A stretch of 64,000 bases of DNA from Salegentibacter salinarum (lineage in GTDB: Bacteria > Bacteroidota > Bacteroidia > Flavobacteriales > Flavobacteriaceae): positions 62,001-126,000 of the forward strand of contig NZ_FUZC01000008.1 in the NCBI RefSeq assembly GCF_900168115.1. The letters run 5' to 3'. Shown here piece by piece: positions 1-64,000 of this stretch; positions within the stretch are counted from its first letter, which is position 1; every line of letters starts with the position of its first letter. The notes below the pieces were generated by a model. The model was not told the origin of the DNA. It ran no database searches and was given only the letters and a program-made list of their open reading frames with translations. The position numbers and the translations under genes are program-made.

Positions 1-243
1 GATAGTCCTGAAGGTCCCTGGGAATACCGTGGAATACTTGCAGACAGCGCTCCCAATAGTTTTACCATTCATCCCGGTATTATCGAGTACAAAGGAAAAG
101 ATTATTTCTTTTACCATAATGGTGTATTGCCAACCGGAGGAAGCTATCGACGTTCCATTGCCGTAGATTATATGTATTATAATGAAGATGGTACTATTCA
201 GAAAGTAGAACAAACGGAGGAAGGAGTAGAAGCCGTAGAATAG
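1..243 (+). CDS. Glycoside hydrolase family 43 protein, C-terminal fragment (cut by window edge)
   Basis: This frame is open from the first base and stops at 241-243, so only the last 80 residues are visible. They resemble the end of the GH43 catalytic domain encoded at 1521-2900: both contain an HPG motif followed by a K-G-x-x-Y-F-F-Y-H-N block, then a R-S-[IV]-A-V segment and an N-E-D-G turn. GH43 enzymes are inverting beta-xylosidases or alpha-L-arabinofuranosidases with a five-bladed propeller fold. No CBM6 follows here, unlike in the paralogue. The gene is the first visible member of a tightly packed plus-strand run of xylan enzymes and ends 73 bases before the next gene. Family assignment rests on the paralogue comparison; substrate is inferred from context. 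Confidence 0.8.
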   Translation, partial: DSPEGPWEYRGILADSAPNSFTIHPGIIEYKGKDYFFYHNGVLPTGGSYRRSIAVDYMYYNEDGTIQKVEQTEEGVEAVE

Positions 244-313
244 TTTTATAAACTGAATGAGTGGAGAAGGCATTTCTTCTGAAGACTATTATCTCCCTTT
301 CTAAAAACTCTAA

Positions 314-1486
<1,173 letters not shown>

Positions 1487-1520
1487 TATTTTCAGGCTTA
1501 ATGATGAAGAGGATTATGGA

Positions 1521-2900
1521 ATGAATAAAAATCAATTTATGAATATTATAAGAATATTATTATGCCTTGGGCTAATGTTGACTTTTAAGGCAGGTATTTC
1601 TCAAAACCCACTTGTTCAAACCAATTATACGGCAGATCCTGCCCCAATGGTTTATAATGATAAACTGTATTTGTACACTTCCCACGACGAAGATGAATCT
1701 ACCTGGTTTACGATGAACGACTGGCGTCTGTACACTACCGAAGATATGGTAAACTGGACAGACCACGGAGCAGTACTCTCGTATGACGATTTTGAATGGG
1801 CAGGGAGAAACGCCTGGGCGCCCCAGGCCATAGAAAGGGACGGTAAATTCTATATGTATGTGCCCATAACAAGCAGGGAAGGAAAAAACGGAATTGGCGT
1901 AGGCGTAGCCGATAGTCCGTACGGTCCTTTTATTGATCCTCTGGGGAAACCTTTAATAAGTAACAGTCAGGATGATATAGATCCTTCGGTTTTTATTGAT
2001 GACGATGGGCAGGCATATTTATTCTGGGGAAATCCGGTGCCTTATTACGTGAAGCTGAATGAAGATATGATAAGTTATGAAGGTGAAATAACCCAAATTC
2101 CTAATACTATAGAAGCCTTTGGTAAGCGAGAAGGGGAGGAAAATGCACGCAGGCCAACTACTTACGAAGAAGGTCCCTGGCTTTATAAAAGAGATGCTAC
2201 TTATTATATGTTTTTTGCTGCCGGTCCTTTACCCGAACATATTGGGTATTCTACAAGTGAAAATATAACCGGGCCTTATGAGTATCAGGGAGTGGTAATG
2301 CCAGAAGAAGGTGGTGCATTTACCAATCATCCCGGCGTTGTGGGTTTTAAAGGAAATACTTACTTTTTTTATCACAATGCAGCACTCCCCGGTGGAAGTG
2401 GATTTACACGATCTGTAGCTGTAGAAGAAATGAATTTTAATGAAGATGGTTCCGTAAAACAAATGAAAATGACCGATGGAATTGAGGAAGCTTTACAAAC
2501 CTTAAACCCATACGTTAAAAATGAAGCTGAAACCATTGCCTGGTCAGAAGGCTTAAAATCAAGGGAAAATGAGGTGGTAGGAAATTTCATAGTGGCTACG
2601 CGTAATAATTCATTTTCAAAGGTTCGGGAAGTAGATTTCAGAGAAAATGGTGCTTCACAATTTACGGCCAGGGTTGGAACAACTCACAATGGAAACGTAA
2701 GTCTGGAAATAAGGCTTGATGCGGTAGATGGTGAGCTAATAGGGACATTAGAAGTTCCGTTAACCGGAGGTAGCGATAGGTGGGAATTGATAACCACAGA
2801 AGTAGAAAAAGTTACCGGAGTTCACGATGTGTATTTCGTATTTAAAGCAAAAGCAGCTAGTGAAATTCTGTATTTCGATTACTGGATGTTTTCAGAATAA
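1521..2900 (+). CDS. GH43 xylosidase/arabinofuranosidase with C-terminal CBM6-like domain
   Basis: A 459-residue secreted glycosidase. An N-terminal hydrophobic signal (about residues 1-27) precedes a GH43 propeller with the expected triad: Asp39 in A-D-P-A-P as general base, Asp154 in D-I-D-P-S as pKa modulator, and Glu217 in Y-E-E-G-P-W as general acid. Residues about 335-459 form a beta-sandwich of CBM6 type, beginning near N-E-A-E and ending with Y-F-D-Y-W-M-F, a family usually binding xylan or beta-glucan chains. The start at 1521 is preceded by a purine-rich stretch and overlaps the end of a seven-codon upstream frame (ATGA). Likely activity is alpha-L-arabinofuranosidase or beta-xylosidase on arabinoxylan; motifs alone cannot separate these. 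Confidence 0.9.
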
Positions 2901-2944
2901 GATTTAATAGAAAAACGATAAGAATTATTAATTAAAAGAAAGAA

Positions 2945-4654
2945 ATGAGAAAGAATCAATTTGGATTAATCACAATACTATTGGCTTTATTTGTCTTTAC
3001 CGGCTGTAATGCTCAAAAAAATATTCCGGTATTTTCCAGCGTCGTGTACGAAGGGGATGATGATATTTATAATGAAAATCCTTTAGAATCTAATGAGTTC
3101 TATAACCCAATTTTACAGGGTGCTTATCCAGACCCGGCAATTGCCCGCAAAGGTGACGACTATTATTTAGTATCTTCATCGTTCGCGATGTTTCCTGGGG
3201 TGCCGATTTTTCATTCCAATGATCTGGTAAATTGGACCCAAATTGGTCACGTGTTAGATCGCAAATCTCAACTTAAAGTGCAGGATACAGAAATTAGTCT
3301 GGGCATTTTTGCGCCAGATATCAGGTACAATCCGCATAATGAGACTTTTTATATGATCACCACCCAATTTGCCGGCGGTTTTGGTAATATAGTAGTTAAA
3401 ACCCAGGATCCTAAAGAAGGTTGGAGCGATCCTATTAAACTTGATTTTCAGGGAATAGATCCTGCAATCTTTTTTGATGATGACGGGAAAGCTTATGTAA
3501 CTCATAACGATGCGCCAGATGAAGGAGAAGAATTATACCAAGGCCATCGTGTGATTAAAATCTGGGAATACGATGTAGAAAACGACCAGGTAATAGAAGG
3601 CACCGATAAAATTATTGTGAATGGAGGAGTAGATCTTTCTAAAAAGCCAATCTGGATTGAAGCGCCGCATATTTATAAAAAAGACGGTCGATATTATTTA
3701 ATGTGTGCTGAAGGTGGTACCGGAGGTTGGCATAGCGAAGTGATTTTTGTAAGTGACGACCCTATGGGACCTTACGAACCCGCACCTAACAATCCTATAT
3801 TAACTCAGCGTCATTTTCCAAAAGACAGGGAGAATAAAGTAGACTGGGCAGGACATGCCGATTTGGTAGTTGGTCCCGATGATAAATATTATGGGGTATT
3901 TTTAGGAATACGTCCCAATGAAAAAGACAGGGTAAATACCGGTAGGGAAACTTTTATTTTACCTGTAGATTGGTCTGGTGAATTTCCGGTTTTTGTAAAC
4001 GGTTTGGTTCCAATGGAGCCCACACTTGAAATGCCTGAAGGTGTTGAAAATAAAACCGGTGAAGGCGACTTTTTTCCCAACGGTAATTTCACCTATACCG
4101 AAGATTTTTCTTCAGAAAAACTCGATTATCGATGGATAGGTTTAAGAGGTCCGCGTGAAGACTTTATCGAATTCACAAAAAATGGGCTTAAAATAAATCC
4201 TTTTGAGGTTAACATTAAAGAGATGAAACCTACTTCCACGCTTTTTCACCGTCAGCAGCATAAAGATTTTTCATTCACCACTACTATGGATTATAAACCT
4301 AAGTCTGAAAAAGATTTGGCAGGCATAACAGCTTTGCAAAGTGAAACCTTCAATTATGTATTCGGTATTACCAAAAAGGATAATAAGGATTATTTAGTAC
4401 TAGAAAGAACAGAAAAAGGTTCTTCAGAAATCCTGGCCACTAAGGAAATAGAATTAGAAGGAGGGCTTCAGCTTAGAGTAGAGGCAGATGGAGATGATTA
4501 CAAATTCAGTTATGCTTTAAACGGAGACGATTTTGAAAATTTAGGCGGCACTGTATCGGGCGATATTTTATCTACCAACGTGGCCGGCGGTTTTACCGGG
4601 ACCCTTATAGGTTTATATGCAACCTCGGCAAACGATGTGGTTCCTGAGGAATAG
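2945..4654 (+). CDS. GH43 beta-xylosidase-type lipoprotein with C-terminal beta-sandwich
   Basis: A 569-residue protein with a lipobox (F-T-G-C, Cys21), so probably anchored to a membrane and perhaps surface exposed. The GH43 domain occupies about residues 53-365, with Asp63 (Y-P-D-P-A), Asp172 (G-I-D-P-A) and Glu239 (W-I-E-A-P) as base, pKa modulator and acid. Residues about 375-565 resemble the concanavalin-like C-terminal domain (GH43_C2) that completes the active site in many GH43 xylosidases. It lies 44 bases after the CBM6-bearing GH43 and 37 bases before the GH8 gene, in one apparent operon. The likely job is trimming xylo-oligosaccharides or arabinose branches at the cell surface or in the periplasm. 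Confidence 0.9.
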   Translation: MRKNQFGLITILLALFVFTGCNAQKNIPVFSSVVYEGDDDIYNENPLESNEFYNPILQGAYPDPAIARKGDDYYLVSSSFAMFPGVPIFHSNDLVNWTQIGHVLDRKSQLKVQDTEISLGIFAPDIRYNPHNETFYMITTQFAGGFGNIVVKTQDPKEGWSDPIKLDFQGIDPAIFFDDDGKAYVTHNDAPDEGEELYQGHRVIKIWEYDVENDQVIEGTDKIIVNGGVDLSKKPIWIEAPHIYKKDGRYYLMCAEGGTGGWHSEVIFVSDDPMGPYEPAPNNPILTQRHFPKDRENKVDWAGHADLVVGPDDKYYGVFLGIRPNEKDRVNTGRETFILPVDWSGEFPVFVNGLVPMEPTLEMPEGVENKTGEGDFFPNGNFTYTEDFSSEKLDYRWIGLRGPREDFIEFTKNGLKINPFEVNIKEMKPTSTLFHRQQHKDFSFTTTMDYKPKSEKDLAGITALQSETFNYVFGITKKDNKDYLVLERTEKGSSEILATKEIELEGGLQLRVEADGDDYKFSYALNGDDFENLGGTVSGDILSTNVAGGFTGTLIGLYATSANDVVPEE

Positions 4655-4691
4655 GGCAAATTCATAATTCAAATTTTAAACACGAGAAAAA

Positions 4692-5999
4692 ATGACGAAA
4701 AAGTTTTATATACCTGTATTGTGTATTTTCTGTCTGCTGTTTTTTACAACAGAGATAACTGCACAAAATTGTGATGAAGAAGTAGAAGATCCTCGTGGAA
4801 AAATGGAACCCTGGACTAAGGGTGCCTGGGAAACCGGGGAATACAGGAACCTCTTTTTAGAAGCCGGTTATTCTCAGGCCGATATTGATGCAAAACTGAA
4901 AAAAGCCTATTACGATCTTTTTGAAGGACCAGATAGGGTGTATTTTGAAGTTGAGGATTCCCTGGCTTATGTGTCGGATTTGAAAAATAGAGATGCCCGT
5001 ACCGAAGGGCTTTCTTACGGATTAATGGTGGCGGTTCAGTTTGATAAAAAAGAAGTTTTTGATAAACTGTGGCGATGGACGGTGAAATATATGCAGCACC
5101 AGGAAGGGCCGAGCGAAGCTTATTTCGCCTGGAGCGTTGATCCAAAAACGGGAAAAAAGAATGCCGAAGGATCAGCTTCAGATGGGGAATTGTTTTTCGT
5201 AACCGCCTTGCTATTCGCATCCAATCTTTGGGGGAACGAAACCGGAATAAATTATTACGCCGAGGCGAGGAGAATTCTGGATGCTATGTGGAACAAAGAT
5301 GGTACAGATGGAGTTAGGAATGTGCTGAATGAGGAACATAAACAGATAACTTTTGTACCTCACGATGGCGGGTATGACTGGACAGATCCTTCGTATCACG
5401 TACCAGCATTCTTTGAGATTTGGGCAGAATATGCCAATGATGGCCGCGATGAATTTTACAGAGCGACTGCTGATACAGCAAGAACTTTTCTACACCGTGC
5501 TACCCATCCTGAAACCGGTTTAACCCCCGATTATGCCGAATTCAGCGGAGAACCTCATAGCCGCGGAAAGATGGGGGATGCGTTTAGATATGACTCCTGG
5601 CGGGTACCTTTTAATATTGCAATGGATTATAGCTGGTTTGCTAAAGACAGGGAATGGCAACAAGAATATGCGCACCGAATCCAGAACTTCCTGTATTGTG
5701 AGGGACTGGATACTTATGTAGATCAATATAATATAGACGGCTCAACTCCAGATTGGATACTTCCCGCCGGAGGCTTTCAAAAGTTAAGGCATTCGCTTGG
5801 CCTTGTTTCTACTGCTGCTACAGCTTCACTAATGACTACCCATCCCAAAGGCTGGAAGTTTGTAGATGAAATTTGGGAAGCAAAATTAGAACCTTATGGA
5901 GATGGCTATTTCGATCCTTATTTTGACGGACTTCTTTACCTGTTTAGCCTGATGCAATTAAGTGGTAATTACGAGATTATTACTCCGCAAGCAAACTAA
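4692..5999 (+). CDS. GH8 reducing-end xylose-releasing exo-oligoxylanase
   Basis: A 435-residue secreted enzyme with a signal peptide ending near residue 25 (T-A-Q). The (alpha/alpha)6-barrel GH8 signatures are present: Glu105 in R-T-E-G-L-S-Y-G matches the general acid, Asp164 in A-S-D-G-E the conserved substrate-binding Asp, and Asp301 in R-Y-D-S-W-R lies where the general base is expected. Overall sequence and length fit the Rex subgroup, which removes single xylose units from the reducing end of xylo-oligosaccharides, rather than GH8 endoglucanases. Such enzymes usually work beside GH43 xylosidases, which fits its neighbours on both sides. A broader endoxylanase activity cannot be excluded. 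Confidence 0.9.
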   Translation: MTKKFYIPVLCIFCLLFFTTEITAQNCDEEVEDPRGKMEPWTKGAWETGEYRNLFLEAGYSQADIDAKLKKAYYDLFEGPDRVYFEVEDSLAYVSDLKNRDARTEGLSYGLMVAVQFDKKEVFDKLWRWTVKYMQHQEGPSEAYFAWSVDPKTGKKNAEGSASDGELFFVTALLFASNLWGNETGINYYAEARRILDAMWNKDGTDGVRNVLNEEHKQITFVPHDGGYDWTDPSYHVPAFFEIWAEYANDGRDEFYRATADTARTFLHRATHPETGLTPDYAEFSGEPHSRGKMGDAFRYDSWRVPFNIAMDYSWFAKDREWQQEYAHRIQNFLYCEGLDTYVDQYNIDGSTPDWILPAGGFQKLRHSLGLVSTAATASLMTTHPKGWKFVDEIWEAKLEPYGDGYFDPYFDGLLYLFSLMQLSGNYEIITPQAN

Positions 6000-6019
6000 A
6001 ATGTGATTGATAAATTAAT

Positions 6020-6841
6020 ATGAAAGCAAAATATTTTCTATTGGCACTTTTTCTAACCGGATCGCTTGGTTTCGCACAAGACTCCAATTTCCACGTGTAT
6101 TTAAGTTTTGGTCAATCCAATATGGAGGGGCACGCCAAATTTGAACCTCAGGATACACTGGGGACTGGAAGATTTCAGGTTGTGCAAAGTGTGGATTGTC
6201 CTGAGCTGGGCCGGGAAGCAGGGAAATGGTATACCGCAATTCCACCTTTGTCAAGGTGCGATACCGGTTTAACTCCTACCGATTATTTTGGCAGAACTAT
6301 GATTCAAAATCTACCTGAAAATGTAAAAGTTGGGGTAATTAATGTTGCGGTTGGAGGATGTAAAATTGAATTATTCGATAAAGAAAATCATAAAGAATAT
6401 GTGGACAATGCTCCCGATTGGATGCTGCCGGCCATTAATAAATACGACGGGAATCCTTATGGACATTTAGTAAATCTCGGAAAAATAGCTCAGGAAAAGG
6501 GAGTGATAAAAGGAATCCTGCTACATCAGGGCGAATCTAATACCGGCGATGAGCAGTGGCCCGAAAAAGTAAAGGCCGTTTATGATAATTTATTGAAAGA
6601 TCTAAACTTAAATCCTGAAGAAGTTCCGCTACTTGCGGGGGAAATGGTTTCAGAAGAGCAGGGTGGTAAATGTGCCAGTATGAATAAGATACTTGCAAAA
6701 CTTCCGCAGAAAATTTCAAACGCTCATATCGTTTCTTCAGAAGGATGTGAAGCGGTGGATGACGGATTACATTTTTCAGCAGCTGGATATAGAGAATTGG
6801 GGGAGCGTTATGCTGAAAAAATGCTTCCGCTTTTGAAGTAA
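6020..6841 (+). CDS. SGNH-fold acetyl esterase of the SASA / CE6 type
   Basis: A 273-residue secreted protein with a signal peptide ending F-A-Q at about residue 20. The block G-Q-S-N-M-E-G gives the nucleophile Ser33. A middle block H-Q-G-E-S-N carries the oxyanion-region residues, and Asp248 / His251 in D-D-G-L-H-F complete the triad. This is the pattern of the SASA family (sialate O-acetylesterase-like), which includes carbohydrate esterase family 6 acetyl xylan esterases. In this locus deacetylation of xylan or xylo-oligosaccharides is the most economical role. The gene starts 20 bases after the GH8 stop and ends 27 bases before the double esterase, so co-transcription is likely. Confidence 0.85.
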   Translation: MKAKYFLLALFLTGSLGFAQDSNFHVYLSFGQSNMEGHAKFEPQDTLGTGRFQVVQSVDCPELGREAGKWYTAIPPLSRCDTGLTPTDYFGRTMIQNLPENVKVGVINVAVGGCKIELFDKENHKEYVDNAPDWMLPAINKYDGNPYGHLVNLGKIAQEKGVIKGILLHQGESNTGDEQWPEKVKAVYDNLLKDLNLNPEEVPLLAGEMVSEEQGGKCASMNKILAKLPQKISNAHIVSSEGCEAVDDGLHFSAAGYRELGERYAEKMLPLLK

Positions 6842-6856
6842 TTGATAATAATTTAA

Positions 6857-8782
<1,926 letters not shown>

Positions 8783-8810
8783 CAAAATTTCCCTGGAGAG
8801 GCTAATCTAA

Positions 8811-9950
<1,140 letters not shown>

Positions 9951-9993
9951 AATTTCTCTGTTTTCTGATTAAAACTTTTTAGACTGCTTTTAG

Positions 9994-12900
9994 TTAAGTT
10001 TGAGTTTCTTTTTGGCGGTAATTTGTTGGGGTCATTCCATACAAATCCTTGAACTTTGTTGAAAATTTAGAGGTGCTGGAAAAACCCACTGCGTAGGCTA
10101 CTTCAGCTATATTAATCTTTTTTGAAGCCAGTAAATTGGCAGCTTCTTTTAGTCTGATATTGGTGATTAATTCTCCTGCCGATTGGTTAGTGAGCTGTTT
10201 TAGTTTACGATAAAGATGAACCCGACTTATTCCTAATTCCGAAGCAACCATTTCTACGTTCAAGTTTGGATTGCTAATATTATTATTTACGACTTCCATG
10301 AATTTTTCCACCAGGGTTTCATCACCAGATTTTAGATCTAAGTGCTTGATCTTCTCTTCGTGTAATTGATTTCCGGAATAAGTGTTTTTTAAAACATTTC
10401 TGTTTTTAATCAGGTTTTTTACTGTCTTTTTTAAGATATCTGTATTAAAGGGTTTGTTTATATAAGCATCTGCGCCAATTTCCAGGCCTTCCAGGTTAGT
10501 TTCTTTATCGGTTTTACCGGTTAAAAGAATTACCGGGATATGGTTGGTATGAATATTTTTTTTGATTTTACGCGTAAAAGTGATACCGTCCATTTCAGGC
10601 ATTACCACATCGCTAATTATTAAGTCAGGAGCTTTTTTAATCACCTCTGGAAAGGCTAATTTTCCGTTTTCTTTTTTTATAATATTGTAATGGTTCTGTA
10701 ATTCTATAGCGATATAGTTTCTGATTTCACTATCATCGTCTACGATCAGCACGGTAGGTTTATTCTTTTCTAAAGTACTTTCTACCTCGTCTCGCTTTTG
10801 AATAGTGTTGAATGGCAGAGTTTCCTTATTGTTGGCGGTTGCAGGAGTTTCTTCAACAATAACACTTTCTTTCAGATGGCTTTTTCCTAATGGTGCACTA
10901 ATTATGAACTTACAACCTTCCTGATTCTCATTGTTTTCAACTTTAACTGTACCGTGGTGTAATTCAGCTATAGATTTGGTTAAGTGCAGGCCAATACCCG
11001 TGCCTTCAAGCTGCCGGCTTTCATTATTGGAAACCTGGTAGAAACGGTTAAAGACGTTATTTAGTTCACTCTCCTTAATTCCAACGCCATTATCTTTTAC
11101 AATAATGTAGAATTCCTTCTTTCTTTCGTCAGCCCCTATATTTACTTCAATTGTTCCATTTTGGGGAGTGAATTTTATAGCGTTGGAAATTAAATTCTGA
11201 ATTATCTTATCAAAATGATTCGGATCTATAAAAGCTATTATTTCTGAATCTGGATGGTTAATCTGGAATTTGATTCCGTGACTTTCTATCTGGTCGTCAA
11301 AAAGCGAGGTTATAGACTTAACAAAACTTATTATTTCAGTCTTTTGAAACTTTAATTCAATTTTTCCCTGGTCAAATTTTCGAGCATTAATTAACTGATT
11401 TAAAAGATGTAAAATCCGTTCAGAATTTCGCTCCATAATTCTATAGAGTTTCTGTCTATCTTCTTCAGGATCGGTTTTTATAAGTTTTTTTAGCGGATTT
11501 ATAATAAGTGATATTGGAGTTTTAATATCGTGGGAAATATTGGTTAAGAACTGAAGCTTGGCTTCATTAATTTGTTCTGCGCGCAAATGTTCCTGTAACT
11601 CATTTTTTGTTTTGCGCCGTTGGAGTACTTCCTGCACTATAATATAGGAAATGATAACAAGTAGTAGTAAATAGCCCAATTTGGCCCAGCTGGAAAAATA
11701 CCAGGGCGGATGAATAATTATGCTAAGTTCCTGCACGTTGGAGTATTCTCCATAATCTTTAGCTCTTACTTTAAAATGATAAGTTCCCGGTTCAAGATTA
11801 TTAAAAGTCACCGTATTCATCCCAGGCCTTAATTTTATCCAGTTTTCTGAATTCAGGGAATAAGAATAAGTGATCCATTGTTGGTTTTTGAAAGCGAATG
11901 AAGAAAATTCAATACTAAAATCGTTATCATTATGTGCCAGTTCCATAGTATCGGCATCGATTATTGCTTTTTCTGTAATGGAATAAGAACCAGATTTCAT
12001 TCCTTTTTTAACAGGTTCGTCCTGAAGATAAAATCCTGTAATTCTCAGGTCTACATTACTCCCTTTTGAAGTAATTTCTGAAGGATCAAAAAAAGTAACA
12101 CCATTAGTACTTCCAAAATATAACCGACCATTATGTTCAGCATAGGAAGCATTTTTATTGAATTCATTACCCTGGAGTCCGTCGCGGAAATAATAATTTT
12201 TAAACTCCTTGGTTCGAAGTTCAAACTTAGAAATCCCATTGTTGGTACTTATCCAGAGATTGTTGTCGGTATCAGCTTCAATCGCACTTATCACATCACT
12301 TGGCAATCCGTGGTCCATAGTATAAACCTGGGTAATAGAATCATTTTTTGGTTTGTAATATAAACCCTCTGAAGTGCCAATCCATAAGTTGTTTCCTTCA
12401 TCTTCATATAGGCTGTAAACAATTTTATTGGTCAAGATATGATTTTCACCTTTTTGGTTCAGGTAGCTGTTTTTCTCCAAATCCAGGGTGGCAAGACCGT
12501 CATAAGTTCCTATATAAAGTTTGTTGGTGTTAGATAAGAGTAGGCAGTTAATCCACTTGTTGTATAACTGGTCAAATGGGGCTCCATTTTCAATAGTATT
12601 ATGGTTGGTTCTTTCTTCAGTTTCAAGATTGTAAGAATAAAGTCCGTATCCCAGGGTACCAATCCAAAGGTTTTTTTGATCGTCTTCAGTGAGACTATAG
12701 ACGCGTTCTACGGTATTATTCTGTTCATCTTTAAAAGGTTCAATATATTCTAAAACCTGGTTTTCCCGATTTACTTTTGCCAGTCCATTAAGATAGGTTC
12801 CAATCCATAACTCATCTTCAGAATCCTGGTAAATACTCATTATACTGGCAGAACCTTGTATACCATTGTTGCCTAAATGATAACGTTGTTTTTTTTCTTC

Positions 12901-14049
12901 GGTTACACCATACAACCCATCACCATCGGTGCCTACCCACAAAATATCCTGCCTGTCTTTAAAGATAGAAACCACACTATTAGATCCTATAATGTTGTTT
13001 TTTACAGATTGGTAGCCTATATAACTAAAGTTATTGGCTTTATCTGGGATTAGCAAAACTCCTTTTTGATAAATACCAAGCCAAAGATTATCGGCTTTAT
13101 CCTGCATCACCGAGTGTATTTTAGTTTTCTTAAAACTGAAATTAGCTATGCTAAAATCATTTACACTCATTTTTTCTCTTACGGGATCATAGATTTTTAA
13201 ACCCATCCCATCAGTTCCCACCAGGATTTCATTCTCTTTACTTACATAAAGTGTTTTTACCGGGAGATTTTTGGAGTCTTCTATGAAATTAAATTTATCA
13301 TTTTCACGATTATATTTAAACAAGCCTTTGCTTAAACTCCCAACATACAAATTACCCTTTTGATCCTCAGCAATACTGGAAATTTGTGTTTCATCATTTT
13401 CATTAAAATATTCGATAATTTCTCCCTGGGGTGTTATTTTAAACAGGCCTTTATCTTGGCTAAGCGCCCATAGATTTTCATTTTTGTCTTCAAAAATTCT
13501 TTCCAGAAACGAAGAGGGAACCATTTCGGGAAATTTACGAGCTATGGGTTTACCGTTCTTCCGCGTTAATTTTAAAATGCCCTGGCCCGATGTTCCTATC
13601 AAAATTTCTCCATTTTCTCTTTCTAGCATAGAGGTGACATGCGCGGGATAGGGGGTCTCGTCTTCGGTTAAAAGTGGGATTTCATGGAATTCCTCTGTTG
13701 CGTGGTCAAAATATTGTAAGCCATTAAAGAATCCAAAATATAAAACGCCCTGACTATCCTGAAATATAGACTTTACATAATTGTTTAAGATTGAGGTAGA
13801 ATCTTCCCGGTCTTGTTTATAAATTGAGAATTTTGCGCCATCATATCTGTCTAAACCATCTTCGGTCGCGATCCAGATATATCCTTTGTTATCCTGAAAG
13901 ATTTGATTAATTAAACTACTGGAAAGTTCTGCATCAGTAGAAAATAAATTTCCTACCTGGCTATAGGTAAAGATTGGGAATAATAGAATTATCGTTAATA
14001 ATAAATAGCCTCTCTTTAAAAAGGCTGATTTAAAATTGGGTGTTTTCAT
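9994..14049 (-). CDS. Hybrid two-component system sensor-regulator (HTCS)
   Basis: A 1351-residue one-protein two-component system. A signal or TM segment (about 13-31) is followed by a periplasmic sensor of about 14 Reg_prop propeller blades (repeated L-W-[IV]-G-T motifs, about 40-660) and a Y_Y_Y domain (about 705-785). A TM helix at about 788-806 leads to the kinase: H-box His840 in N-I-S-H-D, N-box near Asn956, and a G-T-G-I-G-L box. Then comes a receiver (about 1098-1215; Asp1147, Thr1177, Lys1199) and an AraC-type HTH (about 1245-1345). HTCS proteins bind an oligosaccharide from their target glycan and switch on the adjacent locus. Here it faces the esterase/GH operon tail to tail and is the obvious candidate activator. 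Confidence 0.95.
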   Translation of the reverse strand: MKTPNFKSAFLKRGYLLLTIILLFPIFTYSQVGNLFSTDAELSSSLINQIFQDNKGYIWIATEDGLDRYDGAKFSIYKQDREDSTSILNNYVKSIFQDSQGVLYFGFFNGLQYFDHATEEFHEIPLLTEDETPYPAHVTSMLERENGEILIGTSGQGILKLTRKNGKPIARKFPEMVPSSFLERIFEDKNENLWALSQDKGLFKITPQGEIIEYFNENDETQISSIAEDQKGNLYVGSLSKGLFKYNRENDKFNFIEDSKNLPVKTLYVSKENEILVGTDGMGLKIYDPVREKMSVNDFSIANFSFKKTKIHSVMQDKADNLWLGIYQKGVLLIPDKANNFSYIGYQSVKNNIIGSNSVVSIFKDRQDILWVGTDGDGLYGVTEEKKQRYHLGNNGIQGSASIMSIYQDSEDELWIGTYLNGLAKVNRENQVLEYIEPFKDEQNNTVERVYSLTEDDQKNLWIGTLGYGLYSYNLETEERTNHNTIENGAPFDQLYNKWINCLLLSNTNKLYIGTYDGLATLDLEKNSYLNQKGENHILTNKIVYSLYEDEGNNLWIGTSEGLYYKPKNDSITQVYTMDHGLPSDVISAIEADTDNNLWISTNNGISKFELRTKEFKNYYFRDGLQGNEFNKNASYAEHNGRLYFGSTNGVTFFDPSEITSKGSNVDLRITGFYLQDEPVKKGMKSGSYSITEKAIIDADTMELAHNDNDFSIEFSSFAFKNQQWITYSYSLNSENWIKLRPGMNTVTFNNLEPGTYHFKVRAKDYGEYSNVQELSIIIHPPWYFSSWAKLGYLLLLVIISYIIVQEVLQRRKTKNELQEHLRAEQINEAKLQFLTNISHDIKTPISLIINPLKKLIKTDPEEDRQKLYRIMERNSERILHLLNQLINARKFDQGKIELKFQKTEIISFVKSITSLFDDQIESHGIKFQINHPDSEIIAFIDPNHFDKIIQNLISNAIKFTPQNGTIEVNIGADERKKEFYIIVKDNGVGIKESELNNVFNRFYQVSNNESRQLEGTGIGLHLTKSIAELHHGTVKVENNENQEGCKFIISAPLGKSHLKESVIVEETPATANNKETLPFNTIQKRDEVESTLEKNKPTVLIVDDDSEIRNYIAIELQNHYNIIKKENGKLAFPEVIKKAPDLIISDVVMPEMDGITFTRKIKKNIHTNHIPVILLTGKTDKETNLEGLEIGADAYINKPFNTDILKKTVKNLIKNRNVLKNTYSGNQLHEEKIKHLDLKSGDETLVEKFMEVVNNNISNPNLNVEMVASELGISRVHLYRKLKQLTNQSAGELITNIRLKEAANLLASKKINIAEVAYAVGFSSTSKFSTKFKDLYGMTPTNYRQKETQT

Positions 14050-14329
14050 ATAAACCTCCTCGTAACTTCTTAGAATCTAAAACTTTTTCAGAATTATTTA
14101 AATACAGAATTTTAAGAATTAAAATCAGGGCGGAATAAAACTTATGGTTTCTGTGACCACAAGTTATAATTTTTTTCTTAAATCAGCAATCTATTAAAGA
14201 TTTATAAAAGATTCTTTATAAGGTGAATTAGTATGGATTCAGTTTTATTCATTCACAGCTAACTTAGGTCTAATCTTAAACTGTTTTATAGTAGAAGACA
14301 AGTTAAGCGGAATTTTTCCCTTCAACCCT

Positions 14330-16096
14330 CTAAATAGAGGTGCTGGAACCCTCAGGTGGGTAACTGGATTTATTTTTTAGTGCATCAATTTGTTCCCTGG
14401 TGAATTGCGGAAGCGGCATCTCCCGTTCCTTTTTTAGGTTTTCTACTGCGGCTTCTGCTTCAGCTGTTTTTTCTTTAGAAAGTCCCTGGTCTTTTCCGAA
14501 GTAAATAGTTTGCGATGGGAAAGCGAAATCGGTACCGCTCTGGTCTACCACATCCATCATTCTTAACATAAGGTCTTCTCTGATTTCCAGGAATTCATTA
14601 AAATCTTTTGCATCTAAATATGCAAAAACTTCCAGGTCTAAAGAATGCGCTCCAAAACCTATAAACCTAATTCTGGCGGGGTCTTCATAAACTTTAGGGT
14701 GCGCGTAAAGTACCTTTCTTAATTCGGTAAGTAAATAGCGCAACTGATCAGTTGAAGTCTCGTATCTAAAATTTAAAACACTTACAAACCGAAACCTATC
14801 TCTATGAGCATAATTTTCAATAGTGTCAGATGAAAATGCACCGTTGGGAATCGTCACTACAGTTCGGTCTAAAGTGCGAATTCGGGTAGAGCGAATGCCA
14901 ATCTTTTCAATATTTCCGGTTACTTCGCCTACCCGGCAAAAATCGCCAACGCGAATTGGTCTGTCAGCAATTAAGGTAACACTTCCTACAAAATTTTCTA
15001 TAGTTTTTTGAGCTCCCAGGGCCAGGGCAATACCCCCAATTCCCAGGGCGGCCAAACCGGTAGTTACATCTATGCCGATGGCACCTAAACTAAATATGAT
15101 ACCAAAAATAACAATAGCAATTTTGGCGGCCCGTTGTAGAAATAATACTATAGAAACCCCTGCAGGGTTTCCGCGTAATAGCATTTTTTCCTGACTAAAT
15201 TTCCCTATAAAATCAGATAATCTCCAAAGCAGAATAAGAATAGCAACAATGCCGACAATAATGGTAATTGCACTAAATTTTTGGCGTAAAATAATAGATA
15301 ATTCCAGGTTTCTCGTAAATGCAACAAAAATCCAAACGGCTACATATAATTTTAATGGAAGTTTAATTGCAGTAATTATTCCCGAAATGGGTTCTTCTCT
15401 AATCCTTTTCCAAAGTTTCTTAAGTAAGAAGATTAGAGAAGAAATCACTACAAATGAAATGAGGTAACTTAAACCAATCAGCAACAAGGCAACAATCCAT
15501 TGGCCTGCAGGTACACCGCCCCAAATATATTTATTGATAAATCCCGGAACAATTTGATCTACAAGAGCCGAATTTTGAAGACTAACCGAACTTACTGCTT
15601 CCACCGTTTCAGCAGAAAAAAGCCAGATTGGGTAGCCTGTTTCATCTTCGTGCTGTTTCAGGAAAATCTCAATTAACTCATCGTCAGGGCTTACACTTCC
15701 TACCTTTTCCAGGTTTGGTTCAAAATCATCGTCGGTTTTACCTGTGGGATCATCACTTATTAAATAATAGGGTAGTATACTTCCCTTCTGGTCAAACAAG
15801 CGTTGTAAAACAAGGACAACCCGCTCTTTTTCTTCTTCAGAAGTAATAGTATGGGGAAAATTGAGATATCTCGAGGCGCGATTATAATTTTGGCCGGCCA
15901 CAGCATCTATAAATCCGCTTATTGTACCTCGCGGCGTTCTTCTGCCTAAAATATCTTCAGGAATTTCCTGGGATTCAGCTTCATTATTTTGATTGTTTCC
16001 TAACGGAAATTGGGCCTCAGCAGGTATACTGCTAACTAATAGGAAACCGATAAGTAATATAAATTTCAGATAAAAAAGATCAATTTTTTTCTTCAT
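14330..16096 (-). CDS. MscS-family mechanosensitive ion channel
   Basis: A 588-residue membrane protein from the ATG at 16096; an in-frame TTG lies three codons upstream, but the ATG gives the better signal peptide (M-K-K-K start, A-E-A-Q end). Residues about 30-185 are a periplasmic domain. Four to five TM helices follow (about 200-385), with the glycine/alanine-rich pore helix (G-L-A-A-L-G-I-G-G-I-A-L-A-L-G) typical of MscS TM3 and the beta domain (F-C-R-V-G-E-V-T-G). A C-terminal alpha/beta part and a charged tail end the protein. It would release solutes on hypo-osmotic shock. It is longer than E. coli MscS because of the N-terminal domain and extra helices. It stands alone between the HTCS gene and a divergent hydroxylase. 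Confidence 0.9.
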   Translation of the reverse strand: MKKKIDLFYLKFILLIGFLLVSSIPAEAQFPLGNNQNNEAESQEIPEDILGRRTPRGTISGFIDAVAGQNYNRASRYLNFPHTITSEEEKERVVLVLQRLFDQKGSILPYYLISDDPTGKTDDDFEPNLEKVGSVSPDDELIEIFLKQHEDETGYPIWLFSAETVEAVSSVSLQNSALVDQIVPGFINKYIWGGVPAGQWIVALLLIGLSYLISFVVISSLIFLLKKLWKRIREEPISGIITAIKLPLKLYVAVWIFVAFTRNLELSIILRQKFSAITIIVGIVAILILLWRLSDFIGKFSQEKMLLRGNPAGVSIVLFLQRAAKIAIVIFGIIFSLGAIGIDVTTGLAALGIGGIALALGAQKTIENFVGSVTLIADRPIRVGDFCRVGEVTGNIEKIGIRSTRIRTLDRTVVTIPNGAFSSDTIENYAHRDRFRFVSVLNFRYETSTDQLRYLLTELRKVLYAHPKVYEDPARIRFIGFGAHSLDLEVFAYLDAKDFNEFLEIREDLMLRMMDVVDQSGTDFAFPSQTIYFGKDQGLSKEKTAEAEAAVENLKKEREMPLPQFTREQIDALKNKSSYPPEGSSTSI

Positions 16097-16250
16097 AACT
16101 GGCAAATTGGCTAAGTTATCCCGAAGATACTAAATTGTAAAGATTATAGGTCTCCCAAACCCACGCGCACTTGAATTGCTTTAAGTTTTAAGAATACTTT
16201 CTGAAAGCTTGACTTCCAATTAACGCCCTTATTCGCTACATTCGATTAAT

Positions 16251-17012
16251 ATGATATTTTTCGAAATTAATAACCCGGGGCTTTTTCTTGTTTGTGTAGG
16301 CATTTTCTTTGCCGCGGTTTTTCTAAGATATTTAATTTCTGCGGGGATTTTTTACTGGTATTATTATAGTTTTAAAAGTAAAAAATTCAGGAACAAAAGA
16401 TTAAGTAAACGCGGTTTTAGAAAAGGGCAGTTAAAAAAAGAAATTTACTGGAGTATGTGGTCTTCTGTTATTTTTGGCTTTTTTGGTGCACTAACTTATT
16501 TCCTGTGGCAAAAAGGTTTTACCGCAATTTACCTGGATCTTGAAAAATTTGGATTTTGGTACTTACCGCTTAGTTTTATTTTGCTTTCCCTGTTTCACGA
16601 AACTTATTATTACTGGGTGCATCGTTGGATGCATCACCCAAAAGTTTTTAGAAAAATTCATAAAGTACATCACGATAGTTTGGTGCCCAGCCCCTGGACG
16701 GCATTTTCATTTCATCCCTGGGAATCTTTACTGGAAGCGCTTATTGTCCCGGCAATTTTAATCGTTTTACCGGTGCATCCTATTGTAATTGGAGTGTATT
16801 TAATTTTTATGACGCTTAGTAGTGTGATTAACCATTTAGATATTGAAATTTATCCCCAAGCTTTTATAAAAAGCCGTTTAGGAAAATTATTTATCGGCGC
16901 AACACATCATCATTTTCATCACGCCGAATTTAAAACCAATTTCGGACTTTATTTTACTTTCTGGGACCGCTGGATGAATACAGAAAGCGACTCTGAAATT
17001 TCTTCGGAATAA
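16251..17012 (+). CDS. Sterol desaturase / fatty acid hydroxylase family membrane protein
   Basis: A 253-residue integral membrane protein with the histidine clusters of the fatty acid hydroxylase superfamily: His116, His124 and His128-129 (H-E-T-Y-Y-Y-W-V-H-R-W-M-H-H), His137/140/141 (H-K-V-H-H), and His219-221/223/224 (T-H-H-H-F-H-H). These bind a di-iron centre that hydroxylates or desaturates lipid chains. TM segments are visible near 10-40, 65-90, 100-120 and 155-190. The substrate is not readable; members act on sterols, carotenoids, fatty acids or alkyl lipids. A TACATTCG element at 16237-16244 sits so close to the ATG that transcription could begin at or near the start codon. Confidence 0.85.
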   Translation: MIFFEINNPGLFLVCVGIFFAAVFLRYLISAGIFYWYYYSFKSKKFRNKRLSKRGFRKGQLKKEIYWSMWSSVIFGFFGALTYFLWQKGFTAIYLDLEKFGFWYLPLSFILLSLFHETYYYWVHRWMHHPKVFRKIHKVHHDSLVPSPWTAFSFHPWESLLEALIVPAILIVLPVHPIVIGVYLIFMTLSSVINHLDIEIYPQAFIKSRLGKLFIGATHHHFHHAEFKTNFGLYFTFWDRWMNTESDSEISSE

Positions 17013-17028
17013 GTGGTGCAAATTTTTC

Positions 17029-17136
17029 TCCGTCATCCTGAACTTGTTTCAGAGCTTACTCCATTTTTTTGGAAATCTAGGTTATGGTTTTTTTAGTCCT
17101 GTTGGAATTTGAAACATGTTCAGTTCAACGGATGAT
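17029..17136. repeat. Dispersed palindromic repeat, degenerate copy (family A)
   Basis: The left arm begins TCCGTCATCCTGAACTTG and continues to about 17052. A degenerate inverted arm (GAAACATGTTCAG ... GGATGA) lies at 17111-17135. The same core occurs at 30269-30345 and 50301-50370. All three copies are intergenic. This one lies in the 210-base gap between the hydroxylase and the metalloprotease. Confidence 0.65.
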
Positions 17137-17222
17137 TTTTATTTACAATTAACAATTCTTCACCTCCCATATTTCAGACATTTTCTCAGGTTTGCTTATC
17201 TTGAGGCCAAAATAAAAATTTT

Positions 17223-19676
17223 ATGATTAGAAAATTACCAATTCTGGGGCTGGCGGCATTTCTTGTAGCTAGCTGCGGAAGTGAAAAATCTGTTTTCGGC
17301 GGTAAAGATATTTCAGCTGAAAATACTTCAAAAAGATCCACAAACGGATTAAAATCTTATAACGAGGTCATCACTTCAGAAGCAGAGTCAGATGAAGGCC
17401 TTTTTACTACGCATTTTGTAGACGATAAGCTTTATTTCGAAATTCCGGTAGCAATGCTTGATAAAGAAATGCTTTTGGTAAGTCGAATCGCTGGTGTGCC
17501 CGATGGTTACGGCGGTGGTTATGTAAATGCCGGTTCTAAAGTGAACGAGCAGGTGGTGCGCTGGACCAAACGGAAAGGTAGTATAGACGTTAAGGTGATT
17601 AGCTTCGAAAATATGAGCGATGAAGAGTCGCCTATTTACAAATCGGTACAAGCCAATAATTACTTTCCAATTCTTTTTAGCTCTAAAATTGAAGCTTATA
17701 ACCAGGATTCTACGAGTGTCGTAATTGAAGCAAGCGCTTTATTCGAAAATGAGGTGGAGGCCATTAACGGACTTTCATCTTCACTCAGGAAGCGTTATAA
17801 AGTGAAGAAACTGGACCAGAGTAGGTCTTATATCGAATCTGCCAAAGCTTACCCTAAAAATGTAGAGATTAAGCACGTGATGACTTACGAAGCTGAAGAG
17901 CCACCAACACGAGACCAGGCCGGGACAATTTCTATGATGATGAATCAATCTATGATTTTACTGCCCGATGAGAAGATGCAGCCAAGAATTGCAGACCATC
18001 GTGTGGGCTGGTTTACTATAGATAAATACGATTATAATTCGGAAGAATTAAAAGCCGATGATTATGAGTTGATTCGCCGTTGGAAGTTGGTTCCAAAAGA
18101 TATTGAAGCCTACAAACGTGGCGAGTTAGTAGAACCTGAGGAGCCTATTGTTTATTATTTAGACCCTGCCACGCCGGAAAAATGGCGTCCTTATTTTAAG
18201 CAGGGAATTGAAGATTGGAATGTAGCCTTTGAAGAAGCCGGGTTTAAAAATGCAATTATCGCTAAAGATCCACCAAGTGAGGAAGAGGATCCGGAGTTTA
18301 GCCCGGAAGACGTGCGCTATTCGGTGGTTCGTTACGTGGCCAGTACCACGCGAAATGCGGTTGGTCCATCGGTGACTGATCCTAGAACTGGAGAAATTAT
18401 TGAGAGTGATATCATCTGGTACCACAATCATTTACGCTCTTACCGAAACCGCTTTATGATTGAGGCTGGAGCCCAAACCGAAGATGCAAGGACTTTAAAT
18501 ACTCCTGAATCTGAAATCGGCGAAATGATGCGTATGGTAATTGCCCACGAAGTTGGCCACGCACTTGGTTTACCACACAATATGAAAGCCAGTGCGGCGT
18601 ATCCAACAGATTCTTTAAGATCGCCTGAATTTACTCAGAAATATGGTTTAACGCCTTCAATTATGGATTACGCCCGTGTAAATTACGTGGCGCAGCCGGA
18701 AGATGAAGGTGTACGGTATATTAGGATGATGGGGCCATACGATAAATATGCAATCAACTGGGGTTATAGATATCTTCCTGAAGCCGATTCTCCTGAAGCA
18801 GAAAAAGGAAAATTAGATGAATGGATTTTAGAAAAAGCAGGAAATCCCTGGTATGAATTCGGAAACGGTTATGGGGGTGTAGATCCGCAATCGCAGCGTG
18901 AAAGTTTAGGGGACGATCAGGTGAAAGCCAGCGAATATGGACTGGCAAATCTTAAAAAGGTAGTTCCAAATTTAATTGAATGGACTTCAAAAGACGGTTA
19001 TGGATATGACGATCTTGAAGAAGTGTATCGCGAATTAACCTATATGTGGCGCGGTTATACTTCTCACGTGGTTGCTAATGTGGGTGGTGTTTATGAAACT
19101 CGAAAAACTTCAAATCAGGATGGAGTGGTTTACGAAAATGTTCCGAAGAAAAAGCAGGAAGAAGCCGTTAACTTTTTAGTTGAAGAAGCTTTTACCACGC
19201 CCGATTGGTTGCTTAACCAGGAAATACTAAACCGAATTGAAGCTTCCGGAGCTATAGAACGTATACAGGGTTTACAGACCCGCGCATTAAATAGTTTGTT
19301 GGATGAAGATCGCTTATACCGAATGATCGCTAACGAAGAAGTAAATGAAAATGAAGCTTATACAGCTGTAAGTTTAATGGAAGATTTGCGCAAAGGTATT
19401 TTTAGTGAGCTTTATAGTAGAAATAAGGTTGATGCTTACCGACGTAATTTACAGCGATCTTACGTAGATATTGCTTCAGAATATCTTAAGAAATTAAATG
19501 CTGAAGATAACGAAGCCTTGCTGAAGTCTGATATTTTGCCACTGATGCGTGGTGAAATGCAAACATTAAAGCGTGAACTTAATAGAAGAAAGTCTGGAAC
19601 AAATCATTCTTTGACACAATATCACTGGGAAGATCTAATCGCCAGGATAGATGCTGCGTTAGATGTAGAGTCTTAA
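17223..19676 (+). CDS. Zinc-dependent metalloprotease lipoprotein (metzincin motif)
   Basis: An 817-residue lipoprotein (lipobox V-A-S-C, Cys18). The active site is an extended metzincin motif, H-E-V-G-H-A-L-G-L-P-H at residues 442-452, with a downstream methionine-turn candidate S-I-M-D-Y. The N-terminal about 40-300 residues resemble the DUF5117/DUF5118 regions that accompany this protease domain in Bacteroidota, and the helical C-terminus completes the family length. It should be a periplasmic or surface-anchored zinc endopeptidase; its substrates are unknown. It is a single-gene unit ended by a strong hairpin shared with the convergent dipeptidase gene. Confidence 0.88.
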   Translation: MIRKLPILGLAAFLVASCGSEKSVFGGKDISAENTSKRSTNGLKSYNEVITSEAESDEGLFTTHFVDDKLYFEIPVAMLDKEMLLVSRIAGVPDGYGGGYVNAGSKVNEQVVRWTKRKGSIDVKVISFENMSDEESPIYKSVQANNYFPILFSSKIEAYNQDSTSVVIEASALFENEVEAINGLSSSLRKRYKVKKLDQSRSYIESAKAYPKNVEIKHVMTYEAEEPPTRDQAGTISMMMNQSMILLPDEKMQPRIADHRVGWFTIDKYDYNSEELKADDYELIRRWKLVPKDIEAYKRGELVEPEEPIVYYLDPATPEKWRPYFKQGIEDWNVAFEEAGFKNAIIAKDPPSEEEDPEFSPEDVRYSVVRYVASTTRNAVGPSVTDPRTGEIIESDIIWYHNHLRSYRNRFMIEAGAQTEDARTLNTPESEIGEMMRMVIAHEVGHALGLPHNMKASAAYPTDSLRSPEFTQKYGLTPSIMDYARVNYVAQPEDEGVRYIRMMGPYDKYAINWGYRYLPEADSPEAEKGKLDEWILEKAGNPWYEFGNGYGGVDPQSQRESLGDDQVKASEYGLANLKKVVPNLIEWTSKDGYGYDDLEEVYRELTYMWRGYTSHVVANVGGVYETRKTSNQDGVVYENVPKKKQEEAVNFLVEEAFTTPDWLLNQEILNRIEASGAIERIQGLQTRALNSLLDEDRLYRMIANEEVNENEAYTAVSLMEDLRKGIFSELYSRNKVDAYRRNLQRSYVDIASEYLKKLNAEDNEALLKSDILPLMRGEMQTLKRELNRRKSGTNHSLTQYHWEDLIARIDAALDVES

Positions 19677-19697
19677 TTTATAAATCAGAATTTATTA

Positions 19698-19733
19698 AAA
19701 ACCCCGAAAAAAATTGAAGTTTTTCGGGGTTTT
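19698..19733. terminator. Bidirectional intrinsic terminator
   Basis: A 14-bp perfect stem (AAAACCCCGAAAAA paired with TTTTTCGGGGTTTT) with a short loop lies between convergent genes. The flanking A and T runs allow termination in both directions. Confidence 0.9.
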
Positions 19734-19755
19734 GTTTTTAGAAAATCTTATTAGA

Positions 19756-20433
19756 TTACTGAACCGGAAAATCAAAATAAGTTTCGGGAAAAGGTTCGTT
19801 TCTTAAAGTATAATGCCACCATTCTTCGGGGTAAGGTCTAAATCCGTTTTTAATCATTATTCGCTTCAGTAACGACCGATTGGCTCTTTGTTCTTTCGTG
19901 ATTTTATTGGTGCTATGGTGAGAAATGTCACCAAAGAAGTCGTAGCCGCTACCCATATCTAATTCTTCGCCGTTTTGGGCATCAATAATAGTGAGATCTA
20001 CAGTGCTGCCACGGGAATGCCCGGATTTTGTGGCGATATAACCGAGTTGAAACAGGTCTTTTTTAGCAACTTCGGGGTAAAATCTTTGTTTGGTAAGCGT
20101 GTCTTCAGGCTTTCTGGCCCATTCAATAAAATGATTTACTGCGGTTTGAGGCCTGTAAGCATCAAAAATCTTGAAACAATAACCTTCAGCCATTAAATCT
20201 TTCTGAGCTTTTTGAAGTGCAGTGGCAGCCTCTTCCGTTAAAATGGCTGTAGGCTTATTATAGGAATTTACCGGTTTTCCTATAAAATTATTATTTCCTG
20301 CATATCGAATATCGAGTTTAATATCAGGAATTTGTTCTTTTAGGTAAACAAAGCCTTCCGGTAGCTTTTTCTGCTGCGCCAAGACGAAATTAAAACTAAA
20401 TAGAAAAATTAAAAGGTAGGTTAAGTTTTTCAT
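19756..20433 (-). CDS. D-alanyl-D-alanine dipeptidase, VanX/DdpX type (M15D)
   Basis: A 225-residue secreted zinc dipeptidase with signal peptide 1-20. The VanX signature is complete: Arg94 in D-A-Y-R-P, zinc ligands His139 (S-G-H-S-R-G) and Asp146 (T-V-D-L), catalytic Glu204 and zinc ligand His207 (E-W-W-H). The enzyme hydrolyses D-Ala-D-Ala. With a signal peptide and no vanH/vanA-like neighbours, a role in recycling D-amino acid dipeptides from cell wall is more likely than vancomycin resistance. It is a single gene, convergent with the metalloprotease across a shared terminator. Confidence 0.92.
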   Translation of the reverse strand: MKNLTYLLIFLFSFNFVLAQQKKLPEGFVYLKEQIPDIKLDIRYAGNNNFIGKPVNSYNKPTAILTEEAATALQKAQKDLMAEGYCFKIFDAYRPQTAVNHFIEWARKPEDTLTKQRFYPEVAKKDLFQLGYIATKSGHSRGSTVDLTIIDAQNGEELDMGSGYDFFGDISHHSTNKITKEQRANRSLLKRIMIKNGFRPYPEEWWHYTLRNEPFPETYFDFPVQ

Positions 20434-20545
20434 TTGTAATCAATTTTAAGCCAAGTTACTTAAAATATTATTCCCTGATATTCATCATATTATTTCGGTA
20501 TTTAAACTATTAATTTTAAGCAGTTTAATCAAAAATAATCAGATC

Positions 20546-21292
20546 ATGGAATTAAAAGGTAAAGTAGCGCTTATAACAGGGGCAGCATCGGGAATAGGAG
20601 AAAGTACAGCTTTGCTTTTTGCAAAGGAAGGTGCCCGGGTTTTTTTAACCGATATAGATGTTGAAAAAGGAGAGAAACTTGCGAAGAAAATAAATAAAAA
20701 TGGAGGAGAAGCGATGTTTTTTAAGGCAGATATTGCTAAAGCCCAGGATTCTGAAAACAGTGTTACTGAAGCGGTGAAGAAATTCGGTAAACTTGATATT
20801 GCCGTAAATAATGCCGGAGTGGGAGGGCCACAACACCCCGTGGGTGAATATCCTATTGAAGCCTGGGATAAAGTGATTGCTATAAATCTTTCGGGTGTTT
20901 TTTACGGTATGCGGTATCAAATTCCTGAAATGCTTAAAAATGGGAAAGGTTCAATTATAAACGTGGCCTCTATTTTGGGAAGCGTTGGTTTCGCAAATTC
21001 GGCAGCCTATGCAGCGGCAAAGCATGGAGTGTTAGGTTTAACCAAATCTGCTGCCTTAGAATATTCTGCGAAAGGAATTAGGGTGAATTCTGTTGGGCCT
21101 GCGTTTATAAATACGCCTATGTTAAAAGATTTAGATAAAGATTTGTTAGCGCAGCTGGTAAATGTGCATCCTATTGGAAGACTGGGAGAAGCAGATGAGG
21201 TGGCTCAACTATTTTTGTGGCTTGCCGGCGAGAAGTCGTCTTTTGCCACAGGAGCTTACTACCCTTTAGATGGCGGGTACTTAGCGCAATAA
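20546..21292 (+). CDS. Short-chain dehydrogenase/reductase (classical SDR)
   Basis: A 248-residue cytoplasmic oxidoreductase. It has the Rossmann cofactor motif T-G-A-A-S-G-I-G (residues 11-18), N-N-A-G at 88-91, and the catalytic Ser142, Tyr155 and Lys159 (Y-A-A-A-K). Asp36 at the end of beta-2 (L-T-D-I-D) points to NAD(H) rather than NADP(H). The C-terminal P-L-D-G-G-Y is typical of classical SDRs. The substrate cannot be read. The gene is monocistronic, with its own terminator just downstream. Confidence 0.88.
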   Translation: MELKGKVALITGAASGIGESTALLFAKEGARVFLTDIDVEKGEKLAKKINKNGGEAMFFKADIAKAQDSENSVTEAVKKFGKLDIAVNNAGVGGPQHPVGEYPIEAWDKVIAINLSGVFYGMRYQIPEMLKNGKGSIINVASILGSVGFANSAAYAAAKHGVLGLTKSAALEYSAKGIRVNSVGPAFINTPMLKDLDKDLLAQLVNVHPIGRLGEADEVAQLFLWLAGEKSSFATGAYYPLDGGYLAQ

Positions 21293-21316
21293 TTGATTTC
21301 AAATTAATTTCTTTAA

Positions 21317-21348
21317 AACCGATGAAAATGATTTTCGTCGGTTTTTTT
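21317..21348 (+). terminator. Intrinsic terminator after the SDR gene
   Basis: An 11-12 bp stem (ACCGATGAAAA / TTTTCGTCGGT, one G-T wobble) with a three-base loop is followed by a run of seven T residues. Confidence 0.85.
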
Positions 21349-21485
21349 ATTGGAGCTTGTTTCTCCTTTTTTTGATCTATAACTTTATGATTTTCATAAG
21401 AAACAGAAAAGGAAATTACTGTTTAAAAATAGTAATTTAGTGGCATTAATTTAGCACATTTAAACCGAAGATTTAGTTTACATTT

Positions 21486-24134
21486 ATGATAGAATCTGAC
21501 ACCTCTAAACTTCCTAAAGAGGAATTAGACAGTCTTAAAAATTATGCACACGGACTTATTAAAACCGTCCGGGAGCCATTATTGGTACTTGATAGAAACC
21601 AAAATATAGTGGCATACAACGCTAATTTTGAGAAAAAGTTTAAAATTAATGAAAGTGAGGGAGGGGTTTCAGTTTTTAACTTTAATCAGAAGCAATTACA
21701 CACGGATGAATTCAGAGAAATTCTGGAAGAACTTCAAAATAGTGAAGAACCGATTTCTGATAGAACTGTTGAGGTGAAATTTTCAGAAAATGAAAAGAAA
21801 AAATTCTCGGTTAATGCTTCTTTACTTTCCTTACCAACAAAAACTTCTTTAACGCTCTTAAGTTTTAAAAGGCTTAAAAGTGGCCGGTTGTCCCGCCAGG
21901 AGAAAGTTTTTAATAAAGTTGTAGATAATATACTTTCCAATGCTCCCGCTGCTATTTGTATTCTTAGAGGTCCGGAACATACTTTTGAGGTAGCTAATGA
22001 GAATTACCTTAAATTAATTGCTCATAGAAATATTATAGGTAAAACTGTAAAAGAAGCGCTTCCCGAAGTCGGAAACCAGGGTTTTATAGATCTCTTAGAT
22101 ACCGTATATTCTACCGGTGAACCATATATTGGTAATGAGATTGCCATTAATCTTCAGGATGAAAATGGAGCGTTTAGAAATTCATACCTCAATTTTGTAT
22201 ATGAACCTACCCGGAACAAAAAAAGCAAAATAGACGGGGTTTTTGTTCATGCAATTGATGTGACCGAGCAGGTACTGGCCCGTAAAAAAGTTGAAGAAAG
22301 TGAAGACCGGTTAAAAGAAGTTATTGATGCCGTTCCTGGTATTATATGGATCACGAATGAGAAAGGTGAAAGTATATTTTTTAATAAAAACTGGTATAGC
22401 TATACTGGCCAAAATGTGGAAGAGGCGAAAGTATTTGGTTGGTTAGAAACAATTCATCCTGAAGATTACGAACGTGCCAAAGCAATTTTCCTTGAAGCTC
22501 AAAAAGAAAGAAAACCTTACAGCTCTACCTTTCGGCTTCAAAGTGCAAATGGAGATTACCGTTGGGTAATAGATAAAGGAAGCCCTAAATTTCATTCCAA
22601 CGGCGAGTATGAGGGAATGATAGGTACGGTAATAGATGTGCACGACGAAAAATTAAAAGAAAACCTTGTTCGGGAAAAAGAACACCGCATGCAGGGAATT
22701 GTTAAGGAAGCCACGGTAGCTACGGCTATTTATACCGGATTGGATATGAATATTGAGCTGGCCAACAATGCCATGCTTAAGCTATGGGGAAAAGATGATT
22801 CGGTATTAAGAAAGCGCTTAGATCAGGCTCTTCCTGAATTAGACGGGCAACCTTTTCTGGAGCTACTAAGAAATGTTTATAGAACTGGAGAAACCTATTG
22901 GGGTAAAGAAGATAAGGTAGATTTACTTATAAACGGTGAAATGCAAACCGGCTTTTATAACTTTACTTACAAACCATTACGTGATAAGAACGGGGAGATC
23001 TACGGAATTTTAAATATGGCAATAGATGTGACCGAATCGGTTAAGTCTAAAATGCTTTTGAAAGAAAGTGAATTTCATTTCAGGCAAATGGCCGATTTAA
23101 TGCCGGGAATGGTTTCAAAAACCGATGCCCGGGGAAGTGATATTTATTTCAATAAAAACTGGTTAGATTTTACGGGCAAGGCCAGTGAAAGCCTTAAGGA
23201 AATTGGCTGGGTAGAATTTATTCATCCCGATGAAAAACAAACTTATTTAGATGCCTGGGAAAATTGTCTTGGTACCGGTTGCGATCTTGAAATGCAGCTG
23301 CGATTAAAGAATAAAGAAGGAAAATACATCTGGCATTTAAGCAGGTGTGAAGCGGTTAAGGAAGATGATGGTTCGGTAAAAATGTGGATTGCCGCAAACA
23401 CCGAAATTGATAAAATTAAGGAAGAAGAAAAACGTAAAGAAGAGTTTCTTAAAATGGTGAGCCACGAGTTGAAAACACCGGTAACTTCTATTAAAGGTTA
23501 TGTACAACTGTTGCTAAGTTTAATTAAAAAACAGCAGGAAGCAGAAGTTTCAAAACTTCCATTACAGCCTTCCTTAGAACGAATAAATCACCAGGTTTCA
23601 CGGTTAACAAGATTAATTTCAGAAATACTTGATCTTTCCAGAATTCGGGAAAATCAATTGGAATTAAAGAAGGAAGAATTTAATTTAAATGAACTTGTTG
23701 CCGAAACTATTCAGGATATAAATTACACCAATACGCAACATAAAATAGACCTGGAAAGTGAAGTGCAAAGCCTTGTACGGGCTGATAGGGATCGTATTGG
23801 GCAGGTAATTATTAATTTAATTATGAATGCTATAAAATATTCACCCGGCAGTCTAAATATTAATGTAAAGGTTGTACAGGAGGCCAGGGATAAAGTCAAA
23901 GTGATTATAAAAGATTTCGGCATTGGAATAAGCACCGAAAACCACAAAAAGATCTTTAAAAGATTTTACAGGGTTGGGGTTAAAAGCGAAGAAACTTATT
24001 CAGGTTTTGGTATAGGATTATATTTGGCGAATGAGATTATGGAAAGACATAATGGAGAAATAAAAGTGAAAAGTAGATTAGGCGAAGGTTCAGAATTTTC
24101 ATTCATTCTGGATGCTACGCAAATTACTTCTTAA
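21486..24134 (+). CDS. Soluble multi-PAS sensor histidine kinase
   Basis: An 882-residue kinase with no signal peptide or TM helix, so probably cytoplasmic. About five PAS-type modules can be traced (about 14-127, 140-262, 272-392, 400-518 and 523-645). Two of them carry the F-x-N-K-N-W ... F-T-G / Y-T-G pattern of PAS-PAC units. The HisKA domain follows with His660 in M-V-S-H-E-L-K-T-P, then HATPase_c (about 770-880) with N-box N-L-I-M-N-A-I-K-Y and G-F-G-I-G-L. It starts a two-gene unit with a REC-only partner nine bases downstream. The signal sensed is unknown; redox, light or small ligands are possible through PAS. Confidence 0.92.
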   Translation: MIESDTSKLPKEELDSLKNYAHGLIKTVREPLLVLDRNQNIVAYNANFEKKFKINESEGGVSVFNFNQKQLHTDEFREILEELQNSEEPISDRTVEVKFSENEKKKFSVNASLLSLPTKTSLTLLSFKRLKSGRLSRQEKVFNKVVDNILSNAPAAICILRGPEHTFEVANENYLKLIAHRNIIGKTVKEALPEVGNQGFIDLLDTVYSTGEPYIGNEIAINLQDENGAFRNSYLNFVYEPTRNKKSKIDGVFVHAIDVTEQVLARKKVEESEDRLKEVIDAVPGIIWITNEKGESIFFNKNWYSYTGQNVEEAKVFGWLETIHPEDYERAKAIFLEAQKERKPYSSTFRLQSANGDYRWVIDKGSPKFHSNGEYEGMIGTVIDVHDEKLKENLVREKEHRMQGIVKEATVATAIYTGLDMNIELANNAMLKLWGKDDSVLRKRLDQALPELDGQPFLELLRNVYRTGETYWGKEDKVDLLINGEMQTGFYNFTYKPLRDKNGEIYGILNMAIDVTESVKSKMLLKESEFHFRQMADLMPGMVSKTDARGSDIYFNKNWLDFTGKASESLKEIGWVEFIHPDEKQTYLDAWENCLGTGCDLEMQLRLKNKEGKYIWHLSRCEAVKEDDGSVKMWIAANTEIDKIKEEEKRKEEFLKMVSHELKTPVTSIKGYVQLLLSLIKKQQEAEVSKLPLQPSLERINHQVSRLTRLISEILDLSRIRENQLELKKEEFNLNELVAETIQDINYTNTQHKIDLESEVQSLVRADRDRIGQVIINLIMNAIKYSPGSLNINVKVVQEARDKVKVIIKDFGIGISTENHKKIFKRFYRVGVKSEETYSGFGIGLYLANEIMERHNGEIKVKSRLGEGSEFSFILDATQITS

Positions 24135-24143
24135 ATAAAGAAT

Positions 24144-24521
24144 ATGGAGAAAAATACAAAGATTCTAGTGGTAGATGATGATTCGGGAATTGGGGAAATG
24201 TTAAAAACATTACTGGAATTTTACGGTTATAAAGTGATCGTTACCGAAAAGCCACTTATAGCCGAAGAATTAATTCAGCAGGAAAATATAGATATAGTAC
24301 TTTTAGATATGCTAATTTCCGGGGTTGATGGTACCGATGTTTGTGCCGGAATTAGAAAGAACCCGGAGATAGAAAAAACTCCTGTACTTATGATGTCCGC
24401 TTTGCACGATGCCGGCCCAAAATGCAAAGATGCGGGAGCCAACGATTTTATTGCAAAACCTTTTGAGGTAGAAGAACTTACCGAGAAAATAGAGAAAATA
24501 CTTGCTGCCGAAAATGATTAG
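24144..24521 (+). CDS. Single-domain response regulator (REC only)
   Basis: A 125-residue receiver domain without an output domain. It has the acidic pair Asp11-Asp12 with Asp13, phosphoacceptor Asp55 (L-L-D-M), Ser85 and Lys105 (A-K-P-F). It begins nine bases after the kinase stop and is almost certainly co-transcribed with it. With no DNA-binding domain it may act by protein-protein contact or as a phosphate shuttle. The partner downstream of Asp55 is not visible here; the next gene is a repressor with its own operator-like palindrome, not a classic output. Confidence 0.92.
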   Translation: MEKNTKILVVDDDSGIGEMLKTLLEFYGYKVIVTEKPLIAEELIQQENIDIVLLDMLISGVDGTDVCAGIRKNPEIEKTPVLMMSALHDAGPKCKDAGANDFIAKPFEVEELTEKIEKILAAEND

Positions 24522-24541
24522 GAAAACATTTCTTTTGTGAA

Positions 24542-24588
24542 TTAGGAATTTATCCAATAAATTTGATTATTATTGGATAAATTCCTAA
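24542..24588. promoter_or_regulatory. Perfect 19-bp inverted repeat, candidate operator
   Basis: The arms are 24542-24560 and 24570-24588, with a nine-base spacer. The arm core is AGGAATTTATCCAATAA and its exact reverse complement. The repeat ends 11 bases before the ATG of the LexA/CI-like repressor and follows the response regulator stop. No T-run follows, and the stem is AT-rich, so it looks more like a dimer-binding operator (or an RNA hairpin over the ribosome site) than a terminator. Autoregulation is inferred. Confidence 0.7.
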
Positions 24589-24599
24589 ACATTAGAATT

Positions 24600-25373
24600 A
24601 TGGGGCAGCCACCATCTATTGACATTAAACATTTTAAAGAAGTACGGGAAGAAAATAACTTCACGCAATCTGAATTTGCCGAGCTTTTAGGAATAAAAAA
24701 CTCTACGGCTGATATTGAGCGCGGCCGTACCAAACTTTCAGGAAAAGTGGTGGCTGAACTTTTGAGCCAGTTCGGGATAAATCCTTTATGGCTCTTCGGG
24801 CAAAGCGGGCAAAAATTTTTACAATTAAGCAAGGGCGATGTAAGTCCAAAAGTGGTTACCGTAGATTCTTCAGATAATGAAAATATGGTAATGGTAAATC
24901 AAAAGGCTGCAGCCGGTTATCCTCATAACGTTCAGGATGTAGAATGGTACCAGCAATTACCCGCTTTTGATATTCCGTTGCCGGAGTTTAGAAATGCTAC
25001 CTATCGAGGTTTTCAAATTGAAGGTGATAGTATGTTACCCAACTATTATCCCAACGAATGGGTTTTGGCCAAAGCCGTACCCGATTTAGACCAGGCAAGT
25101 AACAACAAAATTTATGTGGTGGTTTTGCAGGATTCTGTCCTGGTTAAAAAACTTCAAAAGCTTCCCGATGCTTCAAAGGTTCTTTTAATTTCTTTAAATG
25201 AAGAATACCTACCTATAGAAGTAAATATTAATGAAATCCAGGAACTCTGGCAGGTAAACTCGAAGCTTACTTTTAATTTAGATAATCCATCAGAAAGCGG
25301 ACTTTTTAGAGAGTTAAAACAATCTATGGAAGATCTTAAACGAGAATTGAAATCGTTTAAAAAACAGGCGTAA
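24600..25373 (+). CDS. XRE-family repressor with S24 (LexA/CI-like) self-cleavage domain
   Basis: A 257-residue protein from the ATG at 24600; an upstream in-frame TTG at 24573 lies inside the palindrome and is less likely. Residues about 8-60 form a helix-turn-helix (F-T-Q-S-E-F-A-E-L-L-G). The C-terminal S24 peptidase fold has Ser144 in G-D-S-M-L-P and a catalytic Lys at about 183 (V-L-V-K-K-L). An Ala-Gly pair (Ala105-Gly106 in A-A-A-G-Y-P) matches the autocleavage site of LexA, UmuD and phage CI proteins. It could therefore be inactivated by RecA-type signals, although many Bacteroidota S24 regulators are chromosomal and respond to other cues. No phage genes are nearby. A terminator follows immediately. 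Confidence 0.85.
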   Translation: MGQPPSIDIKHFKEVREENNFTQSEFAELLGIKNSTADIERGRTKLSGKVVAELLSQFGINPLWLFGQSGQKFLQLSKGDVSPKVVTVDSSDNENMVMVNQKAAAGYPHNVQDVEWYQQLPAFDIPLPEFRNATYRGFQIEGDSMLPNYYPNEWVLAKAVPDLDQASNNKIYVVVLQDSVLVKKLQKLPDASKVLLISLNEEYLPIEVNINEIQELWQVNSKLTFNLDNPSESGLFRELKQSMEDLKRELKSFKKQA

Positions 25374-25380
25374 ATAAAAA

Positions 25381-25412
25381 AAATCCTTTTTGAATTTAAT
25401 CAAAAAGGATTT
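25381..25412. terminator. Intrinsic terminator between the repressor and the small lipoprotein gene
   Basis: A 13-bp perfect stem (AAATCCTTTTTGA / TCAAAAAGGATTT) with a six-base loop is followed by T residues on the plus strand and preceded by A residues, so it can serve both convergent genes. Confidence 0.85.
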
Positions 25413-25437
25413 TTTCTTTGGTTGGTTAAGATTTCAG

Positions 25438-25602
25438 CTATTCCATATCGTCGGTAGCATCTTCTATTTCATCTCCTACATCATCTGCAGCATCTTCAAT
25501 ATCATCAGCAGCTTGTTCCACACCAGACTTTTCTTCTCTACAAGAAGTAAAAACCGCAGCGGTACTAAAGGTAATAGCGAGCATTAAAATTAATTTTTTC
25601 AT
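25438..25602 (-). CDS. Small acidic lipoprotein (54 aa), first of three tandem paralogues
   Basis: This 54-residue gene is short enough to be missed by length filters. It starts M-K-K-L-I-L-M-L-A and has a lipobox F-T-S-C (Cys21), followed by R-E-E and an acidic tail of repeated D-D-[IV]-x-D-A blocks. The N-terminus and lipobox closely match the gene at 25634-25933, and the acidic repeat is the same type. Function is unknown. The mature peptide would be a roughly 33-residue, strongly acidic, probably helical tail on a lipid anchor. Confidence 0.8.
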   Translation of the reverse strand: MKKLILMLAITFSTAAVFTSCREEKSGVEQAADDIEDAADDVGDEIEDATDDME

Positions 25603-25633
25603 AGTTCTAAGTTTAGTTAATTATTAATAGGAA

Positions 25634-25933
25634 TTAATAGTCGTCGTTACCTTCAACTTCATCTTCCACTTCGTTGGCAGCATCTTCTACTGCGTCACCG
25701 GTTTCGTTAGCTGCATCTTCAACAGCGTTTCCGGCATCGTTAGCGGCGTCTTCAATGTCGTCTCCAACATTATCCATATCATCATCCATCTCGTGCATTT
25801 CGCCTTCCATCTCTCTTTCCATTTCTTCACCCTCCATTTCCATTTCGTTCTCTTCTTCGTTAACCTCACGGCATGAAGTAAAAGCTGTACTAAGGGTGAA
25901 AAACATTGCGAGCATTAAAATTGATCTTTTCAT
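25634..25933 (-). CDS. Small acidic lipoprotein with Asp/Ala repeats (99 aa)
   Basis: A 99-residue lipoprotein: signal M-K-R-S-I-L-M-L-A, lipobox F-T-S-C (Cys20), then a Glu/Met-rich stretch (about 24-50). A run of imperfect repeats of the form D-A-A-N-[ED]-x-G-[DN]-A-V-E covers about 60-95. The mature part is very acidic and probably helical, resembling the YtxH/late-embryogenesis style of amphipathic repeats in other lipoproteins, but no known function is recognised. It sits 31 bases upstream of the 54-residue paralogue, so the two are probably co-transcribed. Codon repetition makes the antisense strand look coding (Ser/Ala-rich), which is an artefact. Confidence 0.8.
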   Translation of the reverse strand: MKRSILMLAMFFTLSTAFTSCREVNEEENEMEMEGEEMEREMEGEMHEMDDDMDNVGDDIEDAANDAGNAVEDAANETGDAVEDAANEVEDEVEGNDDY

Positions 25934-26024
25934 AAATTTGGTTGTTTCTCGTTTGTTAAAGCAAAATTAGAAATGTAAAAGTGGATTTTAACAGAAACAA
26001 TATTAAAATTTTCTTAAAAAACAG

Positions 26025-26053
26025 AGAAAACAACTTCTTTGAGGCTGTTTTCT
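26025..26053 (-). terminator. Intrinsic terminator after the 77-residue lipoprotein gene
   Basis: On the minus strand an 8-bp stem (AGAAAACA / TGTTTTCT) with a 13-base loop is followed within three bases by six T residues, just downstream of the stop at 26063. Confidence 0.6.
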
Positions 26054-26062
26054 TGCTTATGT

Positions 26063-26296
26063 TTAATTATCATCAATTTTATCTATCTCTTCGTCTATTT
26101 CTTCATTTACCTTACCGTCTACTTTTTCACCGGCTCGTTCCAGGATTCCTTTGCGCTCTTCTTCAGGCTCTGGAGTCTCCTCTTTTTCAACTTCAACTTC
26201 CCTAACCACGGTTTCTTTTTCTGTAGTTTCCCGGCAGGAGGTAAAACTCATGGCGGTAAACAGTAAAATTACTCCTGTAATAAGTACTCGTTTCAT
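26063..26296 (-). CDS. Small charged lipoprotein (77 aa), third tandem paralogue
   Basis: A 77-residue lipoprotein with the same M-K-R start and F-T-S-C-R-E lipobox (Cys21) as its two downstream neighbours. The mature part is Glu/Lys/Val-rich (alternating V-R-E-V-E-V-E-K) and ends in an I-D-E-E-I-D-K-I-D pattern. The acidic repeat is weaker than in the other two, so it is a more distant relative. No function is recognised. A terminator-like hairpin separates it from the 99-residue gene. Confidence 0.78.
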   Translation of the reverse strand: MKRVLITGVILLFTAMSFTSCRETTEKETVVREVEVEKEETPEPEEERKGILERAGEKVDGKVNEEIDEEIDKIDDN

Positions 26297-26368
26297 AATG
26301 TTTATTTTATTGATTTATACACCGAAATTACAATATAAATGTTAGGTGCATTTATTTTTTAGGAAACT

Positions 26369-27616
26369 TTAGCTAAACCCCGGTAAACGCTTCAGGTAAT
26401 TGATAATGGTTTGAGTGGCACCGGTGTTACTATTAATAAAGTGTCCGGCAATCATCCCGGTTTTTTCTCTGTACTCTTTATTGGCAAGTAGTTTTTCTAT
26501 CACCTCGCTGAATTCTGAAGAAGTTTCTACAGAAAATAGCCCGGCAAGTTGTCTTAGCCGAATAGCCTCTGGAAAGTTGTTGTAATTTTTCCCGATAATT
26601 ACCGGAATTCCGAAGGTTGCGGGTTCTAAAATGTTATGAAGGCCTGAGGTTCCCGCAGCTCCACCTACATAAGCAATATTGGCGTAACTGTATACCTTAC
26701 CAAGTAATCCTATAGTATCTAAAATCAATACTTCAAAATTCGCCAGCTCCTGATTTTCTTTTGCTGAATATCGAATTGATTTTCTTTTTATTTTTTGCTC
26801 TAGCGCCTTGATTTTTTCTTCTTTAATTTCGTGGGGAGCAATTATTATCTTGATTCCTGCTGAAGTTTGATTGATAAAAGGAAGGAGAATTTCTTCATCC
26901 TCAGGCCAGGTACTTCCGGCCACCAGGCAGGTTTTATTATTTATAAATTCTTCAGCAAAATCAAGGGTATTGTTATACTGAATTTGCCTTGAAACGCGGT
27001 CAAACCGTGTGTCGCCGCTTTGGGTGATATTATTAAAGCCAATAGATTTAATTAATTCTGCTGAAGTTTCATTTTGCACAAAAAAGTGATCAAAATTTGA
27101 TAAAGCTTTTCGCATAAAACCTCCGTAGGGTTTAAAATAAACCTGATTTTCTCTGAACGCACCTGAAACCAGTAAAATTTTAATATTTTGTTTCTTAAGT
27201 TCAGTTAAGAAATTTGGCCAGATTTCGTATTTAATAAAAAAAGCAATTTTAGGCTTAACGAGGGCAAGAAATCTTTTTGCATTATTTGCAGTATCTAACG
27301 GGAGATAAGTAATCACATCAGCCAGCGGGTGGTTTTTCTTGTTTTCGTAACCCGAAGGAGAAAAAAAAGTGATCAATACTTTATACTTCGGAAATTCCTT
27401 TTTTACTTCCTCAATAATGGGTAAAGCCTGCTCAAATTCACCCAGGGAGGCTGCGTGAAACCAAAGATAATCTTCAGCAGGATCTATTTCTGCCTGCAGT
27501 TTATCAAAAACCGATTTTCTTCCCTCGGTAAATAATTTGAGTTTATGATTAAACCTGCCGGCCAGCGGTAATGCTTTCTCAGCAATTTTTGTCGCTAAAT
27601 TGTAAAGTGGCTTCAA
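26369..27616 (-). CDS. waaA: 3-deoxy-D-manno-octulosonic acid (Kdo) transferase
   Basis: A 415-residue GT30-type glycosyltransferase that adds Kdo to lipid A precursor at the inner membrane. Family blocks are visible: H-A-A-S-L-G-E-F-E-Q (residues about 54-63, with the catalytic Glu), the K-Y-E-I-W-P-N motif, S-G-D-T-R-F-D-R, and A-G-S-T-W-P-E-D-E-E. A C-terminal G-G-A-A-G-T-S-G-L-H-N-I-L-E-P-A nucleotide-sugar site follows. The first codon is TTG at 27614-27616; an in-frame stop lies five codons upstream and no ATG fits, so the TTG start is well supported. Length is normal. It is divergent from the DegT-type aminotransferase gene. Confidence 0.93.
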   Translation of the reverse strand: MKPLYNLATKIAEKALPLAGRFNHKLKLFTEGRKSVFDKLQAEIDPAEDYLWFHAASLGEFEQALPIIEEVKKEFPKYKVLITFFSPSGYENKKNHPLADVITYLPLDTANNAKRFLALVKPKIAFFIKYEIWPNFLTELKKQNIKILLVSGAFRENQVYFKPYGGFMRKALSNFDHFFVQNETSAELIKSIGFNNITQSGDTRFDRVSRQIQYNNTLDFAEEFINNKTCLVAGSTWPEDEEILLPFINQTSAGIKIIIAPHEIKEEKIKALEQKIKRKSIRYSAKENQELANFEVLILDTIGLLGKVYSYANIAYVGGAAGTSGLHNILEPATFGIPVIIGKNYNNFPEAIRLRQLAGLFSVETSSEFSEVIEKLLANKEYREKTGMIAGHFINSNTGATQTIINYLKRLPGFS

Positions 27617-27661
27617 AATAACTTGTTTCTAATGCGAAAATAGGCCTTTAATTAAAATTGA

Positions 27662-27692
27662 TTGGCAATAGGGAGCTTATTTCGTATTTTCG
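27662..27692 (+). promoter_or_regulatory. Candidate Bacteroidota promoter upstream of the DegT-type aminotransferase
   Basis: A TTG at 27662-27664 is separated by 20 bases from TATTTTCG at 27685-27692, close to the TTG-N19-21-TAnnTTTG pattern. Transcription would start near 27699, about 108 bases before the gene. Confidence 0.4.
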
Positions 27693-27806
27693 TGACTCTA
27701 AAAAATATATGAAAACGGCGTAATGCTGGCCCCGAAAATTGGCGCCACAGGAGCAAGGATTTTTATTCCGTGCTGATTTAAAAACGGGGAGAAAAATTAT
27801 AAATAG

Positions 27807-28940
27807 ATGAGAAAAATACAAATGGTTGACCTTAAGGGTCAATATGAGGGGATAAAAGATCAGGTAGATGCTTCTTTCCAGCAGGTGATAGAAAATGCAG
27901 CATTTATTAACGGCCCTGAAGTTCAGCAGTTTCAGAAGGATCTGGAAGATTATCTCCAGGTAAAGCACGTAATTCCCTGTGCCAACGGTACCGATGCCTT
28001 GCAGATAGCAATGATGGGGCTTGATCTAAAACCGGGTGATGAAGTAATTACTGCGGATTTCACTTTTGCGGCTACCGTTGAGGTAATTGCGCTTCTTCAG
28101 CTAACGCCTGTTCTGGTAGATGTGGAACCCGATAGTTTTAATATAGATCCAGAAGCCATTAAAAAGGCAATCACTCCAAAAACCAAGGCCATTGTTCCTG
28201 TTCACCTTTTTGGTCAGGCGGCCAATATGGATGCAATAATGGAAATTGCCGAGGAACATAATCTTTATGTGATTGAAGATAACGCACAGGCAATTGGTGG
28301 GAACTATCATTCCAAAAAAGGAAAAACCCAAAAAACCGGGGCAATTGGCCATATTGGCGCTACTTCGTTTTTTCCTTCCAAAAACCTGGGTTGCTATGGT
28401 GATGGTGGCGCAATTTTAACTAATAATGATGAACTGGCACATACTATTCGCGGCATCGTAAATCACGGTATGTATGAGCGCTATCATCACGATGTGGTGG
28501 GTGTAAATTCGCGGTTAGACAGTTTACAGGCGGCGGTTTTAAGGGCAAAACTTCCAAAACTTGATTCTTATAATGAAGCCAGGAAAAAATCGGGCAATAA
28601 ATATTCTGAAGCTTTTAAAGGGGAGGAAGATATCATTACACCGGTACTACTTGACAAAGATGATACTCACGTTTATCACCAATATACCCTGAAAATTAAA
28701 AATGGAAAACGTGACGCCCTGGCAAAACACCTGCAGGAAAGAGGAATTCCATTCGGAATTTATTACCCTATTCCGCTACACAAGCAAAAAGCATACGCAG
28801 ATTCCAGATATAATGAAGCCGATTTCCCGGTAACCAATCAGTTGGTTCAGGAAGTGCTTTCGCTGCCCATGCATACCGAACTGGATGATGAACAAATTGA
28901 TTATATTACAGGTACAATCAAAGAATTTTTAAACGCTTAA
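27807..28940 (+). CDS. DegT/DnrJ/EryC1/StrS-family sugar aminotransferase
   Basis: A 377-residue PLP enzyme. The PLP lysine is Lys192 in F-F-P-S-K-N-L-G; other family blocks are G-T-D-A-L (61-65), D-F-T-F-A-A-T (84-90) and E-D-N-A-Q-A-I-G-G (157-165). The sequence is closest in style to WbpE/WlbC-type aminotransferases that make UDP-2,3-diamino uronic acids or similar amino sugars for surface polysaccharides, but specificity is not readable. It is divergent from waaA, so a link to envelope glycan synthesis is plausible. A secreted amidohydrolase gene follows nine bases later, possibly in the same transcript. Confidence 0.9.
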   Translation: MRKIQMVDLKGQYEGIKDQVDASFQQVIENAAFINGPEVQQFQKDLEDYLQVKHVIPCANGTDALQIAMMGLDLKPGDEVITADFTFAATVEVIALLQLTPVLVDVEPDSFNIDPEAIKKAITPKTKAIVPVHLFGQAANMDAIMEIAEEHNLYVIEDNAQAIGGNYHSKKGKTQKTGAIGHIGATSFFPSKNLGCYGDGGAILTNNDELAHTIRGIVNHGMYERYHHDVVGVNSRLDSLQAAVLRAKLPKLDSYNEARKKSGNKYSEAFKGEEDIITPVLLDKDDTHVYHQYTLKIKNGKRDALAKHLQERGIPFGIYYPIPLHKQKAYADSRYNEADFPVTNQLVQEVLSLPMHTELDDEQIDYITGTIKEFLNA

Positions 28941-28949
28941 ATTTCTAAT

Positions 28950-30230
28950 ATGAAAAAACTTTTAATTTTTTGCTTCGGAATATTCTTATCTACAGGACTT
29001 CAGGCGCAGGATTTCTACATACAAGCTGGTAAATTGGTAGATACAAAATCAGGAAAAGTTCTAACTGAAAAAACAATAATTGTTTCCGAGGATAAGATTA
29101 AAAGTGTGGAGAAAGGATTTGTTAATCCCGAGAGTGAAAATGATTCGGTAATCGATCTTCGAGATAAAACAGTACTTCCGGGACTAACCGATATGCACGT
29201 TCACCTGGAAAGTGAAACCAATCCGCAAAAATATATGGAACGTTTTATAAACAATCCTGAAGATGCGGCTTTTAATTCGGTTGGTTTTGCTAAAACTACT
29301 TTAATGGCCGGCTTTACCACCGTGCGGGAATTGGGAGGCAGCGGAGTAAATATTGCGCTTCGTGATGCTATAAATAAAGGAAAGATTGACGGGCCGAGAA
29401 TTTTTACTGCCGGGAAATCGCTGGCTACCACCGGAGGCCACGCCGATCCCAGCAACGGAATGAATAAGGAATTAACTGGTGACCCGGGACCAAAAGAAGG
29501 TGTGGTTAACGGACCTGAGGATGCTGCCAAGGCTGTCCGCCAACGCTATAAAAATGGAGCCGATTTAATTAAAATTACGGCTACGGGCGGAGTGTTAAGT
29601 GTTGCTAAAAGTAGTTCAAATCCGCAGTTTACTGAAGACGAAATAAGAGCTATTGTAAAAACTGCAAACGATTATGATTTTCACGTGGCAGCTCACGCTC
29701 ACGGTGATGAGGGAATGCAGCGCGCAATTAGAGCCGGTGTAAAAACCATTGAACACGGTACCAAAATGAGCGAAGAGACGATGGATTTAATGAAAGAACA
29801 CGGTGCTTACCTCGTTCCTACGATTACGGCTGGAAAAGAAGTAACCCAAAATGCCGAAATTGAAAATTATTATCCCGAATTGGTAGTGCCAAAAGCCAGG
29901 GAAATTGGTCCGCAAATTCAGGATATGTTCGCCCGTGCCTATAAAAGGGGAGTAGGTATTGCTTTTGGTACCGATGCCGGAGTTTTTAAACACGGGGAAA
30001 ATGCCCGCGAATTTGTTTATATGACAGAAGCCGGAATGCCGGCAATGGAAGCAATTCAAAGTGCTACGATTACCGCGGGGAAGATTTTAAAGATGGAAGA
30101 TAAAATTGGCCAGATCGCTGAAGGTTTTTATGCAGATATTATTGCTGTTGACGAAGATCCTGTCGAAAATATTGAGACTTTAAAAGACGTGAAATTCGTG
30201 ATGAAAGAGGGGAAAGTTTATAAAAATTAA
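28950..30230 (+). CDS. Secreted metal-dependent amidohydrolase (imidazolonepropionase / prolidase-like)
   Basis: A 426-residue protein with a signal peptide ending Q-A-Q at residue 20. The amidohydrolase metal site is complete: His83 and His85 (D-M-H-V-H), Lys208 (L-I-K-I-T) as the likely carboxylated bridge, His249 (A-A-H-A-H), His269 (I-E-H-G-T) and Asp342 (G-T-D-A-G). This set matches the Xaa-Pro dipeptidase / imidazolonepropionase-like clade, many members of which are periplasmic dipeptidases for prolyl or arginyl peptides. The substrate is not certain. It follows the aminotransferase gene by nine bases and is ended by the hairpin at 30396-30430. Confidence 0.88.
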   Translation: MKKLLIFCFGIFLSTGLQAQDFYIQAGKLVDTKSGKVLTEKTIIVSEDKIKSVEKGFVNPESENDSVIDLRDKTVLPGLTDMHVHLESETNPQKYMERFINNPEDAAFNSVGFAKTTLMAGFTTVRELGGSGVNIALRDAINKGKIDGPRIFTAGKSLATTGGHADPSNGMNKELTGDPGPKEGVVNGPEDAAKAVRQRYKNGADLIKITATGGVLSVAKSSSNPQFTEDEIRAIVKTANDYDFHVAAHAHGDEGMQRAIRAGVKTIEHGTKMSEETMDLMKEHGAYLVPTITAGKEVTQNAEIENYYPELVVPKAREIGPQIQDMFARAYKRGVGIAFGTDAGVFKHGENAREFVYMTEAGMPAMEAIQSATITAGKILKMEDKIGQIAEGFYADIIAVDEDPVENIETLKDVKFVMKEGKVYKN

Positions 30231-30268
30231 ACTTTGAAATAAAATTGTCTGAAAAGTATTCGAGAATG

Positions 30269-30345
30269 TCATCCTGAACTTGATTTAGGATCTAAGTTGT
30301 TGGTATGTAAAAACTTTCAGATCCTGAAATAAATTCAGGATGGTG
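30269..30345. repeat. Dispersed palindromic repeat (family A)
   Basis: Left arm 30269-30293 begins TCATCCTGAACTTGATT and ends AGGATCT. The right arm 30319-30345 begins AGATCCTGAAAT and ends in CAGGATGGTGA. The arms pair over most of their length. The core is shared with the copies at 17029 and 50301. Confidence 0.75.
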
Positions 30346-30395
30346 ATTTCAACAAGTTTTGTTTTAAGTAAAATTGTTTTCTTTGCAAAACAAGC

Positions 30396-30430
30396 AAAAA
30401 ATCCTGAAGCGATCTACTTCAGGATTTTTT
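30396..30430. terminator. Bidirectional intrinsic terminator
   Basis: A perfect 14-bp stem (AAAAAATCCTGAAG / CTTCAGGATTTTTT) with a seven-base loop lies between the convergent amidohydrolase and fabD genes. Confidence 0.9.
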
Positions 30431-30453
30431 ATATTCAAATTTTTTCTAAATCC

Positions 30454-31335
30454 TTAAACGGAAGCCGAAGCGGTTTCCATTTGTCGGTCTATTTTTTTAA
30501 CTAATCCCTGTAAAACTTTTCCGGGGCCTACTTCGGTAAAATTAGTGGCACCGTCCTTAATCATATTTTGAACACTTTGTGTCCATTTCACCGGGGCGGT
30601 TAATTGAAAAACCAGGTTTTTCTTAATCTCTTCCGGGTCGGTTACAGCAAAAGTGCTCACGTTCTGATAGATTGGACAGGTTGGGGTATTAAATGTTGTG
30701 TTTTCTATTGCAGCCGCCAGTTCTTTACGTGCAGGTTCCATTAAAGGAGAATGAAAAGCACCGCCAACAGGTAGAATCATCGCTCTTTTAGCGCCGCGTT
30801 CTTTTAAGGTTTCACAAGCAGCTTCTACTGCTTTTACATCACCGGAAATTACTAATTGCCCCGGGCAATTATAGTTCGCAGCAACTACGATTCCTTCGGT
30901 TTCAGCGCAAACCGCTTCCACAACTTCGTCTTCCAGGCCTAAAACAGCGGCCATAGTAGAAGGTTCTAATTCGCAAGCTTCCTGCATGGCCATTGCACGT
31001 TTGTAAACCAACTTCAGTCCATCTTCGAATGAAAGTGTGTTGTTGGCAACAAGAGCAGAAAGTTCTCCTAAAGAGTGTCCGGCAACCATATCGGGTTTAA
31101 AATCTTCGCCTAAAACTTTGCTTAGAATAACCGAGTGTAAAAAAACCGCGGGTTGGGTAACTTTGGTTTGTTTTAGGTCTTCCGCAGAACCTTCAAACAT
31201 AATATCGGTAATTGAAAAGCCTAAAATTGCATTGGCTTTTTTAAACAGATCCTGCGCTTTGGAAGATTTTTCAAAAAGGTCTAATCCCATTCCTGAAAAC
31301 TGAGCTCCCTGGCCGGGAAAAATATATGCGTTCAT
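30454..31335 (-). CDS. fabD: Malonyl-CoA:ACP transacylase
   Basis: A 293-residue cytoplasmic enzyme from the ATG at 31335; an in-frame TTG three codons upstream is less likely because the family begins right at A-Y-I-F-P-G-Q-G. The active-site serine is Ser88 in G-H-S-L-G-E and the catalytic His is His195 in F-H-S-P-L-M. The oxyanion glutamine is in the F-P-G-Q-G-A-Q block. FabD loads malonyl groups onto acyl carrier protein for fatty acid synthesis. No other fab genes are adjacent. Its upstream neighbour on the same strand is separated by a terminator, so it probably has its own promoter. Confidence 0.96.
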   Translation of the reverse strand: MNAYIFPGQGAQFSGMGLDLFEKSSKAQDLFKKANAILGFSITDIMFEGSAEDLKQTKVTQPAVFLHSVILSKVLGEDFKPDMVAGHSLGELSALVANNTLSFEDGLKLVYKRAMAMQEACELEPSTMAAVLGLEDEVVEAVCAETEGIVVAANYNCPGQLVISGDVKAVEAACETLKERGAKRAMILPVGGAFHSPLMEPARKELAAAIENTTFNTPTCPIYQNVSTFAVTDPEEIKKNLVFQLTAPVKWTQSVQNMIKDGATNFTEVGPGKVLQGLVKKIDRQMETASASV

Positions 31336-31374
31336 AATATTCAATTTAGATTCGGCTAAAATAGAAATAATAAA

Positions 31375-31411
31375 AAAGACCTCATAACAATTGCGATGTT
31401 ACGAGGTCTTT
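31375..31411 (-). terminator. Intrinsic terminator after the PNPOx-like gene
   Basis: A 13-14 bp stem with one mismatch (AAAGACCTCATAA / TTACGAGGTCTTT) ends in A residues on the plus strand, which are T residues for the minus-strand gene at 31430-31933. Confidence 0.8.
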
Positions 31412-31429
31412 CCTTGAGAATTTCGAAGT

Positions 31430-31933
31430 TTAAAGATTCAATTTTCCTTTTTCCCCAATATCTCCTTTTTTGTCACCGGTTACTGCTGCAGCTCCTATTT
31501 TTAAAAATGTCACGAATTTATTTTGCTTATTATCCCAAAAATAAGCTTCTTTAGGGACTACTTTTATCGCGGTTAAGTTGGGATCATCTACTCCGTTGAA
31601 CCAGGCATCGTCCATTTTTCCATAGAATTCTTCTAAGACATTTTTATTGGTTTCTATAGTAGCTTTTCCGTAGATGCTTATAAATTCCATATCTGAGGTG
31701 TCACTAAATAGCAGCTGCACATCATTATCTTTCGCAATGTCGCCGTTGTGATCGCTATCTAACCTGCTAAAAAACCAGATATTTCCTTCTTTATCTACTT
31801 CTTTGGTCGTCATTGGGACGGCGCTTAAAGGTTTATTCCCGAAATCTGTTACCAGCATACAGGTTTTAATATCCTTTACCATAGACTTCATTTTGTCTAA
31901 AGCTTGGTCCTTATTTAAATTTTCAGTACTCAT
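31430..31933 (-). CDS. Pyridoxamine 5'-phosphate oxidase-like stress protein (general stress protein 26 type)
   Basis: A 167-residue FMN-binding split-barrel protein. Residues about 10-150 have the family pattern: an early M-L-V-T-D-F strand, P-M-T-T-K-E-V, W-F-F-S-R-L-D-S-D-H and a later V-P-K-E-A-Y-F-W-D. It matches the general stress protein 26 group, which binds flavin but has no proven vitamin B6 oxidase activity. The role may be in flavin- or F420-like redox chemistry under stress. It is a single gene ended by its own terminator. Confidence 0.85.
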   Translation of the reverse strand: MSTENLNKDQALDKMKSMVKDIKTCMLVTDFGNKPLSAVPMTTKEVDKEGNIWFFSRLDSDHNGDIAKDNDVQLLFSDTSDMEFISIYGKATIETNKNVLEEFYGKMDDAWFNGVDDPNLTAIKVVPKEAYFWDNKQNKFVTFLKIGAAAVTGDKKGDIGEKGKLNL

Positions 31934-32035
31934 TTTTTTAAGTTTAAGTTGGAAAACTGAATTTAATGAGTATCTCTGCCTATCTGCGCTAATAAACTCC
32001 TAAAAGAATAAAGCAGGCTGTTAAGAATTGTGAAA

Positions 32036-32887
32036 TTAAATGTATTGCGTAAGTATACTGGTAACCTGAGATTTATAACCTACCCCAAAAAGATTGAGAT
32101 GCACCAGTAAGTAGTAAAGTTGCCATAGCGGAATTCGATCTTCAAAACCGGGTTCTAAAGGGAATTCCCGGTTATAAACTTCAAAAAGTTTCTTATCAAA
32201 ACCGCCAAAAAGTTTCATCATTGCAAGATCCATTTCGCGTGGAGCGAAAGCGGTAGCAGGATCTATAAGACACGGATTTCCTTCTTCATTAACCAGGTAA
32301 TTACCACCCCAAAGATCACCGTGAATTAATGAAGGTTTTTCATCTGGAATTATTGCGGAAATATTTCTGAAAAATGAACTTTGAACTCCAAGTTCGTAAC
32401 CTTTATCTTTGGCCAGTTTCAGCTGAGGTTCCAGGCGTTCTGAAATATAGAAATCTGCGGCTGAAGTTGAAGCATTATTTCTCTGCGGCAAACTTCCAAT
32501 ATAATTATCCTGGTGAAAACCGAATTCTTCTGAAGTGGTTTTATGCAGGTCTACCATTTGCTTTCCAAAAGTTTCCCAGAAATCCTTGGTTTTGGCCGCG
32601 CTTTCCCGGAATTCCAGTAGTAAATAGGCAGTATTTTCAATTTCACCAAGTCCTAAAACACTGGGGACATCAATCACCTTTGGTTTCTGAAGTGCTTCCA
32701 AACCGGCTTTTTCGGCAGCGAACATTCCGGGGAATTTTTCAGCATTATTTATTTTTACAACCTGCTTTTTTCCTTCAGCATTTATAAGGAAAACATCATT
32801 AATATCTCCGCCCGTAAGTCGGCTGAATTTTGGATTCGTAAGCTTATTTTCTTTGGCTATTTTATGCAGCACTTCATTTTCTAACAT
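32036..32887 (-). CDS. Fructosamine kinase family protein
   Basis: A 283-residue aminoglycoside phosphotransferase-fold kinase. Visible are an N-terminal G-G-D-I-N-D-V-F glycine loop, the VAIK-type lysine in Q-V-V-K-I, the catalytic loop H-G-D-L-W-G-G-N (about residues 191-198) and the metal-binding D-P-A (about 209-211). Fructosamine-3-kinases phosphorylate glycated amino groups so that early Maillard products fall apart, a protein-repair function. The gene overlaps the end of folA by 14 bases, so the two are probably translated from one mRNA with the 2TM gene. Confidence 0.9.
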   Translation of the reverse strand: MLENEVLHKIAKENKLTNPKFSRLTGGDINDVFLINAEGKKQVVKINNAEKFPGMFAAEKAGLEALQKPKVIDVPSVLGLGEIENTAYLLLEFRESAAKTKDFWETFGKQMVDLHKTTSEEFGFHQDNYIGSLPQRNNASTSAADFYISERLEPQLKLAKDKGYELGVQSSFFRNISAIIPDEKPSLIHGDLWGGNYLVNEEGNPCLIDPATAFAPREMDLAMMKLFGGFDKKLFEVYNREFPLEPGFEDRIPLWQLYYLLVHLNLFGVGYKSQVTSILTQYI

Positions 32888-33356
32888 AGGTAAGATAAGT
32901 GAATGCGTAATCGTGGTTTTCGTCTTTTGGATGAAATTCTTCGGCTATCAATTTCCATTTTTCTTCATCTATTTCAGGAAAAAAAGTATCAGCTTCAAAA
33001 GTACCGTGTACCCGGGTAAGCTCAATTTTATCGGCCATTTCCATTCCTAATTCATAAATTTCACCTCCGCCAATAATAAAAGGCTGTTCATCGTTTTTAG
33101 CAAATTCCAGTGCTTTTTCCAAAGAGGAAACCACCGTTGCATCTTTCTTTAGATAATTATCTTTTCGGGTAATTACAATATGCGTACGATTGGGAAGAGG
33201 TTTAGGAAAAGTTTCAAAAGTTTTTCTTCCCATAATAATATGGTGTCCGGTGGTGAGTTTTTTAAAGCGCTTAAAATCATCCGGCAGGTGCCACACCAAA
33301 TCCTGATCTTTTCCCAGTGCATTATTTTCCGCGGCAGCGGCAATCATTGTAATCAT
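32874..33356 (-). CDS. folA: Dihydrofolate reductase
   Basis: A 160-residue enzyme that reduces dihydrofolate to tetrahydrofolate with NADPH. Motifs include the N-terminal I-A-A-A-A-E-N-N-A-L-G, W-H-L-P-D-D-F-K-R-F-K, the G-R-K-T-F-E-T-F loop, and I-I-G-G-G-E-I-Y. The carboxylate in L-P-D-D is the usual substrate-binding acid. Length is standard. It lies between a 2TM protein gene (three bases upstream) and the fructosamine kinase gene (14-base overlap). thyA, the other half of the dTMP/folate cycle, lies about 5 kb away on the same strand. Confidence 0.96.
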   Translation of the reverse strand: MITMIAAAAENNALGKDQDLVWHLPDDFKRFKKLTTGHHIIMGRKTFETFPKPLPNRTHIVITRKDNYLKKDATVVSSLEKALEFAKNDEQPFIIGGGEIYELGMEMADKIELTRVHGTFEADTFFPEIDEEKWKLIAEEFHPKDENHDYAFTYLTYVRK

Positions 33357-33359
33357 ATT

Positions 33360-33857
33360 CTAAGTATTGTAAGGTTGATCCGGCTTTTCGGGATCGTTGG
33401 TTTTTGGTTTAAAACGCTCGTTCTCTTTTTTTAATTCCGGTGTATTTTCCGGTTTTTGAGTAGTGTCTTTTTGCGGCGGATTTGCAGGAAAATCCTTTTC
33501 TGCCTGCGTTTGCATTTTGGCAATTTTCTCCTTCTGTTTCTGTACTAATTTTGCCATTTGCTTATCCTGCCATTCTTTACCAAGGAACTTATTGGTGATA
33601 AAAACATTAAATACGTGAACTAATAAGATAAACGTCCACAGTAAAATGGCCCAGACAAACCAATTATAACCCAGTGGCATAAAATCCTCCTGGTAACCAA
33701 TTCCAACATTTAAAACGATGAGAAAAACGGCACCGATTAGAAATATTATAAAATGCTGAAATAATCTCTTTTTTTGCAAGGTGCGTTTACGAGCATATTC
33801 ATAGAGTTCACGCTGTTCAGCATCGAGTTTGGAAGTGTTTTTCTTTTTAGAAAACAT
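33360..33857 (-). CDS. 2TM-domain membrane protein
   Basis: A 165-residue protein with two TM helices (about 35-57 and 66-92) flanked by a basic N-terminus and a long Lys/Gln-rich, probably coiled, C-terminus (about 95-165) ending in a Pro/Lys/Asn-rich tail. The N-terminal part matches the 2TM family common in Flavobacteriia, which is sometimes fused to LytTR-type histidine kinases. No function is established. It is the first gene of a compact three-gene unit with folA and the fructosamine kinase, with a three-base gap to folA. Confidence 0.8.
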   Translation of the reverse strand: MFSKKKNTSKLDAEQRELYEYARKRTLQKKRLFQHFIIFLIGAVFLIVLNVGIGYQEDFMPLGYNWFVWAILLWTFILLVHVFNVFITNKFLGKEWQDKQMAKLVQKQKEKIAKMQTQAEKDFPANPPQKDTTQKPENTPELKKENERFKPKTNDPEKPDQPYNT

Positions 33858-33920
33858 AATTAGAAGTACTTTAGTGTCTATTCCAAATTTACAGTTTTTG
33901 TTAACAATTCGAAGAGGAAA

Positions 33921-35006
33921 ATGGAGAATTTAAGAAAAGGATTTCCGGTTTTAGAGCAATATACCTATTTAAATACCGCTGCTTCGGGATTATTGTCAGA
34001 GGCGGTTTGGGAGTTCAGGCAAAATCACGATTTAGATTTTCTTCTTGGTGCAAGCGTTTTTAAAGAAAACCAGGCCAAAATTTTAACCGAAACCCGGGAA
34101 CTGTTGGGCGAAACTTTTGGATGCCCACATGCACAGGTGGCTTTAGTGCCAAATTTCTCCTACGGATTTAATACCTTGCTGGAAGGGCTTGAAAAACCTC
34201 AAAAAGCCTTATTGCTTAAAAATGATTATCCCTCGCTGAACTGGGCCGTAGAATCCAGGAATTTTGAAATTTCTTATGCTGAAATTAATGAAAGTCTAGA
34301 GAAAAATATCGCTGAAGCTTTCGAGAAACGGCAACCCGATTTCTTTGCTTTTAGCGTCGTACAATACATTAACGGAATTAAAATAGATCTTGAATTTCTT
34401 CAAAATCTAAAGAAAGAATATCCCGATACCTTATTTATTGCCGATGGCACGCAGTTTTGCGGCACCGAAGCTTTTCATTTTGATAAGAGTGCGATTGATA
34501 TTCTAATTTGCAGCACTTATAAATGGTTAAACGCCGGTTATGGAAATGCATTTATACTCTTTAAAAAAGAAATGGAAGAGAAAATTGCTCCAAAAGCTAT
34601 AGGATTTGGCTCTTTACAGGGTAAATATAAAGCCCATGAAGGAAATTTTATAGGAAAGTTTGAACCCGGTCACCAGGATACTTTGAATTATGGAAGTTTG
34701 GCCGAAGCTTTGAAACTGATTAAAAAGATAGGAATAGCTGAAATCTCATCAAGAATTGAAGCATTAAGTACAAAAGCTAAATCTGAATTTACCAAAATGA
34801 ATCTCCTGGAAGAAAGCGTGGTAAATCGCGCTGAACATTCATCGATTTTTAATATAAAAGGAAACGATAAATTGTTTGAGTATCTAAGAAGTAAACAAAT
34901 TATTGTGTCCCAACGTGGGGAAGGGATACGTGTGAGTTTTCATTACTTTAATACAGAAAAAGAGTTGGATTTCCTTTTAAAGGAATTAAAGAAATTCGGT
35001 GTCTAA
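33921..35006 (+). CDS. Class V PLP-dependent aminotransferase / C-S lyase-like
   Basis: A 361-residue fold-type I PLP enzyme. Lys201 in S-T-Y-K-W-L is the Schiff-base lysine, Asp175 in I-A-D-G-T-Q contacts the pyridine nitrogen, and N-T-A-A-S-G at 18-23 matches the N-terminal block of class V enzymes. Members include cysteine desulfurases, isopenicillin-N epimerase-like proteins, kynureninase-like proteins and the ergothioneine C-S lyase EgtE. Its stop is three bases from the stop of the convergent egtD-like gene. That makes an EgtE-like step conceivable, but opposite orientation weakens the operon argument, so the reaction is left open. Confidence 0.8.
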   Translation: MENLRKGFPVLEQYTYLNTAASGLLSEAVWEFRQNHDLDFLLGASVFKENQAKILTETRELLGETFGCPHAQVALVPNFSYGFNTLLEGLEKPQKALLLKNDYPSLNWAVESRNFEISYAEINESLEKNIAEAFEKRQPDFFAFSVVQYINGIKIDLEFLQNLKKEYPDTLFIADGTQFCGTEAFHFDKSAIDILICSTYKWLNAGYGNAFILFKKEMEEKIAPKAIGFGSLQGKYKAHEGNFIGKFEPGHQDTLNYGSLAEALKLIKKIGIAEISSRIEALSTKAKSEFTKMNLLEESVVNRAEHSSIFNIKGNDKLFEYLRSKQIIVSQRGEGIRVSFHYFNTEKELDFLLKELKKFGV

Positions 35007-35009
35007 ATT

Positions 35010-35978
35010 CTACATTTTCTTCCTGAAAATATAATTTTTATAGTAGTTGTTATTATCCTGAAAACTGGTTTGAATTTCTAATCCGGCTTCTTTTGCCAGC
35101 CACTCGACCACTGCATCATCGTATTTTTGTGAAATTTCGGTATGAATACTTTCCCAGGCATCAAAACTTACTTCCAAATCCAGTTTATTGATTGCCACTT
35201 TCTGATTTTCCTTACTTACCAGAAAACTTTTTGCGGTTCCGCTTTCAGGATCGTAGGTTTCCCAGTGAATAAAATTATCGGTATTGAAATCGGCATCTAA
35301 TTCTTTATTGATTCGGGTTAATAAGTTTTTATTGAAAGCTTCCGTTATTCCTGTGGCATCATTATAAGCATCCAAAATTTTCTGTGGATCTTTTTTCTGA
35401 TCAAAACCCATAAAGAGCATATCTTCTGCAGTCATTGCTTCCTGGATATTCCGAAGAAATTCAATAGCATTTTCGTGTAAAAGATTCCCGATATTAGATC
35501 CAAGAACCAGAATAACTTTTCTGCGGTTGCTGTAATCGGCCAGGTTTTCCAGGGTTTTAAAATAGGTGCCCTGCTGAATTTTCACATTAATTTCCGGTAT
35601 CTCGTTTTTTAAAGAATTTTCCAACTCTTCCAGAACACTTTGACTAATATCTATAGGTAGATAATTAAAATCGTATTCCTTATCTACCAGTTCTTTCAAC
35701 AGAACTTTGGTTTTTTTACCATCTCCCGCGCCAAGTTCAATAAGATCGAATCCGCCTTTTTTATTGATAATTTCAGCAATAGCCGACTTGTGTTTCTTCA
35801 GAATATTTAACTCGCAATTGGTAAGATAATATTCCGGCATCGCCATAATTTGCTGAAAAAGTTTATCACCTTTTTCATCATAAATATATTTTGAAAGTAA
35901 ATATTTTGGAAAGCTGGTTAGGCCTTTATATACGTCTTCTTCAAAAGCCGACTGAAATGTGGTTGGTGTGGTTTTCAT
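35010..35978 (-). CDS. egtD: L-histidine N-alpha-methyltransferase (EgtD-type)
   Basis: A 322-residue SAM-dependent methyltransferase of the EgtD family (DUF2260-like). The SAM loop is E-L-G-A-G-D-G-K-K-T (81-90); G-S-N-I-G-N at 160-165 is the family block. Glu281 and Ser283 in H-T-E-I-S-x-K-Y match the residues that bind the histidine amino group in mycobacterial EgtD. The enzyme converts histidine to hercynine (N-alpha-trimethylhistidine), the first step of ergothioneine synthesis. It starts 13 bases after the egtB stop, consistent with an egtB-egtD operon. Histidine rather than another amino acid as substrate is inferred from these residues and context. Confidence 0.9.
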   Translation of the reverse strand: MKTTPTTFQSAFEEDVYKGLTSFPKYLLSKYIYDEKGDKLFQQIMAMPEYYLTNCELNILKKHKSAIAEIINKKGGFDLIELGAGDGKKTKVLLKELVDKEYDFNYLPIDISQSVLEELENSLKNEIPEINVKIQQGTYFKTLENLADYSNRRKVILVLGSNIGNLLHENAIEFLRNIQEAMTAEDMLFMGFDQKKDPQKILDAYNDATGITEAFNKNLLTRINKELDADFNTDNFIHWETYDPESGTAKSFLVSKENQKVAINKLDLEVSFDAWESIHTEISQKYDDAVVEWLAKEAGLEIQTSFQDNNNYYKNYIFRKKM

Positions 35979-35991
35979 TTAATTTTATTGG

Positions 35992-37155
35992 TTATTTAGC
36001 CAATCTTAAGCCGGTGAACTGCCAGCGTAAATGTGGATGAAAAAAATTGCGATATGTAGCTCGCGAATGGTTTGGGGAAGTAGCAACTGAAGCTCCGCGA
36101 AGCACTTTTTGACTTACCATAAATTTACCGTTGTATTCACCAAGTGCGCCTTCGGGCTTGGTGTAATTGGGGTAGGGAGAATAAGCACTCTCGGTCCATT
36201 CCCAGCGTTCGCCCCATTTAAAATGCTGTTGGGCGGTTTCCCATTCGAATTCGGTTGGTAATCTTAAATTTTTCCATTGTGCAAAGGCAAAAGCTTCAAA
36301 GTATGAAATATGGCTTAATGGTGCTTCAGGGATTAATTTTGTAAGTCCGTTTAAAGTATATTGATGCCATTCTCCATCAATTTTATGCCAGTAAAAAGGC
36401 GCCTCAATATTGTTATTGTTTACCCAATCCCAGCCTTCGGCGTGCCATAAAAGAGCATTTTTGTAGGCTCCAGCTTCTATAAATTCTATAAACTCGGCAT
36501 TGGTTACTAGTTTGTTCGAAATCTGGTAATCATTTAAATAAACCTTATGAACACCCTGCTCATTATCGTAGCAGAAATCGTCAGTTTTATGGCCAACTTC
36601 GTAAACCCCTTCAGAAACTGAAATCCAATCGCGTTTAAAATCCTGAATGGGATTCTCTTTAAATTGATCGTTATATTCCGGAAATAGCGGGTTATTTCCG
36701 AGGATATATTTAATGTCGGTTAATAAAAGTTCCTGGTGTTGTTTCTCGTGATGGCAACCAATTTCTATCACCCCGCAAAGTTCTTCTGAGATTTTTTCTT
36801 CTTTCAGAAACTTCTGCATTGCCTTAGAAACATAATTTCGGTACTCGTAAACCCAGGCAACGGTAGGGCGCGATAAATTACCTCGATTAGTGCGAATTAC
36901 CTTATCTCCCACACTTTCGTAATAACTATTGAAAACGTAAGCTGAATTCTTATCAAAAAGCTTATAATTCCTGGCATGAGGTTTTAAAACGAATTCCTCA
37001 AAAAACCAGGTAGTATGACCAAGATGCCATTTTGGAGGAGAGACATCTACTATGGGTTGTACCACATAATCTTCGGTTTCCAGAAAGGAGCATATAAGTT
37101 CAGAATGCGCCCTGGTTTTCTTAAAAAAATCGAGTAATTGTTCTTGTGACTGCAT
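35992..37155 (-). CDS. egtB: Ergothioneine-type sulfoxide synthase (EgtB)
   Basis: I choose the ATG at 37155 (387 residues); a TTG at 37236 would add 27 residues, and that extension would be read across a hairpin. The N-terminal DinB-like part (about 1-150) carries the iron-binding histidines H-L-G-H-T-T-W (second His) and H-E-K-Q-H (both His). The C-terminal part is an FGE-sulfatase (formylglycine-generating-like) domain ending R-A-T-Y-R-N-F and F-T-G-L-R-L. EgtB joins a sulfur donor to hercynine with oxygen. No gshA- or egtC-like gene is visible nearby, so cysteine rather than gamma-glutamylcysteine may be the donor, but this is inference. egtD follows in the same unit. Confidence 0.88.
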   Translation of the reverse strand: MQSQEQLLDFFKKTRAHSELICSFLETEDYVVQPIVDVSPPKWHLGHTTWFFEEFVLKPHARNYKLFDKNSAYVFNSYYESVGDKVIRTNRGNLSRPTVAWVYEYRNYVSKAMQKFLKEEKISEELCGVIEIGCHHEKQHQELLLTDIKYILGNNPLFPEYNDQFKENPIQDFKRDWISVSEGVYEVGHKTDDFCYDNEQGVHKVYLNDYQISNKLVTNAEFIEFIEAGAYKNALLWHAEGWDWVNNNNIEAPFYWHKIDGEWHQYTLNGLTKLIPEAPLSHISYFEAFAFAQWKNLRLPTEFEWETAQQHFKWGERWEWTESAYSPYPNYTKPEGALGEYNGKFMVSQKVLRGASVATSPNHSRATYRNFFHPHLRWQFTGLRLAK

Positions 37156-37161
37156 AAAAAA

Positions 37162-37185
37162 AGTGGTACTTTTTTGGGTACCACT
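37162..37185 (-). promoter_or_regulatory. Hairpin plus T-run abutting the egtB start codon
   Basis: On the minus strand, AGTGGTAC and GTACCACT form a perfect 8-bp stem with an eight-base loop. Six T residues and then directly the egtB ATG follow. This is the shape of an intrinsic terminator or attenuator, and it leaves no room for a ribosome binding site between hairpin and start. It could also end the upstream TonB-like gene. Confidence 0.6.
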
Positions 37186-37193
37186 CAAATTTA
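37186..37193 (-). promoter_or_regulatory. Candidate -7 promoter element (TAAATTTG) for egtB
   Basis: The minus strand reads TAAATTTG, an exact TAnnTTTG match, immediately before the hairpin. A TTG lies 24 bases further upstream, longer than the usual spacing. If used, the transcript would begin inside or at the hairpin. Confidence 0.35.
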
Positions 37194-37254
37194 CAATTTT
37201 TTCGTTCGGTCTGAAACCAACGCTAGTTAAGGCCAAGTTAAAGTATAGCCGCTC

Positions 37255-37665
37255 TTAAAGATTTAGCGGGAGGGTATAACTTATTTTGGTAGGTGAGTTA
37301 CCCCGGGTTCCCGGTTTCATTTCGGGAATCTTTTTCAGCATATCTTCTACAGCTGCGATTACCGGTTTTTGATCTCCTTTTACAGAAGTTACCACGGCTT
37401 TCCCTTCTTCGTCTATATGCATTTTCACTACTACCTTTCCTCTTATAAATTCCCCTTTATCATTTCTTGGGTATTTATAATTGTTTTTAACGTGTTCCAT
37501 CAATTTCTTGTTGAAACAGTTTTTTTGGTCTTCACTGCCTTCACATCCCGGCCATACAGGTGCTTTTTCTCTTACAGTAACGGTGTTTCCTTCAACATCT
37601 ACATCATCTTGCGCAAACGTAAAGGCGCCGGTAAAAAGGAAAAAGCAAAACATTAATTTTTTCAT
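37255..37665 (-). CDS. Small secreted TonB C-terminal-like protein (paralogue 1)
   Basis: A 136-residue protein with a signal peptide ending F-A-Q (about 19). The mature part has the P-V-W-P-G-C-E motif, a second Cys in K-N-C-F-N-K-K-L, and an energy-transducer-like C-terminal fold: K-Y-P near the start of the domain, G-K-V-V-V-K-M-H-I-D-E-E-G-K-A, and a C-terminal strand. This is the TonB C-terminal-like domain found alone in many small flavobacterial secreted proteins, without the TM anchor of real TonB. The two cysteines may form a disulphide. It is a tandem paralogue of 37699-38076, with a 33-base gap. Function is unknown. Confidence 0.8.
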   Translation of the reverse strand: MKKLMFCFFLFTGAFTFAQDDVDVEGNTVTVREKAPVWPGCEGSEDQKNCFNKKLMEHVKNNYKYPRNDKGEFIRGKVVVKMHIDEEGKAVVTSVKGDQKPVIAAVEDMLKKIPEMKPGTRGNSPTKISYTLPLNL

Positions 37666-37698
37666 AGCTTGGGGATTTGGGGTTTCCAGACTGTTTTT

Positions 37699-38076
37699 TT
37701 AGAAATTAAAAGGAACGGTAAAATCACGGTCGTCTGGTTCGCCCTGTAAAGTTCCCGGTTTCATATCAGGAATTTTTTGAATCATTGCCTTGGCTGCAGC
37801 ATTTACTTTAGGCTCAGCTCCTTCAACCGAATTTACTACTGCTTTACCTTCATCAGTAATTGTAAAAGAGATTTTTACTTTTCCGCGAATATAATCACCG
37901 TCTTCGGTTTGCGGATATTCGTAATTCTCTCTTACATGTTGTGATAGTTTTTGATTAAAACAGGCTTTTACGTCTTCGGCGTCTTCACAACCCGGCCAAA
38001 CTGGCGAGGTTTGCTGTGCCTGGGCACTGGTTAAGCCTCCAATTACAAAACATGCGATAAGCATTAACTTTTTCAT
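37699..38076 (-). CDS. Small secreted TonB C-terminal-like protein (paralogue 2)
   Basis: A 125-residue secreted protein (signal ending A-Q-A-Q, about 21) with the same layout as its downstream neighbour: P-V-W-P-G-C-E, a second Cys in K-A-C-F-N-Q-K-L, E-Y-P, G-K-V-K-I-S-F-T-I-T-D-E-G-K-A-V-V and a C-terminal I-P-D-M-K-P-G. The pair must have arisen by tandem duplication. No TM anchor or proline-rich spacer is present, so it is not a functional TonB; a periplasmic binding or scaffold role is possible but unproven. It lies 32 bases after thyA on the same strand. Confidence 0.8.
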   Translation of the reverse strand: MKKLMLIACFVIGGLTSAQAQQTSPVWPGCEDAEDVKACFNQKLSQHVRENYEYPQTEDGDYIRGKVKISFTITDEGKAVVNSVEGAEPKVNAAAKAMIQKIPDMKPGTLQGEPDDRDFTVPFNF

Positions 38077-38108
38077 AAACTTTAAAATTTTAATTAAATT
38101 ATTTTGGG

Positions 38109-38933
38109 TTATACCGCAACCTTTGCTTTTATGCCAGGATGCGGATTATAATCTTCTAATTTAAAATCTTTATAGTCGAAATCAAAAATATTTTTGATCT
38201 CTGGATTTATTTTCATTGTTGGTAAGCTTCTGTGCTCCCTGGAAAGCTGCAATTTCACCTGATCCATATGGTTGCTGTAAATATGAACATCACCAAAGGT
38301 ATGGATAAAATCACCGGCTTCGTAACCGCAAACCTGTGCCATCATCATCGTTAAAAGTGCGTAAGAAGCGATATTAAAAGGTACACCCAGAAAAACATCG
38401 GCGCTTCTTTGATAAAGCTGAAGGGATAATTTACCATCAGCAACATAGAACTGAAAAAATGCGTGGCAGGGTGGCAGTGCTGCTTTTCCGTTAGCTACAT
38501 TTTCTGAAAAGGATTTTGAAGAATCTGGTAATACTGAAGGATTCCAGGCCGAAACCAGCATTCTTCTGCTATTCGGGTTCTTTTTCAGGGTTTCAATAAT
38601 TTCTTTAATCTGGTCTATATCTTCGTTGTTCCAGTTTCGCCACTGTTTGCCATAGACAGGGCCCAGGTCACCTTTTTCATCGGCCCATTCGTTCCAGATT
38701 CTAACCCCGTTTTCTTGTAAATATTCAATATTGGTATCGCCCTTTAAGAACCATAACAGCTCATAAATAATAGATTTTAAATGAAGCTTCTTGGTTGTGA
38801 CCATTGGGAAACCTTCGCTTAGATCAAAACGTAGCTGGTGTCCAAAAATACTCCTGGTGCCCGTCCCGGTACGATCGCCTTTATCGGTTCCGTTATCTAG
38901 AATATGCTGTAAAAGTTCGTGGTATTGTTTCAT
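38109..38933 (-). CDS. thyA: Thymidylate synthase
   Basis: A 274-residue enzyme converting dUMP to dTMP with methylene-tetrahydrofolate. The nucleophile is Cys156 in L-P-P-C-H-A-F-F. Other invariant blocks are R-T-G-T-G-T (21-26), the K-K-L-H-L-K region (48-53), [15 protein letters not shown] and G-D-V-H-I-Y-S-N-H. Length is within the normal range for the 264-280 residue form. With folA in the same window it provides the classical dTMP cycle. A CNT nucleoside transporter gene lies upstream on the same strand. Confidence 0.97.
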
Positions 38934-39018
38934 AACCTGAATAGAAGAAAATTATTTCAGCTAAAATAGGAAACAAGTACCTTAAATAAAATTTCGCAGA
39001 AGATTTAACGCAGAAAAA

Positions 39019-40731
39019 TTATCCAATTATCATTCCCGCAATGGTGGCCGACATAAGCGAAGCAATGGTCCCGCCAATTAAAGCCTTCATTCCAAATTCA
39101 GATAAAGTTTTTCTCTGCCCCGGCGCGAGGGAACCAATGCCTCCAATTTGGATTCCTATTGAAGCAAAATTTGCAAACCCGCATAGCATATAGGTCGCCA
39201 TAATTACCGATTTTTCATAGCTAAGGCTTAGCGCGTTTGCCGTATTTTTAAGATCGGCGAGTTGCACATAGCCTACAAATTCACTTGCTGCGAGTTTAAT
39301 TCCCAGCAATTGTCCCATAAGCATCATATCTTCTTTGGCCACCCCAATAAGCCACATTAAAGGAGCGAAAATAGTTCCTAAAATTGCTTCCAGGGAAAAC
39401 CCGGAATAAGGTGTGTTTTCGGCTAAAAAAGCATTTATACCAGTCCAGGAACCTGTCCAGTTCAGTATATAGTTGATCATCGCGATAAATGCGATAAAAA
39501 CCAAAAGCATTGCTGCTACGTTTGCCGCAAGTTTTAAACCTTCCGTAGTTCCGTTGGCAATGGCATCAAGAATATTAGAGCCAATTTTATCAGAAGAAAC
39601 ATCTACATTGGTATTGATTTTATTCTGCTGCGGATATAATATTTTTGAAACTACAATTGCACCCGGCGCTGCCATTACTGAAGCTGCCAAAAGGTGTTTT
39701 GCAAATTGAAGTCTAAGTTCAGGATCGTCACCACCTAGAAAACCAATATAAGCCGCGAGTACTCCCCCGGCAACGGTAGCCATACCGCCAATCATTACCA
39801 GTAAAATTTCAGAACGGTTCATTCGCTCCAGGTAGGCTTTAATCATAAGCGGGGCTTCGGTTTGACCAAGGAAAATATTACCCGCCACACTTAAACTTTC
39901 TGCACCCGAAATACCTAGTAACCGGGTAAGTATCATGGCCATTCCCTTTACCACAATTTGAATAACACCCAGGTAAAATAAAACAGAGGTTAATGCTGAA
40001 AAGAAAATAATAGTAGGTAAAACCTGAAATAGGAAAATAAAACCAAAACTATCCACATCCATCATCCCGCCAAGCAGAAATTCGCTTCCTGCCGCGGTAA
40101 AATCGAGGATCAGTACAAAGATATTTCCTACGAATTCAAAAATATTCTGAATAAAAGTAATTTTTAGAACACCAATTGCCAATAATAATTGCGCTCCCAA
40201 ACCAATACCAATGGTTTTCCAGTTTATGGCTTTACGATTATTACTGAATAAAAAAGCGATAATAAGTAAGGTGAGCATGCCCAAGGCTCCACGTGCAATA
40301 CTGCTAACCGAAAGTCCCGCACTGGGAATCATTTCTTTAACCGTTGGCGCAGGAATTACTTCTTTAGGATCATTAAATGCAGTATCCTTAAAATGGAATT
40401 CTTTATTCGCCTGGTTAATTACAAGGCTTGAGTCTGAAAGTGTAGAAACCCGGTAGTTTGCAATACTGTCTTGAGGAGTGTTATAAAATAATACGAGCAG
40501 TTTATTTTGAAAAATATAATCTCCCTTGGCAAGCGTATCATCAGTCTTCCTAATGCTGAAAACTCCTTCGTCTAGGTCTAAGGTGTTGCCGTTAATAAAA
40601 TTTTCCTGGCCAGAATCTTGCCGATCTTCGTCTAAAGTCCAGGTTTTTGAAATGTCTTGAGAAAAAGTGCTGGTCACACTAAATAGAACTAAAATCAGGC
40701 AAAACCAGGTTTTATTCATAAAGTCGGGCAT
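39019..40731 (-). CDS. CNT-family nucleoside transporter with N-terminal soluble domain
   Basis: A 570-residue protein. After a signal-like segment (about 5-24) comes a beta-rich periplasmic domain (about 25-120) of unrecognised, possibly lipocalin-like type. The concentrative nucleoside transporter core covers about 140-565, with G-Q-T-E-A-P (about residues 289-294), the gate region, and S-x-x-T-Y-x-L-C-G-F-A-N-F-A-S-I-G-I-Q. CNT proteins import nucleosides with Na+ or H+. The start codon overlaps the stop of the upstream nuclease gene (TAATG), which suggests translational coupling and supports this start; an internal ATG four codons later is possible. thyA downstream fits a nucleoside theme. 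Confidence 0.88.
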   Translation of the reverse strand: MPDFMNKTWFCLILVLFSVTSTFSQDISKTWTLDEDRQDSGQENFINGNTLDLDEGVFSIRKTDDTLAKGDYIFQNKLLVLFYNTPQDSIANYRVSTLSDSSLVINQANKEFHFKDTAFNDPKEVIPAPTVKEMIPSAGLSVSSIARGALGMLTLLIIAFLFSNNRKAINWKTIGIGLGAQLLLAIGVLKITFIQNIFEFVGNIFVLILDFTAAGSEFLLGGMMDVDSFGFIFLFQVLPTIIFFSALTSVLFYLGVIQIVVKGMAMILTRLLGISGAESLSVAGNIFLGQTEAPLMIKAYLERMNRSEILLVMIGGMATVAGGVLAAYIGFLGGDDPELRLQFAKHLLAASVMAAPGAIVVSKILYPQQNKINTNVDVSSDKIGSNILDAIANGTTEGLKLAANVAAMLLVFIAFIAMINYILNWTGSWTGINAFLAENTPYSGFSLEAILGTIFAPLMWLIGVAKEDMMLMGQLLGIKLAASEFVGYVQLADLKNTANALSLSYEKSVIMATYMLCGFANFASIGIQIGGIGSLAPGQRKTLSEFGMKALIGGTIASLMSATIAGMIIG

Positions 40732-41354
40732 TATTTGCGTTTGGAAATTTCGTCCCGTATGCGTGCCGCTTTCTCGTAATCTTCATTATTTACGGCCTGG
40801 GAGAGCAAAGTTTTTAGTTCGTCTAGAGATAATTTTTTGTAATTGGTATCATCAGATTTGATATCAATATCATCAGGAAGCAATTCTTCTGAAATAATTT
40901 CTTCTTCCTGTTTTTCTGAGGCTTCCTGTTCTGCTTCGTCTCCTTTTAAGAAAATTCCCGCTTTATCCAGAATGTTTTTATAAGTAAAAATAGGAGCATC
41001 AAACCTTAAGGCTAAAGCAATAGCATCGCTGGTACGCGCATCTATAATTTCTTCAATCTTATCCCGTTCACAAATAAGGCTGGAGTAAAAAACACCGTCT
41101 ACCAGTTTATGAATAATTACCTGTTTCACGGTAATATCAAACCTGTCGGCAAAATTTTTAAAAAGGTCGTGGGTTAAGGGGCGGGGAGGTTTAATCTCTT
41201 TTTCCAGGGCAATCGCGATAGATTGCGCTTCAAAAGCTCCAATAACAATGGGAAGTTTACGTTCTCCCTCTACCTCGCTTAAGATTAAAGCGTAAGCTCC
41301 GTTCTGGGTTTGACTATAAGAAATTCCTTTTATATTAAGGCGCACTAAACTCAT
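40731..41354 (-). CDS. Bifunctional nuclease family protein (DUF151) with C-terminal UVR motif
   Basis: A 207-residue protein. Residues about 1-135 form the BFN/DUF151 domain (early G-x-S-Y-S-Q; L-P-I-V-I-G-x-F-E-A-Q-S-I-A; a later D-A-R-x-S-D-A-I-A-L-A-L-R). This domain was described as a DNase/RNase in plants and is conserved in bacteria. An acidic linker follows, then a UvrB/UvrC-type helical motif (about 172-205, with L-L-S-Q-A-V-N-N-E-D-Y-E-K-A-A-R-I-R-D). The gene overlaps the CNT transporter start by the TAATG arrangement. The role is unknown; degradation or processing of nucleic acids feeding nucleoside uptake is a possible but unproven link. Confidence 0.88.
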   Translation of the reverse strand: MSLVRLNIKGISYSQTQNGAYALILSEVEGERKLPIVIGAFEAQSIAIALEKEIKPPRPLTHDLFKNFADRFDITVKQVIIHKLVDGVFYSSLICERDKIEEIIDARTSDAIALALRFDAPIFTYKNILDKAGIFLKGDEAEQEASEKQEEEIISEELLPDDIDIKSDDTNYKKLSLDELKTLLSQAVNNEDYEKAARIRDEISKRK

Positions 41355-41366
41355 ATATCATCAATT

Positions 41367-41416
41367 AAAAAGGGCTGTCTAAAGCAGGACTTTCACCGTA
41401 TTTAGACAGCCCTTTT
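41367..41416. terminator. Strong intrinsic terminator downstream of etfA
   Basis: A 16-bp stem (AAAAGGGCTGTCTAAA / TTTAGACAGCCCTTTT) with a 17-base loop separates etfA from the downstream minus-strand nuclease gene. Confidence 0.88.
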
Positions 41417-41437
41417 AAGGGGTGCAAGTTATAAAAA

Positions 41438-42400
41438 TTATGCGTTTTTCGCTTTAAATTCCTTTAGTTTTTCGTTTAGCTTAGGTACGATCTCAAAAGC
41501 ATCACCAACTACACCGTAATCTGCGGCTTTAAAGAAAGGCGCTTCAGGATCGTTGTTAATCACTACTTTGGTCTTCGCAGCGTTAATTCCGGCTAAATGC
41601 TGAATAGCCCCTGAAATTCCCACAGCAATGTAAAGATTGGAAGCTACAGGTTTTCCTGTTTGCCCAACGTGTTCGCTATGAGGTCTCCAGCCCATATCAC
41701 TAACGGGTTTAGAGCAAGCAGTTGCTGCCCCAAGAATATCGGCCATTTCTTCTATCATTCCCCAGTTTTCAGGACCTTTAAGTCCGCGACCACCGGAAAC
41801 TACAATCTCTGCATCGGCAATTGTTACTTTGTCTTTAGCCTTGTCTACCGATTCTACATTTACTGTAAAATCACCTTCTTTTAATTCCGGTGAAAAATCT
41901 TCAACAGTTGGGTCACCCTGATTTTCTTTTAAGCCGAAAGCATTTTGGGACAATCCTACGATTTTTACATCGGTAGTGATTTTAGTAAAGTTGAAAGCTT
42001 TATTCGTAAAAGCACTTCTTTTTACCGTAAAAGGTTCGGTGCTTTCAGGCACAGCCATTACGTTTGAAACGTAGCCTGCGTTTAAATGAACGGCTAAAAG
42101 TGGAGCTAAATATTTGCTGTTTGCACTCTGGCTTACCACAACTATTTTACTTCCTTCTTTTTCTGCAGCTTGTTTCAAAGCATCGGCATAAGCTTCAGCG
42201 TTGAATTTGCTTAATTTATCATTTTGGATGTTTAGCACTTTGCTAACACCATATTGGCCAAGTTCAGAAGCATCGGTTGCGTTAAAGCTTACCGCTACTA
42301 CATCATCACCACCGGCTACTTCTTTTGCATAAGAAGCAACTTCAAAAGCAGCTTTTTTAAACTTGCCATCCTCGGTTTCTGTATATACTAAAACTGACAT
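41438..42400 (-). CDS. etfA: Electron transfer flavoprotein, alpha subunit
   Basis: A 320-residue FAD-binding subunit. The C-terminal FAD domain (about 190-315) shows the signature S-G-G-R-G-L-K-G-P-E-N-W, then V-G-Q-T-G-K-P-V-A-S-N-L-Y-I-A-V-G-I-S-G-A-I-Q-H-L-A-G in pieces, and the terminal I-N-N-D-P-E-A-P-F-F-x-x-A-D-Y-G-V-V-G-D. With the beta subunit it accepts electrons from acyl-CoA dehydrogenases and passes them to the quinone pool. It lies 125 bases after etfB; the gap holds two palindromic repeats, an unusual break within this normally tight pair. Confidence 0.96.
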   Translation of the reverse strand: MSVLVYTETEDGKFKKAAFEVASYAKEVAGGDDVVAVSFNATDASELGQYGVSKVLNIQNDKLSKFNAEAYADALKQAAEKEGSKIVVVSQSANSKYLAPLLAVHLNAGYVSNVMAVPESTEPFTVKRSAFTNKAFNFTKITTDVKIVGLSQNAFGLKENQGDPTVEDFSPELKEGDFTVNVESVDKAKDKVTIADAEIVVSGGRGLKGPENWGMIEEMADILGAATACSKPVSDMGWRPHSEHVGQTGKPVASNLYIAVGISGAIQHLAGINAAKTKVVINNDPEAPFFKAADYGVVGDAFEIVPKLNEKLKEFKAKNA

Positions 42401-42414
42401 ATCTATTTGTTTTT

Positions 42415-42462
42415 GTCATTTCCGCAGCTTGTGCTGAATTTATTTCAGTAAAGGCGGAAATC
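42415..42462. repeat. Palindromic repeat in the etfB-etfA gap (family C)
   Basis: ATTTCCGC (42418-42425) and GCGGAAAT (42454-42461) are inverted. A second, inner inverted pair CTGAA (42434-42438) / TTCAG (42444-42448) sits in the loop. The element resembles short palindromes with a GTCATTTCCGC core that recur in flavobacterial genomes. Confidence 0.6.
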
Positions 42463-42480
42463 TATTTTATATTAATTCCA

Positions 42481-42515
42481 AACCTCACAGGTTTTGAAAA
42501 CCACCTGTGAGATTT
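42481..42515. repeat. Palindromic repeat in the etfB-etfA gap (family B)
   Basis: CTCACAGGT (42484-42492) pairs with ACCTGTGAG (42503-42511) around a GTTTTGAAAAC centre. The layout matches the element at 61029-61061. Confidence 0.65.
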
Positions 42516-42525
42516 CTTTTATAAT

Positions 42526-43272
42526 TTATATCGCTTTGGCTTCGTTATGAAGTAAATCTATCAATTCATCAAGATTTTCTGGGTCAACCAGTTTCACAGC
42601 ACCTTTTGGAGCAGGCTTTTCAAATTTTGCAGCTTCGGTGCGAGTGGAAACTTCTTCCGCAGCAACTACATTTAAAGGTTTTTTACGGGCCTGCATAATT
42701 CCGCGCATATTTGGGATCTTAAGATCGCTTTCTTCTACCAAACCTTTTTGACCACCAATCACCAGTGGAAGGGAAGCAGTTAAAGTTTCTTTACCACCGT
42801 CTATTTCACGAATTGCTGTGGCTTTATCACCTTCAATTTCTAAACTAATACAAGTATTAATAAAATTGGCATCAAGAAGTGCAGCAAGCATTCCTGGTAC
42901 CATCCCGCCGTTGTAATCTATAGATTCACGGCCGGCAATGATAAGATCGTATTCGCCTTCCTTGGCCACTTTTGCAAGTTGTTTTGCTACCTGGAAACCA
43001 TCTGTTGCAGGGGTATCTACTCTTATTGCGTTATCGGCTCCAATAGCCAGGGCTTTTCTTAACGTTGGTTCGGTTTCAGCGCCACCTACATTTACTACAT
43101 CTACACTTGCGCCTTGTTTTTCTTTAAACCACATTGCGCGGGTAAGTCCAAATTCATCATTCGGGTTAATTACAAAATTCACTCCGTTGGTATCGAATTT
43201 CGAATCGCCGTCGGTGAAATTGATTTTTGAGGTAGTATCAGGAACGTGACTAATACATACTAATATTTTCAT
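42526..43272 (-). CDS. etfB: Electron transfer flavoprotein, beta subunit
   Basis: A 248-residue AMP-binding subunit that forms the heterodimer with EtfA. Family blocks include N-P-N-D-E-F-G-L-T-R-A, the D-L-I-I-A-G-R-E-S-I-D-Y-N-G-G nucleotide region and the L-P-L-V-I-G-G-Q-K-G loop. The C-terminus ends in a short acidic/hydrophobic helix. It precedes etfA on the minus strand. The gene is divergent from pdhB across a 309-base, AT-rich gap that should hold the promoters of both. Confidence 0.96.
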   Translation of the reverse strand: MKILVCISHVPDTTSKINFTDGDSKFDTNGVNFVINPNDEFGLTRAMWFKEKQGASVDVVNVGGAETEPTLRKALAIGADNAIRVDTPATDGFQVAKQLAKVAKEGEYDLIIAGRESIDYNGGMVPGMLAALLDANFINTCISLEIEGDKATAIREIDGGKETLTASLPLVIGGQKGLVEESDLKIPNMRGIMQARKKPLNVVAAEEVSTRTEAAKFEKPAPKGAVKLVDPENLDELIDLLHNEAKAI

Positions 43273-43581
43273 TATAGCGAGTTTTTAAAATTTATAACGA
43301 TTTCGTTTACGAAGTTACATAATTTAATTCAGAAAATGCTATGCACGCATAACAAATTTCAGGAATTTTATTTCTTTAAATTTTATTGAATTCTCAAATA
43401 AAATGCAAATAAGCTAATCTAACAGCATAAATTCATAGTAAAATTCCTTATTTATTAATTCTATATTCTCTATTTAGAATCGATTTGGTTCTATTGCAAA
43501 TTTTTGTGGATTATTAGTGGTGAAAACTTTATTGAATTACTATTTTTGTTCTTTCAAGATATATAAATAGTATAGCATATA
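43273..43581. other. Divergent intergenic region between etfB and pdhB
   Basis: This 309-base gap is very AT-rich and has no credible gene. The only recognisable signal is TATTTTTG at 43541-43548, described separately. No repeat, hairpin of note or tRNA is seen. Confidence 0.6.
43541..43548 (+). promoter_or_regulatory. Candidate -7 promoter element (TATTTTTG) for pdhB
   Basis: An exact TAnnTTTG match lies 33 bases before the pdhB ATG. No convincing TTG at the expected upstream spacing was found, so support is partial. Confidence 0.35.
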
Positions 43582-44562
43582 ATGAAGACAATTCAATTTA
43601 GGGAAGCCGTTCAGCAAGCGATGAGCGAAGAGATGCGAAAAGACGAGTCTATTTATTTAATGGGCGAGGAAGTAGCAGAATATAATGGTGCTTACAAAGC
43701 CTCTAAAGGTATGTTAGACGAGTTTGGCCCTGAGCGTGTAATAGATACCCCAATTGCTGAACTTGGATTTTCGGGAATTGGAGTTGGTTCAGCGATGAAT
43801 GGTAACAGACCAATCATTGAATTTATGACCTTTAACTTCTCTTTAGTTGGAATTGACCAGATTATAAATAACGCAGCCAAAATGCGCCAAATGAGCGGTG
43901 GGCAATTTAATATTCCTATTGTTTTTAGAGGCCCAACTGCTTCTGCAGGCCAATTAGGGGCAACGCACTCCCAGGCTTTTGAAAGCTGGTTTGCAAACTG
44001 TCCCGGCTTAAAAGTAATTGTTCCGTCTAATCCTTACGATGCCAAAGGTTTACTTAAATCTGCCATTAGAGATGACGATCCCGTGATCTTTATGGAAAGC
44101 GAGCAAATGTATGGCGATAAAGGCGAAGTGCCGGAAGAGGAGTACGTGATTGAAATTGGTAAAGCCGATATTAAAAGGGAAGGTAGTGATGTAACTATTG
44201 TTTCTTTCGGAAAAATTATCAAAGAAGCTTATAAGGCGGCCGATAAATTGGCTGAAGACGATATTTCTTGTGAAATCATAGATCTTAGAACAATTCGCCC
44301 AATGGACCACGAAACCATTCTGGAGTCGGTTAAGAAAACCAACCGTTTGGTGATTTTAGAAGAAGCCTGGCCTTTTGGAAATATTGCTACTGAAATTACT
44401 TACCAGGTACAATCTAAAGCTTTTGATTATTTAGATGCACCAATTGTAAAAATAAACACAGCCGATACTCCGGCACCTTATTCTCCTGTATTGCTTAAAG
44501 AATGGTTGCCAAACAGCGACGATGTAATTAAAGCAGTGAAGCAGGTTATGTATATTGATTAA
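43582..44562 (+). CDS. pdhB: Pyruvate dehydrogenase E1 component, beta subunit
   Basis: A 326-residue transketolase-like subunit of the E1 alpha2-beta2 type. Blocks include the N-terminal R-E-A-V-Q-Q-A-M, G-E-E-V-A-E-Y-N-G-A-Y-K (thiamine-binding Glu region), D-T-P-I-A-E-L-G-F-S-G-I-G-V-G and the potassium/subunit-interface segment. The C-terminal domain shows D-L-R-T-I-R-P-M-D. Together with E1 alpha (not in the window) it decarboxylates pyruvate for the E2 lipoyl transfer. In many Flavobacteriia pdhB stands apart from pdhA-aceF and next to a DUF5686 gene, as it does here. A branched-chain 2-oxoacid role is possible but less likely. Confidence 0.92.
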   Translation: MKTIQFREAVQQAMSEEMRKDESIYLMGEEVAEYNGAYKASKGMLDEFGPERVIDTPIAELGFSGIGVGSAMNGNRPIIEFMTFNFSLVGIDQIINNAAKMRQMSGGQFNIPIVFRGPTASAGQLGATHSQAFESWFANCPGLKVIVPSNPYDAKGLLKSAIRDDDPVIFMESEQMYGDKGEVPEEEYVIEIGKADIKREGSDVTIVSFGKIIKEAYKAADKLAEDDISCEIIDLRTIRPMDHETILESVKKTNRLVILEEAWPFGNIATEITYQVQSKAFDYLDAPIVKINTADTPAPYSPVLLKEWLPNSDDVIKAVKQVMYID

Positions 44563-44584
44563 ATAAAAAATCCTAATAAATTTG

Positions 44585-44616
44585 AAACTTCATCGGATGT
44601 TAATTCGGTGAAGTTT
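44585..44616 (+). terminator. Intrinsic terminator after pdhB
   Basis: An 8-bp stem (AAACTTCA / TGAAGTTT), extendable by a wobble and C-G pairs, is followed by about nine T residues just before the next start codon. Confidence 0.75.
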
Positions 44617-44627
44617 TTTTTTGTCCT

Positions 44628-47126
44628 ATGATTAATAAATCTGCCTTTTTTACGCTTTTTTCTCTGCTGATTTGCGTTATGGGAATAGCACAAACCAAAG
44701 TTGGTGGTGTGGTTAAAGATTCTACCGGGCAAGCGCTTCCGTTTGTAACCGTAATTTTTAATAATTCTTCCGAAGGAACAACTACGGAGGAAGACGGGGA
44801 GTTTTATTTACAAAGTGAAAATGATCACACCGAGCTTAAAATTTCTTCTGTTGGTTATAAAACTGAAATAATTCCACTTCAGCAAAAAACAAACCTCGAT
44901 TTGGAAATTGTTTTAAATGAAGAAACTTCCAGTTTAGCTGAAGTAAGAATTCTTAGGGGAAAAACTTCCAAAAAGAATAATCCGGCGCTGGATATACTAA
45001 GGAAAATATGGGAAAATAAACGCAGTAATGGCGTTTCCGCTTTTAAGCAATACGAATATAAAAAATACGAAAAACTGGAATTCGATTTAGATGGGATAGA
45101 CAGTTCTGTAGTTAAAAACCCGGTTTTTAACGGGATGGAATTTATTTTTGATTATGCCGATACCAATAGAATTTCAGGAAAAACTTATTTACCGGTTTTT
45201 ATTAATGAGTCGGTTTCCAAAGTTTATGGCGATAATGTCGAGAATGAAAAAAGGGAAGACCTTTTAGGAAATAAAAACTCGGGATTTGAACAAAACCAAA
45301 ACCTAATCGCAGCGGTAAAAGATGTGTACGATGAGTATAATGTTTACAATAATTACATTAAGGTTTTTGACAAGAGTTTTGTGAGTCCGCTTTCTACTAC
45401 CGGGATTAATAATTACAATTATATTTTGAGCGATAGTGCTTATATAGATAATAAATGGTGTTATAATATTATTTATTACCCGCGGCGGGAAAACGAACTC
45501 ACTTTTAAAGGAGATTTTTGGGTAAATGATACTACCTGGGCGGTTAAGAAAATCAACCTGAATGCTTCGCGTGATGCCAATATAAATTGGGTAAAAGAAT
45601 TGTATATCGAGCAGGAATTTGAAGTGCTTAACGATTCGGTTTTCTTAATTTCTAAAGATTATTTTCAGGCTAATTTTTCTCTGACCAAAAAAGAAGACTC
45701 CAAGGGCGTTTATGCTAAACGCACCCGGGTTTTTGAAGAATATCAATTCAACTTAAAAAAAGAAAAAAGTTTTTACGATAAACGAGCTTATACTTTTAAC
45801 GAAGATATCTATAAGCGTGATAAGGCTTTTTGGGAAGAAAACCGGTTGGAAAAACTCAATAGCGAGGAAGAAGATATTTATGTGATGCTGGATAGTTTAA
45901 CAAAAGTCCCGGCTTTTAAAAGAATTTACGATCTCGCCACCATAGCAGAATCTGGTTATGTAGAATTTAACGGTTGGGATTTTGGTCCCGTATATTCTCT
46001 TTTTGATTATAACGAAGTTGAAGGCTTTAGAACCCGCGTAGGCGGGCGAACGTACTTTGGGCAACACGATCCCTGGAGAATTGAAGGCTACCTGGCTTAT
46101 GGATTTAAAGATGATAAATTTAAATATGGGATTTCCGGAAAATGGTTATTAGACCCACGTTCACGTTTAATTGCTTCTGCCGGAAAAAGAAGGGATATAG
46201 ATCAACTGGGAGCCAGTTTAACCAATAATACCACCGATGTTTTAGGACGAAGTTTGGCGTCTTCCGGTTTGGTGAGCGTAGGCGACAACAACAAACTGAG
46301 CAATATAGATTTAACCACTTTTAATCTTGAAATTGAACCCTGGTATAATTTCAATGTTCGTGTTGGGACTTCCTATCGCGAGTTAAGTTCGGCTTCCCCG
46401 GCTTTTAGTTTAGATTATTATACTAATGAAACTCTAGCAGAAACGGCTTCAGAAATTAAACAAACCGAAATATCAACCACGTTCACCTATACTCCCGGGA
46501 GACAAACTTCTGGTTTTGGTGTAGAAAGAAACGTGGTAAATGATGAAGAATTTCCAACCTTCTTTCTTAATTATTCCCTTGGTCTTAAAGATGTTTTTAA
46601 TAGCGATTTTGATTATAAAAGGCTGCAGTTTTTTTACGATCAGCCGCTTAGAATTGGCGGATTTGGCAGGGCAAATGCCAGTTTGGAAGCAGGAAAAACT
46701 TTTGGTGCAGTTCCGCTGGGACTTTTAAATGTAGTGCCGGGAAATCAAACCTATTTCGCTATGTATAATTCGTTTCCCGTGCTTAATTTCTATGAGTTTG
46801 TCACTGATACTTATGTTTCAGCACATTTTAATCATAATTTCAACGGAAGATTATTTGCTAGAATTCCGCTGCTGCGAGAATTAAATTTGCGAGAACTTGT
46901 AGGAGTTAGGGCAGTATGGGGAGAAATTTCAGAAGAAAATAAAACACTGAATGCTTCTGGAATACCATTACGTGCGCCAAACAGGGAGCCGTATTACGAA
47001 TATAGTTTTGGGGTGGGAAATATTTTAAAATTTTTAAGTCTGGAAGCTCATTTTAGGGGTAATTATCTTGAAATTCCAGAATCACGGAATTTTGCTATAA
47101 CCGCTTCCTTCGGTTTTCACTTTTAA
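44628..47126 (+). CDS. DUF5686 outer-membrane barrel protein with carboxypeptidase-like regulatory domain
   Basis: An 832-residue secreted protein: signal peptide to about 21 (G-I-A-Q), then a carboxypeptidase-D regulatory-like (CarbopepD_reg_2) beta-sandwich at about 24-105 with G-V-V-K-D-S-T-G-Q-A-L-P-F-V-T-V. A DUF5686 region and many alternating beta strands follow, ending in a terminal aromatic F-x-F-H-F, typical of outer-membrane barrels. The regulatory-like domain also occurs at the N-terminus of SusC-type receptors, but no plug domain is visible here. The function is unknown; the DUF5686 family is almost confined to Bacteroidota. It directly follows the pdhB terminator. Confidence 0.85.
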   Translation: MINKSAFFTLFSLLICVMGIAQTKVGGVVKDSTGQALPFVTVIFNNSSEGTTTEEDGEFYLQSENDHTELKISSVGYKTEIIPLQQKTNLDLEIVLNEETSSLAEVRILRGKTSKKNNPALDILRKIWENKRSNGVSAFKQYEYKKYEKLEFDLDGIDSSVVKNPVFNGMEFIFDYADTNRISGKTYLPVFINESVSKVYGDNVENEKREDLLGNKNSGFEQNQNLIAAVKDVYDEYNVYNNYIKVFDKSFVSPLSTTGINNYNYILSDSAYIDNKWCYNIIYYPRRENELTFKGDFWVNDTTWAVKKINLNASRDANINWVKELYIEQEFEVLNDSVFLISKDYFQANFSLTKKEDSKGVYAKRTRVFEEYQFNLKKEKSFYDKRAYTFNEDIYKRDKAFWEENRLEKLNSEEEDIYVMLDSLTKVPAFKRIYDLATIAESGYVEFNGWDFGPVYSLFDYNEVEGFRTRVGGRTYFGQHDPWRIEGYLAYGFKDDKFKYGISGKWLLDPRSRLIASAGKRRDIDQLGASLTNNTTDVLGRSLASSGLVSVGDNNKLSNIDLTTFNLEIEPWYNFNVRVGTSYRELSSASPAFSLDYYTNETLAETASEIKQTEISTTFTYTPGRQTSGFGVERNVVNDEEFPTFFLNYSLGLKDVFNSDFDYKRLQFFYDQPLRIGGFGRANASLEAGKTFGAVPLGLLNVVPGNQTYFAMYNSFPVLNFYEFVTDTYVSAHFNHNFNGRLFARIPLLRELNLRELVGVRAVWGEISEENKTLNASGIPLRAPNREPYYEYSFGVGNILKFLSLEAHFRGNYLEIPESRNFAITASFGFHF

Positions 47127-47152
47127 TGGAATGATTTGAGATTGATTTTCAC

Positions 47153-47160
47153 TATATTTG
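47153..47160 (+). promoter_or_regulatory. Candidate -7 promoter element (TATATTTG) for ppa
   Basis: An exact TAnnTTTG match lies 32 bases before the chosen ATG. The -33 TTG is not convincing at normal spacing. Confidence 0.4.
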
Positions 47161-47191
47161 CCGCCCTTAATTGAGAAAAAAAGAAAGAAAA

Positions 47192-47710
47192 ATGTCAGAA
47201 AGTTTTGATGTATTAATAGAGATCCCAAAAGGGAGTAGAAACAAATATGAATACGATTTTAAGCTAAAGAAAGTCCGTTACGACAGGATGATCTTTTCTT
47301 CTATGATGTATCCAGCCGATTACGGTTTTATCCCAAACACCCTTGCTCAAGACAGCGACCCGCTGGATGTGTTAGTTTTGGTGAGCGAACCTACTTTCCC
47401 GGGAGTTGTAATGGAGGTGAAAGCAATTGGAGTTTTCCATATGGCCGATGAGAAGGGACCCGATGAAAAAATTATTTGTGTGCCGGTATCAGATCCTATT
47501 TGGAATCGATTGAATGATCTAAATGAATTAAATGGACATATGGTTAAAGAAATTGAACATTTCTTTAAAGTTTATAAAGATCTTGAGAAGAAGAAAGTAG
47601 ATGTTGGCGGTTGGGGAGATGCTAAAGAGGCTCGCCAGATTATAGACCAATGTGTTAAGCGCTATGAGGATTATGACGGTGATAAAGACCGTTTTGGAAT
47701 ACTACCATAA
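47192..47710 (+). CDS. ppa: Inorganic pyrophosphatase (family I, soluble)
   Basis: A 172-residue enzyme from the ATG at 47192; an in-frame TTG at 47171 would add seven residues, but that region is a purine-rich ribosome site. Active-site blocks are visible: I-P-K-G-S-R-N-K-Y-E-Y, P-A-D-Y-G-F-I-P, the signature D-S-D-P-L-D-V-L-V (metal-binding Asp residues) and D-E-K. It hydrolyses cytoplasmic PPi to phosphate. It lies directly upstream of the membrane pyrophosphatase hppA, separated by a terminator hairpin, so the two PPi-consuming enzymes may be regulated apart. Confidence 0.95.
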   Translation: MSESFDVLIEIPKGSRNKYEYDFKLKKVRYDRMIFSSMMYPADYGFIPNTLAQDSDPLDVLVLVSEPTFPGVVMEVKAIGVFHMADEKGPDEKIICVPVSDPIWNRLNDLNELNGHMVKEIEHFFKVYKDLEKKKVDVGGWGDAKEARQIIDQCVKRYEDYDGDKDRFGILP

Positions 47711-47736
47711 TTTAGAGCATATATTTTTGATAATTT

Positions 47737-47768
47737 AAAAGCAATAACCTTAAAAAGTTATTGCTTTT
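47737..47768 (+). terminator. Intrinsic terminator after ppa
   Basis: A 12-bp perfect stem (AAAAGCAATAAC / GTTATTGCTTTT) with an eight-base loop is followed by T residues. Confidence 0.88.
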
Positions 47769-47823
47769 TTAATTATCACTGATTTACTACATTAGCCATA
47801 TTAACTAAAACTTAACAATTAAT

Positions 47824-50256
47824 ATGGAATCAATGATGATTTATATGCCTGCAATATTGGCTGTAATAGGACTCATTTTTATGTGGGTTAAAAGATCCTG
47901 GGTACTGAAACAGGATGCCGGAGACGGAAAAATGAAAGATATTGCTTCTCATATCTACGAAGGAGCACTCGCCTTTCTTAATGCAGAATATAAATTACTT
48001 AGCTTTTTTGTAATTGGTGCCAGTATAGCGCTCGCAGGTATAGCCTATATTGTACCAACCACTCATTATCTTATTATTGTCGCTTTTATTTTTGGAGCTT
48101 TTTTTTCTGCTTTAGCAGGAAATATGGGAATGAAAATAGCTACCCAAAGTAATGTCCGTACCACCCAGGCAGCCAGAACCAGCTTGCCCCAGGCACTAAA
48201 AGTTTCTTTTGGTGGCGGTACCGTTATGGGACTTGGCGTTGCCGGCTTAGCCGTGCTAGGGCTAACCGCATTTTTTATCCTTTTCTTTCATTATTTTATG
48301 GGAGGGGTTTGGACAGATACCACACAAATGACCGTAGTTTTGGAAACCCTTGCCGGATTCTCCCTGGGAGCCGAATCTATAGCCTTGTTTGCTCGTGTGG
48401 GTGGAGGAATTTACACTAAAGCTGCCGATGTTGGGGCCGATTTAGTGGGAAAAGTTGAAGCAGGTATTCCTGAAGACGACCCGCGTAACCCGGCGACTAT
48501 TGCCGATAACGTGGGAGACAATGTTGGGGATGTTGCAGGAATGGGAGCCGATCTCTTCGGAAGTTATGTTGCTACCGTACTTGCAGCAATGGTTCTAGGA
48601 AACTATATAATTAAAGATATGGGCGGTAATATAGTTGATGCCGGCTTTGGCGGAATCGGCCCTATTTTACTACCTATGGCCATAGCCGGTGCCGGGATTA
48701 TAATTTCTATTATCGGAACTCTTTTAGTTAAAATTAGTAGCAATTCGGCTAAAGAAGCTGAAGTGCAAAAAGCATTGAATATAGGAAACTGGACATCTAT
48801 CGGCCTGGTTGCTGTAGCCAGTTATTTTTTAGTGACCTGGATGCTACCAAAAGAAACCCTTACTATGGGCTTTTTTGTTGGTGGAGCAGAAGGTTTTGAG
48901 TATATGGATATTTCTTCAATTAGGGTGTTTTATGCCTGTTTGGTAGGAATTGTAGTTGGTGGGGTGATCTCTGCCGTAACCGAATATTATACCGGCCTCG
49001 GTAAAAAACCGGTACTTTCTATTGTTCAAAATTCCAGTACCGGAGCCGGAACAAATATTATTGCCGGGCTTGCTACCGGAATGATTTCAACCTTCTTTTC
49101 AGTTTTATTATTTGCATTCGCTATCTGGGCTTCTTACGCTTTCGCGGGATTCTATGGGGTTGCACTTGCAGCTTCAGCTATGATGGCTACTACCGCTATG
49201 CAGTTAGCTATTGATGCCTTTGGACCTATAGCCGATAACGCCGGTGGGATTGCGGAGATGAGCGAACTTCCTGCTGAGGTTAGGGAACGTACAGATATCC
49301 TGGATTCCGTTGGAAATACTACTGCGGCCACCGGGAAAGGTTTTGCCATCGCTTCGGCGGCATTAACTTCACTTGCACTTTTTGCGGCTTATGTAACTTT
49401 TACCGGAATTGACGGAATTAATATTTTTAAAGCGCCTGTTTTAGCCATGTTATTTATCGGTGGAATGGTGCCCGTTGTGTTTTCCGCTTTAGCAATGAAA
49501 TCGGTGGGTAAAGCAGCGATGAAAATGGTTGAAGAAGTAAGGCGGCAGTTTAAAAATATTCCGGGGATTATGGAAGGAACTGCAAAACCTGAATACGATA
49601 AATGTGTAGCGATTTCTACTGAAGCAGCTTTGAAAGAAATGCTGCTACCGGGGGTTTTAACTATAGGTTTTCCTATTGCAATTGCTCTTATTCCAATGCT
49701 TTTTGGTTACGAAAATGTATTGATAGCCGAAATGCTTGGGGGCTATATGGCCGGAGTTACGGTAAGCGGAGTTCTTTGGGCAATATTTCAAAATAATGCC
49801 GGTGGTGCCTGGGATAATGCAAAGAAATCTTTTGAAGCCGGGGTGCTAATTAACGGAGTGATGACTTACAAAGGTTCTGAAGCACATAAAGCAGCGGTAA
49901 CCGGTGATACGGTTGGAGATCCTTTTAAAGATACTTCGGGGCCATCAATGAATATTTTAATAAAATTAACCTGTTTAATTGGTTTGGTAATCGCGCCAAT
50001 TTTAGGAGGCCATACCGAAACAGATATTCCTAACGAGGGGGCTTCTATTGAAATGGAGCAAAATATAAATGCTAATGATGCTGAAGATCTTTCAGAAGAA
50101 ATTCAGGTAAATATGACTTCTGAAGGAAATAAAACCATCGCAAAAGTGAGAATTACAACCACGCGAAAAGGGGAAACCAAAGTTCAGCAGAAAACCTTTA
50201 CCGGTACAAAAGCTGAAGTAGAAAAACAGGTACAAGCTTTAAAAGATAAGGCCTGA
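47824..50256 (+). CDS. hppA: Membrane-bound ion-pumping pyrophosphatase (K+-dependent type)
   Basis: An 810-residue integral membrane protein with about 16 TM helices. The catalytic loop [11 protein letters not shown] (202-212) and the acidic [11 protein letters not shown] region (229-239) are intact. In [10 protein letters not shown], Ala501 occupies the position that is Lys in K+-independent enzymes, so a K+-dependent Na+ and/or H+ pump is indicated. After the last TM there is an unusual hydrophilic tail of about 80 residues (730-810), rich in Glu/Asn then Lys/Thr. The pump couples PPi hydrolysis to an ion gradient. It is a single-gene unit. Confidence 0.95.
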
Positions 50257-50277
50257 TAATTTTTTCAGATAAAAAAT

Positions 50278-50399
50278 AAAAGAGGCTGTTTGATAATTCT
50301 TGTCTCCGTCAAGCTGAACTTGTTTCAGCTTCAAACATGTTAGATCCTGAAAACAAGTTCAGGATGACGGGTTTTACAAGGATTCCACCAGCCTCTTTT
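50278..50399. repeat. Palindromic repeat (family A) nested inside a terminator-like hairpin
   Basis: Outer arms AAAGAGGCTG (50278-50287) and CAGCCTCTTT (50389-50398) pair perfectly. Between them lies a family A repeat: GTCAAGCTGAACTTGTTTCAG on the left, AAACAAGTTCAGGATGAC on the right. The outer arms look like the two halves of the bidirectional terminator between hppA and the convergent YciF-like gene, so the repeat may have inserted into the loop. Confidence 0.7.
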
Positions 50400-50414
50400 C
50401 TTAATAAATGGGGC

Positions 50415-50897
50415 TTATTTAGCCTTTTTATTCACGCGTTTTTCAGCGAGTTTATTTAGGTCTTCATCTGCGGTGTATTCCTCATCAAGGGTTTTCTTTA
50501 ATGTTTTTGCTGCATCCTTATGGCCTAATTCTTTGGCATATCTCACTAAAGTACCGTACCCGGAAATTTCATAGTGTTCCACCCGCTGGGCATCTGCAAT
50601 AAGACCGGCATCCCTTACATCATCTTCCGCATCTTCTTTTAGAAATGACTCTGCTTCTTCAATAAGGCCTTTCATCGCTTTACATTCTTCACCGGTAGGT
50701 TTAAACCCTAAGTCTTTACTTACTTCTTCCAAACGTTTTTTGTGCTCTTTAGTTTCTTCCAAATGGTCTTCAAAAGCTTTCTTCAGTTTTTCATCGTTCG
50801 CAGCTTTTGCCATTTTTGGTAAGGCTTTTACTAACTGGCTTTCGGCACTATAAAGGTCCTTTAATTGATGTTCGAATAGATCTTCTAACTTTTTCAT
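50415..50897 (-). CDS. Ferritin-like DUF892 (YciF-type) stress protein
   Basis: A 160-residue, mainly helical protein of the DUF892/YciF family. The N-terminal K-K-L-E-D-L-F-E-H-Q-L-K-D-L-Y-S-A-E block has the metal-binding acidic/His pattern of a ferritin-like four-helix bundle, with further Glu/His residues in H-L-E-E-T-K-E-H and R-V-E-H-Y-E-I. The C-terminus is Lys-rich. Such proteins are induced under stress in enterobacteria, but their catalytic role is uncertain. It is convergent with hppA and divergent from the Rho_N/SAP-like gene of the NHEJ operon. Confidence 0.88.
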   Translation of the reverse strand: MKKLEDLFEHQLKDLYSAESQLVKALPKMAKAANDEKLKKAFEDHLEETKEHKKRLEEVSKDLGFKPTGEECKAMKGLIEEAESFLKEDAEDDVRDAGLIADAQRVEHYEISGYGTLVRYAKELGHKDAAKTLKKTLDEEYTADEDLNKLAEKRVNKKAK

Positions 50898-51107
50898 AAT
50901 TAAATATTTAATGGTTAAAATTGTTAGATAAATTTATAAGCAAACTGCACTAAAGCAAGTTAAATGAGTGATAAAGCTTTGTTGTTTATTCCTTAAAATT
51001 TTTTAAGCCGAAGTTTTCATTTTTAATTTTAACAAAGCTACAACTAAGCTTCCGCAGTAATTCCCTTAATTTTAATTAGAAACTTTTATTAACCAAAATT
51101 AAATGTT

Positions 51108-51356
51108 ATGGCTAAAGATCACGGACCATCAATTAAGAATGATGAACAGTATGAGGAACTTCGCGATAAAGGAATGAGTAAATCTAAAGCCGCGAGAATT
51201 GCAAACGAATCTAAGTCTGGTGAGAAAGGCGGAAAAGCCGATAAATATGAAGAACGCTCTAAGGAAGAACTCTATGAGAAAGCCCAGGAGGTTGGCATTG
51301 AAGGCCGAAGCGATATGACCAAGGATGAGTTAATTAAAGCTCTTAGAAACCACTAG
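51108..51356 (+). CDS. Small Rho_N/SAP-like DNA-binding protein upstream of Ku
   Basis: An 82-residue basic protein. Residues 1-36 (M-A-K-D-H-G-P-S-I-K ... K-A-A-R-I-A-N) form a conserved N-terminal unit seen in a family of small actinobacterial and Bacteroidota proteins. Residues about 46-82 make a Rho termination factor N-terminal / SAP-like helix-extended-loop-helix motif (L-Y-E-K-A-Q-E-V-G-I-E-G-R-S-D-M-T-K-D-E-L). The stop is one base from the ku ATG, so it is very probably co-translated with Ku and LigD. A DNA- or RNA-binding accessory role is inferred; Ku proteins elsewhere sometimes carry a fused SAP domain. Confidence 0.8.
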   Translation: MAKDHGPSIKNDEQYEELRDKGMSKSKAARIANESKSGEKGGKADKYEERSKEELYEKAQEVGIEGRSDMTKDELIKALRNH

Positions 51357-51357
51357 A

Positions 51358-52134
51358 ATGAGATCTATCTGGAACGGCTCTATTAGCTTCGGACTGGTTT
51401 CTATACCGGTAAAATTATATTCTGCTTCCGAAAGTAGAAAACTCGATTTAGACATGCTTGATAAGCATGATAATGCCCGAATAAGGTATAAACGTGTGAA
51501 TGAAGATACCGGGAAAGAAGTGGAGTGGAAAGATATTGTAAAGGGTTTTAAAAAGGATGAAGATTATATTGTGCTTGAGAAAGAAGATTTTGAAAATGCA
51601 AACCTTAAAAAGAGTAAAACCATAGATATTGAAGAATTTGTGGCCGAAGATGATGTGGCCGAGGTGCTTTATAAAAAACCATACTTTCTCGAACCACAAA
51701 AAGAAGGAGGAAAATCTTATAATCTACTCCGAGATGCATTAAAAAAAACCGGAAAACTTGGTGTGGCTACTTTTGTGATGCGCCAAAAAGAGCATTTAAG
51801 CCTGGTTGGCGTTTACGATAAAGCCCTCGTACTTCATGTAATAAGGTTTTCTGATGAAATCCGGGAAACCAAAGACCTGAAGCTACCAAAAACCAAAGTC
51901 GCAAAAAAAGAGGTTGATATGGCAATTTCTCTCATTGAGCAATACACTACAGAGTTTGATCCTGATAAATTTAAAGATGTTTATAATGATCAATTAATGA
52001 AGATTATTGAATCCAAAAGCACCGGTAAAAAGCCCAAACCACAGAAATTTAAAGATGAGCCTACCCAGGCCAAAGATCTTATGGCAAAATTAAAGGCCAG
52101 TTTAGATAAAAAGAAAAAATCTAAAGCATCCTAA
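51358..52134 (+). CDS. ku: Bacterial Ku, NHEJ end-binding protein
   Basis: A 258-residue Ku homodimer subunit. It begins M-R-S-I-W-N-G-S-I-S-F-G-L-V-S-I-P-V, the classic start, and carries the Ku core (about 10-200: Y-K-R-V, E-D-Y-I-V-L, Y-F-L-E-P, L-R-D-A-L-K-K, H-L-S-L-V). A basic Lys-rich C-terminus of about 40 residues probably contacts DNA. Ku binds double-strand break ends and recruits LigD. The flanking genes (SAP-like one base upstream, ligD three bases downstream) form a compact NHEJ operon. The length is normal. Confidence 0.96.
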   Translation: MRSIWNGSISFGLVSIPVKLYSASESRKLDLDMLDKHDNARIRYKRVNEDTGKEVEWKDIVKGFKKDEDYIVLEKEDFENANLKKSKTIDIEEFVAEDDVAEVLYKKPYFLEPQKEGGKSYNLLRDALKKTGKLGVATFVMRQKEHLSLVGVYDKALVLHVIRFSDEIRETKDLKLPKTKVAKKEVDMAISLIEQYTTEFDPDKFKDVYNDQLMKIIESKSTGKKPKPQKFKDEPTQAKDLMAKLKASLDKKKKSKAS

Positions 52135-52137
52135 GCG

Positions 52138-54597
52138 ATGGGTTTAGAAGATTATAAAAAGAAACGAGACTTTAATAACACCCCAGAACCCGGTGCCGAT
52201 TTTTCTACCGAAAACCGAGGGCGCTTTGTTATTCAACGTCACGAAGCTACACGATTGCATTATGATTTACGCCTGGAAATGGAGGGCGTGCTAAAAAGTT
52301 GGGCCGTTCCCAAAGGTCCTTCAATGAACCCGAAAGACAAACGTCTAGCCATAGAAACCGAAGACCATCCCGTAAAATATTTGCATTTTGAAGGTACAAT
52401 ACCAAAAGGGAATTATGGCGCCGGAGAAATGCAAATTTGGGATAATGGAACTTTTAAAGCTGCTGCCAAAACTAAAGATAACCTTGAGGAACAATGGGAA
52501 GCTGGCAATTTGAAAATTGTTTTTAGCGGAAAGAAAATCAAAGGTGAATTTGCCCTGGTTAAAACCAAGCGTGGCGATAAGAAAAATCAGTGGTTATTGA
52601 TAAAAAAGAAAGACGATTTTTCTACCGATTTAGATTATGATGCAGAAGTTTTTTCTGAAAAATCTTCTAAAAATAAAGATACCGGTAAATCTAAAGGGAA
52701 AGTCAGGAAGATAAAACCTTCAGAATTTATAAAACCTATGCTGGCCACCACCGGCAAGAAAATCTTTAACGATCCCGATTGGATTTACGAACTAAAATGG
52801 GATGGTTACCGCGCCCTGGCCAATATTGAAGACGGCAAGGTAGATCTTTATTCCCGCAACGGAATTTCTTTTAATTCTAAGTTTTCAAAACTGGTTAAAG
52901 ATTTAGAACAGATTGAGAACGATGTGATTTTAGACGGTGAAATTGTGGTGTTGAATAAAGACGGAATACCTCAATTTCAGGCTTTACAAAATTATGATGA
53001 AAACACGCCGGGAGCCTTGCGCTTCTATGTTTTTGATATGCTTTTTCTAAATGGGCATTCTATGCTGGATTTACCACTTTTAGAGCGCAAAAGTTTAATT
53101 CCGGAGGTGGTGGAAAATTTGGATTTGGTTCAGTATTGCGATCATATTGAAGGAATGGGCACCGCATTCTATAATAAAGCCATAGACCTGGGATTGGAAG
53201 GTGTGATTGCCAAAAAAGCCGATGGGACTTATTCTCCCGGTTATAGAACTGAAAAGTGGCTAAAGTTAAAAGGCGAAAACACACGGGAAGTCCTCATTTG
53301 CGGATACACAACTTCAGAAGGATCAGTTTTTGGTTCTTTGATTATGGGCGCTTATGAGGGTGAAGAGTTAAAGTATATTGGAAATTGCGGTACCGGATTT
53401 TCTAATGATGAGCAAAAAGAATTACTGAAAAAGTTCAAAAGGCGAGAACGAAAAACCTCTCCTTTTCCTGAAAAAATTAATTTAAAAGGTCGTGAGCCGG
53501 TTTGGATGCGCCCCGATTTAATTGCAGAAGTAAAATTTTCAGAAATTACAAAAACCGGTAAATTAAGACACCCGGTTTTTAAAGCCTTAAGAGAAGATAA
53601 AGAACCGGAAGAAATTTCAGCCGAAGAAATTGTTGAAAATAAAGTTTCCGAAGAAAAGAAATCAAAAAAATCATCTTCTAAAAGGAAGTCAGGAGAAAGC
53701 CTGGAAATAGATGGGATAGATGTGCCGTTTACCAATCTGGATAAAGTTTACTGGCCCGATTCGGGATTTAGAAAATACGATTTAATAGATTATTATATCC
53801 AGGTTTCAGAGGTGATGTTGCCTTATTTAAAAGATCGTCCGCAAAATTTGCACCGGCATCCCAACGGCATTAAAAAACAGGGATTTTATCAAAAAGACAA
53901 CGAAGGAAATTTACCCGATTGGATAGCAACCACTGATATTTATTCAGAATCTTCAGAAAAAGATATCGAATATTTGCTTTGCCAGGATGAGCCTACGCTT
54001 TTATATATGGCGAATTTGGGCTGTATAGAGATCAATCCGTGGAATTCCAGGGTGGAAAACCTTGATTTTCCTGATTATACGGTGATAGATTTAGACCCAT
54101 CTGATAAAAATACTTTTGAAGAAGTTATTGAAGTGGCCCAGGCTGCAAAGGAAGTGATGGATTTGGCTAAAATTGAAGGGTATTGCAAAACTTCAGGCTC
54201 CAGCGGACTTCATATTTATATTCCGCTAGGCGGAAATTATTCTTATGATGAAGCTCGCGATTTCACGAAATTACTGTGTTATTATATTGCCGATAAAGTT
54301 CCGGAAATAACCAGTATGGACCGGGCAAAGAAAAAAAGAAAAGATAAAATTTACCTGGATTATTTACAAAACCGAAGAGGTCAAACTTTAGCTTCCGCTT
54401 ATTGCGCGCGTCCAAAACCCGGGGCGCCCGTTTCAACCCCCCTGGAATGGAAGGAAGTAAAGAGCGGACTTAAAATTTTAGATTTTACCATTAAAGATAT
54501 GCCGCAGCGAATTCAGAAGAAAGGAGATTTATTTAGAAAAGTGCTGGAAAAAGGGATTGATATGGAAAAGGCGATGCAAAACCTGGAATCTTCCTAA
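52138..54597 (+). CDS. ligD: Multifunctional ATP-dependent DNA ligase LigD (PE-LIG-POL)
   Basis: An 819-residue NHEJ enzyme. Domain order is phosphoesterase (about 10-165; H-E-A-T-R-L-H-Y-D-L with His35, His41 and Asp43, then His77), ligase (about 195-490; adenylated Lys220 in E-L-K-W-D-G-Y-R-A) and primase-polymerase (about 520-815; Asp651 and Asp653 in D-L-D-P). This PE-LIG-POL order differs from the mycobacterial POL-PE-LIG order and is common in other phyla. A Lys/Ser/Glu-rich linker lies at about 490-520. The three activities trim, fill and seal broken ends held by Ku. It starts three bases after ku. Confidence 0.95.
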   Translation: MGLEDYKKKRDFNNTPEPGADFSTENRGRFVIQRHEATRLHYDLRLEMEGVLKSWAVPKGPSMNPKDKRLAIETEDHPVKYLHFEGTIPKGNYGAGEMQIWDNGTFKAAAKTKDNLEEQWEAGNLKIVFSGKKIKGEFALVKTKRGDKKNQWLLIKKKDDFSTDLDYDAEVFSEKSSKNKDTGKSKGKVRKIKPSEFIKPMLATTGKKIFNDPDWIYELKWDGYRALANIEDGKVDLYSRNGISFNSKFSKLVKDLEQIENDVILDGEIVVLNKDGIPQFQALQNYDENTPGALRFYVFDMLFLNGHSMLDLPLLERKSLIPEVVENLDLVQYCDHIEGMGTAFYNKAIDLGLEGVIAKKADGTYSPGYRTEKWLKLKGENTREVLICGYTTSEGSVFGSLIMGAYEGEELKYIGNCGTGFSNDEQKELLKKFKRRERKTSPFPEKINLKGREPVWMRPDLIAEVKFSEITKTGKLRHPVFKALREDKEPEEISAEEIVENKVSEEKKSKKSSSKRKSGESLEIDGIDVPFTNLDKVYWPDSGFRKYDLIDYYIQVSEVMLPYLKDRPQNLHRHPNGIKKQGFYQKDNEGNLPDWIATTDIYSESSEKDIEYLLCQDEPTLLYMANLGCIEINPWNSRVENLDFPDYTVIDLDPSDKNTFEEVIEVAQAAKEVMDLAKIEGYCKTSGSSGLHIYIPLGGNYSYDEARDFTKLLCYYIADKVPEITSMDRAKKKRKDKIYLDYLQNRRGQTLASAYCARPKPGAPVSTPLEWKEVKSGLKILDFTIKDMPQRIQKKGDLFRKVLEKGIDMEKAMQNLESS

Positions 54598-54660
54598 AGT
54601 TTATTTAAAAGCAGGGCAGGGCTTCCGTAGAATTTTTAACTTGACCCAAAGTGGAAATTA

Positions 54661-55695
54661 ATGAAGAAAAGATTACGCAAACTTGCCGGCCGGTATAAGC
54701 TTATAGATCAGGTTTTAATTACACCATATAGAAGCTATGGAACCCACTCTCACCTTTATATTAAAGGGCGCGTACTGGATAACGAACCGCTAAAAATCAC
54801 CCAGGATGCGAATATTTTCAAAACGATAAAAACCACTTATAAACAGTTTGATACGTTTGAAATTCCTGAGGCACAAATAGATTTAAGCCTACCGGGAAAG
54901 GTGCAGGCCACCACGAAAAGTGATGATGAAGGTTTCTTTTTGTTTGATGATATTATAGAAACGAACCTGGCAGAACACGCCGATGAAGAAGGCTGGCTGG
55001 ATTATGCCGTGTATTATAATGGTCCTTTAGGAAAAAAGACAGAACTCCTGGAAGATCCTTTTAAGGGTGATTTTTTAATTCCAGATCCTACTGCGGAATA
55101 TGGAGTGATAAGTGACATAGACGATACTATCTTACATACTGGCGTCACTTCATTTTTAAAACTTAGGTTGCTGAAAAATTCTTTACTAACCAATGCTTAT
55201 AATAGAATTCCGCTAAAAGGTGCGGCTGAATTTTACCAAAAACTCCATACCGGGAGAGACGGTACGCCTAATAATCCTATTTTTTATTTAAGCAACAGCC
55301 CGTGGAATTTATATGAATATCTCAAACTGTTTTTAGATCATAATGCGTTTCCAAAAGGGCCAATTTTATTGCGAAAATTCAGAACGCCTTTTGATGGTAG
55401 TATAAAACCTGAAAAACCTCACAAACAGAAGGAAATTGCGAATATTTTGAAGACTTATCCCGCAATGAATTTTATTCTTATTGGTGATAGCGGCGAGCAC
55501 GATGCTTCTATTTATACCGAAATCGCAGCCCAATATCCAGATAGGATCCTGGCAATTTATTTAAGAAGCGTAAAGCATAAAAAACAAATGAATCGCGTTC
55601 GCAGTATCATAGACAATTTTGAAACCACTCCGGTGCTAATGGTTGAAACATCGCAGGAAGCCGTAGAACATGCCAGGGAACACGGATTTATTTAG
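54661..55695 (+). CDS. App1-family (DUF2183) HAD-like phosphatase
   Basis: A 344-residue protein whose C-terminal half (about 145-330) is the App1/DUF2183 phosphatase domain: D-I-D-D-T-I-L at 152-158 (DxDxT catalytic Asp152/Asp154), Y-L-S-N-S-P-W-N-L (motif 2), a Lys in the K-P-H-K region and I-G-D-S-G-E-H-D (acidic motif 4). Yeast App1 is a phosphatidate phosphatase; bacterial substrates are not established. The N-terminal about 140 residues are beta-rich with unknown function. It follows ligD by 63 bases; whether it shares the NHEJ transcript is unclear. Confidence 0.87.
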   Translation: MKKRLRKLAGRYKLIDQVLITPYRSYGTHSHLYIKGRVLDNEPLKITQDANIFKTIKTTYKQFDTFEIPEAQIDLSLPGKVQATTKSDDEGFFLFDDIIETNLAEHADEEGWLDYAVYYNGPLGKKTELLEDPFKGDFLIPDPTAEYGVISDIDDTILHTGVTSFLKLRLLKNSLLTNAYNRIPLKGAAEFYQKLHTGRDGTPNNPIFYLSNSPWNLYEYLKLFLDHNAFPKGPILLRKFRTPFDGSIKPEKPHKQKEIANILKTYPAMNFILIGDSGEHDASIYTEIAAQYPDRILAIYLRSVKHKKQMNRVRSIIDNFETTPVLMVETSQEAVEHAREHGFI

Positions 55696-55707
55696 AAAAT
55701 CAGAAAC

Positions 55708-56373
55708 TTAATCGTCTATACTTTGGCCAACTGCCGTTTTTCTACTTGCAGGCGCTTTTCTTGGCATAGTTCTAAATATATGATCCCATAGCGGAGAGGA
55801 AACACCAAAAGCCCTATCAGATTCACGGTAGTGATGAATACTGTGATGGTGCCATAAAGTTTTCAGAAAATTATTAGGCACTTTAAAAGCGTGTATCGAA
55901 TAATGTACCGCCAGGTAACCGGCATATCCTATTAAAAATCCGGCTAAAAATCCGAAAACATAATCGCCTAAAACCGCGCGGTAAATTATAAAAAGTACGG
56001 TAGCAATTATCAGGCTTAAAACCGGTGGCATTGCCAATCGGGATTTATCTTTAGGATAATCGTGGTGCACCCCGTGCATAGTATAGGAAATCTTCTTTTT
56101 ACGCTCGCTGGTTGCAGGAATATGATACAAATACCGATGCATAATATATTCCACGAAAGTGAAAAAGAATAATCCGGCAAGAAAAAGGCCTACCATCAAT
56201 GGGGTTTCAAAACCTTTTTCAATAATTCCGTAGTAAATTAAAGCTGTCGCAATTAATCCAAAAATAATTAACGGAAGCGAAATATGGGTGTGCGTAAGCT
56301 TTTCTAAAATTGGGTTGTCAAATAACTTTGGAGAACCCTTGTGCTTTGGTCTTTTAAGTTTTGTTGATTCCAT
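55708..56373 (-). CDS. Fatty acid 2-hydroxylase-like membrane protein
   Basis: A 221-residue membrane protein of the fatty acid hydroxylase superfamily. Its histidine pattern (H-R-Y-L-Y-H at 79-84, H-G-V-H-H-D-Y-P-K-D at 100-109, H-Y-S-I-H at 157-161, W-H-H-H-S-I-H-H at 174-181) fits the Scs7/FA2H branch. That branch hydroxylates the acyl chain of sphingolipids at carbon 2. TM segments are at about 30-75 and 116-160. Bacteroidota can make sphingolipids or sulfonolipids, so 2-hydroxylation of such lipids is a reasonable inference. The gene lies 11 bases after the deoxynucleoside kinase gene in the same direction. Confidence 0.85.
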   Translation of the reverse strand: MESTKLKRPKHKGSPKLFDNPILEKLTHTHISLPLIIFGLIATALIYYGIIEKGFETPLMVGLFLAGLFFFTFVEYIMHRYLYHIPATSERKKKISYTMHGVHHDYPKDKSRLAMPPVLSLIIATVLFIIYRAVLGDYVFGFLAGFLIGYAGYLAVHYSIHAFKVPNNFLKTLWHHHSIHHYRESDRAFGVSSPLWDHIFRTMPRKAPASRKTAVGQSIDD

Positions 56374-56384
56374 TTTTATTAGAT

Positions 56385-56999
56385 TTAAAATAAACCATGA
56401 ATTTCAGCGTCAATACGGTTAATAATGTCACCCAGGTCTTCGGGATTATCTACAAAATTAATATTATCTACGTCTATTATTAACAAGTTTCCTTTGTTAT
56501 AATTGTGTACCCAGGCTTCATATCTTTCATTTAACCGACTTAAATAATCGATTGAAATCGAGTTTTCGTAATCACGACCTCGTTTATGTATTTGGGACAC
56601 CAAATTAGGAATACTGCTTCTTAAATAAATAAGAAGATCAGGTCCCTGCACAACACTTTCCATAAGGTCAAAAAGCGAACTGTAATTTTTAAAATCCCTG
56701 TTGGTCATTAACCCCATGGCGTGCAGGTTTGGCGCAAAAATATGTGCATCTTCATAAATTGTCCGGTCCTGTATTATATTTTTTCCGCTTTCACGAATTT
56801 GTAAAATTTGTCTGAACCTGCTGTTTAAAAAATAGATTTGGAGGTTAAAAGACCAGCGCTCCATTTTATTATAAAAATCTTCGAGATAGGGATTCTCCAA
56901 TACATCTTCATACTGCGCTTCCCAGTTGTAATGTTTTGCCAATAATTTAGTAAGCGTGGTTTTACCTGCTCCTATATTCCCTGCAATCGCTACGTGCAT
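56385..56999 (-). CDS. Deoxynucleoside kinase
   Basis: A 204-residue P-loop kinase: G-N-I-G-A-G-K-T-T at 7-15, the E-D-V-L-E-N-P-Y substrate block, and Q-D-R-T-I-Y-E-D-A-H-I-F (the D-R-S/T-like motif with catalytic carboxylate upstream). A lid-like R-G-R-D-Y-E is present. It phosphorylates deoxynucleosides to monophosphates for salvage; sequence style suggests the deoxyadenosine/deoxyguanosine kinase branch, but specificity is uncertain. With the CNT transporter and thyA in this window it fits nucleoside salvage. It is divergent from the DUF302 gene. Confidence 0.9.
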   Translation of the reverse strand: MHVAIAGNIGAGKTTLTKLLAKHYNWEAQYEDVLENPYLEDFYNKMERWSFNLQIYFLNSRFRQILQIRESGKNIIQDRTIYEDAHIFAPNLHAMGLMTNRDFKNYSSLFDLMESVVQGPDLLIYLRSSIPNLVSQIHKRGRDYENSISIDYLSRLNERYEAWVHNYNKGNLLIIDVDNINFVDNPEDLGDIINRIDAEIHGLF

Positions 57000-57117
57000 A
57001 AATTCATTAAAATTAGATAGTTATTTGGGGCGCTAAAAAAGCGCGGGTGTAAAGATACAAGAATTAAGGTGCCCTGAATTTTCACCTTGTCAAAATACTC
57101 ATAAATCTTGAAAAGCT

Positions 57118-57149
57118 AAAGGATTTGATTCTATATCTCCCTAAATTTG
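57118..57149 (+). promoter_or_regulatory. Candidate Bacteroidota promoter for the DUF302 gene
   Basis: TTG at 57118-57120 and TAAATTTG at 57142-57149 are separated by 21 bases. Transcription would begin near 57157, 20 bases before the ATG at 57177, which argues against the in-frame TTG at 57147 as start. Confidence 0.5.
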
Positions 57150-57176
57150 ATTAATTTAAGGCAAGAATTGAGATCT

Positions 57177-58061
57177 ATGTTAAAATTTATTTCCTTATTA
57201 TTTTTCTTCGGAATTTTCTCTGGTTTTGCTCAGGAAAAGCAAAACGACCATCTAATGATAACTGAAAGTAAGTATGGTTTTGAAAGTACCGTATCACGAT
57301 TAGAATCGGTGCTGAAGCAAAATGAAGCGCTTTCCCTTTTTACAAAGATAGAGCATTCTAAGAATGCCGAAAAAGCAGATTTAGAACTGGATAAAGCAAG
57401 TGTTTTAATATTCGGAAACCCTAAGCAGGGCAGTTTACTTATACAAAAAGACCAGCTGGCCGGTTTAGATCTTCCGCTTAAAATGCTGGTTTATAAAAAC
57501 GAAGATAAAACCGAAGTAACTTATAGTAGTGTTAATTACCTAAAATCAAGGTTTGATTTTAAAGGGGTAAAAAACCTCTCTGAAGTGAAAAACGGGCTGA
57601 AAAATATGGCGTCCAAAGCTTCAGGAGGAAAGGTTAAAAAATCAGGGAAATTTAATGTTGATACCCACGAAGGGATTATTTCTGAAATAAGTGAATTCGA
57701 CTTTCAAACCACTTATGATAGGTTGATCACTGCAATTGAAGAAAATCTGAACTTAAATATTTTCGCGGATATAGATCATTTCAAAAATGCCGAGCAAGTT
57801 GGTTTAGGTTTACGGCCTACCAGGTTAATCATTTTTGGTAATCCTAATATTGGTACGCCGATAATGCAGGAGAATTCACGAATAGGACTGGAGTTTCCGG
57901 TAAAATTTCTGGTTTGGCGTGATGAAGCCGGGATAGTAAAAATCTCTTATAACGATCCTGCTTTTTTGGCCAGGAGGTTTAACCTGACCCAAAATATAGC
58001 ACAGCTAGAAACAATGAAAACCGCTTTAGAGAATTTGAGTAAAAATGCAGCGAAGTATTAG
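57177..58061 (+). CDS. Secreted protein with two DUF302 domains
   Basis: A 294-residue protein from the ATG at 57177, which gives a clean signal peptide (F-S-G-F-A-Q, about residue 18). Two DUF302 domains follow (about 30-140 and 165-285). Each contains an I-F-G-N-P pentapeptide followed by G-x-x-[IL]-[MI]-Q, and a downstream [LF]-P-[LV]-K strand. DUF302 is a small alpha/beta domain of unknown function found singly or in tandem in secreted and oxidative-stress-associated proteins. The 3' end overlaps the convergent AraC gene by four bases. No function is assigned. Confidence 0.87.
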   Translation: MLKFISLLFFFGIFSGFAQEKQNDHLMITESKYGFESTVSRLESVLKQNEALSLFTKIEHSKNAEKADLELDKASVLIFGNPKQGSLLIQKDQLAGLDLPLKMLVYKNEDKTEVTYSSVNYLKSRFDFKGVKNLSEVKNGLKNMASKASGGKVKKSGKFNVDTHEGIISEISEFDFQTTYDRLITAIEENLNLNIFADIDHFKNAEQVGLGLRPTRLIIFGNPNIGTPIMQENSRIGLEFPVKFLVWRDEAGIVKISYNDPAFLARRFNLTQNIAQLETMKTALENLSKNAAKY

Positions 58062-58975
58062 GTTAAATTTCCTTTTACCAGTTTTCTATATTGATTCGGA
58101 GTTATCTTTTCAAAGCGTTTAAACTGCCGGTTGAAGTAACTGGTATTATTAAAACCGCTTTTATAGGCGATGTCAGAAAATTTCCAGGCTGTTTTTTGAA
58201 TTAATTTCTTGGCAAATTTAATTCGTTCACCATTTAAATAATCAATTGGAGTTTCACCCAGCGTATTTTTAAAATTTCGGTAGAAATTAGAAGTGCTCAT
58301 ACAAGCTTTATCGGCCAGTTTATCTACGTTAATATTTTCAGTTAGATGTTCGCGCATATATTTTACTATAAATGCCATCCGGTTATTATCAAAAAGCGTT
58401 TCATTATCTACCAGCATCACTTTCGCTTTGGTTTGAAGCAACCTGATAATAAGTTCTTTTACCATTAGATCCAGCAGCGCATCTTTGGCTGTGCCATCTT
58501 CTAAAAACGTGCTGAAAATGCGATCTAAAACAAATTGAACCTGATGGTTATTGGCCAGGTGTATGGCACTGGCATCAAAGCTGTGATTATCATTTTCAAA
58601 GTCAATCCTGGTATTTTCACTAAATATTTGAACGGTTTCCTTTATCTTATCAGGATCGATTCCAAGGGCAAGACAACGCGTAGGATTTTTAGCATTTGCT
58701 ATCGGAAAATCAATCACCATCTTTTTTTCTGAAGGTAATACAACCGATTCCCCCGGGAAAAACTCAAAAGATTTCATTCCTTCCAGGTGCATTACTTTTT
58801 TACCGGTTAGCATACTCGCAATAATGGGAAAACCAAACTGAAGATTTACCTTTTCTGCTACCTTCTGAGTTTCAAAAACGTTTAATTCGGCATAATCTGC
58901 ACTGTAAATTGTCCGGTTTTCAATTGAAGTATTCAGCTTCAAATTGCGATTATAGTTTGATAAATTAGTATTCAA
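58058..58975 (-). CDS. AraC-family transcriptional regulator
   Basis: A 305-residue regulator. Residues about 20-180 resemble the AraC_N (PF06719-type) sensor domain with S-F-E-F-F-P-G-E-S-V-V-L-P near 70-80. The C-terminal about 200-300 is an AraC double helix-turn-helix (D-K-L-A-D-K-A-C-M-S-T-S-N-F-Y-R-N-F-K and S-G-F-N-N-T-S-Y-F-N-R-Q-F-K-R). The first codon is TTG; an in-frame stop lies five codons upstream and no suitable ATG precedes the sensor domain. It is divergent from the aldehyde dehydrogenase / DUF779 pair across 112 bases and is the likely regulator of that pair, as in related loci. Confidence 0.9.
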   Translation of the reverse strand: MNTNLSNYNRNLKLNTSIENRTIYSADYAELNVFETQKVAEKVNLQFGFPIIASMLTGKKVMHLEGMKSFEFFPGESVVLPSEKKMVIDFPIANAKNPTRCLALGIDPDKIKETVQIFSENTRIDFENDNHSFDASAIHLANNHQVQFVLDRIFSTFLEDGTAKDALLDLMVKELIIRLLQTKAKVMLVDNETLFDNNRMAFIVKYMREHLTENINVDKLADKACMSTSNFYRNFKNTLGETPIDYLNGERIKFAKKLIQKTAWKFSDIAYKSGFNNTSYFNRQFKRFEKITPNQYRKLVKGNLT

Positions 58976-59087
58976 ATCTACTTTAATTTAGTAAGTTGAT
59001 AGTAATGTAATACTTATTTGTAGAAAAGTTCAATTTTATAGTCTTAAAATTAGGGATATTAGGAATGTAAAATTTAAAAACATTTCT

Positions 59088-60587
59088 ATGAGCTATTCAG
59101 CACCAAAATTTAAAGAAAAATACGGCAATTTCATTAACGGAAAATTCCAGGATCCCATAGACGGGCAATACTTTGAAAATCATTCGCCGGTAGATAATAA
59201 GCTTTTGGCCAAGTATCCACGTTCCAATGAAAAGGATGTAAACAGCGCGATTGAAGCCGCTAATAAGGCCAAACACGAATGGGGAAATACTTCAGCTGCA
59301 GAGCGTGCGGGAATTTTACATAAAATAGCCGACGTGATCCAGGAGAATCTGGAAACTTTCGCGCAAATGGAAACGGCCGATAACGGGAAATCCATTCGCG
59401 AAACAATGAATGCCGATGTGCCATTGGCTGTAGATCATTTTAGGTACTTTGCTTCAGCAATTAGGGCCGAGGAAGGCTCGGCTACCGAGTTGAATGAGAA
59501 TACACTTTCCTTAATCATCAACGAACCACTTGGCGTGGTTGCCCAAATTATTCCGTGGAATTTCCCATTATTAATGCTAGCGTGGAAAGTAGCTCCGGCT
59601 TTGGCTTCTGGTAACTGCGTGGTATTAAAACCGGCGGAGCAAACCCCGGCTTCAGCTACATTTTTAGCCGAAAAAATTGCCGATTTATTACCTCCTGGAG
59701 TGTTTAATGTAATTCACGGATTTGGTCCTGAAGCGGGAAAACCTCTTGCATCAAGTCCAAATGTAGATAAAGTTGCCTTTACCGGTGAAACCACCACGGG
59801 TCAGTTAATTATGCAGTACGCTTCAAAAAACTTGCACCCGGTAACGATGGAATTAGGAGGGAAATCGCCTAATGTTTTCTTCAACAGTATTATGGATCAC
59901 GACGATGCTTTTCTTGATAAATGTATTGAAGGTGCCGTTCTTTTCGCCTTTAACCAGGGAGAGGTTTGTACCGCACCATCCAGGATTTTAATTCAGGAGG
60001 ATATTTATGACGAATTCATTAAACGGGTGATTGAACGAACCAAAGCCATTAAAATGGGTAATCCGTTTGAGGAATCCACTATGATGGGCGCACAGGCCTC
60101 CAGCGACCAGCACCAGAAAATCCTGGAATATATAAAAATCGGAAAAGATGAAGGCGCTGAGGTTTTAGCCGGTGGCGATGCCGCAAAACTGGACGGGGAT
60201 CTGGCAAACGGATTTTACATTCAGCCCACTATCCTGAAAGGACATAATAAAATGCGCGTTTTCCAGGAAGAAATTTTTGGACCTGTAGTTGCTGTTTGTA
60301 CTTTTAAAGATGAAGCTGAAGCTATTGAAATCGCAAACGATACGATGTACGGTCTCGGTGCCGGGGTTTGGACACGGGATGCGCATCAATTGTATCAGAT
60401 TCCCAGAGCAATAAAAGCAGGACGGGTTTGGGTAAATTGCTATCACGATTATCCTGCACACGCCCCGTTTGGAGGTTATAAGAAATCCGGTTTCGGGAGA
60501 GAGAATCACTTAATGATGCTGAATCACTACCGCCAAAGCAAAAATATGCTGATTTCTTATGATAAGAATAAACTTGGATTCTTTTAG
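59088..60587 (+). CDS. NAD(P)-dependent aldehyde dehydrogenase (AldB/ExaC type)
   Basis: A 499-residue enzyme of the aldehyde dehydrogenase superfamily. Catalytic Cys294 (G-E-V-C-T-A), general base Glu255 (M-E-L-G-G-K) and the N-terminal P-W-N-F-P block (156-160) are present; F-T-G-E-T-T-T-G at 231-238 is the cofactor site. The sequence style and the co-occurring DUF779 gene three bases downstream match the AldB/ExaC group, which oxidises acetaldehyde or other short aldehydes in alcohol metabolism and stationary phase. The divergent AraC gene is the probable regulator. Confidence 0.93.
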
Positions 60588-60590
60588 AAT

Positions 60591-60950
60591 ATGGAATTTA
60601 AACGAGTAGAAATAACTCCGGAAGCAGATAAATTACTGCAAGAACTCAAGCAGCAGCACGGCGAGGTGATCTTCCACCAAAGTGGTGGCTGTTGCGACGG
60701 GTCTTCACCAATGTTATTGCCCAAAGAGGATTTCTATATAGACGATAATGATATTTTGATGGGGGAAGTTGGCGGCGTGAAATTTTATATGAGCCACGAC
60801 CAGTTTGAGTACTGGAAACACACTCATCTCACCGTAGATATTGTAAAAGGCAGGGGAGGAAGTTTTTCCCTGGATATCCCAACCGGTTACCGTTTTCTTA
60901 TAAAATCAAGAATGCTTAATGATGAAGAGAACAAGAATTTAAACCCTTAA
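60591..60950 (+). CDS. DUF779 protein, partner of AldB-type dehydrogenase
   Basis: A 119-residue cytoplasmic protein. It has the conserved DUF779 features: an H-Q-S-G-G-C-C-D-G-S block (about 25-34) with a paired Cys-Cys, the central F-Y-M-S-H-D-Q-F-E-Y-W motif, and the C-terminal R-G-G-S-F-S-L-D x x x G-x-R-F. The family almost always sits next to acetaldehyde dehydrogenase genes, and this copy starts three bases after the ALDH stop. A role in metal or thiol chemistry for the enzyme is possible from the cysteines, but is unproven. Confidence 0.92.
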   Translation: MEFKRVEITPEADKLLQELKQQHGEVIFHQSGGCCDGSSPMLLPKEDFYIDDNDILMGEVGGVKFYMSHDQFEYWKHTHLTVDIVKGRGGSFSLDIPTGYRFLIKSRMLNDEENKNLNP

Positions 60951-60972
60951 CTGTTGCTTAAGCAGAAGCCTG

Positions 60973-61017
60973 AAGACCGAATATTTACCTAAATATTCTG
61001 GTTTTCGGGTTTTTTTA
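60973..61017 (+). terminator. Terminator-like hairpin after the ALDH-DUF779 operon
   Basis: An imperfect stem (ACCGAATATTT / AAATATTCTGGT, one-base bulge) is followed by GTTTTCGGGTTTTTTT. The T-run after the hairpin supports termination. Confidence 0.6.
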
Positions 61018-61028
61018 ATGAAATGATT

Positions 61029-61061
61029 AAACCCGCAAGGTTTTCAAAACCTTGTAGGTTT
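61029..61061. repeat. Palindromic repeat (family B)
   Basis: AAACCCGCAAGGTTTT (61029-61044) and AAAACCTTGTAGGTTT (61046-61061) are inverted around a single C, with two mismatches. The layout matches the element at 42481-42515. Confidence 0.7.
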
Positions 61062-61078
61062 TTCCTTCCGCGCAAGCT

Positions 61079-61447
61079 TCAATTAAACCACTTATAAATT
61101 TCCGAAGAAGTATAACATTCCCCGCATTTAGAAAACATCCAAAGGCAATCTATAAAATCGGTTAGCATATGAAAGAGCAAGCCGATGAATATTAACTTTA
61201 GGAAATTATTTTTAATAAAAAGGACCCCTAAAACATAGGTGATAATTGCAAAATGAGAATGTAAAGGGTGATAACCAATTCCACAGCGCATTGGGTCAAA
61301 TAATGGTTCGGCAACAACGTGGTCAATATCAACTGCCATTGTAGCGAGCAAAATCAGCCAGTTTTTTTTCCAGTTCTTTTTATCGTAAAACCAGGCAATA
61401 GCGCCAGTAGCTATAAAATGAAGAAAATAATGGGTGAAAGTTTGCAA
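61079..61447 (-). CDS. DUF6122 small membrane protein
   Basis: A 122-residue membrane protein with about four TM helices. It shows the family blocks M-Q-T-F-x-H-Y-F-L-H-F at the start, a D-I-D-H-V-V-A pair of acidic/His residues, H-P-L-H-S-H-F, and H-M-L-T-D-F-I-D-C-L-W. The His/Asp pattern resembles membrane metal-dependent hydrolases, but no activity is known. The start codon is TTG (61445-61447) with an in-frame stop two codons upstream, so this start is well supported by the family N-terminus. It is convergent with the ALDH-DUF779 operon. Confidence 0.85.
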   Translation of the reverse strand: MQTFTHYFLHFIATGAIAWFYDKKNWKKNWLILLATMAVDIDHVVAEPLFDPMRCGIGYHPLHSHFAIITYVLGVLFIKNNFLKLIFIGLLFHMLTDFIDCLWMFSKCGECYTSSEIYKWFN

Positions 61448-61514
61448 TTGGAGTTAATAAAAATTGAAGGTTTAATGATTTCAAAAAACTAACTGTAATA
61501 TTTTAATAAACTTA

Positions 61515-61856
61515 TTAATTATGCTCTGGCTCTTCTTCCTCTTCAGCTGAAGACTCTATTTTACCCTTTAAAAGATCTTTCATCTTATTTCTAAGTACGA
61601 TGAACCGCCAAATGCCTACGGTAACAAAAAGTACAGAGAATACCAAGGCCAGGTAACCAATATAATGCATCTCCTCATATTCCTTAAGCTGAATTAAAGC
61701 CAGTCCACCCAGCAAAAAATAAAGTGCTGCCTGGGTGTAAGACAAGAGTGTACGCTCATTGGCAAGTTTGGTTCGCTCCAGAGCAAGGTGTTCCCGGATG
61801 ATACTTTCATCTATCTTCCTGTGAGTGAAAAGCTTTCCAAATTTAACTCTTCTCAT
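61515..61856 (-). CDS. DUF202 membrane protein
   Basis: A 113-residue protein. A cytoplasmic N-terminus carries the DUF202 signature E-R-T-x-L-A-x-E-R-T-L-L-S-Y (about 27-40), followed by two TM helices (about 43-60 and 66-88) and a C-terminal acidic tail (E-E-E-E-E). The family (YidH/YidG-like) has no firm function. It lies 67 bases before the DUF6122 gene on the same strand and 117 bases after the amidohydrolase gene, so operon membership is uncertain. Confidence 0.85.
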   Translation of the reverse strand: MRRVKFGKLFTHRKIDESIIREHLALERTKLANERTLLSYTQAALYFLLGGLALIQLKEYEEMHYIGYLALVFSVLFVTVGIWRFIVLRNKMKDLLKGKIESSAEEEEEPEHN

Positions 61857-61973
61857 AAAATTTATAGTTTAAAATAACCGGATAGCTAATTTGCTTTAAA
61901 AGTTACCAAATTCGGTTTGCTTAAACCAATTTAAGCACTAAAAACTAACTATCCAGTTTGTAATTTTTAGATT

Positions 61974-64000
61974 TTAATTATTCAACTTGTTACAAGTACA
62001 ACCGGGAGCGGTAAAGCTCTGCGTACTTTCATGCCAGGGGAAAGCAGCATTATATTTGTTGTCTTCCCAGTAAAATTCACCGCGTTCTTTTGGATCATTT
62101 CCAATTTCGTTCATTGTTTCAGCATCATATAACCTACCATTTACCATAGTGTAAATTACAGATTCTGAATTACGAATATCTTCCAGCGGGTTTTTCTCTA
62201 AGACAATCAAATCGGCTAATTTGCCTTCTTCCAGAGAACCAATTTCGCTGCCCATTCCTATATATTCCGCTCCATTAATCGTTGCCGCTTGCAAAGCTTC
62301 CATATTCGTCATTCCGCCCATTTGCAGCAGCCAAAGCTCCCAGTGAGCACCAAGACCTTGTAACTGTCCGTGTGCGCCCAAGTTTACTTTTACTCCCATA
62401 TCAGAAAGTGTTTTAGCAGTTTCTGATACCAAAATTGGTCCCTGCTCATATTCTTCCTCAGGAAGGGTTTCTCTTCTTCGGGAACGGGGATCTACGATTT
62501 GTCTTGGAGTGAAATTCAATAAACGCTCATTTTCCCAAACTTTATCTTTGTCGTAGAAATAATATTCACCGTTAATTCCGCCGTAATTTACAATAAGGGT
62601 AGGCGTATAACCGGTGTTGCTATTTCCCCAAAGTGTTTTTACATCTTTATAAACAGGTGCGATCGGGATGTTGTGTTCTATCCCGGTGTGCCCGTCTACA
62701 ATCATATTCATATTGTGCAAAAAGGTACTTCCACCTTCGGGAACAACATTCATGTCCAGTTCTTTTGCAGCCTGCATAATTTGCTGGCGTTGCTCACGTC
62801 GCGGCTGATTATAACTTTTTACCGAAGTCGCTCCAAATGCTTTAGTTCTTCGTAGTGCAGATCTTGCATCGTCCAGGTTATTGATCACCGCTTTAAAATC
62901 ACCTTCAGCACCGTAAAGAATAATTCCTGTGGAATAAATTCTGGGTCCAACCATTTCACCGGATTTCACCATTTCGGCCATACTAAAAATACTTTCGCTT
63001 AAAGCTGAAGGATCGTGTACCGTAGTCACGCCAAACGCCATGTTTGCATATAACGGCCAGTGTTTTTTAGGTGTTAAACCATATCTAAATGCACCAATAT
63101 GGGCGTGGGCATCTACAATTCCAGGCATTATGGTTCTGCCTTCCAGGTCATAAACTTTCGCATTGTTCGGAGGCTTTATTTCGGAAGCTTCACCTATGGA
63201 TACAATTTTATTTCCTTCGATTAAAATGCTTCCATTTTCGATTACTTTATCGCCATTCATGGTGATAATCCTGGCATTGGTAAAAGCAATTTTTCCTTCC
63301 GGAACATCGGTTTTTAGCTCGAGTCCTATTTTTGTGCCTTTTTCAGTAATATCGGGAATAGAATCCGGCGAGTTTTTCAGAAAGGTAAAACGTTCTGAAA
63401 CTTTATTGGTAAAATATTCGTCACCTAAAGTCCAGTGCACATTTTCGCTGTTGTTTGACCAATGCAGGTTCATCCCAGCATCTCTGGTAATTTGAGTTAC
63501 GGGAATAGTTTTGGTGTTATTGTCTAAATCCAATGGTCGTCCGGTTAGGGTGAGCGGTGCCAGATATGCCTGATGCAAATGACTAAAAACTACCCATTTG
63601 TTATCGGGGCTTGGCACGAGACGGTTAGCGTGTTTGGAGTTGATATGTGTGCGCTCGTCGTTTCCGCTTAGATCTATACTTTTTAAGCTTTTTTCCAGGC
63701 TGCCCATAAGCGCACCGCCGGTTTGAAAGAAAATCCGGGAATCGTCCTTGCTATAAATCGGGAAATCTCCCGAATCGTGGATTTTCTTTTTATTTTCCCC
63801 GGAAGCACTTATCGTGTAAATTCCCGGTTCTTTACTAAAGGTTTGTCCCTGGTCGCTGTTACCTCGTTCCTTAACAAAAACAATTTGTTCGCCGTCATTG
63901 GAAAAAGCAGGGTTTCTGTAAATTCCTTTTTCTGAAGTCAGTTTCTGCGGATTCCTTCCGTTTAATCCAACTTTCATTAATGCCCCCATTTCTGTATCAT
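61974..64000 (-). CDS. TolB-type propeller plus amidohydrolase protein, 5' end outside window
   Basis: The frame is open to the right edge, so at least 674 residues are visible and the true start lies outside. The visible N-terminal part (about 1-215) has TolB/WD40-like PD40 repeats (e.g. R-N-P-A-F-S-N-D-G-E-Q-I-V-F). The C-terminal half (about 230-660) is an amidohydrolase with D-A-H-A-H (metal site), S-T-G-I-I-L, a K-S-Y-N Lys candidate for the bridge, H-N-I-P-I-A and a G-A-H-G region. Full-length members are about 1000 residues and are secreted; the substrate is unknown. The internal Met at 63989 is unlikely to be the start because the propeller continues upstream. Confidence 0.85.
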   Translation of the reverse strand, partial: DTEMGALMKVGLNGRNPQKLTSEKGIYRNPAFSNDGEQIVFVKERGNSDQGQTFSKEPGIYTISASGENKKKIHDSGDFPIYSKDDSRIFFQTGGALMGSLEKSLKSIDLSGNDERTHINSKHANRLVPSPDNKWVVFSHLHQAYLAPLTLTGRPLDLDNNTKTIPVTQITRDAGMNLHWSNNSENVHWTLGDEYFTNKVSERFTFLKNSPDSIPDITEKGTKIGLELKTDVPEGKIAFTNARIITMNGDKVIENGSILIEGNKIVSIGEASEIKPPNNAKVYDLEGRTIMPGIVDAHAHIGAFRYGLTPKKHWPLYANMAFGVTTVHDPSALSESIFSMAEMVKSGEMVGPRIYSTGIILYGAEGDFKAVINNLDDARSALRRTKAFGATSVKSYNQPRREQRQQIMQAAKELDMNVVPEGGSTFLHNMNMIVDGHTGIEHNIPIAPVYKDVKTLWGNSNTGYTPTLIVNYGGINGEYYFYDKDKVWENERLLNFTPRQIVDPRSRRRETLPEEEYEQGPILVSETAKTLSDMGVKVNLGAHGQLQGLGAHWELWLLQMGGMTNMEALQAATINGAEYIGMGSEIGSLEEGKLADLIVLEKNPLEDIRNSESVIYTMVNGRLYDAETMNEIGNDPKERGEFYWEDNKYNAAFPWHESTQSFTAPGCTCNKLNN

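Follow-up and report, generated by a model that had tools for sequence, protein, structure and literature searches.

The 64-kb stretch of Salegentibacter salinarum DNA analysed here (the window) carries on its plus strand a gene that appears to encode the non-canonical LexA of the Bacteroidetes, preceded by a perfect inverted repeat. The two 19-nt arms of the repeat are 100% complementary and separated by a 9-nt spacer, and 11 bases lie between the right arm and the lexA ATG (24600); the first-pass annotation, made from the letters of the window, had described just such a perfect 19-bp repeat before a repressor gene, and this geometry is confirmed. Among the 11 inverted repeats listed in the window (exact seed of 11, minimum arm length 13 nt, distance limit of 80), it is the longest perfect pair. 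A further perfect inverted repeat, with 16-nt arms (AAAAGGGCTGTCTAAA) and a 17-nt spacer, is found at 41368-41416. The features of the lexA locus are:

24535-24537, plus strand: putative -33 element TTG, separated by 20 bp from the -7 box; TTG-N20-TAnnTTTG occurs in 15 of 15 distinct Salegentibacter upstream regions
24542-24560, plus strand: left arm of the perfect inverted repeat
24545-24555, no strand assigned: putative operator (SOS box) 1, GGAATTTATCC, predicted to span -25 to -15; GGA-N5-TCC match to the published motif (PMC8565304), conserved in orthologues
24558-24565, plus strand: putative -7 box TAAATTTG, between both operators; matches the sigma-A motif TAnnTTTG (PMC9723704) and stands in the same place in 15 of 15 Salegentibacter upstream regions
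24570, plus strand: transcription start as predicted from the -7 box and published spacing (PMC9723704); it is the right arm's first base and would give a 30-nt leader
24570-24588, plus strand: right arm of the perfect inverted repeat
24575-24585, no strand assigned: putative operator (SOS box) 2, GGATAAATTCC, predicted to span +6 to +16; GGA-N5-TCC match to the published motif (PMC8565304), conserved in orthologues
24600-25373, plus strand: lexA (Bacteroidetes non-canonical LexA), 257 aa, with HTH_3 at residues 13-65, Peptidase_S24 at 101-212, Ala105-Gly106, Ser144 and Lys183
25378-25415, plus strand: terminator-like hairpin after lexA, the only one listed by the terminator scan

Directly upstream of lexA, at 21486-24521, a multi-PAS histidine kinase gene is followed by one for a receiver-only response regulator, a pair found in the same place in eight of 48 orthologous loci. 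Beyond lexA, two small lipoprotein-like frames lie on the minus strand (25634-25933 and 26063-26296), the first of them with acidic repeats.

The lexA protein matched both HTH_3 (PF01381, E = 2.7e-9) and Peptidase_S24 (PF00717, E = 1.7e-13) over cut-off, which bears out the earlier description of the gene as a LexA/CI-like repressor. The winged LexA DNA-binding domain (PF01726) gave no match up to E = 0.001, and HTH_3/HTH_19 was found instead. Ala105-Gly106, Ser144 and Lys183 are invariant in all 53 aligned sequences; working from passages of the family description and by eye, we assign the first as the predicted cleavage site and the other two as the predicted Ser-Lys dyad. The best match among the 48 loci of our collection scan came from Salegentibacter agarivorans DSM 23515 (98% protein identity), and the published S. 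agarivorans LexA, WP_075324850.1, is, judging from strain and similarity, probably the protein at this locus (L001). No paralogue of the LexA protein was found in the genome at E <= 0.001, and a search of solved structures with it returned one match, DBP48, covering the HTH alone. By sequence, the window gene is an orthologue of the S. agarivorans non-canonical LexA. It is thus identified as the likely SOS master repressor, with exact coordinates for its putative operators, promoter and targets.

Canonical LexA, as known from E. coli, shares with this protein the S24 domain, the Ala-Gly site, the Ser-Lys dyad and sites before its own and SOS genes, but here a CI-like HTH_3 domain replaces the winged domain. 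The combination of HTH_3 with S24 recalls phage lambda CI, whose operators are clustered, as are those described here; unlike lambda CI, the window gene is chromosomal, its sites lie before repair genes and its operator has a fixed 5-bp centre. The GGA-N5-TCC motif is also unlike the E. coli operator CTGT-N8-ACAG (PMC8565304).

The LexA of S. agarivorans DSM 23515 binds GGA-N5-TCC, and changing the ends or the spacer length abolishes binding, while substitution of the operator centre has no significant effect (PMC8565304). The protein binds upstream of its own gene as well, and that gene, unlike recA of the species, is induced by mitomycin C; the targets named in the same study include DinB with DNA polymerase III alpha, umuDC and COG2135 (PMC8565304). 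The window system resembles this one in genus, in its nearly identical protein, in domains, cleavage site, dyad and own-promoter motif, and in having sites before the same kinds of target (dinB-dnaE, umuDC, COG2135). The feature is therefore real yet largely ordinary, its regulator having already been described in the same genus. As far as its main text was consulted, that study reports two or more sites per promoter, without a mirror arrangement, a placement around the -7 box or two spacing classes (PMC8565304).

Each arm of the repeat holds a complete 11-bp GGA-N5-TCC pseudo-palindrome, the second being the mirror of the first and starting 30 bp after it. Since the pseudo-palindrome is complete within each arm, AGGAATTTATCC contains a full operator and is no half-site, and the first-pass view of the 19-bp arms as half-sites of one dimer is wrong: there are two separate operators, one per arm. 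For the same reason we rejected a single long operator spanning the repeat. The 19-bp perfection arises mostly because both boxes share one sequence in opposite orientation, and perfect complementarity of the arms is unnecessary for the binding model. More generally, a long perfect inverted repeat may be two short operators in mirror orientation, which calls for caution. The genome search with AGGAATTTATCC that the half-site view had called for did return matches, at 73 places with up to one mismatch (39 + 34) against 35 (13 + 22) for the reversed-pattern control, three of them exact and two of those at the lexA repeat itself; as a probe for the regulon it is poor, because the real unit is GGA-N5-TCC.

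In flavobacteria, the sigma-A -7 box TAnnTTTG sits at -12 to -5 (PMC9723704), and the window promoter match reads TTG-N20-TAAATTTG. The predicted start at 24570 is read from this motif, and read-through from upstream genes may also contribute transcripts. RNA from the lexA promoter itself would lack the left arm, because the predicted start is the first base of the right arm. A sigma-70 scan, outside whose scope the Bacteroidetes promoter type falls, returned four promoter-like sites where shuffles gave 4.6, and all four lie on the minus strand.

For the comparison of orthologues we assembled 52 distinct upstream regions (51 orthologues plus the window gene), with orthologue start codons placed by alignment to the window protein; L025 (without an upstream region), the duplicates L096, L098-L105 and L108, and the distant S24 matches L109-L111 were left out of the counts. 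Within 100 bp of the ATG, two or more GGA-N5-TCC sites were present in 47 of the 52 and one in the other five, with none lacking a site altogether; at least one such site occurred in 0.19% of base-shuffled upstreams. The sites of the repeat are thus kept before orthologues, at least one in each of the 52 distinct upstreams, and the earlier suggestion that the repeat is an operator for the adjoining repressor is very probably right.

Lone GGA-N5-TCC sites are common (the window has 13, with 12.8 expected), so that only pairing, position and conservation carry weight. In the whole genome the pattern GGAW5TCC occurs at 150 places and its reversed form at 67. Paired sites (GGAW5TCC-N5-35-GGAW5TCC) are confined to two places in the 4.31-Mb genome, with none for the reversed-pattern control: the lexA repeat, and a position immediately upstream of a dinB-like gene, with a DNA polymerase III alpha-like frame after that gene. 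The extended pattern TWGGAW5TCCWA was found at five genome places (control, two), of which two are at lexA, one is before the dinB-dnaE-like genes, another is in the gap between the divergently oriented umuDC-like and COG2135-like genes, and the last is inside an unrelated reading frame. The motif is therefore present before an error-prone polymerase and other SOS operons (dinB-dnaE-like and umuDC/COG2135-like). Both polymerases near sites (dinB-like and umuDC-like) are IMS-family matches; the remaining gene names at these sites are what we take the genes to be, by eye. The third IMS-family gene of the genome (L114) had no site in its 3.4-kb locus. Between the divergent umuDC-like and COG2135-like genes (L116, 2340-2440) there is one GGATATAATCC site with a one-off neighbour, GGTAAAAATCC, and this stretch may be an operator region shared by the two.

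The spacing of the boxes divides the orthologues into two classes. Of 43 two-site upstreams, 25 have their boxes 29-32 bp apart and 18 have them 19-23 bp apart, with none at 24-28 bp; L031 (41 bp), L043 (40 bp), and L046 and L047 (four sites each) stood outside the spacing and pairing counts, in which L022 and L034 were entered without their additional upstream sites. In 21 of the 25 upstreams of the wide class, the -7 box falls between the two boxes, its first base 13 bp downstream of that of box 1; in L011, a copy of TAAATTTG runs into the first base of box 2, and the three Zunongwangia upstreams had no exact -7 box match. In 17 of the 25, a TTG precedes the -7 box by 17-23 bp. In 21 of the 52 upstreams, those of Salinimicrobium and more distant genera, the predicted start coincides with the A of the lexA ATG or is at most one base away from it; 14 of the 18 narrow-class members are among these 21. 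By the position of the -7 box, the upstreams with a predicted start at the ATG are:

L017-L024, L031-L038, L040, L044 and L046-L048

In these 21 upstreams the lexA mRNA is predicted to be leaderless; in F. psychrophilum, 5.5% of mRNAs are leaderless (PMC9723704). What appears to be new here is this pair of operator-promoter layouts, one of which predicts a leaderless lexA mRNA. We found no description of two lexA layouts in the literature searched, which is no proof of absence. The observation makes a testable addition to the published system, with the same repressor apparently acting on its own promoter in two geometries.

An RNA hairpin that regulates translation was the alternative proposed in the first-pass annotation: could the arms pair in this way within the lexA leader, independently of the repressor? 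The stretch 24520-24620 folds far better than its shuffles (-31 kcal/mol against -15.2 +/- 3.0, z = -5.3, with 0 of 200 shuffles as good), and within Salegentibacter three perfect arm pairs with different centres have the look of compensated changes. When arms were re-paired among upstreams, a test that ignores ancestry, the mirror matching of centres exceeded that of re-paired arms both in the wide class (25 rows, p = 0.0001; 15 distinct pairs, p = 0.037) and in Salegentibacter (15 rows, p = 0.00065; eight distinct pairs, p = 0.028). However, with the -7 box placed between the arms, transcription is predicted to begin at the right arm and to leave out its partner, and the fold of RNA starting at 24573 is unremarkable (z = +0.49). 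Pairing should outlast sequence change if it is functional, and the loss of centre complementarity thus counts against a hairpin: the 5-bp centres are perfectly complementary in eight of 25 pairs at 29-32 bp and in none of 18 at 19-23 bp, although two boxes are kept in 47 of 52 upstreams. Matching in the narrow group did not rise above that of arms paired anew (all rows, p = 0.90; distinct pairs, p = 0.77), and even within Salegentibacter the arms are imperfect in seven of 15 upstreams (L005, L097, L045, L008, L106, L107 and L010). With centre pairing mostly lost while the sites stay, the proposal is unsupported, and we regard a translational hairpin as very improbable.

The stem might also be the terminator of the upstream histidine kinase-response regulator genes, as it is strong and stands 20 bp past the response regulator's stop codon (stop at 24521). 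But by eye there is no run of T after the stem on either strand, and the terminator scan did not list it, although with loops of 3-8 allowed a 9-base loop could not be scored. The kinase-regulator pair, moreover, adjoins lexA in so few of the 48 loci (some of them cut short), with boxes present where the pair is missing, that it is lexA, rather than the upstream genes, to which the boxes belong. A terminator here is extremely improbable.

The repeat is almost certainly, in our judgement, the autoregulatory operator region of lexA, in which two mirror-oriented GGA-N5-TCC SOS boxes 30 bp apart straddle the -7 box. Orthology, the sites, the promoter match, conservation and own-genome sites before SOS-type genes all come from this analysis. 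We infer that, around the predicted transcription start, LexA dimers would occupy box 1, which lies downstream of the -33 element and upstream of the -7 element, and box 2 (+6 to +16), and that LexA on both boxes would block RNA polymerase until DNA damage occurs. RecA filaments would then trigger self-cleavage of LexA at Ala105-Gly106, and the cleaved repressor would leave the boxes, inducing lexA, umuDC, the COG2135-like gene and dinB-dnaE. Most likely, then, in these marine bacteria the SOS repressor switches off its own gene through twin sites, a feature that the first-pass annotation saw correctly and read half correctly.

Besides being operators, the arms may have been kept as mirror copies by joint constraint or by template-switch (quasi-palindrome) correction. 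Salegentibacter centres match in mirror at 3.75 of five positions, against 3.06 when re-paired (eight distinct pairs, p = 0.028, ancestry ignored). Both L004 and L007 depart from the common type by changes at mirror positions in the two arms, and L004 falls inside a clade with the common arm type. Because centre substitutions had no significant effect in published gel shifts, binding alone does not require the centres to match (PMC8565304). On the other hand, the events are few, the sequences related and the test was picked after the data had been seen; in L005 and L097 the left arm alone has changed, and the mirror signal is absent from the 19-23 bp group (p = 0.77, distinct pairs). The mirror matching in Salegentibacter is thus weak evidence for copying between arms, and not for RNA function, and we consider such maintenance possible but unlikely.

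A joint reading of layouts and arms, which we offer as a doubtful conjecture, would be that Flavobacteriaceae lexA genes come in two forms. In one, the boxes are 19-23 bp apart upstream of a promoter predicted to start at the ATG, with a leaderless mRNA; in the other, that of Salegentibacter and Christiangramia/Gramella, a promoter ~30 bp further upstream is flanked by boxes at a spacing of 29-32 bp and would give a leader. The Salegentibacter boxes would afterwards have turned into mirror copies, their likeness maintained in part by template-switch correction. If true, the operators of a repair regulator would have been shaped by a mutation process of the sort to which its regulon responds. 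Finally, the lexA upstreams of Sinomicrobium (L046, L047) carry four GGA-N5-TCC sites within ~71 bp, with start-to-start distances of 19, 19 and 22 bp.
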